This document shows positions 1 to 43,705 of a stretch of 43,705 nt of DNA, in pieces (the stretch's first letter is position 1; each line of letters starts with the position of its first letter). The stretch is taken from the NCBI GenBank assembly GCA_019359715.1, contig JAHHGS010000103.1, forward strand, positions 1 to 43,705, given 5' to 3'. The translations under genes and the position numbers were made by a program. This DNA comes from Aphanocapsa sp. GSE-SYN-MK-11-07L. Lineage in GTDB: Bacteria; Cyanobacteriota; Cyanobacteriia; Thermosynechococcales; Thermosynechococcaceae. Below the pieces are notes generated by a model that made no database searches, was not told where the DNA came from, and saw nothing but the letters and a program-made list of their open reading frames with translations.

Positions 1-44
1 TCCCATTGCTCGTCCGTCAGATCCGTCGGGTATGCTTTTCTCAT
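1..44 (-). CDS. IS5-type transposase, N-terminal fragment cut by window edge
   Basis: Read on the minus strand, an ATG at 44 opens a frame encoding MRKAYPTDLTDEQW and then leaves the window. This is the familiar N-terminus of IS5-family transposases (DUF4096-type start, in which a basic residue is followed by YPTDLTDEQW). Only about 14 codons are visible, so catalytic residues cannot be checked and it is unknown whether the rest is intact. The identification rests on this short but highly characteristic stretch. Confidence 0.7.
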   Translation of the reverse strand, partial: MRKAYPTDLTDEQW

Positions 45-82
45 GGCTCTTGATCCTCTGTCGTCTTCTTTTTAGACAGATT
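1..82 (-). mobile_element. End of an IS5-family insertion sequence
   Basis: The transposase start at 44 is preceded (minus strand) by a leader that begins near 82 with CTGTCTAAAAAG. This resembles the terminal inverted repeat of IS5-group elements, many of which begin with a CTGTCTAAAAA-like sequence. The outer boundary is therefore placed at about 80-84. The other end lies outside the window, so target duplication and element completeness cannot be judged. Confidence 0.5.
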
Positions 83-83
83 A

Positions 84-251
84 ATGGGTCAAGAGCTTTT
101 CTCAAAACTTTTCAAACACCCTCTCAATCCTGGGGAGCTGATCGAGGAAATTCAAGAGGGGATGAGTCTGAGCAATTGGCGGGGACGGGAGGACTTTATC
201 TACCGTCGGCTCAGTGACCTGCCCTACGAAGCCCGAAAAACTGCAAATTGA
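84..251 (+). pseudogene. Small ORF abutting the IS end, probably a 5'-truncated gene
   Basis: An ATG at 84 opens a 55-codon frame ending at TGA 249-251. It encodes a charged peptide with the segments KLFKHPLNPGELIEEIQEG and RGREDFIYRRLSDLPYEARK, which look like real protein rather than random translation. The start codon falls within a few bases of the inferred IS end. The simplest reading is that the insertion removed the upstream part of a gene and left this C-terminal piece. I do not recognise the family. It could also be an intact small protein. Confidence 0.35.
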
Positions 252-409
252 GAATGAGTTTGAGTGATTCGTTGTGGGGCATGGGTTTCGTTCCTCAACC
301 CAGCCTACCGTTACTCAAAAACACTCCAGTGTCAGTGCCACCTGGTGATTCTCCACAGCGAGCTTTTCTACTTGCTGAACCAGATGTTTTTGCCGTTACA
401 AGCTCAATA

Positions 410-925
410 TTAGGGGTCAGTTCTGATGCTCCCATTGGGCATAGTAGTCTCCCGGAAAATAGCATCTACCAGATAGGGAGCACCCTCGTCATCCCCAATG
501 TCTTCCCACGGAACATCACTACCGCCGACAATCGCACCCTGCAAATTGGCTCCACTCAAATCAACGCCTTCCATGCTGGCGCACCTGAGATCAGCTCCCA
601 TCAGGATGGCGTTTGTGAAGTTAGCTCGATCTGCAATCGCATGGTCGAAATGGGCACCATCCAAATTAGCTCCAGTGAAATTAGCATTCCGCAGATTGGA
701 GGATTGGAACCAAGTACCCTCAAGGTTAGCTCTACTGAAGTTGACGCTCTCAAGAGAGCACTCAGCCAGATTGCTACCAGCAAGATTTATCCCACTCAGA
801 TCAGCTCCAATCAGAGGGATATCCCTCTTGAACCGACTTTCGAGATCAAGCCCTTGGAAGTCTCTTTCCCCAGCAGCATAACGCTGCAACAATTCACTAG
901 CAGCTTTAACTTTCTGAGTAGTCAT
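410..925 (-). CDS. Pentapeptide-repeat protein
   Basis: The 171-residue product begins MTTQKVKAASELLQRYAAGERDF, a leader common in cyanobacterial pentapeptide-repeat proteins. A run of about fourteen A(D/N)LXX-type pentapeptides follows (ADLSG, INLAG, SNLAE, ANLEG, ANFTG, ANLDG, ADLRC, VDLSG, ANLQG), roughly residues 38-135. Such repeats fold as a right-handed quadrilateral beta-helix. The acidic C-terminal tail (about 35 residues) is not repetitive. The minus frame runs open to 1273, but the sequence beyond 925 belongs to an unrelated decayed plus-strand gene, so the ATG at 925 is the start. The molecular role of these proteins in cyanobacteria is mostly unknown. Confidence 0.85.
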   Translation of the reverse strand: MTTQKVKAASELLQRYAAGERDFQGLDLESRFKRDIPLIGADLSGINLAGSNLAECSLESVNFSRANLEGTWFQSSNLRNANFTGANLDGAHFDHAIADRANFTNAILMGADLRCASMEGVDLSGANLQGAIVGGSDVPWEDIGDDEGAPYLVDAIFRETTMPNGSIRTDP

Positions 926-961
926 AATTACAGTCTCCAAAATACAACCGTCCCCACTTGA

Positions 962-1677
962 ACCAACTTCCTGACCGGGGAAACCACTCCATTTAACCTC
1001 AACATCGAAGTCACCGACCTCCCCACTGGTCAACTCGCCGAAGCCCAACTCACCCGCTTTACCGCCAACGGCACCCCCAACGCCGGCACCCTCCTGCTCG
1101 ACTACAACGGCAACGACCTCGGCTGGTTCATTGACCCCACCCCCTGGGAAAACAGCGAATTCACCCCCTTCGACTTCTCTTAGGGGACAGAACCAACCGC
1201 ATTCCGCGCTACCAACTCCCCCGCCAGCGGCCACTACAACCTGCTGACGACGATTCTCCACGAGCTGGGGCACCTGGCCGGTTTAATTCAAGGCAACCCT
1301 GCGACAGCCGCGTTCAACTCGTCAATGGCACCCCTATCTTTGTCGGCGATGGCTTCAGCGCCACCCTCACCCGCGATGGCAGCCACCTCGCCCCCCGGCT
1401 GCATCCCTACGACCTGATGAACACCACCCTTACCCCCGGCGTGCGTAAACTCCCCAGCCCGCTCAACCTGCAAATGCTCAAGGCCCTGCAAACCAGCCCC
1501 AGCAGCGGCACCCCGATCGCCCTTACTGCTCCCCTGACCGCCGGAGCCCTAGTCGGCATTAGCAACGGTGACTTCGCCACCACCGCCTGGGATCAACGCG
1601 GTGCCGCCTAGGTGCTGAACGGGTAAGCCGTTCTCAGCGAAGCCTCCCCTTACTTTCTTCCTACCTACTCAGCTTGA
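962..1677 (+). pseudogene. Decayed HExxH-type (metallopeptidase-like) gene
   Basis: A continuous protein-like reading can be followed through several lesions. One frame gives LTGETTPFNLNIEVTDLP, then LLDYNGNDLGWFIDPTPWEN, an in-frame TAG at 1181-1183, and LLTTILHELGHLAG, which contains HELGH, a zinc-metallopeptidase-type HExxH motif (about 1259-1273). A single-base frameshift near 1303 moves the rest to another frame: GTPIFVGDGFSATLTRDGSHLAP, then YDLMNTTL, then PGVRKLPSPLNLQMLKAL. Two more stops (TAG 1609-1611, TAA 1624-1626) interrupt the tail before TGA at 1675-1677. The style (secreted, calcium-protein-like sequence with a matrixin-like zinc motif) suggests the end of a large exported protein. 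No upstream portion is present. Confidence 0.75.
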
Positions 1678-1808
1678 GATTCACAATAAGTTGAATTCTG
1701 GCGACTGGTGTCAATGATTGTCCAAAATTGCTCGTCTAGCATCGGTGCTTTAATTCTTAATCTTCAATTGCGATCGCCTGTCCGCTTTATCCTTCAAAAA
1801 CCGCTGGC

Positions 1809-2771
1809 TTAGCCACGCCAGGCTTGCTCCAGAATCATGGCGGGCGGAATGTCAGCAATGTCGCCAGTCGGAGATTTAATGCCAATAAAGCGATCGCTCT
1901 TGGGCAGCAGCCGGTCGGGGTCAGTCGATCCAAATAAAGCCACCAAGTAGGTTTGTACTGCCACCCCAAGCTGCATTGAAGCGCTGTCGGTACACAGCAT
2001 TAAGCTAGCCCCAGCAATCATGGCAGCCAGCTTACCCACATCGCCCGGTGCGGTCACTTTCAGATCAGGCGATTCATGCAGCATGGCGGCGATCCATTCA
2101 GCATCTTCTGTCCCCTGTACCAGCACAATTGGCAGGTCGGGTTGGCGACGCTGAAACTCACTGATCACTTTTTGCCAACTGGCGATCGGATAAATCTGAT
2201 TGATGCCTTTTGGGGTCAGTTGACTCGCACCGCCATCAATCAGCAGATAGCCGGAACTCGCTAGCCCCAAATAGGCCCGCTCATTGTCTGCCCACTCGAT
2301 GTCTGGTTTTGGCACCTGAATGGCGATCGGTGGACAAGCGGAAGTCATGCCCAGCCCTTGCAGCAGGTCGTGATACATGACAGCCACATACTGGTCAGGA
2401 TTCAGCAAAACTGAGTCAGTCAGCAGCAGCATCGGTTTACCAGTTGTATAACCAATCCGGCTCGGAACTCGCAGCAGCCACATCAGCAGCCCGACTGACC
2501 AACCTGTGCCCAGAGACATCACGGCATCATATTCTTGCTCGCGCAGGATTCCCAATAGGTTCAGCCAGTCTGCCGGGCCATTTTGCCCGCCAAAATTAAA
2601 GGGAATCACTTTATTGACGGCGTGGGAGACCCGGTAGGCACTGGTGGCCCTGGGTTCGACAACAACATCTAGTTCAGCCTTCGGCAGTTGGGTCTTTAAA
2701 TCATCCAAGCTGGGAAAGAATAGGATTTGATCGCTAATTCCACCGGGAACCAAGGCCAGTATTCGCTTCAT
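1809..2771 (-). CDS. Glycosyltransferase family 9 (heptosyltransferase-like)
   Basis: The 320-residue protein begins MKRILALVPGGISDQILFFPSL, matching the ADP-heptose:LPS heptosyltransferase (GT9, GT-B fold) N-terminus, in which a Gly-rich loop and D/Q residues precede the first helix. The C-terminal half has the donor-site block, ending with LMLCTDSASMQLGVAV and LVALFGSTDPDRLLP, typical of GT9 (TxD/S-G-PxH-style block; here CTDSASMQLG). These enzymes add heptose or related sugars to outer-membrane glycans. In cyanobacteria the substrate is usually not established. No LPS cluster surrounds it. Confidence 0.85.
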   Translation of the reverse strand: MKRILALVPGGISDQILFFPSLDDLKTQLPKAELDVVVEPRATSAYRVSHAVNKVIPFNFGGQNGPADWLNLLGILREQEYDAVMSLGTGWSVGLLMWLLRVPSRIGYTTGKPMLLLTDSVLLNPDQYVAVMYHDLLQGLGMTSACPPIAIQVPKPDIEWADNERAYLGLASSGYLLIDGGASQLTPKGINQIYPIASWQKVISEFQRRQPDLPIVLVQGTEDAEWIAAMLHESPDLKVTAPGDVGKLAAMIAGASLMLCTDSASMQLGVAVQTYLVALFGSTDPDRLLPKSDRFIGIKSPTGDIADIPPAMILEQAWRG

Positions 2772-2933
2772 AGGTGTTTTGCGACTCCGCAGCAGTAAGT
2801 AGAACGGTGCACTGACGCCCTACATTGTAACGGAACATTACTCAATCGCTTGAGGAGTTTGAGCAGAGGATTGGATTTTAGGGCGATCGCGATCACTCGG
2901 TCTTGGGAATCATCAAGTCAGCTCTATCCAGAT

Positions 2934-3905
2934 TTACGTTGCAATCTCGCCGACAGCTTCCTGAATTCGTTGCCGTAATTCTGGATTCAGCTTGGGAATC
3001 AGGTCGATCGCTTTCATATTTTCAATCACCTGAGTTGAATGACTGGCGCCGGTAATCACAGTGCTGACCTGGGGATTGCTGGCACACCAGGCGATCGCTA
3101 ACTGAGACAGGGTGCAGCCGAGTTGATCGCTGATCGGTCGCAGGCGCTCCGTTGCAGCAATCCAGTCGGGGTTGGTGACTGTGCCTTGCAACCATTGATA
3201 GCCGGGCAAGGTAGAGCGGCTGCCAACCGGCACTCCATTGGCGTATTTGCCTGTCAATACTCCCGAAGCGAGCGGACTCCAGGTCGTCAAGCCCAAGCCC
3301 AGATCTTCGTAGAGTCGGGCGTATTCCTGTTCTACCCGATGCCGATGGAAGAGATTGTATTGGGGTTGTTCCATTACCGGCTGATGAAGGTGATGGCGAT
3401 CGGCGATCTGCCAAGCACTGACAATTTCCGCTGCTGACCATTCTGATGTGCCCCAGTAAAGGGCTTTGCCCTGCTGAATCATGTCATGCATGGCCCAGAC
3501 TGTTTCTGCAATCGGAGTCTGGGGATCGGGACGATGGCAAAACACGAGGTCTACATAGTCTAGCTGCAACCGCTGGAGGGAACCATTAATGGCATGGTGT
3601 AAATATTTGCGATTGAGCGTGTTTTTTCGATTCGGCCCCTCTGCCAGCCCCCAGTAAAACTTAGTCGAGATGATATAGGATTCTCGCTCCCAACCCAGAT
3701 GCTTCAGGGCAGACCCCATCAAAGTCTCAGATTTTCCACCGGCATAGACTTCCGCATTATCGAAAAAATTCACGCCCGCCTCTCTGGCAACCGAGAGCGT
3801 TTCGATCGCGGCTTCCTGATCAACCTGATTGCCGTAGGTTACCCATGAACCAAGAGATAGTTCACTTACCTGTAAGCCAGAGCGTCCCAGTCGTCGATAT
3901 TGCAT
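2934..3905 (-). CDS. Aldo/keto reductase (Kv-beta-like family)
   Basis: A 323-residue NADPH-dependent oxidoreductase of (beta/alpha)8 fold. The catalytic tetrad can be read: Asp49 (FFDNAEVY), Tyr54, Lys82 (ISTKFYWG) and His124 (FCHRPD). The [11 protein letters not shown] and [12 protein letters not shown] segments place it with the potassium-channel beta-subunit/YghZ-like group of aldo/keto reductases. The start is set at ATG 3905 ([12 protein letters not shown], the family's usual beginning); the frame extends 19 codons upstream without homology. The physiological substrate cannot be inferred. Confidence 0.9.
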
Positions 3906-4015
3906 ACTTATTCTTCCTGCACAATTCGATCTTGAAGGCAAATATTCGTACCATAGCAACAAAATCTATTGTCTGAATTGACTCCTTTGATCGACTGACG
4001 CTTGAGCGGTCTACC

Positions 4016-4897
4016 CTAGAGCAGACGAATCCCTTCAGTTAGACCAGTGCAAACTTGGGTCAGAAAATTAAGGTTGAGAGTTTCAATCCGATCGCTCGAT
4101 TTATGGTAATTGGGATTCCGAAATTCTGCTGTATCCGTGACCATAATTGCCCGATCGCCCCGATCCCAGAACGCCGCGTGATCTCCCCGTCGCGTCGCAG
4201 GCACAATCTGCCCCCTCATCCCCGCTGGCAGCCAGACTGCGCCCAGGCCGGAGCGCCGAATACAACGGCTAAGGCGAATCAGATCCAGGATTGCTGGCAC
4301 GTTTCCAACCAGGGCAATAAAGTTGGCTTGGGTCGGATAGAAGCGGTCTAAGCCGGGACGATACTTTTGCGAATTCGGTTGGTGAGAGCAGTAGCCGATC
4401 GATTCAAGGGCAATCATTAACCGGAGCGGTTGCTTTTGGAGAAACTTGGCATATTGGACATTGCCAAACGTGTCTGACTGCGTAAAGATTTCCTCTAGAT
4501 CAAAGGCGACTAATCGAATTGGATAGTTTGCTGGCTGCTCTGAAAAGGCTTTGGCCATTTCCAATAAGACGCTGACGCCCGTCGCATTATCATCAGCTCC
4601 AGGCGTTCCAGGCACGGCATCGTAATGGGCACCAATTAAAATGGGCGGCCGGTTTTGACGTTTTGCCGCAGCAAGATTCAGAATCCAGTTCCGATGGGTT
4701 CTGCCATTTACAGCAAAATCATGGTGCTCTACCGTTCCCCAGGCTGCAAGCTGTTGCCGAATGTATTGCTGCACATAAAAATGCCCCTGGGTGGCAAAGT
4801 AGGGGTCTCTTTCGCGGGCAAGTTCAACCAGGTGCGATCGCAGTCGTTCCTTTAAGTCTGGCATTGCACTGCGGCTTCCCGATCGTTGAATCATCAT
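4016..4897 (-). CDS. M28-family zinc peptidase (aminopeptidase-like)
   Basis: A zinc-dependent exopeptidase domain is visible: the GAHYDAVPGTPGADDNATG block supplies the first His and bridging Asp ligands, FDLEE the general-base/ligand glutamates, ALESIGYCS the usual hydrophobic-acidic segment, and NYHKSSD the last His ligand. No clear signal peptide is seen. ATG 4897 (or the adjacent 4894) is chosen because a GGG-containing purine stretch lies just upstream; TTG 4933 and ATG 4930 are alternatives without a Shine-Dalgarno. It is transcribed divergently from the DUF3445 gene, with about 90 bp between starts. Confidence 0.88.
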   Translation of the reverse strand: MMIQRSGSRSAMPDLKERLRSHLVELARERDPYFATQGHFYVQQYIRQQLAAWGTVEHHDFAVNGRTHRNWILNLAAAKRQNRPPILIGAHYDAVPGTPGADDNATGVSVLLEMAKAFSEQPANYPIRLVAFDLEEIFTQSDTFGNVQYAKFLQKQPLRLMIALESIGYCSHQPNSQKYRPGLDRFYPTQANFIALVGNVPAILDLIRLSRCIRRSGLGAVWLPAGMRGQIVPATRRGDHAAFWDRGDRAIMVTDTAEFRNPNYHKSSDRIETLNLNFLTQVCTGLTEGIRLL

Positions 4898-4985
4898 ATT
4901 AGCCCTTTTGACTTCCCCTGGAATAGGCATCAATGTCTAGAATGACGTTCAGTCTGAGTTGCCGCCGACAAGGAGTAAATTACCT

Positions 4986-5858
4986 GTGGACAATTATCCG
5001 TTTGCGTCTGGACGATCGCACTTACAGATCGGCATCAAACCCCTGTCCGAGGCGGAATGGATTGATATCAGTGCCGCATTTGCAGCAGAACTGGCAGAGA
5101 AAGAAAGGTTGCTGCAAGAGCGTCATGCTGAGGTCTTTGTGGCTCTGCCTGAGAGCCAAACTGCCCAGCAAGAAACCCTGACTTTACTTATAAATCATCT
5201 CCAAACTTACGCGCCCGAACTCTACCGCCATGATCACGCTACTCTGGTTAATCAGCAAACCGGGCAAATATGGCATCGGAATGAATTTGCGCCGCTGGAT
5301 TTGGCTGGTCGCTTAGTTCAGGAAGACTGGGTGTTATTGCGATCGGGTCAGCAAGGATACATTTTAGTGGCGGGTTCGGTGTGCTTTCCGTTGCGCTGGT
5401 CTTTACCAGCAAAGCTGGGGCAACCAATGACCCAGATTCATGCTCCCGTCCCCGGTTATCAATCAAAGCTGTCCCGCCCAGTTGATGCTCTATTTGACCG
5501 CCTCAAGCCAGGGTTCCCAGTCTGGCGAATGAACTGGAATATTGTTGATACGCCTGAATTGTTTTTGCCCCCAGAACGAAACCAGCAGGGGCAAAACTTG
5601 ACGATTACCGACGAAAATGCTGGCGAAAAACTCTGGCTGCGGAGGGAGCGGCAGTCGCTCAGACGTTTACCGCTAAGTGATCATATTTTGTTTGGGATTC
5701 ATACTTACCTGTTTCCCTTGCAGCAAGTGGTGCAACAACCGGGCATGGCGGCACAATTAGCGGCCGCGATCTCACAAATACCAGCCGCCATCCAAGCCTA
5801 TAAAAGCCTCGGTTTGATCCAGAAACCTCTGCTGGATTATTTACGACAGAAGATGTAA
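4986..5858 (+). CDS. DUF3445 / haem-dependent oxidative N-demethylase-like protein
   Basis: The 290-residue product matches the DUF3445 family, whose characterised member is the alpha subunit of haem-dependent oxidative N-demethylase. Recognisable blocks are GQIWHRNEFAPLD, LVQEDWVLLR, IHAPVPGYQSKLSRPVDALFDRL (about residues 157-179), VWRMNWNIVD, and the basic LWLRRERQSLRRLP segment. GTG 4986 is preferred over TTG 4959 because AAGGAG at 4970-4975 lies at good spacing. Family knowledge suggests haem binding and amine demethylation; the substrate here is unknown and no partner subunit gene is nearby. Confidence 0.8.
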   Translation: MDNYPFASGRSHLQIGIKPLSEAEWIDISAAFAAELAEKERLLQERHAEVFVALPESQTAQQETLTLLINHLQTYAPELYRHDHATLVNQQTGQIWHRNEFAPLDLAGRLVQEDWVLLRSGQQGYILVAGSVCFPLRWSLPAKLGQPMTQIHAPVPGYQSKLSRPVDALFDRLKPGFPVWRMNWNIVDTPELFLPPERNQQGQNLTITDENAGEKLWLRRERQSLRRLPLSDHILFGIHTYLFPLQQVVQQPGMAAQLAAAISQIPAAIQAYKSLGLIQKPLLDYLRQKM

Positions 5859-5892
5859 TGAAAAAGAAGAATCAGCGATCGCTCTGCTCGAA

Positions 5893-6144
5893 TCATCTCC
5901 TCAACTCTAAAGCATTATTGGTTTGGGCAGGCTGTAGCGTCTTCGGCTGAGGCATTACTTTGCCTTCTTGTTGATACCAAATAAATAAAGATTCAATCAG
6001 CTCATGACCATTAGTAGCCGCCTGTTCATAGGTTGCGCCATCGGTGCAGGGCTGGTGTAACTCAGGAAAATCAGGCAGAGAGACAACGTAACAAGCGTCG
6101 TCCTCTGACCACTGGATTAACATCTGATACTTACTCATGCTCAT
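5893..6144 (-). CDS. HicB-like (UPF0150) antitoxin-type protein
   Basis: An 83-residue protein with the HicB-type N-terminal fold: KYQMLIQWSEDDACYVVSLPDFPE, where a beta strand, then W(S/D)ED..YV..LPD and a conserved Cys/Gly turn give the partially degraded RNase-H-like domain. A helix follows (YEQAATNGHELIESLFIWYQQEG). ATG 6144 is selected because AGGA lies eight bases upstream; ATG 6138 is a second option. No HicA toxin (short double-stranded-RNA-binding-like protein) lies beside it. Many cyanobacterial HicB-like proteins are solitary, so antitoxin function is not assured. Confidence 0.75.
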   Translation of the reverse strand: MSMSKYQMLIQWSEDDACYVVSLPDFPELHQPCTDGATYEQAATNGHELIESLFIWYQQEGKVMPQPKTLQPAQTNNALELRR

Positions 6145-6238
6145 CTTGAAGATCCTGAATGTTCTGAAGCGCAACTTTGACTTGCTGTTCGAGATAGCGG
6201 GGGGCATCATCGCCGTCTTTACGGGCAATGATAACCAA
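6131..6238 (-). CDS. Small ORF overlapping the HicB-like gene, 35 residues
   Basis: A TTG at 6238 opens a 35-codon frame ending at TAA 6133-6131, overlapping the start of the HicB-like gene by 14 bases. It encodes LVIIARKDGDDAPRYLEQQ followed by a helical, Gln/Asp-rich tail. In-frame stops block extension upstream. The overlap suggests translational coupling, and the sequence looks protein-like, but I do not recognise a family. It may be the C-terminal remnant of a longer upstream partner gene. Confidence 0.35.
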   Translation of the reverse strand: MVIIARKDGDDAPRYLEQQVKVALQNIQDLQDEHE

Positions 6239-6275
6239 CGTTATTGGAATAATTTAGATTGTGCGATCGCGCACT

Positions 6276-7277
6276 TCAAAAATGCTGAAAAGTTTGGTCG
6301 GAATTAAGGCAGATGACTTGATGATCAACTTTGAGCGTGACTTCTGAACCAGCGACAATTTCGCCAACAATCGCTGCTTTACTGCCTAAATCTGGCACAA
6401 GCTGCTTTGCCGCATCAGGGTTTAAGCAAAGCACTAATTCAAAATCTTCGCCGCCGTAGAGGCTCCAGTCTAGAGCCTGCTGAGGCGATAGGACTGCTGA
6501 GTTCTGAAACCCCTCTGGGAGCGGAATTGTTGCCCAATCTAATCTGGCCCCGACCTGACTGGCTCGACAAATTTGCAGCACGGCATCCGCCAAACCGTCG
6601 CTGCTGTCCATGCCGCTCACCCGCAGATCAGGAGACTGCTGCCGCAGGGTTTGGATCACATCTAAGCGGGGAGACGGGCGCTGGTGAGCTTTGATTAGAG
6701 CCTTGCGATCGCCCACGCTCAGAGCTTTTCCCCAGATGGGCTGTTGCAGCAGTTCCAAACCAGCCCTAGAGGCACCATGAACGCCTGTCACCACAATCGC
6801 ATCGCCGGGTTGAGCGGTGGAGCGGCGAATCGCCTGCTCTGGTCGCACCTGACCGATCGCGGTAATGCCAAGGGTAATCACGGGCGATCGGCAAACATCT
6901 CCTCCTACCAGCACCGTATTGAACTGGTGCAGGCAGGCGGTTAGCCCCTGGTAAAGCCGCTCCAGCCAACCCACAGCCAGATCACCGGGTAGCCCCAGAG
7001 CCACCGTCAAGCCTAACGGAGTTGCTCCCATTGCTGCCAAATCAGACAAGTTGGCGGCGGCTCCCCGCCAACCGACATCTTCTGGAGCAGTGGTTTGGTC
7101 GCTGAAATGAACGCGATCGACCAGCATATCGGTGGTAACTACCAAGTCATACCCCGGCTGCGGCGAGAGAATTGCCCCATCATCGCCAATCAGATCCGCT
7201 GGGCAAAAGGCTTGCAGCCGCTTCAGCAAACTCAGTTCACCGATCTGGCAGATTTTTAACGAGCGATCGCTGACCAT
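6276..7277 (-). CDS. thiL: Thiamine-monophosphate kinase
   Basis: A 333-residue protein that phosphorylates thiamine monophosphate to thiamine diphosphate, the last step of cofactor synthesis. ThiL signatures include IGDDGAILSP (nucleotide/metal loop, about residues 30-39), VVTTDMLVDRVHF, the WRGAAANLSDLAAMGA block, VGGDVCRSP, GMDSSDGLADAVLQ and YGGEDFELVLC. Length is normal for the family. No thi genes adjoin it, and no TPP riboswitch is recognisable upstream. It is the gene downstream of the cyanobacteriochrome GAF gene, separated by a hairpin. Confidence 0.93.
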   Translation of the reverse strand: MVSDRSLKICQIGELSLLKRLQAFCPADLIGDDGAILSPQPGYDLVVTTDMLVDRVHFSDQTTAPEDVGWRGAAANLSDLAAMGATPLGLTVALGLPGDLAVGWLERLYQGLTACLHQFNTVLVGGDVCRSPVITLGITAIGQVRPEQAIRRSTAQPGDAIVVTGVHGASRAGLELLQQPIWGKALSVGDRKALIKAHQRPSPRLDVIQTLRQQSPDLRVSGMDSSDGLADAVLQICRASQVGARLDWATIPLPEGFQNSAVLSPQQALDWSLYGGEDFELVLCLNPDAAKQLVPDLGSKAAIVGEIVAGSEVTLKVDHQVICLNSDQTFQHF

Positions 7278-7290
7278 CTCAATCTTGTTG

Positions 7291-7328
7291 AAGGCAGAGG
7301 GCAGAAGGAATAACTAGCCCTCTGCCTT
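7291..7328. terminator. 12-bp inverted repeat between GAF gene and thiL
   Basis: AAGGCAGAGGGC (7291-7302) and GCCCTCTGCCTT (7317-7328) are perfect 12-bp inverted arms around a 14-base loop. The hairpin sits just after the stop of the GAF gene and before the thiL start (both minus strand). It probably attenuates or ends the GAF transcript; no long U-run follows on the minus strand. It is built from CTGCCTT/AAGGCAG heptamers that recur at 22850-22925 and 23358-23370. Confidence 0.5.
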
Positions 7329-7342
7329 CTTCCTTCACTCTA

Positions 7343-7894
7343 CTAGCTTTGTAGAATCGAAGGAGCCTTAGCCAACGTTTCTGCCCCCTGCCGCAGATTG
7401 TCGATGTCTGACAGTGACCAGGGCCGAGCCGATCGACAGTGGTGGGCAATCAACAGCCCCCATAGCCGCTGACCGTTGATCACTGGCACAACCAAATTGG
7501 CTCGCACCATCAGTTGGCGCAAAAAATTGCGATGGCACTCTTGAATGGGCTCTAGTTCAATGTCAGGAATGGCCCGCACTCGCCCCGCTTCGTACAGGGC
7601 CGCATAGTCGCCGTTAAAACATTGATCCGGCCCTTTAGAGCCAACAATCGACATCGCATGGGTTCCCAAAGCTTCAAAGGTGACTTGCCCTTCCCATTGG
7701 GCATAAAAGTAGTAGAGGACGACGCGATCGCTTTGCAGCTTGGCTCTCAGGTTATGAACCGTCGCTTGCACAAGTTCATCCCTGGCCATCGCTTGAGTTA
7801 AGCGATCGGCAACTTTACGCATTCCTTGGTCGGTAGAGCTATTTTGCCAACCGGAATCCTGTCTAAACTGCTGATCTCCTTCATAGGTTGTCAT
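7343..7894 (-). CDS. Single-domain DXCF-type cyanobacteriochrome GAF protein
   Basis: A 183-residue protein made almost entirely of one GAF domain (about residues 22-178). The cyanobacteriochrome landmarks are present: DQCF at 90-93 (the DXCF motif, second cysteine Cys92) and Cys120-His121 (QECHRNFL), the canonical bilin-attachment cysteine with its following histidine. The GRVRAIPDI segment, the VRANLVVPVINGQRLWGLLIAHHC segment and the closing W are typical. The 28-residue spacing between the two cysteines equals that of the DXCF protein TePixJ (Cys494/Cys522). This predicts a bilin photosensor with blue/green-type chemistry, by inference. There is no kinase, GGDEF, methyl-accepting or DNA-binding output domain. 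Confidence 0.75.
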   Translation of the reverse strand: MTTYEGDQQFRQDSGWQNSSTDQGMRKVADRLTQAMARDELVQATVHNLRAKLQSDRVVLYYFYAQWEGQVTFEALGTHAMSIVGSKGPDQCFNGDYAALYEAGRVRAIPDIELEPIQECHRNFLRQLMVRANLVVPVINGQRLWGLLIAHHCRSARPWSLSDIDNLRQGAETLAKAPSILQS

Positions 7895-8215
7895 CTTTTA
7901 CACCTGCCATGAGGCTCTGGCAAAATCCTCTCATCAGATTAGATATTTAAGCGATTTCTAAGCATTAATTTGAACAGCTTAACTAAACATAATTTAGCCC
8001 TAATCGTCTGCTGGCTGAATTACAACCGCTATCAGAGTCAAGAAATAGACAGTTTAATCGGGGCACGAAGCTCTCCTGGCCAACTGTCCTCAATCAAACA
8101 ATTGCTTTAACTGACAGGGTTTTATATCGATAGCGGACATCATGGAGCTGAAACGCGACTACAACCATTACAGCGCATTGCTGCCGATCTGGCAGTCTGT
8201 CAAAATACCGATCCG
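7895..8215. other. Intergenic region without recognisable gene
   Basis: About 320 bases between the start of the GAF gene and the end of the YyaL gene, both on the minus strand, so it holds the GAF gene promoter. The first 150 bases are AT-rich. I see no convincing ORF, RNA gene or repeat. A frame through 8100-8260 reads like protein for a few dozen codons but overlaps the YyaL coding strand and is treated as chance. Confidence 0.4.
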
Positions 8216-10273
8216 CTATGCCACAGCCCCAGCAACCTGCTGCTTCAGTTGGGTCAGGTCACGGGCTGGTTCCAAACAGGTCAATCCTTGGCAAACTAGG
8301 GCGATCGCCCCTGCTGGCAAATCATCCACCCGTTGGTAAACCACCGTTGGCCAGTAGGTTTCAGCCATTAAATTTTTAATTAAATCAGCCGTGGTGCGAA
8401 TGAGGGTCGGGTGCAAAAACCAATCTAAAGCCGCAAACAGGCTAGGACAGCCGGTTGTCGAAGCCTGCATGACGCTACCAAAGGCTTTTAAGCCCTGCTC
8501 GGCTCGGTCTAAATGGGCTGGATCTGCCGTCAGCAAAAACAGCCGGACTAGATTGGCGATCGCCACTCCATTTGCCGAGGGCGTGGCGCTGTCCATCCAC
8601 TGCCGCTCTTGAATCAGCAGGTCAACCTGACGATTGGTGTTGTAGTAGCCGCCCTCAGCAATCGCCCACAGCATTTCGTCAAATTCTGCCTGGAGCTTGA
8701 GGGCGGCGGCTAGCCAGCGATCAGCCTCAGCAGGATCGCTGACCAGATCAGCCTGCTGCAAATCTAGCAGCGCCTTGATCAAAAAGGCATAATCTTCCGC
8801 TTGAGCGGTGACTTGGGGCTGCCCGTCATAGTTCAGCCGCCGCAGTTGCCCCTCTCCCGACTGCTGTTCCAGGATAAAGCTGGCGGCTTGGCTGGCTAAC
8901 TTTAAACATTCAGATTGATCCAACACCGCTGCCGCTGTGGCCAAACCAGAAATCATCAGCCCATTCCAGGCCACAATCATTTTGGTATCGGTGACCGGCG
9001 GAATCCGACCTGGCCAAGGGTAGGTTTTAGCAGCTTGATTATCGCGGGCCGGCGGAAATTGCTTCCGGGTAGCGGTAGATTCACCGTAACGGACTAGAAA
9101 TAGCTGGTTTAAGGCAGATTCCACTTGAGATGATAGGGGTTCCCGCCGCGATCGCTGAAGCACCAGCAAGCCGTCTTCAAAGTTGGCTGGGGGGTCAATC
9201 TTAAAACTGGTAGCCAGGGCAGCCAACTCGGTTTCGCTCAGAATTTGCTTCAGCTCAGACTCAGACCAAACGTAAAACCTGCCTTCTTCCGGTTCCAAAT
9301 CAGTAGCTTGGCTAAAATTGTCAGCGTCCTGAGCCGCGTAGAAATAGCCGGCTGGAGCGGTCATTTCTCGGTTCAGCCATCCGACAGTGCCAGCGATCGC
9401 CCGCTCAATTGCGGGTTCCTGGACGCCAGCTTGCCAGAGCCGAGCCAAGAATTCAATAATTTGACCGTTGTCGTAGAGCATTTTCTCGAAGTGGGGCACC
9501 GTCCAACTGGCATCGACGGTGTAGCGATGAAAGCCACCGCCGACATGGTCATAAATCCCACCCAAGCTTAAATCCAGCCCCCGCTGGGCGCAGGCGCTCA
9601 AAGCGTCATACTCTGAATCATTGTCAAACTGACTGCCGTGCAGCGCCATTTGAGCATAGGGGATCATCGGGAAATTTGGCCCTTGCGGAGTGGCCGCAAC
9701 CACGGCTGTATTCCGCTCTAGCCCCCGCAGCAGTAAGTCTGGACTCAGGTCTTGGCTGGGCTGAAATTGACTAGAAGCGCGCAGATAGCCCAACAGCTTA
9801 TCTTTTTGCTCACTCAGTTGCCCTTGTTCTGTGCGATAAAAATTATCAAGAGCTTGGAGCAACTGCAAAAATCCTGGTCGCCCATAGCGGGGCTGGACTG
9901 GAAAATAAGTGCCGCCATAGAAGGGCACCCGATCGCCCGGCGTTAAAAATACATTTAGCGGCCAGCCGCCTTGCCCAGTCATGATTTGCAAGGACTGCAT
10001 ATAGATACTGTCCAGGTCTGGGCGCTCTTCCCGATCAACTTTAATTGGCAAGAAATGCGCGTTCATGTAGTCGGCAATCGCTAGGTCAGAAAACGCTTCG
10101 CCTTCCATCACCGTGCACCAGTGGCAACTGGAATAGCCGATCGACAGAAAAATCGGTTTATCCTCTCGCGCGGCTGTCTCTAGAGCCTGATCACACCACG
10201 CCCACCAATCAATTGGATTTTCAGCGTGCTTCCGCAAATAGAGACTTGGCGATTGGGCAAGGCGATTCGTCAT
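8216..10273 (-). CDS. Thioredoxin-domain protein YyaL / DUF255 (SPATA20-like)
   Basis: A 685-residue protein of the YyaL/SSP411 family: an N-terminal thioredoxin-like DUF255 domain (about residues 1-165) followed by an (alpha/alpha)6-barrel glycosidase-like region. It begins MTNRLAQSPSLYLRKHAENP, with the invariant LYLxxHAxNPVDW-type motif. The redox-type motif is YSSCHWCTVME (CxxC), followed by VDREERPDLDSIYM and GQGGWPLNVFLTP. The second half contains GGGFHRYTVD.WTVPHFEKMLYDN and the FYAAQDADNF, TDTKMIVAWNGLMI and DYAFLIKALLDL blocks. The family is widely conserved, but its reaction is not established. Length is normal. Confidence 0.9.
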   Translation of the reverse strand: MTNRLAQSPSLYLRKHAENPIDWWAWCDQALETAAREDKPIFLSIGYSSCHWCTVMEGEAFSDLAIADYMNAHFLPIKVDREERPDLDSIYMQSLQIMTGQGGWPLNVFLTPGDRVPFYGGTYFPVQPRYGRPGFLQLLQALDNFYRTEQGQLSEQKDKLLGYLRASSQFQPSQDLSPDLLLRGLERNTAVVAATPQGPNFPMIPYAQMALHGSQFDNDSEYDALSACAQRGLDLSLGGIYDHVGGGFHRYTVDASWTVPHFEKMLYDNGQIIEFLARLWQAGVQEPAIERAIAGTVGWLNREMTAPAGYFYAAQDADNFSQATDLEPEEGRFYVWSESELKQILSETELAALATSFKIDPPANFEDGLLVLQRSRREPLSSQVESALNQLFLVRYGESTATRKQFPPARDNQAAKTYPWPGRIPPVTDTKMIVAWNGLMISGLATAAAVLDQSECLKLASQAASFILEQQSGEGQLRRLNYDGQPQVTAQAEDYAFLIKALLDLQQADLVSDPAEADRWLAAALKLQAEFDEMLWAIAEGGYYNTNRQVDLLIQERQWMDSATPSANGVAIANLVRLFLLTADPAHLDRAEQGLKAFGSVMQASTTGCPSLFAALDWFLHPTLIRTTADLIKNLMAETYWPTVVYQRVDDLPAGAIALVCQGLTCLEPARDLTQLKQQVAGAVA

Positions 10274-10418
10274 AATGCAGAGCGACCAGATTTACCCCTA
10301 GTCTATCGATTCCGAGCGGTCTACTTCCTCATTGCGACTTTGGTTTGAGCAGAGAGCGTTTTGCCTCCCAAACCCCATTTAGTCGGCCTCAACAGCGCGC
10401 TCTCGATCATGCATGGCA

Positions 10419-10454
10419 TTGACAATTTGCTCTCAAATTGAAAGAATTATATAA
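10419..10454 (+). promoter_or_regulatory. Putative higBA promoter with palindromic operator
   Basis: TTGACA at 10419-10424 overlaps a perfect inverted repeat, CAATTTG (10423-10429) and CAAATTG (10434-10440), separated by four bases. An AT-rich -10-like tract (AATTATATAA) lies at 10445-10454. The spacing to the -10 is longer than ideal, so the exact hexamers are uncertain. HigA-type antitoxins bind palindromes in their own promoters, and this one sits 32 bases before the toxin start. Confidence 0.5.
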
Positions 10455-10471
10455 CTTTGCACAACTCTCAG

Positions 10472-10771
10472 ATGCATCTAATTGCAATCAGCAAATTACG
10501 CCAAGCAGCAGCTCAGTTTCCAGATGTTGCAGGACAAATCGAAGACTGGTATCAGGTTGTCAAATCCGCAGATTGGCAAAACTTAACTGAAGTCAGACAA
10601 ACTTATAGTTCTGCTGAAGCGGTTAGAACTTTCACTGTCTTCAACATCAAAGGCAATAGCTACCGGCTAATTGTAGCGATCGACTATACAAAACAAACTA
10701 TTTTCTTCAAATACTTCTTAACCCATGCTCAATACGACAAGGATGACTGGAAAAATGACCCTTACTTTTAA
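10472..10771 (+). CDS. higB: HigB-type mRNA interferase toxin
   Basis: A 99-residue protein of the HigB_toxin family (RelE-like fold). It begins MHLIAISKLRQAAAQFPDV, the family's usual start, and carries VKSADWQNLTEVRQTYSSAE and the core FNIKGNSYRLIVAIDYTKQTIFFKYFLTHAQYDKDDW. The segment KGNxYRL..AI.Y..Q..F.....TH..YDK is the family signature. Members cleave mRNA at translating ribosomes. ATG 10472 is chosen over TTG 10457 by homology. The 3' end overlaps the antitoxin gene by 17 bases, the arrangement expected for a toxin-first HigBA operon. Confidence 0.88.
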   Translation: MHLIAISKLRQAAAQFPDVAGQIEDWYQVVKSADWQNLTEVRQTYSSAEAVRTFTVFNIKGNSYRLIVAIDYTKQTIFFKYFLTHAQYDKDDWKNDPYF

Positions 10772-11159
10772 CCCTGATGTCTATGCCAATCTCCTGTCTG
10801 AAGTCTTGCCTCAAGCAATTACAACTGAAGCAGAGAATGAAAAAGCACTGGCCAGACTGGAATCTTTGCTCCAAAAAGAAAGCCTCAGCCCCGAAGAAGA
10901 TCGGCTATACGACTTGCTTCTAGTTTTGGTTGAGCAGTTTGAGCAAGCAAACTATCCGCTTCAGACCCATTCGACCCCACTCAGCAGATTGCTGCATCTG
11001 ATGGAGTCTAACCATCTGAAGCAGACTGACTTGCTGGATGTGTTTGGTTCGAGTGGGATTGTCTCCGAAGTCATCAATGGTAAACGTGAGATCAGTAAGA
11101 CCCATGCCCAAAAGTTAGGCAAACGATTTAATGTCTCACCCGCATTATTTTTGGTTTAA
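10755..11159 (+). CDS. higA: HigA-type antitoxin with helix-turn-helix
   Basis: A 134-residue partner of the preceding toxin. The N-terminal part (MTLTFNPDVYANLLSEVLPQ... NEKALARLESLLQ...LSPEEDRLYDLLLVLVEQFEQANYPL) is the toxin-binding region typical of this group. The C-terminal half is an Xre-like HTH: LLHLMESNHLKQTDLLDVFGSSGIVSEVINGKREISKTHAQKLGKRFNVSPALFL. ATG 10755 has AAGGA upstream; ATG 10743 is a second possibility. It is expected to neutralise HigB and repress the operon through the palindrome upstream. Confidence 0.88.
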   Translation: MTLTFNPDVYANLLSEVLPQAITTEAENEKALARLESLLQKESLSPEEDRLYDLLLVLVEQFEQANYPLQTHSTPLSRLLHLMESNHLKQTDLLDVFGSSGIVSEVINGKREISKTHAQKLGKRFNVSPALFLV

Positions 11160-11236
11160 GCTCAACAAATTACGCTGAAAGTTATCCTGATTGACTGAAC
11201 GGGAATATTTTTGAGTTAGAGCACACAGACCAAAAC

Positions 11237-11800
11237 TTATTCTGGCTGAAGAATGTCTTTCAGTTTAACCAAACCGAGTCGGATCCGGGTTTTAACGGTG
11301 CCAAGGGGCTGCCCCGTTTGGGCGGCAATTTCTTTGTGGGTCAAACCTTGAAAATAGGCTAAAACCAAAACTTGCTGTTGTTCCGCAGGCAGTTGCCCGA
11401 TCGCCGCTTGGACAATCTCGCGCCGCTCCGTGATCATCAGCGATTCTTCCGGTTTATTGTCGGTGGTTGGCTCCGCGATCGCCGCATTTTCAGAGGCTTC
11501 GACTGCGCGGGCTGACCGTTTGAGCGATCGCAAGCGATCCAGAGCGCGGCTGCGCGCCAGCAGGCACAACCAAGCATCAACCCGCCCGCGCTTGAGGTCG
11601 TAGCGATCGGCGGTGCGCCAAACCTGAGCAAACACGTCCAGGACAACTTCCTCTGCCTCTTCAACGGAGCCAAGAATCCGGTAAGCCAGGGTATAAACCA
11701 GCCGGGCATAGCGATCGTAAAGCAGCGAAAATGCCGTCTGATCCTGCTGGGCAATTTTGGCTACAATCAGCGACTCATCTTGGTTGGGCAAATTGGTCAT
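11237..11800 (-). CDS. ECF-type RNA polymerase sigma factor (SigG-like)
   Basis: A 187-residue group 4 sigma factor. Region 2 is LLYDRYARLVYTLAYRILGSVEEAEEVVLDVFAQVW, with the -10 recognition helix RGRVDAWLCLLARSRALDRLR. A charged linker follows (about residues 95-125), then region 4 with LPAEQQQVLVLAYFQGLTHKEIAAQTGQPLGTVKTRIRLGLVKLKDIL, whose helix-turn-helix reads the -35 element. The architecture resembles cyanobacterial SigG. No anti-sigma gene follows: the next gene downstream is the convergent higA. Confidence 0.9.
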   Translation of the reverse strand: MTNLPNQDESLIVAKIAQQDQTAFSLLYDRYARLVYTLAYRILGSVEEAEEVVLDVFAQVWRTADRYDLKRGRVDAWLCLLARSRALDRLRSLKRSARAVEASENAAIAEPTTDNKPEESLMITERREIVQAAIGQLPAEQQQVLVLAYFQGLTHKEIAAQTGQPLGTVKTRIRLGLVKLKDILQPE

Positions 11801-11826
11801 ACCGCCTTAAAGATTACATCCAGCAG

Positions 11827-11869
11827 CTATTTTTTGAAACCCTTGCTCCGCAAGAATTTCAAAAAATAG
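11827..11869 (-). terminator. Long hairpin between cimA and the sigma-factor gene
   Basis: CTATTTTTTGAAA (11827-11839) and TTTCAAAAAATAG (11857-11869) are perfect 13-bp inverted arms, with an inner CTTG/CAAG stem and a short CTCCG loop. The structure lies about 80 bases after the cimA stop and about 27 bases before the sigma-factor start on the same strand. It most likely terminates or attenuates the cimA transcript. The internal U6 tract means it is not a textbook rho-independent terminator. Confidence 0.55.
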
Positions 11870-11949
11870 TTGATCTAGAACCGATTGAAATTGGTGTCAC
11901 TCTCAGGAAAGCAGTTGGCCATAGATTTTACCGCCAAAATGCTCCCCGC

Positions 11950-13569
11950 TTAGGCAGTGACTGGCGGGATCAGACTAGGGCGATTGAGCAAGCCGTACTC
12001 TAAGCCTTCTGCCACTGCTTGGTAAGACGCCTCAATGATATTGGGAGAAACACCCACCGTTGTCCAGCGATCGCGCCCATTGCTGGACTCTACCAAGACT
12101 CTGGTTGTGGCGGCCGTGCCGGTACAGCTATTTAAAATCCGTACTTTGTAATCCGTCAGATGAAACTGAGCAATCACCGGATAAAACGTGACTAAGGCTT
12201 TCCGCAGGGCTGCATCTAAGGCCGAAACGGGGCCATTGCCCTCGGCGGCAGTTAGCATTTCCTGCTGGTTAACCGACACTTTCACCGTTGCTAGGGCGTG
12301 GCTGCTCAGAATGTCGCTATTAAGGGCAGAATCAGTCCGGCAAAACACATCAAACCCATTCAGTTGAAACAGGCGCTGGCGCTGACCTAGGGCTTCTCGC
12401 ATCAGCAGCTCAAAACTTGCTTCGGCGGCTTCAAACTGGTAGCCTTCACTTTCTAGCACCTTCAGACGGTGCAGAATTTGCCGACAGGCCGGGTTTTGCT
12501 TGTCTAAGCTGATCCCGAAACTGCGGGCTTTCTCTAATAGATTGCTTAAACCCGCTTGCTCAGAAATCACAATTCGACGGCTGTTGCCAACCAAATCTGG
12601 CGCAATGTGCTCATAGGTGAAGGGATTGCGCTGGACAGCGCTGACATGGATGCCTCCCTTGTGGGCAAAGGCAGACAGACCAACAAAGGGGGCATGGTCA
12701 TCGGGGGCCAGGTTAACAATTTCGCTAATCAACCGACTTGATTCAGTCAGGTTAGCCAGTTGCTCCGGCTGCACACAGGCATAGCCCAACTTCAATTGCA
12801 GGTTAGGAATCAGGGTGCACAGGTTAGCATTGCCGCAGCGCTCACCATAGCCGTTGATCGTACCCTGCACCATCTGCACCCCTGCCTGGACAGCAGCAAG
12901 GGCATTCGCCACAGCCGTGCCAGAGTCATTGTGGGTGTGAATGCCCCACTTGATGCCTGGCCGATCGCACTGCTGAATCACGGCTTGAACAATTTGGCGC
13001 ACTACGTCAGGGAGAGTCCCGCCATTTGTATCGCAGAGGGTGATCCACTCTGCCCCAGCGGCGATCGCCACGCTTAGCGTCTCTAGGGCATAGCTGGAGT
13101 TATGCTTGAACCCGTCAAACCAGTGTTCAGCGTCATAAATCACCCGTCGCTGCTGTGCCCGCAAATAGCTGAGGGTATCCGCAATCATCGCCAAGTTTTC
13201 GTCCTGGCTGGTTTTTAACCCCTCAGTCACATGCAAATCCCAGGATTTGCCAAACACAGTTACCCAGCGGGTGCCGGCCGCCAGAATCGGTTGCAGCATT
13301 GGGTCATCGGCCGCTGCCATCCCAGGGCGGCGCGTGGCGCAAAAGGCGACAACTTCAGCTTGATTAAGCGGATTTTCCTGGAGATGCCAGAAAAACTGGA
13401 CATCCTTCGGATTCGCTCCCGGCCAGCCGCCTTCAATAAACGGAATCCCCAGCCGATCAAGCTGGCGAGCAATCCGCAGCTTATCTTCTAAAGAAAGAGA
13501 TAAGCCTTCCCGCTGGGCCCCATCTCGGAGCGTGGTGTCATAAATCCACAGCCTTGGCTCAGAATGCAT
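11950..13569 (-). CDS. cimA: (R)-citramalate synthase
   Basis: A 539-residue enzyme of the DRE-TIM metallolyase superfamily that condenses pyruvate with acetyl-CoA to give citramalate, the threonine-independent entry to isoleucine. Visible motifs are YDTTLRDGAQREGLSLS (metal-binding Asp and Arg), FIEGGWPGANPKD, DAEHWFDGFK, LCDTNGGTLP and GIHTHNDSGTAVANALAAV (HxH metal ligands). The C-terminal LeuA-type regulatory region begins near residue 400. Full length for CimA. ATG 13569 is preferred over the in-frame TTG 13581. It starts 12 bases after the ComFB stop, so the two genes are probably co-transcribed. Confidence 0.92.
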   Translation of the reverse strand: MHSEPRLWIYDTTLRDGAQREGLSLSLEDKLRIARQLDRLGIPFIEGGWPGANPKDVQFFWHLQENPLNQAEVVAFCATRRPGMAAADDPMLQPILAAGTRWVTVFGKSWDLHVTEGLKTSQDENLAMIADTLSYLRAQQRRVIYDAEHWFDGFKHNSSYALETLSVAIAAGAEWITLCDTNGGTLPDVVRQIVQAVIQQCDRPGIKWGIHTHNDSGTAVANALAAVQAGVQMVQGTINGYGERCGNANLCTLIPNLQLKLGYACVQPEQLANLTESSRLISEIVNLAPDDHAPFVGLSAFAHKGGIHVSAVQRNPFTYEHIAPDLVGNSRRIVISEQAGLSNLLEKARSFGISLDKQNPACRQILHRLKVLESEGYQFEAAEASFELLMREALGQRQRLFQLNGFDVFCRTDSALNSDILSSHALATVKVSVNQQEMLTAAEGNGPVSALDAALRKALVTFYPVIAQFHLTDYKVRILNSCTGTAATTRVLVESSNGRDRWTTVGVSPNIIEASYQAVAEGLEYGLLNRPSLIPPVTA

Positions 13570-13581
13570 GGGGTGCTGCAA

Positions 13582-14118
13582 CTAGGGAGTTTCGTAATCG
13601 GGTGCGTAGGTTTGCAGCAGCGCACTCACCTGGGTCAGCACTTCCTTGCCGGAAGTCTTACTGATTGCTTCCCGCTCTGGGAAGAACTCTGGCTGGTCAA
13701 GGTTGCGATCAATGGCTTCTTGCACCTGTTTGCTAATTAGATCATTCAGCTCTTCTTGGGCTCGCATCCGCTGATAGTTAGCGCCTTCCTCAGTCGTGGC
13801 ATACAGGGGCGGCAAGCGGTTGAGGGCGTAAGCAGCAATATCGCCTAAATCGAGCGTGCGATCGCTTTCCGACTCGATCGCAGCCACGCGGGTAATCGCT
13901 TCCGTCAAGACTAATTCTTCCATCACGTTGATAAACTGTTTGCGTGGTACAGCCACCACTTGCCCAGTCAACAATGCCCCCATCAAGCGATCTAGCGCCA
14001 TGTATTCTTCCACCGACAGTTCGGCGGCACTGTCGCAAATGCGCCCTACCTCTGCTTCCATCGTTGGAGTCAGATAGCCGTTCGCCAGCGCTAGTTCGAC
14101 AATTTCTTCAATGCCCAT
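13582..14118 (-). CDS. ComFB-family protein
   Basis: A 178-residue protein with a ComFB domain in its middle: RKQFINVMEELVLTEAITRV and LDLGDIAAYALNRLPPLYATTEEGANYQ are the family's signature helices (about residues 68-140). The N-terminal part (IEEIVELALANGYLTPTMEAEV ... LSVEEYMALDRLMGALLTG) is the extension usual in cyanobacterial members. Cyanobacterial ComFB proteins have been reported as cyclic-dinucleotide receptors tied to motility and competence, from general knowledge. ATG 14118 is set by homology; the frame is open to 14157. It lies directly upstream of cimA. Confidence 0.85.
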   Translation of the reverse strand: MGIEEIVELALANGYLTPTMEAEVGRICDSAAELSVEEYMALDRLMGALLTGQVVAVPRKQFINVMEELVLTEAITRVAAIESESDRTLDLGDIAAYALNRLPPLYATTEEGANYQRMRAQEELNDLISKQVQEAIDRNLDQPEFFPEREAISKTSGKEVLTQVSALLQTYAPDYETP

Positions 14119-14296
14119 AATTTTAATTCGCTTGCTTACCTGCGTGAAATAACACACCTAACATAGTTTGCCCCAAATCGCCCGCATAAAGTGAACAATT
14201 TAATTATAAAGATGACAAAATACGGGCACGAGTTTGCTGACCAACAATGCCTTGACTAGACAATAAGATTTTTAGGATGATCAACAATCATCAGCC

Positions 14297-15163
14297 TTAC
14301 TCCCAGCCTTGGGCGAGCCAAGATCTTGGGTTGACAGATTGACCGCCCACGTAGAGTCCCCAGTGCAGGTGGGGACCCGTAGTTGCTCCGGTCGAGCCAA
14401 CGGTGCCAATCACCTGGCCTGCCTGCACCAACTCCCCTTGCTTAACCTTGATTTTGCTCAGGTGCAGGTAAACGGTTAACACTCCCTGACCATGATCAAT
14501 CCCAACCACATTGCCGTGGACGTAGAAGCCTTGGGATTCAAAGCCAACAATCCCAACTTTGCCTGCGGCGGCTGCCAAGACAGCCGAACCGGTTGGGCCA
14601 GCATAATCGAGTCCGCGGTGGTAATAGTCTTTGGCAAACACCCCGTTGTAGTAGCGGCGGACACCGTAGCCCGTGGTTTGCGGCCCAGCATTGGGGCGGC
14701 GAAACGGGCCTTGCCAAAACTTTTGCGGCGTGACCGTGGTCTTGAAGGCATCCATGCGGTCAAATTCCATTTCGCTCAGGTTTTTATCTTTGCTGGGCGG
14801 TAGCCAAATCCGCTGCACCGGAAACTGGCGATCGCTGACCCAAAGCACCATATTGCGAGTTTCGTCGCCGCTTTTGACCACAAGCGATCGCCGCCCGCTC
14901 GCTTGCAGCGGGGTTGTTGGCACAAAAGCCCGCCAGCGATTGGGGCCAATCGCAAAGGTCGAAAAAGCTTTGCCGTCTACCTGCACGACTGGGGGCGTAC
15001 TCGCCTGAACAGCGATCGCCAAGGTATCTCCGAGAGCAGGCTTCGCGGGTTGAACGCTCACCGTTAAGGACTGCCCCGCTGGCTGAGATTGAGCGGCGGG
15101 CACGATAATGCTGACGAAGCCAGTTAGGACGGCTGAGCAAAACAGAGTGGAACGAAACACCAT
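14297..15163 (-). CDS. M23-family metallopeptidase, exported
   Basis: A 288-residue protein with a signal peptide (FRSTLFCSAVLTGFVSIIVPAAQSQ), an Ig-like N-terminal region and a C-terminal LytM/M23 domain. Zinc ligands are seen in YHRGLDYAG (HxxxD) and HLHWGLYV (HxH); GPTGSAVLAAAAGKVG, GNVVGIDHGQGVLTVYLHLS and GELVQAGQVIGTVGSTG are standard M23 segments. Members cut peptidoglycan cross-bridges or act in septation and envelope remodelling in the periplasm. Divergent from the membrane-anchored repeat protein at 15424. Confidence 0.92.
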   Translation of the reverse strand: MVFRSTLFCSAVLTGFVSIIVPAAQSQPAGQSLTVSVQPAKPALGDTLAIAVQASTPPVVQVDGKAFSTFAIGPNRWRAFVPTTPLQASGRRSLVVKSGDETRNMVLWVSDRQFPVQRIWLPPSKDKNLSEMEFDRMDAFKTTVTPQKFWQGPFRRPNAGPQTTGYGVRRYYNGVFAKDYYHRGLDYAGPTGSAVLAAAAGKVGIVGFESQGFYVHGNVVGIDHGQGVLTVYLHLSKIKVKQGELVQAGQVIGTVGSTGATTGPHLHWGLYVGGQSVNPRSWLAQGWE

Positions 15164-15423
15164 AGTTGAGAGAACTTAAGCTAGTAAACAATCCAGACTT
15201 TCGACGCTAGAAGACTGCCCAATTCAATTTAGAGCAGCACAGAATTGGTACATGAATGTTCAACTTAAGCTAACGGAACTTTAATTTCAACCGCCGATTC
15301 AACGGTTGAGCCAAGTTGGATCAGCAGCATTGTGCGCTACTATTTGCATAATGCGGCTCTCACTGAAACCAAATTAGGTTTAATTAGTCATTGTTTCTCA
15401 GGTTTTTCTGAGTTTTAGCGAAC

Positions 15424-17358
15424 GTGTCGTCCGATCAACAGTCTGCCAACTCGCTTCCGCCAGAGATGTCGGAGAGTGCTCCTGATCCTAGGACTGCGTT
15501 TCAGAATGATGGCGCCAGCTCTTTATCACACGCACCAGAGCCAACGCTGATTGATCCTGAAGTAGCGACGGCAAGTCCTGCATCGGCTGAATCGCCGCGG
15601 CGCTCTTGGCCGGGCAAAAAGCTTTGGCATTCTTTAGAGCAACGTCCTTGGGCCTTGCCGCTGATTATTTCTGGTGGGCTAGGGGCAATTTCGATTTTTA
15701 GTATTTTGAGCCTGCCGCCAGCCGTTAATTGCAAAGCGCTACCCCTGACGGCTGCTGACTCTGAGCGCTTGTTTTGTGCAGACCAAGCCGGTCGGCAAGG
15801 CAACTTACCAGAGTTGCTGAAAGGCTTAAAGCTGATTAGCACTTGGCCAGAGAGTCATTCTTTGCACGGTCAGGCAGAGAGCCTAGTCCAGAGGTGGTCT
15901 GGCTCAATTTTACTGGCGGCTCGGCAGAAGCTAAATCAGGGGGATTTGAAAGGAGCGATCGAGCTAGCTCGCAGCATTCCGACCTCGACCAAAGCCTACG
16001 CCGACGCTCAGGCTTTCTTGACTAGCTTGGATGCTGATGTCAAACAAGGTAAAGGAATAGACGAAGAAGTCCAGACCGCAATTAAGAATCAAGACTGGCA
16101 GCAAGCAACCGAACAAGCCAAGGCGCTGGGGCAGCTAGGAAGTGAGTATTGGCAGGCAAAAGCAGGCAAACTATTAGAGCAAATTTCAGTTGAAAAGCTA
16201 GCCTGGGGCAAATTGCAGGACGCTGAAGATATTGCAGTTCGTAGCTCTGCCGATCGCCTAATTCGAGCGATTGAACTCGCGAGCCAAATTCAAACCAATA
16301 CCTATGCCTATGCTGAGGCCAAGCAAGCCTTGGAAGGCTGGAGCCAAGATTTATTAGCGATCGCCGAAGAAAAACAGGCCGCAGGCGACTTTGCGGGCGC
16401 GCTGGCCCTGGTTGAGAAAATTGCGCCTGGATCATCGGCCGCCGTTAACTCGAAAGACCTGGCCTTATTAGGTAAAGCGCAAACCGCAGCTCAGCAAGAT
16501 ACGTTTTTAGGGTATTTAGAGGCTTGGGCCTTAGCAGAGCAAATTCCCGCTAATACCCCTCTACGCAGTCGGGCGGAGAGCCAGTTAAAAGCATGGCAAG
16601 CCCAGATGCAGAATCTGAGCCAGATTGGGCTGGCCCAGGAACTTGCCAGCAGCCATCAGCAACTGGGATATCAATTGGCGATCGACCAAGTGGCGGCAAT
16701 TGACCAAGAGCAGCCTCGCCATCAACAAGCAGCTTCCCTGGGGCAAGACTGGCAGCAGCAGGTGACGCGCTTAAAAGACCAACCCCTCTTATTGGCCGCA
16801 GTTAGCTTGGCAGAACAAAAACAAGTTGAAGCCGCTTTGCAGGTGGCAGAGGGCATTGCCGATCAGAGTCTCTACGACCAAGCAATGGAGGAGATTCGAC
16901 CCTGGCAAGCAGAAGCAGAAGCAGGCGCTGATCGCCCGATCTTGGAACGAGCCAGAGAGTTAGCCAGTCAGGGGCAATTAACGGCGGCGATCGCCATGGC
17001 GGCCAAAATTGAGCCTGGTCGGGCCCTCTATCAAGAAGCGCAGGATGCAATCTCGGCTTGGCTAGAAGAACGGGATGGCCCGAAAGAGACTGTTCCGGTC
17101 GAAACGCCTAGCCCAGAACCAACTGAAACTTCATCTCCAGAAGCGTCTGAAGAACCCGAAATTATTAATCCTGAGCCAGAGCCAACCCCCTACACTCCTC
17201 CCGACAGCCCGCCGCCAGAGCCAGCCCCGCTGCCGAGTCCATCGCCGGAAGCCGTAACCCCGCCGCCAGAGACTCCGTTTGAACTGCCGCCCCCCTCAGA
17301 AGAGCCGGAACCGGAACCATCCCCCAGCCCTCCCTTTCCCCAGGGGCCCCGGCCGTAA
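15424..17358 (+). CDS. Membrane-anchored protein with helical repeats and Pro-rich tail
   Basis: A 644-residue protein of a cyanobacterial type often labelled as a segregation-ATPase-like hypothetical. It has an acidic N-terminal tail, one membrane span (ALPLIISGGLGAISIFSIL, about residues 77-96), then an outer region (about 100-540) of degenerate TPR-like helical repeats. These carry recurring words such as GDLKGAIELARSIP, GDFAGALALVEKI and GQLTAAIAMAAKI. The last 90 residues are almost only Pro, Glu and Ser. No catalytic motif is seen; Walker motifs are absent, so an ATPase role is unsupported. Start is GTG 15424. Confidence 0.7.
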   Translation: MSSDQQSANSLPPEMSESAPDPRTAFQNDGASSLSHAPEPTLIDPEVATASPASAESPRRSWPGKKLWHSLEQRPWALPLIISGGLGAISIFSILSLPPAVNCKALPLTAADSERLFCADQAGRQGNLPELLKGLKLISTWPESHSLHGQAESLVQRWSGSILLAARQKLNQGDLKGAIELARSIPTSTKAYADAQAFLTSLDADVKQGKGIDEEVQTAIKNQDWQQATEQAKALGQLGSEYWQAKAGKLLEQISVEKLAWGKLQDAEDIAVRSSADRLIRAIELASQIQTNTYAYAEAKQALEGWSQDLLAIAEEKQAAGDFAGALALVEKIAPGSSAAVNSKDLALLGKAQTAAQQDTFLGYLEAWALAEQIPANTPLRSRAESQLKAWQAQMQNLSQIGLAQELASSHQQLGYQLAIDQVAAIDQEQPRHQQAASLGQDWQQQVTRLKDQPLLLAAVSLAEQKQVEAALQVAEGIADQSLYDQAMEEIRPWQAEAEAGADRPILERARELASQGQLTAAIAMAAKIEPGRALYQEAQDAISAWLEERDGPKETVPVETPSPEPTETSSPEASEEPEIINPEPEPTPYTPPDSPPPEPAPLPSPSPEAVTPPPETPFELPPPSEEPEPEPSPSPPFPQGPRP

Positions 17359-17444
17359 TTAATCTGGGTAAGCCTAAAGCTAGGCAGGGCTGCTATACCA
17401 GTAGAGAGATCAAATCAACTTAAATTAACGGCTAAATGGCCTGC

Positions 17445-18896
17445 ATGAGTAAACTGATTCTGTTTTGGCATCGGCGCGATTTGCGGATTACTGACAATGT
17501 AGGCTTGGCGGCGGCTCGCGATCGCACGGCCAAGCTGGTGGGGGTGTTTTGTCTTGACCCGAAGATTTTGCAGCAAGACACGATCGCTCCAGCCAGAGTT
17601 ACCTACATGATCGGCTGCCTGCAAGACCTCCAGAATTGCTACAGCCAAGTCGGCAGCCAGCTTTTAATTCTGCACGCTGATCCAGTCCAGGGTATTCCAG
17701 CCTTGGCCCAAGCTTTAGAGGCTGAAGCCGTGTTTTGGAACTTGGATGTTGAACCCTATGCTCAACAGCGCGACCAGTCTGTGCAGACGGCGCTGCAACA
17801 GCAGGGCATACTGTTCCAAACCTGCTGGGATCAGTTACTCCATGCCCCTGAGCAAATCCGCACTGGAGCCGGAGAAACTTACACGGTTTACACTCCCTTT
17901 TGGCGGAATTGGATTAACCAGGATAAGCCCAAACCGGCGGCGGACTTGACCTCAGCTACCGGCTTAACCGCGCAGGAACAGCAAATCGCCCAGCAAGCCG
18001 GAGCCGTTTTGCTACCGACAGCCCCAGCCTTGGGCTTTGATTGGCAGAACCCTTTGTTTTTGGCCGCCGGGGCAACCGCCGCTCAACAGCAGCTAGCGGC
18101 ATTTTGTCAGCAAGCGATTCAAGCCTATGCCGTCCAGCGCAATTTTCCGGCCGAACCAGGCACCTCCAGGCTGAGCGCCGCCCTCAAATTTGGGGCGATC
18201 GGGATTCGGACGGTTTGGGCCGCCACCCAGACCGCTTGGGGCGAAGGCCGCAGCGACGAGGCACGGGAGAGTATTCAAACCTGGCAAAAAGAACTGGCCT
18301 GGCGAGAGTTTTATCAGCACGTCATGTACAAGTTTCCTGAACTGGCGATCGGCGCTTACCGCAGCCCCTTCAAAACCTTTCCCTGGAAAAATGATCAGAA
18401 GGAGTTTCAGGCCTGGTGCGAGGGCAAAACTGGCTACCCGATCGTGGATGCCGCCATGCGCCAAATGAACGAAACAGGCTGGATGCACAACCGCTGCCGG
18501 ATGATTGTGGCTAGCTTTCTGACCAAAGATTTAATTATCAACCCGCAGTGGGGTGAAAAATACTTCATGCAGCGGCTAATCGATGGCGATTTATCTGCCA
18601 ATAATGGCGGCTGGCAGTGGAGCGCTTCCAGCGGCATGGACCCGAAACCGCTGCGGATTTTCAACCCCGCTAGCCAAACCCAAAAGTTTGACCCAGAAGC
18701 AGAGTACATTCGCCAGTGGGTGACAGAACTAAGCCGGGTTGAGACTGAGTATCTGGTGTCTGGCAAAATTTCGGCTAGCGATCGCAAAGCTTGCGGCTAC
18801 CCAGCCCCAATTGTCGATCATAGCCAGCAGCAGCGAGCGTTCAAGCAGCTTTACCAGCAGCAAAAGCAAGATGCTCAACTCAGCCTAAATCTTTAG
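17445..18896 (+). CDS. phr: Deoxyribodipyrimidine photolyase
   Basis: A protein of about 483 residues that repairs cyclobutane pyrimidine dimers using light. The N-terminal antenna domain starts LILFWHRRDLRITDN; the C-terminal FAD domain carries EPGTSRLSAALKFGAIGIRTV, LAWREFYQHVMYKFPE, TGYPIVDAAMRQMNETGWMHNRCRMIVASFLTKDL and DGDLSANNGGWQWSASSGMDP, including the Trp residues of the electron-transfer chain and Asn/Asp near the flavin. It resembles the Synechococcus 8-HDF-type class I photolyase. ATG 17436 is an equally possible start, three codons upstream. First gene of an apparent three-gene operon. Confidence 0.92.
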   Translation: MSKLILFWHRRDLRITDNVGLAAARDRTAKLVGVFCLDPKILQQDTIAPARVTYMIGCLQDLQNCYSQVGSQLLILHADPVQGIPALAQALEAEAVFWNLDVEPYAQQRDQSVQTALQQQGILFQTCWDQLLHAPEQIRTGAGETYTVYTPFWRNWINQDKPKPAADLTSATGLTAQEQQIAQQAGAVLLPTAPALGFDWQNPLFLAAGATAAQQQLAAFCQQAIQAYAVQRNFPAEPGTSRLSAALKFGAIGIRTVWAATQTAWGEGRSDEARESIQTWQKELAWREFYQHVMYKFPELAIGAYRSPFKTFPWKNDQKEFQAWCEGKTGYPIVDAAMRQMNETGWMHNRCRMIVASFLTKDLIINPQWGEKYFMQRLIDGDLSANNGGWQWSASSGMDPKPLRIFNPASQTQKFDPEAEYIRQWVTELSRVETEYLVSGKISASDRKACGYPAPIVDHSQQQRAFKQLYQQQKQDAQLSLNL

Positions 18897-18930
18897 TTCA
18901 TCTCAACTGCGGCAAATCTGAGGACAACCG

Positions 18931-19428
18931 ATGTTTCATCCCCAACGCATTGCTCCCCAACCCGGCCAAGAATCTGTCTGGGATTACCCTCGCCCCCCCC
19001 GCTTAGAGCCAACCCGCAAGCGACTGCAAATTGTTTTTAACGGCGAAGCGATCGCGGATACCACTCAGGGCTACCGGGTGCTCGAAACCAGCCATCCGCC
19101 GGTCTATTACATCCCGCCAGCCGATATTCGGCCGGAATTTTTGCAGCCCTCCAGTCGCCACAGCTTTTGTGAATTTAAGGGCAGCGCCACTTACTGGACA
19201 GTCCAAGTTGGAGCCAAAACCGCCACCGATGTCGCTTGGAGCTACGACGCACCAACGGGCGACTTTGCCCCAATTCAAGGCTATCTGGCTTTTTACGCCG
19301 ATCGGATGGATGAGTGCTATGTCGATGGCGAACGAGTCATCCCCCAACCGGGCAACTTTTACGGCGGCTGGATTACCGCCGATATTGTTGGCCCCTTCAA
19401 GGGTGGGCCCGGCAGTTGGGGCTGGTAA
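18931..19428 (+). CDS. DUF427 domain protein
   Basis: A 165-residue protein of the DUF427 family. Signature segments are QIVFNGEAIADTTQGYRVLETSHPPVYYIPPADI (about residues 34-67), FCEFKGSATYWTVQVG and VAWSYDAPTGDFAPIQGYLAFYADRMDECYVDGERV. The fold is a small beta barrel of unknown function. It follows the photolyase by 34 bases and is followed after 7 bases by an alpha/beta hydrolase, the same strand, suggesting co-transcription. No experimental role is known to me. Confidence 0.88.
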   Translation: MFHPQRIAPQPGQESVWDYPRPPRLEPTRKRLQIVFNGEAIADTTQGYRVLETSHPPVYYIPPADIRPEFLQPSSRHSFCEFKGSATYWTVQVGAKTATDVAWSYDAPTGDFAPIQGYLAFYADRMDECYVDGERVIPQPGNFYGGWITADIVGPFKGGPGSWGW

Positions 19429-19435
19429 TGCGGTA

Positions 19436-20269
19436 ATGCAGCTATTTGCTCACACCGCTGGGGCGGGCTTCCCGATTCTGTGCTTACACGGACATCCCGG
19501 CTCTGGAGCCTGCTTTGAAGTCTTGACCCAGCATCTTGCCCAGCGATTTTTTACGCTTGCGCCTGACCTGCGGGGCTATGGTCAGAGTCGGGCCCAGGGT
19601 GAATTTGCCATGCTGACCCACCTAGATGACCTAGAAAACTTGCTCGATCAGTACCAAATCGATCGCTGTTTGGTAATCGGCTGGTCTTTGGGTGGCATTT
19701 TGGGGCTAGAACTGGCTTTAAGACTGCCAGCCCGGATTAACGGTTTGGTTTTAATTGCCACAGCCGCCCGCCCCTCCGGCGACCATCCGCCGATTTCTTG
19801 GCAGGATAATCTTTACACTGGGATTGCTTCGCTGCTGAACTGGGTGCGCCCCGGCTGGCAGTGGAACATTGATGCATTTGGGCGGCGATCGCTCTACCGC
19901 TATTTAGTTCAGCGCCACACGCCTCAGACCTATCGCTATCTAGCCACCTATGCCCTGCCTGCCTACCTGCAAACTTCTAAGGCAGCCGAGCGGGCTTTAT
20001 TCACAGCGATTCGGCAAGGCTATAATCGCCTACCGAACTTAGCTCAAATCCAGTGCCCCTGTTTAGTGATGGCTGGAGAGCAAGACCGACACATCAACGC
20101 CACGGCCAGCCGTGCCACCGCTGAACATTTAGCCAAAAGCACCTGGATTTGCTATCCGAACACAGCTCATCTTTTTCCCTGGGAAATTCCGCAGCAAGTC
20201 CTGATAGATATTGACCAGTGGTTAAACCTCCATCCCCAAGCCAAGAGTAATATTGGTGCCTTAGAGTAA
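19436..20269 (+). CDS. Alpha/beta hydrolase
   Basis: A 277-residue alpha/beta-hydrolase-fold enzyme. The oxyanion-hole motif LHGHPGSGACF, the nucleophile elbow GWSLGG (Ser), the acid in GEQDRHIN (Asp) and the base in NTAHLFPWE (His) give a complete catalytic triad. The substrate is unknown. The frame is open far upstream (to 19031), but that part is a shadow of the DUF427 gene; ATG 19436 starts the homologous sequence 7 bases after the DUF427 stop. Confidence 0.88.
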   Translation: MQLFAHTAGAGFPILCLHGHPGSGACFEVLTQHLAQRFFTLAPDLRGYGQSRAQGEFAMLTHLDDLENLLDQYQIDRCLVIGWSLGGILGLELALRLPARINGLVLIATAARPSGDHPPISWQDNLYTGIASLLNWVRPGWQWNIDAFGRRSLYRYLVQRHTPQTYRYLATYALPAYLQTSKAAERALFTAIRQGYNRLPNLAQIQCPCLVMAGEQDRHINATASRATAEHLAKSTWICYPNTAHLFPWEIPQQVLIDIDQWLNLHPQAKSNIGALE

Positions 20270-20270
20270 A

Positions 20271-20319
20271 GGCATAACTTTGAACTTGAACGCTTTTCCT
20301 CCAAGCTCAAAGTTATGCC
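20271..20319. terminator. Bidirectional hairpin between convergent genes
   Basis: GGCATAACTTTGA (20271-20283) and TCAAAGTTATGCC (20307-20319) form a perfect 13-bp stem, extended inside by CTTG/CAAG. It directly follows the hydrolase stop and lies between convergent genes, so a shared terminator role is likely. No strong U-run follows on either strand. Confidence 0.55.
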
Positions 20320-20455
20320 AGAAATCGTCTTAGCAATCGGTTGCAGTTTGAAATCCTGTTAAGGTAAGTGCTCCAAACGATAACTCTGTTGATGTTAACC
20401 TGACGGATCGCAATTGCCTTCACAGAATGCCAAACATTTATTGGCTTTCTCTTAA

Positions 20456-20995
20456 CTACTTCAGCTTGCGCTTAACGAAGGTAACAAGTTGAGTCACTGC
20501 TTTCTTGAGGCTGTCAATTTCAGCCTGCATTTGCTCGACTTGAGCGCGCAATGCGGCAACTTCAGCCGCATCTGCACCACTGCCAACACCTTCTGGAGCG
20601 GCACCGTCTAAGCGAGGCAATTTTGATTTCGCGATCGCAACTTTAATTGCGTCTTGCAGCTCAGCCTTTTCAAACGGCTTTTCAATAAACTCAAAGTACT
20701 CAAAGGGTTCCTGCAATTTGTCTGTGACTTCTTCTTTGCGTCCAGACATAATTACGAGCGGAATTGCCTGCAAGTCGCGCTGTTGCTGAAGCTCTTGAAA
20801 GACTTCCCAACCGCTCATTTTGGGCAGCAGAAAATCTAACATGATTAAATTCGGGCGTTCTTGACGAATTAAATTGATGCCCTCAATGCCATCTTTAGCT
20901 TCCAGGACTTCAAAATCTCCTTCCGGCAGCATATCGCGGACGCGCATCCGAATCACTTTGCTGTCGTCAATCACAAGGATTTTATGGCCAATCAC
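20456..20995 (-). CDS. Response regulator with C-terminal coiled coil
   Basis: A 179-residue protein with a receiver domain (about residues 1-125): acidic pocket in ILVIDDSKVIRM, phospho-acceptor Asp in LIMLDFLLPKMSGWEVF, the switch Ser in VIMSGR and Lys in FIEKPFEKAEL. A short linker and a predicted coiled coil follow (VAALRAQVEQMQAEIDSLKK), ending in a basic tail, with no DNA-binding domain. GTG 20995 is preferred because a GGGGG tract lies about seven bases upstream; the frame extends to TTG 21022. The partner kinase is not in the neighbourhood. Confidence 0.88.
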   Translation of the reverse strand: MIGHKILVIDDSKVIRMRVRDMLPEGDFEVLEAKDGIEGINLIRQERPNLIMLDFLLPKMSGWEVFQELQQQRDLQAIPLVIMSGRKEEVTDKLQEPFEYFEFIEKPFEKAELQDAIKVAIAKSKLPRLDGAAPEGVGSGADAAEVAALRAQVEQMQAEIDSLKKAVTQLVTFVKRKLK

Positions 20996-21282
20996 AGCGT
21001 AGCCCCCAAGGTTTTCATGCAAGGTTTAGTATATCAGTCTTAAAAATTAATAGCATTGTAAACCGTCAGGTGAGATCCGTGGTTTCCGCACAATTGCGAT
21101 CGCTTAACCCGCAAGCAGGATCGGATTTCTCGGATGCCAAAGTCTAAGCATTAAGCACAACTTCAACTTCACTGATCACAAATTAATTTAACGGAGTCCG
21201 TCTTGACCGATTGTGCAAACGCAATTTGAAATTACTGGCGGCGCTTAGAATAATAGCCAGCGCTGATTTAACTTGAATCTTC

Positions 21283-22173
21283 ATGACTGCTTCTTCAACT
21301 GGATCGCCTGGATCGCCGCGATCGCAAGCTGAGCGGCTGCCCAACTGGCTTCGCCCCTCGATCGGGACGGCTAGCCAAATTTCTACCGTCCAGCAAATTA
21401 TTAAAAAGCACCAAATCCACACAATCTGTGAAGAAGGGCGATGTCCAAATCGGGCCGAATGCTATGCCCAGCAGACGGCCACGTTTTTGCTGATGGGGCC
21501 CGTTTGCACTCGCTCCTGCGGATTTTGTCAGGTTGATAAAGGTCATGCGCCTCAGCCCCTTGACCCCCAAGAGCCACAAAAGGTGGCTGATGCCGTCCGC
21601 CTGCTGAATTTGAAATATGTCGTTTTAACCTCAGTCGCCCGCGATGACTTGCCCGACCAAGGAGTAGGCTGGTTTGTGGCGACAATGGAGGCCATTCGCG
21701 AGGTTAACCCAGAAACGCAAATCGAGGTCTTAACGCCAGATTTTTACGGCGAAACGGCTCGGATTGCGACGCTGGTTGCAGCCAAACCCGTCTGCTACAA
21801 CCACAATTTAGAAACCGTGCGCCGCCTCCAGGGCCCCGTCCGCCGGGGAGCAAAGTACGAGCGATCGCTGTTAGTGCTCCAAACCGTCAAAGCCCTTGAC
21901 CCAGCGATCGCGACCAAATCGGGCTTGATGCTGGGACTGGGGGAAACAGAAGCAGAAATTCTAGAGACTCTAGCTGACCTAAGAGCGGTTGGCTGCGATC
22001 GCCTCACCTTAGGACAATATTTGCGCCCTTCTTTGCAGCATCTGCCCGTAGAAAAATATTGGACACCAGCAGAATTCGACCGCTTAGGGGCGATCGCTCG
22101 TCAAATCGGCTTTCGTCAGGTTCGATCTGGCCCCTTAGTCCGCAGTTCCTATCATGCGGGAGCACAGGACTGA
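21283..22173 (+). CDS. lipA: Lipoyl synthase
   Basis: A 296-residue radical-SAM enzyme that inserts two sulfurs into octanoyl groups on lipoate-dependent proteins. The auxiliary cluster cysteines are Cys49, Cys54 and Cys60 ([12 protein letters not shown]); the SAM cluster is Cys75, Cys79 and Cys82 (CTRSCGFC). [38 protein letters not shown] and the C-terminal RSSYHA (cluster-binding Ser) are all present. Length is normal. It is followed on the same strand by psaX, which appears to have its own promoter. Confidence 0.95.
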
Positions 22174-22199
22174 GCCGCTTTTGAGCCTTGCTCAGAGTT

Positions 22200-22230
22200 T
22201 TGTCGAGGCCAGCCCAGAGGGTGCTAGGAT
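22200..22230 (+). promoter_or_regulatory. Putative psaX promoter
   Basis: TTGTCG (22200-22205) and an extended -10 box, TGC followed by TAGGAT (22225-22230), are separated by 19 bases. This would give a leader of about 55 bases before psaX, which has a clear ribosome site (AGGAG, about 22278-22282). The long spacer makes the -35 uncertain; the extended -10 is the stronger element. Confidence 0.4.
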
Positions 22231-22292
22231 TACTCTCAAGTCGGCGACTGCCGCTGCATCTCAATCAAAATTTTGTTAGGAGTTCTTCACCT

Positions 22293-22415
22293 ATGACGGC
22301 TAAAACCAGCAAACCTACTGCCAAGCCTAACTATACTTTTCGGGCTTCCTGGGCCGCTCTGCTGTTGGGCATTAACTTTCTTGTTGCTGCCTATTACTTC
22401 GGTTTTCTGAAGTAG
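22293..22415 (+). CDS. psaX: Photosystem I subunit PsaX
   Basis: A 40-residue single-span membrane protein: a short basic N-terminus (MTAKTSKPTAKPNYTFRASW) then the membrane helix AALLLGINFLVAAYYFGFLK. From memory it is nearly identical in its second half to PsaX of Thermosynechococcus (which ends INFLVAAYYFGILK). PsaX sits on the periphery of photosystem I and binds a chlorophyll; it is missing from many mesophilic cyanobacteria. AGGAG lies ten bases before the ATG. It is below common length cut-offs for gene calling. Confidence 0.88.
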   Translation: MTAKTSKPTAKPNYTFRASWAALLLGINFLVAAYYFGFLK

Positions 22416-22464
22416 AGTTTGGGCTAAAAATCTAACACCGTAGGGTCTTACCCCTAATTAAATC

Positions 22465-22515
22465 ATCCAGGTCATTTTGTGGGCGCTGTGCCGCTCAGAA
22501 AGTAACCTGGATTTT
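22465..22515 (+). terminator. Inverted repeat after psaX
   Basis: ATCCAGGT (22465-22472) and ACCTGGAT (22505-22512) are perfect 8-bp arms around a 32-base loop, followed by a short T-run. The position, about 50 bases after the psaX stop and before a convergent gene, fits a terminator, although the loop is long. Confidence 0.4.
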
Positions 22516-22522
22516 GCCTATT

Positions 22523-22810
22523 TTAGGAATCTGAAGGATTTGGCTGTGGCCAAAGCAACCAAAGTCCCATCGTAGCAAAACCGATCGCCGCGATCGCTTT
22601 GAGCAAGTAAGTGGGCAGCACCTGCGAGACACCTTGGCCCAGTAGCACCCCCAAAAAGCTAGTAAAAACTAACCCAGCCGCAATCCCCAAAAACGCAATC
22701 CGGGGCGATCGGGCATTGCCGCCTAAGGTAATCGCCGCCAGTTGGCTTTTATCACCCAACTCCGACAGAAATACCATCACAAAACTCAGTCCTAACAGTC
22801 GCCAATCCAT
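22523..22810 (-). CDS. GDT1/TMEM165-family manganese exporter subunit (half-size)
   Basis: A 95-residue membrane protein with a single ELGDKSQ motif (FLSELGDKSQLAAITLGG), the metal-binding signature of the GDT1 (UPF0016) family, within three predicted membrane helices. Standard family members carry the motif twice in one chain; here the other copy is in the gene at 22924. The two half-size proteins are expected to form a heteromer that exports Mn (and possibly Ca), as described for the Synechocystis two-component Hmx-type exporters (from general knowledge). Confidence 0.88.
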   Translation of the reverse strand: MDWRLLGLSFVMVFLSELGDKSQLAAITLGGNARSPRIAFLGIAAGLVFTSFLGVLLGQGVSQVLPTYLLKAIAAIGFATMGLWLLWPQPNPSDS

Positions 22811-22850
22811 AAATTTGTTTCGCTAAAATTTTCTGTTCTAAGAGATAGAA

Positions 22851-22920
22851 AAGGCAGAAGGAGGAAGGCAGGGGGCAGAAGGCGAAGATAGAGGCATTCT
22901 TTCCATCTGCCTTCTGCCTT
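22851..22920 (-). terminator. Hairpin of heptamer repeats between the two GDT1 genes
   Basis: AAGGCAGAAGG (22851-22861) and CCTTCTGCCTT (22910-22920) are perfect 11-bp arms. On the minus strand the hairpin is followed by a TTTTC tract, and its first arm begins four bases after the stop of the upstream GDT1 gene, so it looks like an intrinsic terminator or processing site in the operon. Extra AAGGCAG units fill the loop (22864-22884). Confidence 0.5.
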
Positions 22921-22923
22921 CTT

Positions 22924-23274
22924 TTAAAGATGAACTACATCCCATAGCAGCCAAACCGAAATTAAAACCAAACTGGCTCCGGTGGCTGTTTGCAAAGTTT
23001 GGGGCGAAAGTCGATTCGCTAACCAGCGCCCCAGCAATACCCCGACTAAACTCGTCGCGACCAAAGCTGAAGCCGCCCCCGCAAACACGACCCACGGCGA
23101 TTTAGACTCAGCCACCATGAGCAGCGTGGCCAGTTGAGTTTTATCGCCCAGTTCGGCCAAAAAAACGGTGAAGAAAGCAGTAAAAAACTCCCGCCAAGGA
23201 TAAATTTTAGGTGAGCTGATTGGCACAGAATCTACGTTGGCTTGTTCGGAAGAGTGACCGAGGGCTACTTTCAC
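22924..23274 (-). CDS. GDT1/TMEM165-family manganese exporter subunit (half-size)
   Basis: A 116-residue partner of the gene at 22523. A polar N-terminal extension of about 25 residues precedes three predicted membrane helices carrying the motif FLAELGDKTQLATLLMVAES. Together the two genes supply the two ELGDK(S/T)Q motifs of a full transporter. Both are on the minus strand with 113 bases between them, which hold the repeat hairpin. Substrate assignment to Mn is by family. Confidence 0.88.
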   Translation of the reverse strand: MKVALGHSSEQANVDSVPISSPKIYPWREFFTAFFTVFLAELGDKTQLATLLMVAESKSPWVVFAGAASALVATSLVGVLLGRWLANRLSPQTLQTATGASLVLISVWLLWDVVHL

Positions 23275-23374
23275 AATCTATTCATAATTAAGGTGTTTTC
23301 ATTCTAAAGCGAGTTGGATTTAAGAGCTAAAAGTAGAAGACATTCGTTGAGATTGACCTTCTGCCTTCTTCCTT

Positions 23375-23935
23375 TTAACCTCTGCTTGCCATCAAAAATT
23401 GACGAGCCAAGAAAAAGCTGCTGATTGACTTGGCATCGATCGCCTCTCCCTGTAAAACAGCCGCTTCAAATTCGGCCGGCGTCATCAACACGGTTTCGAT
23501 GTCTTCATCTTCGTCTTGGGCGGGTGGAGTCTCTAGCAATTCTAGGTCTTCTGCCAAAAAGGCATAAATAATTTCATCGGAGTAGCCAGGAGCGAGTAAA
23601 AATTGCCCCAGCGATCGCCAGCGGTGGGCCCGATAGCCGGTTTCTTCTTCAATTTCGCGCCGAATGGTCGCCTCTGGGGCTTCTCCAACTTCTAAGGTGC
23701 CGGCCGGAAATTCTAAAATCCGTCCGGCGGCAGCAAATCGATATTGCCGCACTAAGACCAGTTTGCCTTCAGCAGTCACGGGGATGGCTAGCGCCCCGCC
23801 GGGATGCCGAATGCAAGACCACTCGCCCTCTGCCCCATTTGGCAAGCGCAAGCGCTGGGTTTCAAAGCTAAACTTGCGGCTGCGATAAAAAAGCTGGGTT
23901 TGCAGCACTTCGGCCGGTTCAGAGTTAAGCAGCAT
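23375..23935 (-). CDS. Nudix hydrolase (ADP-ribose pyrophosphatase-like)
   Basis: A 186-residue Nudix protein. The Nudix box reads GTLEVGEAPEATIRREIEEETGY (about residues 79-101), matching GX5EX7REUXEEXGU. The preceding VLVRQYRFAAAGRILEFPAG segment and following FLLAPGYSDEIIYAFLAEDL match ADP-ribose/NudF-type enzymes. It starts 7 bases after the folK stop, so the two form an operon. The last codons overlap an isolated CTTCTGCCTTCTT repeat. Confidence 0.88.
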   Translation of the reverse strand: MLLNSEPAEVLQTQLFYRSRKFSFETQRLRLPNGAEGEWSCIRHPGGALAIPVTAEGKLVLVRQYRFAAAGRILEFPAGTLEVGEAPEATIRREIEEETGYRAHRWRSLGQFLLAPGYSDEIIYAFLAEDLELLETPPAQDEDEDIETVLMTPAEFEAAVLQGEAIDAKSISSFFLARQFLMASRG

Positions 23936-23942
23936 GGGGTCA

Positions 23943-24446
23943 TTAATTAGGGCACTGTCGAATTCCTGACCAGTTTACCCTGCTGGCTAAATCAGCGATC
24001 GCTAATCCGGTCACAGGCTCAATCGAATCCGGGGCAATTTCGGCCAGCGGCACTAGCACAAACGCCCGTTCCCGCAGCCGAGGATGCGGTAGATCTAGGG
24101 TTGGAGTTGAGAGGATTTGATCGGCGTACAGCAGCAGGTCTAAATCCAGCGATCGCGCCCCCCAGCGTTCCGTTCTAACCCGCCCAAACTGGCTTTCGAC
24201 CGTCAGCAAAATATCCAGCAAACTCAGGGGCGAATGGGTGGTTTGGAGCAGGGCGCAGCCGTTCAAATAATCGGGCTGCGGTGGGCCAATCGGCTGAGTT
24301 CGATACCAGTGCGATCGGGCTAAGACTTGAATCCCAGCAGTCGCGTTGAGTGCAGACACAGCCGCAGCCAGGATCGCCCTAGAATCACCTAGGTTACTGC
24401 CCAACCCGATCGCGGCGATCGCAGGATCATTGCCAAGCTGATGCAT
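23943..24446 (-). CDS. folK: HPPK, 6-hydroxymethyl-7,8-dihydropterin pyrophosphokinase
   Basis: A 167-residue enzyme transferring pyrophosphate from ATP to the pterin in folate synthesis. IGLGSNLGDSRAIL (nucleotide/pterin loop), WYRTQPIGPPQPDYLNG, ESQFGRVRTERWGARSLDLDLLLY (with the metal-binding DxD) and LPHPRLRERAFVLVPLAEI are the standard HPPK blocks. It is upstream of the Nudix gene in the same operon and divergent from btpA. Confidence 0.95.
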   Translation of the reverse strand: MHQLGNDPAIAAIGLGSNLGDSRAILAAAVSALNATAGIQVLARSHWYRTQPIGPPQPDYLNGCALLQTTHSPLSLLDILLTVESQFGRVRTERWGARSLDLDLLLYADQILSTPTLDLPHPRLRERAFVLVPLAEIAPDSIEPVTGLAIADLASRVNWSGIRQCPN

Positions 24447-24593
24447 GAGTGGAGTGGCCGCGCTATATACTGTTAACGAATAGGGATATTAGCAAAAGCG
24501 ATCGCTCTTGCTGATAGCGTACCGACAAAGATTAGAACCTTCGTGTACTGCTTCTGACTCATAACTTAACTTTGAGTCTGACTGGCTAAAGCT

Positions 24594-25445
24594 GTGGATT
24601 TGAAACAAATATTTAAAACTTCTACCCCTGTGATTGGCGTAGTGCATCTTTTGCCCTTACCCACGTCGCCCCGTTGGTCGGGTAGCCTGAAAGCCGTGAT
24701 TGACCGGGCAGAACAGGAAGCGGCAGCCCTGGCGGCCGGTGGCGTTGATGGGCTAATTGTTGAAAACTTTTTTGATGCTCCCTTCACCAAAGAGCAGGTT
24801 GATCCGGCCGTTGTGAGCGCGATGAGCTTAGTCGTGCAGCGAGTGATGAACTTGGTGATGCTGCCGGTTGGGATCAATGTGTTGCGAAATGATGCGCGGA
24901 GCGCCTTGGCGATCGCCGCCTGCACGGGTGCTAAGTTTATTCGGGTGAATGTGCTGACTGGGGTGATGGCTACGGATCAAGGCCTGATTGAAGGGCAAGC
25001 CCACCAAATTTTGCGCTATCGGCGGGAGCTGGGCTGCGACATTAAAATTTTGGCGGATGTCTTGGTCAAACACGCCCGTCCCTTGGGTGCCCCTAACCTA
25101 ACCACCGCCGTCCGCGAAACGATTGAACGCGGCTTGGCGGATGGCGTGATTCTGTCTGGTTGGGCGACAGGTAGCCCGCCTAACCTAGAAGACTTAGAGC
25201 TAGCCACAGATGCAGCCAAAGGTGTGCCCGTGTTTATTGGCAGTGGAGCCGACTGGGAGAACATTCCCAGCCTGATCCAATTTGCGAATGGCGTCATTGT
25301 TTCTAGCTCTCTGAAGCGGCATGGCAAGATTGAGCAGCCCGTTGATCCAATTCGAGTCAGTCGGTTTGTGGAATCTGTTCGCCGCTGTACCTCTGAAGCG
25401 CCTGAGCAAACCCCAAGGTCTTCGGTCAAGGTACATGGTCAGTAG
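24594..25445 (+). CDS. btpA: BtpA family photosystem I biogenesis protein
   Basis: A 283-residue protein of the BtpA family, a (beta/alpha)8-type thylakoid-associated protein needed for stable accumulation of photosystem I reaction-centre proteins in Synechocystis. It starts at GTG 24594 (VDLKQIFKTSTPVIGVVHLLPLP). VDGLIVENFFDAPF, LPVGINVLRNDARSALAIA, FIRVNVLTGVMATDQGLIEG and the VFIGSGADWENI segments are typical. It is followed after 36 bases by the VKOR gene. Confidence 0.93.
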   Translation: MDLKQIFKTSTPVIGVVHLLPLPTSPRWSGSLKAVIDRAEQEAAALAAGGVDGLIVENFFDAPFTKEQVDPAVVSAMSLVVQRVMNLVMLPVGINVLRNDARSALAIAACTGAKFIRVNVLTGVMATDQGLIEGQAHQILRYRRELGCDIKILADVLVKHARPLGAPNLTTAVRETIERGLADGVILSGWATGSPPNLEDLELATDAAKGVPVFIGSGADWENIPSLIQFANGVIVSSSLKRHGKIEQPVDPIRVSRFVESVRRCTSEAPEQTPRSSVKVHGQ

Positions 25446-25481
25446 TTAGAATTTTGGTGTCATTCAACCACTGAGAAGCTT

Positions 25482-26390
25482 ATGAGCCGTCGCCGTTCTA
25501 CTCCTACGATTCATCGTTGGTCGCGCCCCCTCATTGGCGGTATTGCTTTGCTGGGAGCGGTCTTAACCGCCTACCTGACGATTTCGCATCAACTGGGGAA
25601 AGGGGTAGCTTGCCCAACCGAAGGCTGTGATATTGTCCTCAACAGCCCCTATGCAACCGTGTTTGGATTGCCCTTATCGCTGTTTGGGTTTGTCGCCTAC
25701 GCTGGCATGGCGATTCTGGCAGTGACGCCTCTCTGGGTGAATAATCCTGAGCAAAAAGAACTGCGGCAAAAACTAGAGAGCTGGAGTTGGCTGCTGCTGT
25801 TTGCCGGGGCGATCGCCATGACGGTGTTTAGCGGCTACCTGATGTATTTGCTGTCTGCTCAGATCAAGGTGCTTTGCCTGTACTGCATTGCTTCTGCCTG
25901 TTTTAGCGTCTTGATGCTGGTGTTAACTATCGTTGGGCGCGATTGGCCGGATGTCGGTAATTTAGTCTTTACAGCGATCGTGGTCGGGATTGTGACGCTG
26001 GTTGGCACATTGGGCATTTATGGGATTAGCACGGGCAACACTGGCTCTAGCGGCCCAGGGATCAACGTTACCACCAACTCGACTGCGGCTGAAATTGGTT
26101 TGGCTCAGCATTTAAATCAAATTGGGGCCAAAATGTATGGCGCTTACTGGTGCTCGCACTGCCTTGACCAAAAGCAACTGTTTGGCAAACAAGCCGTCAA
26201 GCAAATTCCCTACGTTGAATGCGACCCGAACGGGGCCAATCCTCAGCCGGAAGCTTGCCAAGCTGCCAAGATTCAAAGTTACCCGACCTGGGAAATTAAT
26301 GGCCAGTTCTACAAGGGCGCTCAACCGCTGCCAGAATTAGCCAAGATTTCTAGCTATCAAGGCTCGAAAGATTTCCAGAATCAGCTTTAG
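25482..26390 (+). CDS. VKOR-thioredoxin fusion
   Basis: A 302-residue membrane protein: a four- to five-helix vitamin K epoxide reductase domain (about residues 15-180) fused to a thioredoxin-like domain. Cysteines match the cyanobacterial VKOR used in structural work: loop pair Cys44 and Cys49 (CPTEGC), active-site Cys132 and Cys135 (CLYC), thioredoxin CxxC at 224-227 (CSHC), and a further pair Cys247 and Cys259. It passes electrons from new disulfides in lumen or periplasm to quinone, like plant LTO1, which supports photosystem assembly. Likely co-transcribed with btpA. Confidence 0.93.
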   Translation: MSRRRSTPTIHRWSRPLIGGIALLGAVLTAYLTISHQLGKGVACPTEGCDIVLNSPYATVFGLPLSLFGFVAYAGMAILAVTPLWVNNPEQKELRQKLESWSWLLLFAGAIAMTVFSGYLMYLLSAQIKVLCLYCIASACFSVLMLVLTIVGRDWPDVGNLVFTAIVVGIVTLVGTLGIYGISTGNTGSSGPGINVTTNSTAAEIGLAQHLNQIGAKMYGAYWCSHCLDQKQLFGKQAVKQIPYVECDPNGANPQPEACQAAKIQSYPTWEINGQFYKGAQPLPELAKISSYQGSKDFQNQL

Positions 26391-26510
26391 AGGCTTTCAC
26401 CACAGGCTTTAGGTGACAAACATCACCAGGAACTTCTAGCGCTATCACCGAATCTTTCTAGCTAAAAGGGCACTATCTAGAAAGAGAGAGATAGAGGTTA
26501 GACAAAGCTT

Positions 26511-26672
26511 ATGGAACGCCTACTTTACGCAATGATTATCACCACGTTTGCTGCCCTTGGCTCTGGTTATTTAAATCCGGTTGCCACGGCTCCTCAGACG
26601 GCTCCTGGGGCGGAAGCTTTCCATATTGACCATCCTCAAACTATTATTCCTGCTGCGACTCAGTCGATCTGA
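26511..26672 (+). CDS. Small exported-type protein, 53 residues
   Basis: An ATG at 26511 opens 53 codons: a hydrophobic signal-like segment (RLLYAMIITTFAALGSGYL) followed by a short Ala/Thr/Pro-rich tail (VATAPQTAPGAEAF...). The upstream leader contains an inverted repeat, CTTTCTAG (26454-26461) and CTAGAAAG (26477-26484), and GGTGA/TCACC at 26412-26427. The ribosome site is weak. No family is recognised. Codon usage and the signal-like start favour a real gene. Confidence 0.5.
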   Translation: MERLLYAMIITTFAALGSGYLNPVATAPQTAPGAEAFHIDHPQTIIPAATQSI

Positions 26673-26803
26673 AAGTAGGCGATCGCCCAACCTCTAATGG
26701 GTTGAGCATTTCAGACTTGAGTGTTTCTTGTTGAGCTGTTCGTGTGTTCTTTAAGTCCGGCTTGTTGTGTGTTCGTGTATAGTTAGACCCTATAAAATCG
26801 TGG

Positions 26804-26903
26804 CGACTGTCTCTCTCAGTCAAAGTGAGAATCATCCCTCTCCCACGCATTACAAAATATGAATAGGTTAAAGAATGCCGTTTCTTCTGGAGCGGCATTT
26901 TTT
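26804..26903 (+). ncRNA. Candidate small RNA with 5' hairpin, C-rich window and terminator
   Basis: A -10-like TATAAAAT at 26791-26798 precedes about 100 bases with no ORF that end in a strong terminator. From the 5' side there is a perfect GACTG/CAGTC hairpin (26805-26821), then an unpaired C-rich stretch (CCCTCTCCCACGCATTAC, about 26836-26853), then the terminator stem. This order of stable hairpin, single-stranded C-rich target-recognition window and terminator is typical of cyanobacterial regulatory sRNAs such as Yfr1 and PsrR1. Identity with any known sRNA is not claimed. Confidence 0.45.
26871..26903 (+). terminator. Rho-independent terminator
   Basis: AATGCCG (26874-26880) and CGGCATT (26893-26899) form a stem, extended by A-T pairs on the outside, with loop TTTCTTCTGGAG and a T6 run at 26898-26903. 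It lies between the plus-strand btpA-VKOR-small ORF group and the convergent spp gene. Confidence 0.8.
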
Positions 26904-26929
26904 AATTGACTTGGCATGGCGACAAACGG

Positions 26930-27685
26930 CTACAAACAGAGCTGAAAGTGAGCCAACGCTTCTAGAATTCCCCAAGCATAGGCCGACCTGGCCCGATGAT
27001 GGTAGGGATAAGCGTTGGAGCGATGCCAGTCTAGCAGTTCAGGCTGAGCGTTACTGACCATGACCCCTAAAGTTTTCTGCTCAAACAGACCAATATCATT
27101 GCCAGAGTCCCCGCAGACCAGGGTAAGTTGGGGATGGATTTGTAATTTTTGGCGCAGGTACTGCATGGCCTGCCCTTTGCCGCTGTTGCGAGGCAAAATA
27201 TCTAAATCGCGATCGCTGCTAAACACAACCTGGGCCGCCAGTCCGGCGGCTGCAAGCTGATGAGCCAGCTTGGTGACGGCCGCCGGATTATGTTCAGCCT
27301 CGGCGTAGTAGCTGAGCTTCCAGGGATTCTGCGCGGCTTTGGCTTGCGGTTGAAATTCTGGGCAAGCTGCTACCAGCTCAGCGATCGCCGCTCGTTGCCA
27401 ATCTTGGGAGAGATGGTCAGCCCAGGCTTGGTCAAGGAGGCTGCGCTGATAGATTTCACTGCCAACCCCAGCGACTAAATAATCTGGCTCTAGCAGGGAG
27501 GTTGTCGTGAGGGCTTGAAACTCTTGGCAGAGTTGTCTGAACGAAATCAGTGATCTGCCAGTAGCATAGATAAGATAGAAATCAGAACGAATCAGAGCTA
27601 GTTTTTGGTTGAGCGCAATCGTTGCCTCGAGATCGCCGATTAGGGTGTTATCTAGGTCTGTCACCAGCAAAAACTTTGCAGACAT
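26930..27685 (-). CDS. spp: Sucrose-phosphate phosphatase
   Basis: A 251-residue HAD-superfamily enzyme that removes phosphate from sucrose-6-phosphate, the last step of sucrose synthesis. HAD motif I is LLVTDLDNTLIG, the T/S motif is YATGRSLISF, and motif IV is LVCGDSGNDIGLF; PRNSGKGQAMQYL supplies the Lys. The cap domain between is the sucrose-phosphatase type. It is divergent from a GH100 invertase, so sucrose synthesis and breakdown genes share a 205-base control region. Confidence 0.93.
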   Translation of the reverse strand: MSAKFLLVTDLDNTLIGDLEATIALNQKLALIRSDFYLIYATGRSLISFRQLCQEFQALTTTSLLEPDYLVAGVGSEIYQRSLLDQAWADHLSQDWQRAAIAELVAACPEFQPQAKAAQNPWKLSYYAEAEHNPAAVTKLAHQLAAAGLAAQVVFSSDRDLDILPRNSGKGQAMQYLRQKLQIHPQLTLVCGDSGNDIGLFEQKTLGVMVSNAQPELLDWHRSNAYPYHHRARSAYAWGILEALAHFQLCL

Positions 27686-27890
27686 ATCGCAGAATCGTGG
27701 TAATTAGGGCATAATTAGCGTCTTGGGTCAGACCAATGCTGCTAATCATGACAAATTTTAAGCCACTTAAGTCTGAGATAGTTGGCGCGGGACTGCGATT
27801 GAAGGGTAAAAAATCACCGTTCACTGCTCAAATTTAGGATGACTCAAGGTTAATTGTTCGCCATCTGCTCTTTTAATCACTGGGATTGCG

Positions 27891-29408
27891 ATGCACGAAG
27901 AAACTGTAATTCAAATAGCCAAAACTCTCTTCTACGAGAAGGCCTTAGCCAAAATAGATGGCGAGTTTGTCGGGGCACTAGCAGCAATTCCTGGCAAAGC
28001 CGTCAGTAGTGACCTCAACTACAGTGAGATTTTCATTCGGGACAACGTGCCGGTGATGATCTACTTATTGATTGAAGGCAAATATGAAATTGTGCGGCGG
28101 TTTTTAGAAACCTGCCTGCGGTTACAGAGCGAGCAATTTCAAACTCGCGGCATTTTTCCAACCAGCTTTGTTGATTCAGAAGGAGGCTTGGTTGCAGATT
28201 ATGGGCAACGGGCAATTGGGCGAGTCTGTTCCGTCGATGCTTCGCTGTGGTGGATGATTCTGGCTCACATCTACGTTCAGCGCACCAACGATCTGGAGTG
28301 GGCAACTTTGCCCGAAGTTCAGCTTGGGATTCAATCTTTTCTGAACTTAATTCTGCATCCTTCTTTCCGAGATTCCCCAACTCTGTTTGTGCCGGATGGA
28401 GCATTTATGATTGACCGTCCCCTCGATGTCTGGGGCAATCCGCTCGAAATTCAGGTGCTGCTGTACGGGGCCTTGCTCAGCGCCGCTGGTCTGTTGAGGC
28501 TTGATTTAGCTGCCAAGGGTTATTTGAATCAGCAAAACCAAGTCCTGAAACCGCATCTCAACGATACGGCGGCAGAGCTGCAAATTTATCAGTTAGAGTA
28601 TGCGATCGCTTGGTTAGTCAGGCTGCGCTGCTACCTGCTGAAGCACTATTGGGTGAATGCCAAGGGGATTCAAATGCTGCGCCGTCGCCCGACCGAGCAG
28701 TACGGCGACGAGGTGATGAATGAGCACAACATCCAAACCGAGACGATTCCGCACTGGCTGCAAGACTGGTTGGGCGAACGGGGTGGCTATTTAATTGGCA
28801 ACATTCGGACGGGGCGACCCGATTTTCGATTTTTTACGCTCGGAAATTGTTTGGGAGCGATCTTTGATGCGATTAGTCCCAACCAACAGCGATCGCTGTT
28901 TTCCCTTGTCCTGCTGAATCGCAGTTCTCTGTTTGGTCAAATGCCGCTGCGGATCTGCCACCCGCCTTTAGATGATGGGGACTGGCGCAAAAAAACGGGC
29001 TACGATCGCAAGAATTTGCCTTGGTGCTATCACAATGCTGGACACTGGCCCAGCCTGCCCTGGTTTTTTGCGGTGGCGACTTTACGCCACAAGCTGCACT
29101 ACAACCAAACCCCCGCTGATAGTGCATCGATTAATGTTTTACTGCAAGACACCTATGAGGTGATGCTACAGCGATTGCCTCAGCAAAAGTGGGCAGAATA
29201 CTTCGACGGCCCAACCGGGGTCTGGATTGGTCAGCAGGCCAGGCTTTACCAAACCTGGACAATTGTTGGCTTTTTGCTCGTGCATCACTTTTTAAAGGTG
29301 AATCCTGACGATGCCAATATTATGGATCTGCCGAGCCTGAAGTCTTTGTGTTCGCTCAAATTCCTATCCTACGAGCAAGAATTGGCCCGCAGCAGCTACG
29401 TCATTTAA
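27891..29408 (+). CDS. invA: Neutral/alkaline invertase, GH100
   Basis: A 505-residue cytosolic enzyme that hydrolyses sucrose to glucose and fructose. GH100 segments are YSEIFIRDNVPVMIYLL, IGRVCSVDASLWWMIL (catalytic Asp), FVPDGAFMIDRPLDVWGNPLEIQVLLYGALL and NEHNIQTETIPHWLQDWLGERGGYLIGNIRTGRPDFRFFTLGN with the catalytic Glu and substrate loop, then LPWCYHNAGHWPSLPWFF. Full length for the cyanobacterial family. Divergent from spp. Confidence 0.95.
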   Translation: MHEETVIQIAKTLFYEKALAKIDGEFVGALAAIPGKAVSSDLNYSEIFIRDNVPVMIYLLIEGKYEIVRRFLETCLRLQSEQFQTRGIFPTSFVDSEGGLVADYGQRAIGRVCSVDASLWWMILAHIYVQRTNDLEWATLPEVQLGIQSFLNLILHPSFRDSPTLFVPDGAFMIDRPLDVWGNPLEIQVLLYGALLSAAGLLRLDLAAKGYLNQQNQVLKPHLNDTAAELQIYQLEYAIAWLVRLRCYLLKHYWVNAKGIQMLRRRPTEQYGDEVMNEHNIQTETIPHWLQDWLGERGGYLIGNIRTGRPDFRFFTLGNCLGAIFDAISPNQQRSLFSLVLLNRSSLFGQMPLRICHPPLDDGDWRKKTGYDRKNLPWCYHNAGHWPSLPWFFAVATLRHKLHYNQTPADSASINVLLQDTYEVMLQRLPQQKWAEYFDGPTGVWIGQQARLYQTWTIVGFLLVHHFLKVNPDDANIMDLPSLKSLCSLKFLSYEQELARSSYVI

Positions 29409-29520
29409 CAGCTTGGTTCAGAGACGACAGGACAAACTTTGCTATAAAACGAACGATTTTCGTCCGTCTGCTGCCACCAAATGGTTAGACAATCATGAGC
29501 ACAAAACCTATTTGAGTCTC

Positions 29521-29730
29521 CTAACCTGCTTTTAGTTGCTCTAGCTTCTGCTTAATTAAGATTTCAACTTCTTCAAGCTCAGCATTTGAGTTTGGGAGGT
29601 CAAAAGTCTCTGGAGATGCTTCAGACGTGAAGCGGTCAATAAAAGTATGAAATGCAGCCTTATTGTCGGGATGAGTTATGACATAAGTTCTTAACTCACT
29701 TTTGGACATGGCACTAAAATCAAGATTCAT
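29521..29730 (-). CDS. DUF6887-family small protein
   Basis: A 69-residue protein beginning MNLDFSAMSKSELRTYVITHPDNKAAFHTFIDRF, the recognised DUF6887 pattern (MSK.ELR.Y...HP.D..AF....D), with an acidic C-terminal helix. The ATG at 29730 overlaps the stop of the DUF6888 gene (ATGA). In cyanobacteria these two families are usually found as an overlapping pair; a toxin-antitoxin role is suspected from the arrangement, not shown. Confidence 0.8.
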   Translation of the reverse strand: MNLDFSAMSKSELRTYVITHPDNKAAFHTFIDRFTSEASPETFDLPNSNAELEEVEILIKQKLEQLKAG

Positions 29731-29909
29731 TGCAAGAACCTCCAAAGACCATTGCGATAGATTTCTATCTCTAGATTATCTCCAGCTAAAACGAACAGAT
29801 TGCCTGTTCGCTCATCAAGTCGGACAACGAAAATAGGAACCAATGTATTGGTCAAAGACTGGCACAGGATTACACACCTGATACTTTGTTCAGCAGTTGG
29901 CAAGATCAC
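29727..29909 (-). CDS. DUF6888-family small protein
   Basis: A 60-residue protein with the DUF6888 core: a helix (TAEQSIRCVILCQSLTNTLVPI) then FVVRLDERTGNLFVLAGDNLEIEIYRNGLWRFL. Start is GTG 29909. It overlaps the DUF6887 gene by four bases (ATGA), which suggests translational coupling. Function is unknown. The pair heads a cluster of small toxin-antitoxin-like genes. Confidence 0.8.
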   Translation of the reverse strand: MILPTAEQSIRCVILCQSLTNTLVPIFVVRLDERTGNLFVLAGDNLEIEIYRNGLWRFLQ

Positions 29910-30070
29910 TATATCTCACGACCATCTAGTACCGCATTAGAATATCAGGCGGCAGAGGGCGTGAACGGGCTTAAACAAGAAATCTTTGCGGCGAATGGCT
30001 TGGGCTTCAGCGGTAGCAAGGATCTTTGAGCCACAATCAGAGAGTTGGGGCCATTCGCTACAAACTCTGG

Positions 30071-30358
30071 TTAGGCAACTGATAAACGTTTGACCTCTAT
30101 GTTGCCAACTGTTTGCTCTGCTTGCCAGAGATCGTACTGCATTTGCTGATTGAGCCAGCTTTCAGCAGATGTATCAAAAGCTTTTCCGAAGCGAATAGCC
30201 ATTTCAGGGCTAATACCTGCCCTACCGTTTAAGATAGCAGACAGAGTCTTCCGACTTACACCAAGCGCTTCGGCAGCCTCAGTGACAGTCAGATTTAAAG
30301 GTTCAATACAAAGTTCCTTCAGAACTTCACCGGGATGGGGTGGATTATGCATTTTCAT
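30071..30358 (-). CDS. higA: HigA-family antitoxin (Xre HTH, addiction-module type)
   Basis: A 95-residue protein with the VapI/HigA signature: [59 protein letters not shown], ending [12 protein letters not shown]. The helix-turn-helix spans about residues 24-62. The gene starts at TGATG overlapping the stop of the upstream higB remnant. It appears complete, whereas its toxin partner is not. Confidence 0.9.
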
Positions 30359-30579
30359 CAGTGGTAGTCCTCAAGATCAACATCACAAGCATCAGCACCG
30401 TCAAAGGTAAACGTGATCCGCCAGTTTCCAGATACTCTCACTGACCAGGTTCCTTTCCGGTTCCCAGCCAGTTCATGAAGCACCAATCCAGGCAAGTTCA
30501 TGTCTTGCGGTAAAGTTGCAGCATTTAGACGAGCTAGAATCATCCGAATTCGCTTAGCATGATCTGCCTGAATACCTCG
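30358..30579 (-). pseudogene. higB: N-terminally truncated HigB (host-inhibition type) toxin
   Basis: The frame encodes RGIQADHAKRIRMILARLN, then LPQDMNLPGLVLHEL and [32 protein letters not shown], the C-terminal two thirds of the roughly 92-residue HigB family. An in-frame TAA at 30580-30582 precedes the Gly-Ile-Gln, and the usual N-terminus (MIKSF.HKGLE.FF) cannot be found in any frame upstream. Translation could only begin at ATG 30543, giving 61 residues. The first strand and helix of the RelE fold are missing, so activity is doubtful. A frameshift of one base may also have contributed. Confidence 0.75.
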
Positions 30580-30612
30580 TTAGACAATGCAGGAAGACCG
30601 ATGAAAACTCAA

Positions 30613-30864
30613 TTATCTGACTGCACGCAGTTCCTCTTGAATAACTCGGCGCAGTGTTTCTTCATCTAGGGGTTGCTTCACCTTTTCTAGATACTGCCGC
30701 AAAGCCTCATTTATCATAGTTTGATAACCTTTACCAGCAGAGTCACTTCGTTCTCGGAAGGTTTCTAACACATCATTATCAATATAAATTGTGATGCGAG
30801 TTTTACCTGTTTGAGGAATGACAGCACCCCGCTTGGCTTGACTAAAATCATATTCCGCTTCCAT
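30613..30864 (-). CDS. BrnA-family antitoxin, without BrnT
   Basis: An 83-residue protein of the BrnA type: EYDFSQAKRGAVIPQTGKTRITIYIDNDVLETFRERSDSAGKGYQTMINEALRQYL is the ribbon-helix-helix DNA-binding core (about residues 4-60). A charged tail follows (EETLRRVIQEELRAVR). BrnA normally follows its toxin BrnT, but the 60 bases upstream contain no BrnT gene and the next gene is a sensor kinase. A palindromic operator overlaps the start codon, which supports autoregulation. Confidence 0.85.
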   Translation of the reverse strand: MEAEYDFSQAKRGAVIPQTGKTRITIYIDNDVLETFRERSDSAGKGYQTMINEALRQYLEKVKQPLDEETLRRVIQEELRAVR

Positions 30865-30880
30865 GCATATATTATATGCA
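30864..30880. promoter_or_regulatory. Palindromic operator at the BrnA start
   Basis: TGCATATA (30864-30871), a single T, and TATATGCA (30873-30880) form a perfect 17-bp palindrome that touches the ATG of the BrnA-like gene. Ribbon-helix-helix antitoxins bind such AT-rich palindromes in their own promoters. The AT-rich centre may also serve as part of the -10 region. Confidence 0.6.
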
Positions 30881-30923
30881 CAACAATAGGTTTTTATGTC
30901 TAGAAGATTGAATTTGGGCAGGT

Positions 30924-33900
30924 CTAACGCCTAACGAGATCTACCACGAGTGATGCTAGTTGAAGGGGGTCAACGGGTTTAGCAACATGAATTTGAAACC
31001 CAGCCTCAAGGGCCAGTTGGATCTCGGCGCTGCTAGTATAGGCAGTCAAGGCAACGGCTGGAATTTGCCCTCCAGCTTCTGGCTCTAATTGTCGGACTTG
31101 CTGGATCAACCAGTAACCATCTGCTTCTGGCATCCCAAGATCGCAAATCAGCGCGTCGTATTGATTTGGGTTGGCGTTCAGAGCGGATAGGGCTTGTCTG
31201 GCAGAGGTTACTGTCAGCACTTCCGCCCCATAGCTGTTCAGCACAAACTCAAATAGCTCACAGATATCAACTTCGTCATCCACGACTAAGATCCGCAAGC
31301 CTGACAGCACGGGATCGTCTGAACCTTCAGAAGTCACTGCTAAGGGAGTTGGCTCTAAATCGCTAGATGGGGTCAGCTCCTGAGCTAGATCTGGCAGGGG
31401 CAACCTGACGGTGAGGGTTGCTCCTTGTCCTTCCCCCAGACTCTCGGCTTGAACTGTGCCGCCGTGCAGTTCAACCAAATACCGGACGATCGCCAACCCT
31501 AGCCCTAAGCCGGCTGTCGGTTTACTGGAGCTGGAATCGCCTTGGCGAAAGCGATCAAAAATGTAGGGCAGCAAATCGGCTGAAATGCCTTGTCCGGTAT
31601 CGGTAACTTGGATCTGAGCCTGTGCTGGCAAGGACTCTAGCCTGACTTCAATCTGTCTGCCGGCTGGGGTAAATTTAATTGCATTCGACAACAAATTCCA
31701 GAAAACTTGCTGGAGCCGATCAGGATCACCCACCACAACTTCAGACTTGGGCTGGAACACAATTTCGATCTGTTTGGCTGCGGCTGATAGTTGCACCGTT
31801 TCAATTGCGGCTTGAATCACCAACTGGAGATCAACCAAACAGGTGTTGAGGCGAAGCTTGCCGTTTGTAAGGCTGGAAACATCTAGAATATCTTCAATCA
31901 GGCGGAGCTGCGCTCTTGCACTCCGCTCAATTACTTCTACGGCATGGGTTGTTGTCGCTTGCTCAAGGGTGCGATGACGAAGCATACTTGCCCAACCGAG
32001 CATTGTGTTGAGCGGATTTCGGAGTTCATGGGACAGGTTTGAGAGGAATTCATCTTTGATCCGGTTGGCCGTTTCGGCTGACTGACGAGCGGTTTGCTCT
32101 TGGGTGAGGAGCAGCGATCGCTCCGTTTCAAACTGCTTGCGCGCAGTAATGTCTTCAATCGCCAGCAGAATCATGGTCGCATTATCTTCTCCTCGCAGCT
32201 TGCAGGCATTTAACAGCAGGGTTTTTTGGCCAATCCGCTCAAAAACAGACTCGATTTCAAAATTTTGCGGTTGGGCATCGTTTGCTAAAATTTCGCCCAG
32301 AAACGATCGCAGTTGGGGGAGATTCCACTGGCCGTCGCCAAGCTCAAACCAAGACGATTGCAGGGTTTCTGACTCAGAAACCTGAAACATGGCATAGAAA
32401 GATTGATTGACCGTGATCACCCGCAGATCATCATTCAGCACCACGAGCGGAATTTGCACCGTCTCGACAATCGTTTCGGCGTAGTTTCGAGCAGACTCGA
32501 CGATCGCGGCGTGGCGTTTGAGCGCGTCAATGTCGAGGAACACCATTGTTACCCCGTCAATTTGATTTTCGGTGGTGCGATAAGGCCGAATCCGCAGAGC
32601 ATACCAATAGCCAGCTTGGGTTTGAACTTCTTGCTCTCTTGTATTCAGCGTCTCCAGCACTTCTAATACCATCGCTTCTAAGTTAGAAACGTCAAAATTA
32701 GCCCGCAGGTGGTTAAACGGTCGTCCAACATCGGTCGGAATGAAGTCAAACAGTCGCTGGGCTGCCGGGGTAAAGCGACGAATTCTTAAGTCATTGGTCA
32801 GCATCAAAATCGGCACACTGATGCTGTCAACAAAATTGTTGAGGTCACTGTTGTCTCGGTTTTGTTGCAGATGGCGACTCCGCAGCTCATCATTGGTGGT
32901 GGAAAGTTCCTCGTTGGTGGCTTGAATCTCTTCTTTGGCGGTTTGAAGTTCTTCATTGGTGCTTTGCAGCTCCTCGTTGCTGGATAAAATTTCTTCGTTG
33001 GCCACGCGCAGGTTTTGATTCAGGTAATTTTGTTCCTGAATCACCGCTTGCAGATGGGCTTGTGCCGAAAGTTCTCGCTGGGTTGCGGCTGCCAGCGCCT
33101 GCCGGAGTTGGATAATTTCAGACTCTAAGTCTGCCGGATCTCGGCGTTCAGCTAAGGGGGATGCAGTAACTGGGCGTACAACGGTTTCAAAAATGACCAG
33201 AAAATAGAGCGTGTTCGAGAAAGCAGGCTTAAAAGGAATCACTTCCAGATTGAGACAGGTTGATTGCTGATCGGAGGCAAGCTCAATTTGCTCTTGTCGA
33301 ACCGAAATGTTTTGAGTTTGGGCTTGATAAATCGCTGTCCGCAGGGCGATCGCCCATCCTTCCCGCACCATCAGCAGCACATTTAGATCAGTGGTTCCAG
33401 ACGGCAGCTTTAAATAGCGATCGGTATCTCCGCGCAGGTGGAGAATATGCATCTGGTCATCGATCACGACCGACACGGGCGCATAGCGATTTGCAATCAA
33501 CTGGTCAACTTCTTGCCCTAAATCAAAAGTATGGGTGATTGTTTTGGTCGGGCGCTGCTGACTGTCCAGGTTGACAACCGGGTAAGGGTTAGTCGTGAAC
33601 GAAAAGAGCGGACGAGCGAAAGTCAGATTTCGAGCGTAAATTTTGGCGGATTCATTGACGGCGGTAAACAAGCTTGAAGCAGCTTTGACGCTTTCTGAAG
33701 TCCCCAAAACCAGAAAGCCATTTAGGTTGAGACTGTAGTGAAACAGAGCCATGATCCGCTCCTGCAAAGAATCTGACAGGTAGATCAGCACGTTGCGACA
33801 GCTAATCAGGTCAAGATTCGAGAACGGCGGATCGCCGCCTAAGTTATGCCGAGCAAACACACACAGTTCACGAATCGCACTGCTAATTTGATATCCTCCA

Positions 33901-35120
33901 CCTGCTAAAGGAACAAAAAAGCGGTGGCAGCGCTCCGGCGAAACCGCTTCCATCTGGCTTTCTAGGTAGAACCCTGATCTGGCCCGGCTGATCGCGGCTT
34001 CGCTGATGTCGGTGGCAAAAATTTGAATCGGCGGAATACTAGCCCGATCGCTAAAAAACTCCAACAGGCAAATGGCGATCGAGTAAACTTCTTCGCCAGT
34101 CGAACAGCCGGCCACCCAAATCCGAATCGGAGCCTCTGCGGATTTATTTTGGCTAATGGTTGGAAAAACCTGTGCGCTCAGTTGTTCAAAGGTTTCAGGG
34201 TCACGAAAGAAACTGGTGACATGGATCAAAATTTCTTCGTACAGGGCTTGGACTTCATCTGGGTACCCTTGCAGGTACTGAGCGTAGTCTTCGAGGCTTT
34301 CGAGCTTGTACAACAGCATCCGGCGCTGCATCCGGCGATCAAGCGTCGTCGGTTTATAGAGGGTAAAGTCAACCCCCGTGCTGGTTCGCAGCAGCGCGAA
34401 AATCGTCGTCAAAGCATCACCGGGTTCAGGTAGCTGCACGACCTGAAGCGGCACTGAATCGGCAAGAAAGGGACTGCGACTGAGGTGGGTTAGTTCGACA
34501 GCAATTGCCTCCGGCGGCAGGACAAAATCTACGTTGCCGGTGGCAACAGCAGTATTCGGCATACTGTCAAATTTTGCGGTTGCTTCGCACTGAGCAAAGC
34601 TGACTCCTCCAGCCACCTTGATCGCTTTTAAGCCCTGAGCACCATCTCCATCCGAGCCGGATAAAACAACCGCGATCGCTTTGTTGCCGCGATCAATTGC
34701 CAATGACTCAAAAAACGCATCCCCCGGCATGTATTTTCCCAGGATTTTCTGGCGGGGAGCCAAATGGAGCATTCCGTCGGCCAGCGTCATCTGGGTGTTA
34801 GGCGGAATCACGTAAATCTCGTTTGGCTCGACGCTCATTAGGTCTTGCACCTGCCGCACCGGCATTGCGGTTAATCTGCTTAAGATTTCGGTCAGTAAGC
34901 TTTCACGATCAGGGGACAAATGCTGAATCAGCACAAAGGCCATGCCCGTGTCGATCGGCAAGTGACGAATCAGTTCTGTAAAAGCTTCTAAACCCCCGGC
35001 GGAAGCAGCAATGCCGACGACTGGAAACGGCGCATCGGTCTTGGCAAGCTGCTCTGGAGCGATCGCTTCCGAGGCAATCAGATCAGATGAATCTTCTGGA
35101 TTGGCAGGGGAAGAAGTCAT
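30924..35120 (-). CDS. CheB-CheR-PAS-histidine kinase-receiver hybrid
   Basis: A protein of about 1398 residues. In order: a CheB methylesterase domain (about 30-215) with catalytic Ser in IAASAGGLEAF, His in VLIQHLSPD and Asp in SGSDGDGAQG; a CheR methyltransferase domain (about 230-490) with the SAM motif VAGCSTGEEVYSIAI; a PAS-like segment; a heptad-rich coiled coil of repeated NEEL(Q/S)(S/T)(T/A) units (about 700-750); PAS domains; HisKA with phospho-His in NLSHELRNPLN (about 1027); an HATPase with NLLSNAIKFTPAG; and a receiver (about 1277-1395) with phospho-Asp in LICDLGMPEADG. No transmembrane span. ATG 35120 is chosen; TTG 35180 is possible. Ligand is unknown. Confidence 0.9.
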   Translation of the reverse strand: MTSSPANPEDSSDLIASEAIAPEQLAKTDAPFPVVGIAASAGGLEAFTELIRHLPIDTGMAFVLIQHLSPDRESLLTEILSRLTAMPVRQVQDLMSVEPNEIYVIPPNTQMTLADGMLHLAPRQKILGKYMPGDAFFESLAIDRGNKAIAVVLSGSDGDGAQGLKAIKVAGGVSFAQCEATAKFDSMPNTAVATGNVDFVLPPEAIAVELTHLSRSPFLADSVPLQVVQLPEPGDALTTIFALLRTSTGVDFTLYKPTTLDRRMQRRMLLYKLESLEDYAQYLQGYPDEVQALYEEILIHVTSFFRDPETFEQLSAQVFPTISQNKSAEAPIRIWVAGCSTGEEVYSIAICLLEFFSDRASIPPIQIFATDISEAAISRARSGFYLESQMEAVSPERCHRFFVPLAGGGYQISSAIRELCVFARHNLGGDPPFSNLDLISCRNVLIYLSDSLQERIMALFHYSLNLNGFLVLGTSESVKAASSLFTAVNESAKIYARNLTFARPLFSFTTNPYPVVNLDSQQRPTKTITHTFDLGQEVDQLIANRYAPVSVVIDDQMHILHLRGDTDRYLKLPSGTTDLNVLLMVREGWAIALRTAIYQAQTQNISVRQEQIELASDQQSTCLNLEVIPFKPAFSNTLYFLVIFETVVRPVTASPLAERRDPADLESEIIQLRQALAAATQRELSAQAHLQAVIQEQNYLNQNLRVANEEILSSNEELQSTNEELQTAKEEIQATNEELSTTNDELRSRHLQQNRDNSDLNNFVDSISVPILMLTNDLRIRRFTPAAQRLFDFIPTDVGRPFNHLRANFDVSNLEAMVLEVLETLNTREQEVQTQAGYWYALRIRPYRTTENQIDGVTMVFLDIDALKRHAAIVESARNYAETIVETVQIPLVVLNDDLRVITVNQSFYAMFQVSESETLQSSWFELGDGQWNLPQLRSFLGEILANDAQPQNFEIESVFERIGQKTLLLNACKLRGEDNATMILLAIEDITARKQFETERSLLLTQEQTARQSAETANRIKDEFLSNLSHELRNPLNTMLGWASMLRHRTLEQATTTHAVEVIERSARAQLRLIEDILDVSSLTNGKLRLNTCLVDLQLVIQAAIETVQLSAAAKQIEIVFQPKSEVVVGDPDRLQQVFWNLLSNAIKFTPAGRQIEVRLESLPAQAQIQVTDTGQGISADLLPYIFDRFRQGDSSSSKPTAGLGLGLAIVRYLVELHGGTVQAESLGEGQGATLTVRLPLPDLAQELTPSSDLEPTPLAVTSEGSDDPVLSGLRILVVDDEVDICELFEFVLNSYGAEVLTVTSARQALSALNANPNQYDALICDLGMPEADGYWLIQQVRQLEPEAGGQIPAVALTAYTSSAEIQLALEAGFQIHVAKPVDPLQLASLVVDLVRR

Positions 35121-35269
35121 AGGAATAAATACCGCTTCGTAAAGATTAGCTCGATCGTCTTGAGAGCAATACTGCTGCAACGGGTGTTTAAAGAGTCAAA
35201 TTTGCTCTGCTTGCAAATCCTTGATCCTCCTAAATCCACGCCACTTGCTTCAAGTCGGCACAGCCGCCA

Positions 35270-35350
35270 CCTCGCGAAGCGTCCCGCCAGGGATACGCAG
35301 TGGCTCCCCTTAAAAAGGGGGACTTTGAGATTATTTCCCCCCTTTTTTTT
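35270..35350. repeat. Cyanobacterial intergenic palindromic repeat, copy 1
   Basis: CTCGCGAAGCG is followed by an imperfect inverted pair, GCGTCCC and GGGATACGC, then by CCCCTTAAAAAGGGGG and CCCCCCTTTTTTTT. A related unit (CTCGCGAAGCGTGTCCGAAG) occurs at 35596-35615. Such hairpin-forming units are dispersed in many filamentous cyanobacterial genomes. The C/T-run end may act as a terminator. Confidence 0.5.
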
Positions 35351-35351
35351 A

Positions 35352-35400
35352 GCGATAGCGGTGCGATAGCGGTGCGATAGCGGTGCGATAGCGGTGCGAT
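35352..35400. repeat. 11-bp tandem repeat, about 4.5 copies
   Basis: The unit GCGATAGCGGT repeats four times without change (35352-35395), followed by a partial GCGAT. The period of 11 is not a multiple of three and there is no open frame of interest, so this is noncoding. It could be slippage-prone. Confidence 0.9.
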
Positions 35401-35739
35401 AAAAATACTTTTCAAACTCCCTCTTAATCGACTGCGATCGACCCCTTGTTCAGCTTCCATTTTCTTCCATTCCAGACTGACAAATTTCAATCAGCAAGAT
35501 GCACAATTGCCAGAGGACTAAAGTATTAGTTTAGTCCAATAATTTTCCCTACGCATACCCAATAGGACTTACGCAGTTGCCCCCTAAATTCCCATCTCGC
35601 GAAGCGTGTCCGAAGGACATAGACCCTGGCGATTTTTCAAGTTTTTGAAGAATGAGCGAACGGCGACCTAGACTAAATCTCGGTTTTTTCAACCGGGGAG
35701 CGATCGGTCTGCCGCTCTACCTTTAAGATACAAGGGGGA

Positions 35740-36170
35740 TCGATTGACATCCTCACCGACCCAAAGGAACGGTGATTCCCAAACCTCACGATTTGAGTTT
35801 CTGCTTCATTGCAACTGCCGCTTCCCCCAAGGAGATTTGGTCTTATGTTCGCTCCACAGACTAACCCCGCTAGCCCAGCGGTTCTGATGTGTCGATACTT
35901 ACAAGGAAATATCTATGTTGTCTGTTGATTCTAGGGATAGCTTTACCCATTGCCCCGTTCTCTTTTCCCGGTCTACCGATTTTTCTTCCCCGTTGCAAGC
36001 AATTGCAAACTTTGGTGTTAGGGTTTATGTCTCCATCGTCGCGGGTGGGTCGTTGACCACTCAAACTATACCAGCAAACAGCAAAGCAAAGCCGTCCTCC
36101 GCGGCTCGACTGAGCGCTCGCCGAACGTCTGCGCTAAAGGACGGGGTTTCCACCCACAATTTTCGATGAT
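35740..36170 (-). mobile_element. Probable IS200/IS605-type remnant
   Basis: On the minus strand, 35740-35785 reads GGGAATCACCGTTCC, then TTTGGGTCGGTGAGGATGTCAAT, which closely resembles the right end following tnpB in cyanobacterial IS200/IS605 elements, where the guide RNA 3' end forms such a hairpin. At the other side (36100-36155) lies another hairpin-like end, CCGTCC...GGACGG followed by GGTTTCCACCC. No tnpB or tnpA frame survives between them. Recognition is by resemblance to family ends from memory, not alignment. Confidence 0.4.
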
Positions 36171-36224
36171 TTTGAGGCGGATCAGATTTGACCCTTTGGG
36201 AGTTATCTTTTTCTGTTTGAGTTT

Positions 36225-37934
36225 GTGAATACGCCTGCCATCATTGTTTTAGGTCAAAACAGTGTCGTTTTAGGGAAACGCATTCAGACCGGATTAACGA
36301 ATGCAACGCTGTATGGTCTGGATCGGCGCACGATCGACGTTGACGTTAGTTTTGCTAACTTTGGTGAAACGCTGCGATCGCTATTCACCCAAGCCCGGCC
36401 AATTATTGGCATTTGCGCGGCTGGGATTCTGATCCGGACGCTGGCTCCCCTCCTCACCGATAAGCGGCAAGAGCCGCCAGTGATTGCGATCGCTGAAGAC
36501 GGCAGTGCGGTTGTGCCCCTCTTGGGCGGACTGCATGGCGTGAATGACTTAGCCCGTCAGATTGCCGCCGCCCTAGAGGTACAAGCAGCCATTACGACTA
36601 CAGGCGATTTGCGTTTCCGCACCGCCTTGCTGTCGCCACCACCCGGCTACTGTTTAGCCAATCCCGGTGCTGCCAAGACATTTATCTCAGACTTGCTGGC
36701 TGGAGCAACGGTCAAACTGCTGGGCAATGCGCCTTGGCTAGCAGATAGCAAGCTGCCGATCGCCGCCGACGGTCAATTAACCCTCCAGGTGACAGAACGG
36801 GCAGTCACGCCGGCTGAAGATTGTTTGGTTTACTATCCAACCACCTTGGCGATTGGGATCAGCAGCACGATTAGCCCTGACCCCGTAACCGCGATCGCCC
36901 ATCTCCAGCAAATCCTAACTAAGGCTGAACTGGCACCCGCCGCGATCGCTGGGGTATTTGGGTTAGCCAGCCATGCCGGACATTCAGGCATTCAAGCGAT
37001 CGCTGAAGCCTTTAACGTGCCGGCCCGCTTTTTTGAGCCAAGTTTTGTCGGACAAGCTGCCGAGAGAGCCGAGACAATTGCGATCGCGGCGGCCGGTGCT
37101 GCCAGCCAACTCGTGGTTCAAGATCAGGATTGCGCGATCGCAGTTGCGCTGCGACCGCTGGATGCCAACACAGTTGGCCGCCCCCAAGGGCGATTGGCAA
37201 TTGTCGGGACTGGCCCCGGCAGCGCCGAGTGGATGTCTCCAGAAGTAAAACAGTTATTGCACTCAGCCACCGACTGGGTGGGCTACAGCACTTACTTGAA
37301 CTTAATCGAACCGCTGCGAACCCACCAACAGCGGCATGATTCAGATAATCGCCAGGAGTTAGACCGCGCCAGATTGGCCCTCAACTTGGCCGCAGCAGGA
37401 CGATTTGTGGCGGTGGTTTCCTCCGGCGACCCCGGCATTTATGCGATGGCGGCGGCCGTATTTGAAGCTCTAGAGCAAGACGCAAAACCAGCCTGGCAGC
37501 AGATTGCAATTCAAGTTGCACCAGGTATTTCTGCCCTCCAAGCCGCCGCGGCCCGGATCGGTGCGCCGATCGGGCATGACTTTTGCGTGATTTCTCTCTC
37601 AGATATTCTGAAACCCTGGTCAGCGATCGCCGAACGGATCACCGCCGCCGCTGCGGCTGACTTTGTGATTGCTTTCTATAATCCGGTTTCCCAACAGCGG
37701 ACTTGGCAATTAGACAAAGCGCGTGAGCTGTTACTCGCAGTGCGATCGCCAGATACGCCTGTCGTCCTAGCTCGCAATCTAGGTCGAGCAGGGGAGTCAG
37801 TGGTTGTGCGATCGCTGAGTCAGCTATCTGCGAACGAGGTAGATATGCGAACCTTAGTCCTGGTTGGATCGGGTAAAACTCGGATCATTCAGCAGCGCGA
37901 TCGAGCTTGGGTTTATACGCCTCGTCATTATTGA
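36225..37934 (+). CDS. cobJ: CbiG-CobJ fusion (corrin ring contraction)
   Basis: A 569-residue fusion. The N-terminal part (about 1-320) is CbiG-like (cobalt-precorrin-5A hydrolase type): ICAAGILIRTLAPLLTDKRQEPPVIAIAEDGSAVVPLLGGLHGVNDLARQIA and, near residue 215, GISSTISPDPVTAI and GLASHAGHSGIQAIAEAF. The C-terminal part (about 325-565) is precorrin-3B C17-methyltransferase: LAIVGTGPGSAEWMSPEV, VGYSTYLNLI, VSSGDPGIYAMAAAVFEAL, VAPGISALQAAAARIGAPIGHDFCVISLSDILKPW, IAFYNPVSQQR. Start is GTG 36225. Such fusions are common in cyanobacteria. No cobalamin riboswitch is seen upstream. Confidence 0.92.
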   Translation: MNTPAIIVLGQNSVVLGKRIQTGLTNATLYGLDRRTIDVDVSFANFGETLRSLFTQARPIIGICAAGILIRTLAPLLTDKRQEPPVIAIAEDGSAVVPLLGGLHGVNDLARQIAAALEVQAAITTTGDLRFRTALLSPPPGYCLANPGAAKTFISDLLAGATVKLLGNAPWLADSKLPIAADGQLTLQVTERAVTPAEDCLVYYPTTLAIGISSTISPDPVTAIAHLQQILTKAELAPAAIAGVFGLASHAGHSGIQAIAEAFNVPARFFEPSFVGQAAERAETIAIAAAGAASQLVVQDQDCAIAVALRPLDANTVGRPQGRLAIVGTGPGSAEWMSPEVKQLLHSATDWVGYSTYLNLIEPLRTHQQRHDSDNRQELDRARLALNLAAAGRFVAVVSSGDPGIYAMAAAVFEALEQDAKPAWQQIAIQVAPGISALQAAAARIGAPIGHDFCVISLSDILKPWSAIAERITAAAAADFVIAFYNPVSQQRTWQLDKARELLLAVRSPDTPVVLARNLGRAGESVVVRSLSQLSANEVDMRTLVLVGSGKTRIIQQRDRAWVYTPRHY

Positions 37935-38042
37935 GAGGTTTCCAACCTTTCTTGAAATCTGTGGCTGTGGCGGTCTTAAATTAGTGATGTCAGCGAAGAT
38001 TGAATATTACCTGATTAACCGCCAACCGCAGGAGAATCGATT

Positions 38043-38870
38043 GTGTCTCAAATTTATTCCCTCCAAGACCCATCTGGGACAGCGCAGCTAGAGGTGGTGC
38101 CAGAGCGAGGTGGCATCATTACCCGTTGGCGAGTGCAAGGACAAGACATTTTGTATCTAGATGCGGAACGGTTTGCCAACCCGGGTTTAAGTGTGCGGGG
38201 CGGCATTCCAATTCTGTTTCCGATTTGCGGCAATTTACCAGAGAATTTATTCAGCTCTGGCGGTGGCACCTATGTCTTGAAGCAGCACGGGTTTGCCCGC
38301 GATTTACCCTGGCAGGTGCAGTCTCAAACTGCCGACACGATCGCCCTCAGCTTGACCAGCAGTGCTTTCACCTTAAGCCAATACCCATTTGAATTTGAAT
38401 TGCAGTTTACCTACCAAGTGACAGCCGATCGGCTGATCATCCAGCAGCGGATTGCCAATCTGGGTGCAATGGGGATGCCATTCTCAGTCGGATTTCACCC
38501 TTACTTTGCGGTTCAGGACAAAACTCAACTTGAGTTTGAAATTCCTGCTGCCCAAATGCTGGATCAGATCAGTAAAGCAACTTTGCCCTTTGACGGCAGT
38601 TTTGACTGGCAGCAGCCGGAGCTAGACATTGCCTTTCGTCCCTTAATGGCTCAGCAAGCCATCGCCAAGGAAGGTAGACGAACCATTACCCTAGCGTTTG
38701 ACGCCCTCTATTCAACGCTGGTGTTTTGGACGGTGCAAGGCAAAGACTACTACTGTTTAGAGCCGTGGAGCGCCCCCCGCAACGCCCTCAACAGCGGTGA
38801 AGACCTGACTCATTTGGCACCTGGAGCCGTTTTAGAAACCGGAGTGACGATCTCAGTCAATCTGAGTTGA
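38043..38870 (+). CDS. Aldose 1-epimerase-like protein (D-hexose-6-phosphate epimerase type)
   Basis: A 275-residue galactose-mutarotase-fold protein. Family segments are GGIITRWRVQGQDILYLD, VRGGIPILFPICGNLP, LKQHGFARDLPWQV (catalytic His region), PFSVGFHPYFAV and CLEPWSAPRNALNSGEDLTHLAPG (acidic catalytic Glu region). Members interconvert anomers of hexoses or hexose phosphates. Start GTG 38043 has AGGAG about nine bases upstream. Downstream of cobJ by 108 bases, no evident functional link. Confidence 0.88.
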   Translation: MSQIYSLQDPSGTAQLEVVPERGGIITRWRVQGQDILYLDAERFANPGLSVRGGIPILFPICGNLPENLFSSGGGTYVLKQHGFARDLPWQVQSQTADTIALSLTSSAFTLSQYPFEFELQFTYQVTADRLIIQQRIANLGAMGMPFSVGFHPYFAVQDKTQLEFEIPAAQMLDQISKATLPFDGSFDWQQPELDIAFRPLMAQQAIAKEGRRTITLAFDALYSTLVFWTVQGKDYYCLEPWSAPRNALNSGEDLTHLAPGAVLETGVTISVNLS

Positions 38871-38996
38871 GCCAGATTAGCCGCCAATTTGTGCATAGCA
38901 AACAGCGATCGCGAATTCCCATATTGTAGAGAAGGGTTAGCAATGTCTTAACGGAGTTTGGCTCTAGCCAGTCACAACAGTAAACAGGTCAAAACA

Positions 38997-40814
38997 ATGG
39001 GGCTGATTGTTCAGAAATACGGAGGCACTTCCGTTGGGTCGGCAGAGCGGATTCAAGCCGTGGCGGCGCGGGTAATCCAAACGGCCAAAGCCGGAAATTC
39101 CCTGGTGGTAGTTGTTTCGGCCATGGGTAAAACCACAGATTCGCTTCTGAAATTAGCCTATGAAGTAGCGAACAGCCCCAGCCAGCGCGAGATGGACATG
39201 CTGCTCTCGACCGGCGAGCAGGTGACGATCGCCCTCCTGAGTATGGCCCTGCAAGCGATCGGTCAGCCTGCGATTTCGCTGACGGGCGCTCAGGTGGGGA
39301 TTTTGACTGAGCCGGCCCACACCCGGGCCCGGATTTTGCAGATTGACACCGAACGAATCGAGCGCCATCTGACCGAAGGCAAAGTGGTAGTTGTAGCCGG
39401 GTTCCAAGGCGTCAGCAGTACTGACGACATGGAAGTCACAACCCTGGGGCGAGGCGGGTCAGACACCTCAGCCGTGGCCTTGGCAGCGGCGCTGCGGGCT
39501 GATTTGTGCGAAATCTATACCGACGTGCCAGGGATTCTGACCACCGATCCGCGCTTGGTGCCAGAGGCTCAGTTGATGGATCAAATTACCTGCGATGAAA
39601 TGCTGGAGTTAGCCAGCCTGGGGGCAAAGGTGCTGCATCCACGGGCAGTCGAAATTGCCCGCAACTATGGCGTTCAGATGGTGGTGCGCTCCAGTTGGAC
39701 AGATGATTCGGGAACACGGGTGGTGTCGCCGCTGCTCCAGCCCCGCCCGCTGCAAAACCTAGAGCTGGGCCGTCCGGTGGATGGGGTGCAGTTTGCCACC
39801 AATCAGGCCAAAGTGGCACTGCTGCGGGTGGCCGATCGACCTGGGATTGCCGCCCAACTGTTTGGGGAACTGGCTCAGCAGCACTTAGACATTGACTTGA
39901 TTATTCAGTCAATCCACGAAGGCAACACGAACGACATTGCTTTTACGCTAGAAAAATCTTGTCTAACGCCAGCCCAAGCCGTGGCGATCGCCTTTGGGCC
40001 AAGCCTAGCTAGCACAATCGGCAGTGAGGCTCCAGAAGTGTTTATTGACCCCCAGGTGGCCAAAATTAGCATTGTCGGGGCAGGCATGATTGGTCGCCCC
40101 GGCGTAGCAGCCCAAATGTTCTCAACCCTGGCAGCGGCTGGGATTAACCTGCAAACGATTTCCACCTCAGAGGTGAATGTGAGCTGCACGATCGCGGCGG
40201 CAGACTGCGACCGGGCGATCGCCAGCTTGTGTCAGGTGTTCGAGGTGGATAACTCTGTGGTGGCGACTGAGCCAATGACGACATTACCGCCGGTTCGGGG
40301 GGTAGCGCTCGACCTCAAGCAGGCTCAATTGGGGATTCGTCATGTTCCCGATTTGCCGGGGATGGCCGCCAAAATCTTTCAAATTCTGGCGGATGCCAAC
40401 ATCAGCGTCGATATGATTATTCAATCCCAGCGATCGCGCCCAGTTCAGGGCGTAATTACCCGCGATATTGCCTTCACGGTCGCCCAAATGGACGCGGAAG
40501 CGGCCCAAGTTGTGCTGGAAAAATCGGCTCCCGATTTAGGCTGTGGTGAAGTGGTGGTTGATCCGGCGATCGCCAAGGTCAGCATTGTTGGCGTCGGCAT
40601 GATTGGGCAACCCGGCATTGCTGCTCGCATGTTTGCCGCCCTCGCCCAGCAGCAAATCAACATCAAAATGATCGCCACATCCGAAATCCGCGTCAGTTGC
40701 GTCGTCGCCGAAGCCCAAGGGATTGACGCCCTCCGCGCCGTTCATCAAGCCTTTGACCTCGGCGGCAAGGAGTCAATTGAAGTGCCAACTCGAACCACGC
40801 CCGTCTGGCTTTAG
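38997..40814 (+). CDS. lysC: Aspartate kinase with four ACT domains
   Basis: A 605-residue enzyme phosphorylating aspartate, first step to lysine, threonine and methionine. Catalytic part: LIVQKYGGTSVGSAERIQ, VVSAMGKTTDSLL, STGEQVTIALLSMAL, FQGVSSTDDMEVTTLGRGGSDTSAVALAAAL, YTDVPGILTTDPRLV. The C-terminal 340 residues hold two tandem ACT pairs: VADRPGIAAQLF, VGAGMIGRPGVAAQMF, VPDLPGMAAKIF and VGVGMIGQPGIAARMF, the doubled arrangement characteristic of cyanobacterial aspartokinases. ATG 38997 begins the conserved sequence. Its stop overlaps the convergent downstream gene's stop by four bases. Confidence 0.95.
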   Translation: MGLIVQKYGGTSVGSAERIQAVAARVIQTAKAGNSLVVVVSAMGKTTDSLLKLAYEVANSPSQREMDMLLSTGEQVTIALLSMALQAIGQPAISLTGAQVGILTEPAHTRARILQIDTERIERHLTEGKVVVVAGFQGVSSTDDMEVTTLGRGGSDTSAVALAAALRADLCEIYTDVPGILTTDPRLVPEAQLMDQITCDEMLELASLGAKVLHPRAVEIARNYGVQMVVRSSWTDDSGTRVVSPLLQPRPLQNLELGRPVDGVQFATNQAKVALLRVADRPGIAAQLFGELAQQHLDIDLIIQSIHEGNTNDIAFTLEKSCLTPAQAVAIAFGPSLASTIGSEAPEVFIDPQVAKISIVGAGMIGRPGVAAQMFSTLAAAGINLQTISTSEVNVSCTIAAADCDRAIASLCQVFEVDNSVVATEPMTTLPPVRGVALDLKQAQLGIRHVPDLPGMAAKIFQILADANISVDMIIQSQRSRPVQGVITRDIAFTVAQMDAEAAQVVLEKSAPDLGCGEVVVDPAIAKVSIVGVGMIGQPGIAARMFAALAQQQINIKMIATSEIRVSCVVAEAQGIDALRAVHQAFDLGGKESIEVPTRTTPVWL

Positions 40815-41623
40815 GTGTGATGCAGCTTGGTGAAGCGGCGGATCAGATATGCTGCGAGGACAAAGAACGGTGCCCAGCCAACGAGGAAGAGAAAAAACGC
40901 TGGTGAAAACGAACCAGGCTGGTTGCCCAGGTAGGCGCTGGTAGATGGATCGTCGCCCTTGAGCGCAATAGCGATCGCTGGACCAAACCCCTGAACCGCG
41001 CCCCACCAACTGAATGCTGCCAAGCAGCTCATGCCAATCCGATGTCGCACCACATCCGTCGCCCAGTTATTTTCCGAGGACGAAGTTGTTCGCACCATGA
41101 CGATAACAATCAGGACGAAAGTCCAGATCATCCACAGCGCACCAGTCCACGGATTGAGCCGCAAAGTGATGATGACCGTGAGTACTAGTCCGGTCGCAAC
41201 AAGCAGGCTGGGCACTATTGTCACAGCCGTCTCCCTGGACTGCCGACGGAATACGCGCGGCGGTGTGACCTCTCGTAAAATGTAGAGAATGCAGAGACCC
41301 ACAAACAAGAAGCCTAGGCGTGCCGGATAGGTGCTAGGCATGGTGTAACCCGCGTATTTCGTATGGTTTTCTTTCACGAAAAAGCAGAGTCGAACCACGT
41401 CGAGCCCGATACCGGTGAGCGCCACGGTGACCATCGACCCAGCGAAACAGCGTCCGGAGCGTCCGTGGGATTTGCTGCCCTTTCGCGCTGTGAAGGCTAC
41501 AATAGCCGAAATCGCTGCGATCGCCCCTGCGATGATATGAAGTAAAAGCATTATCAATAAGACGGAGTTTGCAAGGGAGCTTCCGTAACTGACTGGCTTG
41601 TGAAGCAAGAACTTTGATTCCAC
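40811..41623 (-). CDS. Seven-span membrane protein (DUF2306-like)
   Basis: A 270-residue integral membrane protein with about seven hydrophobic segments, for example SVLLIMLLLHIIAGAIAAISAIVAF, FLFVGLCILYILREV, LWMIWTFVLIVIVMV and FFLFLVGWAPFFVLAAYLI. The N-terminal HIIAGAIAAISAIVAFTARKGSKSHGRSGRCF resembles the DUF2306 start (first helices plus a Lys/His/Gly-rich loop). Function unknown; no transport or redox motif identified. It converges on lysC with overlapping stops (40811-40814). Confidence 0.7.
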   Translation of the reverse strand: MESKFLLHKPVSYGSSLANSVLLIMLLLHIIAGAIAAISAIVAFTARKGSKSHGRSGRCFAGSMVTVALTGIGLDVVRLCFFVKENHTKYAGYTMPSTYPARLGFLFVGLCILYILREVTPPRVFRRQSRETAVTIVPSLLVATGLVLTVIITLRLNPWTGALWMIWTFVLIVIVMVRTTSSSENNWATDVVRHRIGMSCLAAFSWWGAVQGFGPAIAIALKGDDPSTSAYLGNQPGSFSPAFFLFLVGWAPFFVLAAYLIRRFTKLHHT

Positions 41624-41639
41624 TGTTCACTGCTCCTCT

Positions 41640-41740
41640 GACTGCACACAGCTTACAGAATAGCGCGGTAGCGTGAAAGCCTACGGTTTCTAATCGTGGG
41701 ATGAAACGCGCCACAAGCACTTTTAAGTGCCGTCCAGAAT
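41640..41740. other. Possible transposon-end remnant with hairpins
   Basis: A stretch reading TAGCGTGAAAGCCTACGGTTTC, then CTAATCGTGGGATGAAACGCGCC, ends in the palindrome GCACTTTTAAGTGC (41718-41731). From memory such segments occur at the ends of cyanobacterial IS200/IS605-type elements, but I could not confirm this, and no transposase frame is present. Treat as unassigned structured DNA. Confidence 0.3.
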
Positions 41741-41746
41741 TGGTAT

Positions 41747-41788
41747 GACCTTGCCCTAAAAAACTGTCCACTTTTTTAGGGCAAGGTC
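41747..41788. repeat. Perfect 17-bp inverted repeat
   Basis: GACCTTGCCCTAAAAAA (41747-41763) and TTTTTTAGGGCAAGGTC (41772-41788) are exact inverted copies around the 8-base centre CTGTCCAC. It lies about 40 bases after the stop of the subtilase-like remnant. It could act as a terminator, but the T-runs are inside the stem. It also resembles two abutted IS-type ends (reading outward TGGACAGTTTTTTAGGGC and TGTCCACTTTTTTAGGGC). Confidence 0.75.
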
Positions 41789-41828
41789 CGTCTTCTGTAG
41801 GTTTAATCTTAGGACATCCTTTTTTCCT

Positions 41829-43610
41829 CTAGGTTGGGCTTGGCAATCCCCCAATCGGAGCAAGATTCAAGAACTGAGTCTCCTCAAAGGGGGCGAAATT
41901 GCTGCCTACACCAGTTGCAGACAGGTTGACAGTATTAACTCCATCACTGCCGTTAGAGCGGAAAGTGTCTTGAGCAGAGCTAGAGTTTAGAGGATTGCTA
42001 GCTTTACTGCTAGTCAATATGGCGCGATCGCCTGCCGCTAAGGTATCCCTGCTACCGCCGCTGATCAGCGTATCATCGGGGTCGCTGCCCGTCAGGACAT
42101 CGCTGCTGTCAACACCCGTGAGGGTATCATTACTGTCAACACCTGTAAGCGTGTCACTAAGATTAGTGCCGATCAGGGTGTCATTCAGGTCGCCTCCCGT
42201 GAGGGTATCGTTGTGATCGCGGCCCGCGATCGTGTCATTAGGATCGCTACCCGTCAGAGTGTCATTAACATTGACATCACCGCCGACGAGGGTGTCCCTA
42301 GGAGTACCACCGACAAGCGTATCATTGCGATTACCGCCAACGATCGTGTCGCTGGGATAGCCACCAACAAGAGTGTCATTTGGGTATCCGCCGATCAGGG
42401 TGTCACCAGGATTGCCGCCCCTAAGCGTATCTCCAGGATTGCCACCAATTAGAGTGTCATTAGGGTTGCCACCGATGAGGGTGTCACCAGGATCGCCGCC
42501 CGTGAGCGTATCATTATCAAGAATGTCTAAAGTAGCCGTACTTTGGTTGCCAATCTCGGTTCCTTGACTAGGATTGATCAATTTCAGAGTCAGATTTTCG
42601 GTGTTTTCTACCAAGCGATCGTCGCTGATGGGAACAGTGACTGTGGCACGGGTCTGATTGGCAGCAAAAGTGATGGTTTGCGTACTGTTGCTATAATCAG
42701 CACCGCCAGTGGCCGTACCGTCGGCAAACGCAACATTGACCGTAGATGTGCCGCTTGTGTCGCCTGTGCGGAGAAGGGTAATTTCTGAACCAACCACCGT
42801 GCCATTTTCATTGACTTTATAGTTGGGAGCAGAAAAGCTAATTTTGGTAAAGCCTTCTGCCCACCAGGCAAGCCCGTAGGATTGGACGCGATCAGGGGTA
42901 TCTTTTTGCTGTACCCAAAATTCGTATTCTTTTTCTTCAGGAATTTTGAAGAAAATGTGCTCGACGCTGTCCACTGTACTAATTGAGGCATCAATAGGCT
43001 TTAATGCGTCTTTCGCCCCTTTGGGTAATAAGAACAGATCCAAATTGGTCAGATCGAAAGACTTAAAGCTCTCGTTGAGGTCAAATTTACCGTTGCCTTC
43101 ACTTTTATCTTTATCGTTAGTTCCTGCCTTACCGTCAGTGCCGAAATCTTGCAGGTCAACTTTTCGATCCCAAGCTAGGGTCATGGAAATATAGCTGCCT
43201 TTTTTCAGGGCTTGGCCGAAGGTATATTTGTTAGTGAGTCCGTCACCAAACATAAACGAGGAGTCCCATCCAATTAAGGGAACTCTTGTAGCTTCACTTT
43301 GACGCACGAAGTCTGCGGGCCCCCACTCACCTGGCTTAAATTGCGTAAAGGCACGGCTAGCGTTGAGTTGACCCGTTCCCATCTCTTTATCAAGGGGAAT
43401 CTCTTGTTGCCGGAAAGCATCAGAATGCAGCCAGTCTAGCTCCACTTTCGGATCGCTATTTAGAATGGTTTTCTTCATGCCCAGAATGCCTTCTTTCTTG
43501 TCGGCTGAGTTCATCAGCACGGCTTTCATCACCTGATGGCTGCGTGCGTCAGTATCCCACTTATGTCCATAAATAGAGTTGGGTGCGGCTCTTTTGAGGT
43601 AACAAAACAT
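41829..43610 (-). pseudogene. Subtilase-like secreted protein, 5'-truncated, with Calx-beta and RTX-like repeats
   Basis: The 593-codon frame starts inside a domain: RSHQVMKAVLMNSADKK followed by MGTGQLNASRAFTQF matches the region after the catalytic Ser in S8 peptidases with dockerin-like companions. The Ser (GTSxAAP) and the rest of the catalytic triad are absent, and a TAA lies six codons before ATG 43610. The remaining parts are a beta-sandwich (about 85-250, with NLDLFLLPKG), a Calx-beta domain (about 255-365, NVAFADGTATGGADY...), a block of 18 repeats (about 366-535) and a tail. Likely a truncated copy of an exported calcium-binding protease. Confidence 0.75.
42005..42515 (-). repeat. 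Tandem nonapeptide repeats, RTX-like with proline
   Basis: Eighteen copies of a 27-base unit encode GG(N/D/Y)PxDTL(I/V/T) (for example GGNPNDTLI, GGNPGDTLR, GGYPNDTLV), read on the minus strand. The usual RTX nonapeptide is GGXGXDXLX; here the fourth residue is mostly Pro (early copies) and then varies (DV, RD, DL) in the later copies. The array is near-identical at first and degrades towards the C-terminus. Confidence 0.85.
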
Positions 43611-43705
43611 TACGAAAAAACAGGCACTTTAGTAAATAATCTTGTCTAGGGGCCGGATTTGAGTGTCATGTATATATTTTTTGGGAGATAAGTTAGGGAG
43701 TAGAC

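What the first reader, a model, noticed from the sequence alone, without database searches (positions are those of the whole stretch)
7343..7894. Free-standing DXCF cyanobacteriochrome GAF with no output domain
The whole protein is one GAF domain but keeps both chromophore cysteines: Cys92 in DQCF and Cys120-His121, 28 residues apart as in TePixJ (Cys494/Cys522). Known DXCF sensors carry kinase, methyl-accepting or GGDEF outputs in the same chain. A stand-alone one could act by protein-protein contact or as a light-responsive bilin carrier. Its neighbours (thiL, a YyaL protein) give no obvious partner.
Basis: partly seen in the sequence, partly recalled or inferred. Interest (0 to 1): 0.6.

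Follow-up and report, generated by a model that had tools for sequence, protein, structure and literature searches.

The report
Stand-alone dual-cysteine cyanobacterial light-sensor domain
This gene encodes a small light-sensor protein, a single bilin-binding domain with no attached signalling part, and it belongs to an old and strongly conserved cyanobacterial family; a probable relative (Alr3356 of Nostoc PCC 7120) has already been reported, but how the family passes on its signal is still unknown.

Summary
On the minus strand at 7343-7894 there is a complete 183-residue ORF that is one GAF domain. It carries D90-x-C92-F93 and C120-H121, 28 residues apart as in TePixJ, and keeps the other pocket positions I checked. 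It is not a fragment. Single-domain orthologues of 162-196 aa, one copy per genome, occur in 57 of 386 sampled cyanobacterial genomes and in 18 families overall. In 64 aligned orthologues C92, F93, C120 and H121 never vary, and no other cysteine is invariant. Median dN/dS is 0.18. The family forms one clade (support 100/100) inside DXCF cyanobacteriochromes, and its closest sampled relatives sit in GAF-GAF-histidine kinases. Gene neighbourhoods are not conserved, so no partner is indicated. The claim that known DXCF sensors always carry an output is probably wrong. Nostocaceae members lie directly 3' of ndhH. In Nostoc 7120 ndhH is alr3355, and alr3356 is a reported cyanobacteriochrome and FurA target. 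Most likely this is a blue-absorbing photochromic sensor that signals in trans through light-dependent protein contact. Photochemistry and partner are inferred. It is a new member of a known kind.

The parts
7343..7894 (-). Stand-alone DXCF-type cyanobacteriochrome GAF protein, 183 aa
7616..7627 (-). Codons of D90-Q91-C92-F93 (DXCF motif, second cysteine)
   Evidence: translation; Cys and Phe invariant in 64/64 orthologues
7532..7537 (-). Codons of C120-H121 (canonical bilin-attachment cysteine and adjacent histidine)
   Evidence: translation; invariant in 64/64; aligned with C522-H523 of TePixJ
7364..7783 (-). GAF domain as bounded by Pfam PF01590
7290..7347 (.). GC-rich inverted repeat (dispersed repeat, partial copies elsewhere in the genome) between the GAF gene and thiL; not called a terminator by the scan
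   Evidence: sequence

Best explanation
The protein is a single-domain DXCF cyanobacteriochrome. It probably binds phycocyanobilin autocatalytically through Cys120, partly converts it to phycoviolobilin, and in the dark 15Z state also bonds Cys92 to bilin C10, giving a violet/blue-absorbing form. Blue light isomerises the C15=C16 bond and breaks the Cys92 bond, giving a green- or teal-absorbing 15E form. With no output domain in the chain, the light-dependent shape change would be read by a separate protein through reversible contact, as the stand-alone BLUF protein PixD does with PixE (general knowledge). SHOWN here: sequence, fold family, cysteines and pocket residues, single-domain state, conservation, clade, lack of a conserved neighbour. 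INFERRED: bilin binding, photocycle colour, signalling in trans.
For: Best matches among solved structures are bilin-binding GAFs (6oap 1.6e-28, TePixJ 3vv4 5.4e-22). Invariant in 64 orthologues: C92, F93, C120, H121, W67, E74, Y97, Y101, R105, H151, W159. Positions of TePixJ D492, W499, R507 and C522/H523 (H498/W499, D492 and C494 are described in PMC6955287) are occupied by D90, Y97, R105, C120/H121, as in multi-domain DXCF GAFs. The host makes bilins: heme oxygenase and four ferredoxin-dependent bilin reductases. Single-domain orthologues in 57/386 genomes. One clade, 100/100, nested among DXCF GAFs. Median dN/dS 0.18. The closest sampled multi-domain relatives place the GAF next to histidine-kinase domains, so an ancestor probably signalled to a kinase. 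Alr3356, next to ndhH=alr3355 in Nostoc 7120, is called a cyanobacteriochrome, citing a study of seven blue-absorbing bilin-binding GAFs; six sampled family members lie directly 3' of ndhH.
Against: No spectroscopy and no direct evidence for a partner. TePixJ H498, which contacts the B-ring propionate, is D96 here (acidic in 59/64), and Q526 is F124, so the photocycle colour may differ. D90 is D in only 53/64 orthologues. The AlphaFold model was too poor to use (pLDDT 49). That Alr3356 belongs to this family rests on synteny and annotation; its sequence was not compared.
Confidence: 0.72

Rival explanations
1. A bilin carrier, buffer or PCB-to-PVB isomerase: the protein binds bilin to store, modify or deliver it, and its photochromism is incidental.
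For: No output domain and no conserved partner gene. DXCF GAFs typically isomerise PCB to PVB (PMC11284453).
Against: Cys120, the thioether-forming position, is invariant; a covalent, stable linkage suits a sensor better than a carrier. No recurrent linkage to bilin-synthesis or phycobiliprotein genes was seen in the sampled neighbourhoods. The second cysteine is invariant although one DXCF protein is reported not to need it for isomerisation (AM1_6305g1, cited).
Confidence: 0.1
2. A two-cysteine GAF that senses redox state, iron or another ligand and does not use bilin in vivo.
For: Two invariant cysteines. The probable Nostoc 7120 relative alr3356 is controlled by the iron regulator FurA (3.94-fold up on furA depletion, EMSA positive).
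Against: The conserved set is the bilin-pocket set (H121, F93, Y97, R105, H151, W145-L148), not just the cysteines. The clade is nested among bilin-type DXCF GAFs.
Confidence: 0.08
3. A decaying remnant of a multi-domain photoreceptor in this strain.
For: The chain lacks an output domain.
Against: 64 intact single-domain orthologues, one copy per genome, in 18 families, under purifying selection.
Confidence: 0.02
4. A sensor subunit that is always bound to a specific orphan histidine kinase encoded elsewhere, as a split cyanobacteriochrome kinase.
For: The closest sampled multi-domain relatives are GAF-GAF-HisKA-HATPase or longer GAF/PHY kinases.
Against: No recurrent kinase next to the gene. 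An OmpR-type response regulator lies downstream in only one lineage (L056-L058).
Confidence: 0.08

Closest known systems
Alr3356 of Nostoc/Anabaena sp. PCC 7120 (FurA-regulated cyanobacteriochrome, PMC4788461)
   Same: Described as a cyanobacteriochrome with a bilin-type GAF. It lies next to ndhH (alr3355), and six sampled family members in Nostocaceae-like genomes lie directly 3' of ndhH on the same strand.
   Different: The window gene lies between yyaL and thiL, not beside ndhH. Family membership of Alr3356 rests on synteny and annotation; no sequence comparison was made.
TePixJ GAF (PDB 3vv4), DXCF blue/green cyanobacteriochrome
   Same: DXCF and CH motifs 28 residues apart, aligned without gaps between them; R105 and H121 kept.
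   Different: TePixJ is annotated as a methyl-accepting chemotaxis protein with its output in the chain; H498->D96, W499->Y97, Q526->F124.
DXCF GAFs of GAF-GAF-histidine kinases (L083, L089) and of L085
   Same: Closest sampled relatives by tree (88/79); same motifs.
   Different: Multi-domain kinases; outside the 100/100 single-domain clade.
PixD (stand-alone BLUF photoreceptor; from general knowledge)
   Same: One photosensory domain without output that signals by light-dependent contact with a partner.
   Different: Flavin-based BLUF fold and not homologous; a functional analogy only.

Membership tests
DXCF cyanobacteriochrome (GAF) | Bilin-type GAF domain | tested here: met
   Pfam GAF 4.3e-18; best solved matches are bilin-binding GAFs
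DXCF cyanobacteriochrome (GAF) | Canonical Cys followed by His (or Tyr) in the CH motif | tested here: met
   C120-H121, invariant in 64/64
DXCF cyanobacteriochrome (GAF) | Second Cys in DXCF | tested here: met
   D90-Q91-C92-F93; Cys and Phe invariant in 64/64, Asp in 53/64
DXCF cyanobacteriochrome (GAF) | Other pocket residues kept (positions of TePixJ W499, R507, H523; conserved His 151) | tested here: met
   Y97, R105, H121, H151 kept; TePixJ H498 is D96 here
DXCF cyanobacteriochrome (GAF) | Phylogenetic placement among DXCF GAFs | tested here: met
   Clade nested among DXCF GAFs; deep branches of the tree are weak
DXCF cyanobacteriochrome (GAF) | Covalent bilin and reversible photoconversion | not testable with these tools
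   Needs protein and spectroscopy
DXCF cyanobacteriochrome (GAF) | Host makes the bilin | tested here: met
   Heme oxygenase and four Fe_bilin_red genes
Multi-domain cyanobacteriochrome signalling protein | Output domain in the same chain | tested here: not met
   One GAF only in 183 aa; single-domain in 64 orthologues
Alr3356-type single-domain family | Membership in the 100/100 single-domain clade | tested here: met
Alr3356-type single-domain family | Sequence similarity with Alr3356 itself | not tested

The most novel reading that the evidence does not exclude
A widespread single-copy family of single-domain bilin photoreceptors, kept across the cyanobacteria, that signals only in trans to a still unknown partner: a bilin-based counterpart of stand-alone BLUF proteins and an undescribed mode of cyanobacteriochrome signalling, possibly linking light colour to iron status.
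Probability: 0.35. Interest if true: 0.6.

Novelty: new member of a known kind. Interest (0 to 1): 0.35.

Why it matters
DXCF cyanobacteriochromes are normally discussed as sensory modules of larger signalling proteins. A small, single-copy, strongly conserved family with no output shows that selection keeps the bare photosensor, so a partner probably exists and can be sought in genetically tractable Nostoc. Such ~18-20 kDa natural single-domain sensors could also serve as optogenetic or fluorescent scaffolds. In Nostoc 7120 a probable relative is under FurA control, which makes a light-iron link testable.

Tried and rejected
(1) Truncated or frameshifted remnant: rejected by 64 intact single-domain orthologues and dN/dS of about 0.18. 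(2) Partner by gene neighbourhood: surveyed for 50 loci (mostly 12 kb); neighbours are variable housekeeping genes. (3) NDH-1 link from the Nostocaceae order ndhH-GAF-Methyltransf_28: rejected as evidence, because ndhH and the Methyltransf_28 gene lie together without the GAF in other genomes (L150; also near each other in L141, L142). (4) AlphaFold model from two sequences: pLDDT 49, unusable, so no fold search was run. (5) Orthologues on plasmids or viral contigs: only distant multi-domain or non-cyanobacterial GAFs on plasmids, and none in viral contigs. (7) Literature searches for a stand-alone cyanobacteriochrome found no description in the held open-access set; the key paper on seven Nostoc GAFs (doi 10.1111/febs.12003) is not held.

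Full report
OBSERVATION. The ORF lies on the minus strand at 7894-7343, 183 aa with an ATG start. Pfam finds one GAF domain (residues 38-177, E 4.3e-18) and nothing else. The motifs are D90-Q91-C92-F93 and C120-H121, 28 residues apart. Against sequences of solved structures the best hits are bilin-binding GAFs: 6oap (1.6e-28), the miRFP670nano proteins engineered from NpR3784, and TePixJ 3vv4 (5.4e-22), with both cysteines aligned without a gap between them. The gene order on the minus strand is YyaL/DUF255 - GAF - ThiL-like.

NOT A FRAGMENT. A search of 386 cyanobacterial genomes found orthologues in single-domain frames of about 165-213 codons in 57 genomes, one per genome. A search of relatives added more. 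Together they cover 18 of the tool's family labels, and one orthologue is in Phormidesmis priestleyi. Scores separate: single-domain orthologues score about 150 bits or more against the window protein, multi-domain GAFs at most 144. The 64 orthologues that could be read are 162-196 aa, with pairwise identity 41-96%, mean 57%. Median dN/dS over 196 pairs is 0.18.

POCKET. In all 64, C92, F93, C120, H121, W67, E74, Y97, Y101, R105, W145, H151 and W159 are invariant, and C92 and C120 are the only invariant cysteines; D90 is Asp in 53. With TePixJ numbering = window + 402 over this stretch, D492, W499, R507 and C522/H523 correspond to D90, Y97, R105 and C120/H121. H498, a propionate contact in TePixJ (PMC6955287), is D96 here, and Q526 is F124. 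The host has a heme oxygenase and four ferredoxin-dependent bilin reductases.

PHYLOGENY. A maximum-likelihood tree of 103 GAF domains puts the 64 single-domain proteins on one side of one branch (support 100/100, stem 0.74), nested among DXCF GAFs of multi-domain proteins. The nearest sampled relatives (88/79) are L083 and L089, both GAF-GAF-histidine kinases, and L085, a longer kinase with PHY and GAF domains. The reference GAFs were chosen from the best matches to the query and from the host's own GAFs, and deep branches are weak. The simplest reading is one loss of the output, inherited since; this is inference.

SURROUNDINGS. Neighbourhoods in 50 loci are not conserved across lineages, and Pfam on same-strand neighbours shows unrelated housekeeping genes. 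Six Nostocaceae-like loci share ndhH - GAF, five of them with the Methyltransf_28 gene directly next. ndhH and Methyltransf_28 also lie together without the GAF, so this is not evidence for an NDH-1 role. One lineage has an OmpR-type regulator downstream (L056-L058). An inverted repeat between the GAF gene and thiL is a dispersed element with partial copies elsewhere; the terminator scan did not call it.

KNOWN RELATIVE. In Nostoc PCC 7120 ndhH is alr3355 (PMC8147232). The next gene number, alr3356, is annotated 'similar to phytochrome' and described as a cyanobacteriochrome, citing Ma et al. 2012 on seven blue-absorbing bilin-binding GAF domains of that strain. It rises 3.94-fold when furA is turned off, and FurA binds its promoter in vitro (PMC4788461). 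By synteny Alr3356 is probably a member of this family. Its sequence was not compared, and the Ma et al. paper is not held, so whether Alr3356 was one of the seven and how it behaved could not be checked.

MECHANISM. By the standard DXCF model (PMC5578081 and PMC11284453), Cys120 would hold the bilin, Cys92 would bond C10 in the dark state, and blue light would break that bond. Output would be by contact with another protein. The first part rests on strong homology; the second is inference from the missing output and the missing neighbour.

VERDICT. Real, functional by conservation, and ordinary in kind: a new member of a known kind. The interest lies in the unknown trans partner of a widespread single-domain family, not in this one gene.

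Noticed in passing
30924-35180 (-): Single 1418-aa protein joining CheB methylesterase, CheR methyltransferase, PAS domains, histidine kinase and a receiver domain.
   Followed up: partly
41829-43610 (-): 593-aa protein with a Calx-beta domain and many short 'NDTLxGG'-like RTX repeats; the N-terminal part has no Pfam match.
   Followed up: partly
7290-7347: Inverted repeat (AAGGCAGAGGGC...GCCCTCTGCCTTC) with partial copies at four other places in the genome; a dispersed element between the GAF gene and thiL.
   Followed up: partly
13582-14157 (-): ComFB-family protein (PF10719) directly upstream on the same strand of a citramalate/isopropylmalate-synthase-like gene.
   Followed up: no
5893-6228 (-): Small ORF with a weak match to HicB-like antitoxin, below the family's cut-off, downstream of thiL.
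   Followed up: no
G000:C99:11064-12496: Two adjacent ferredoxin-dependent bilin reductases (PebA/PebB-like arrangement) plus two more elsewhere in the host genome.
   Followed up: no
L150; also L141, L142: ndhH next to (L150) or near a Methyltransf_28 gene, the family of the complex I factor NDUFAF7, which in mitochondria methylates the NdhH homologue (family knowledge); a possible functional pair.
   Followed up: partly
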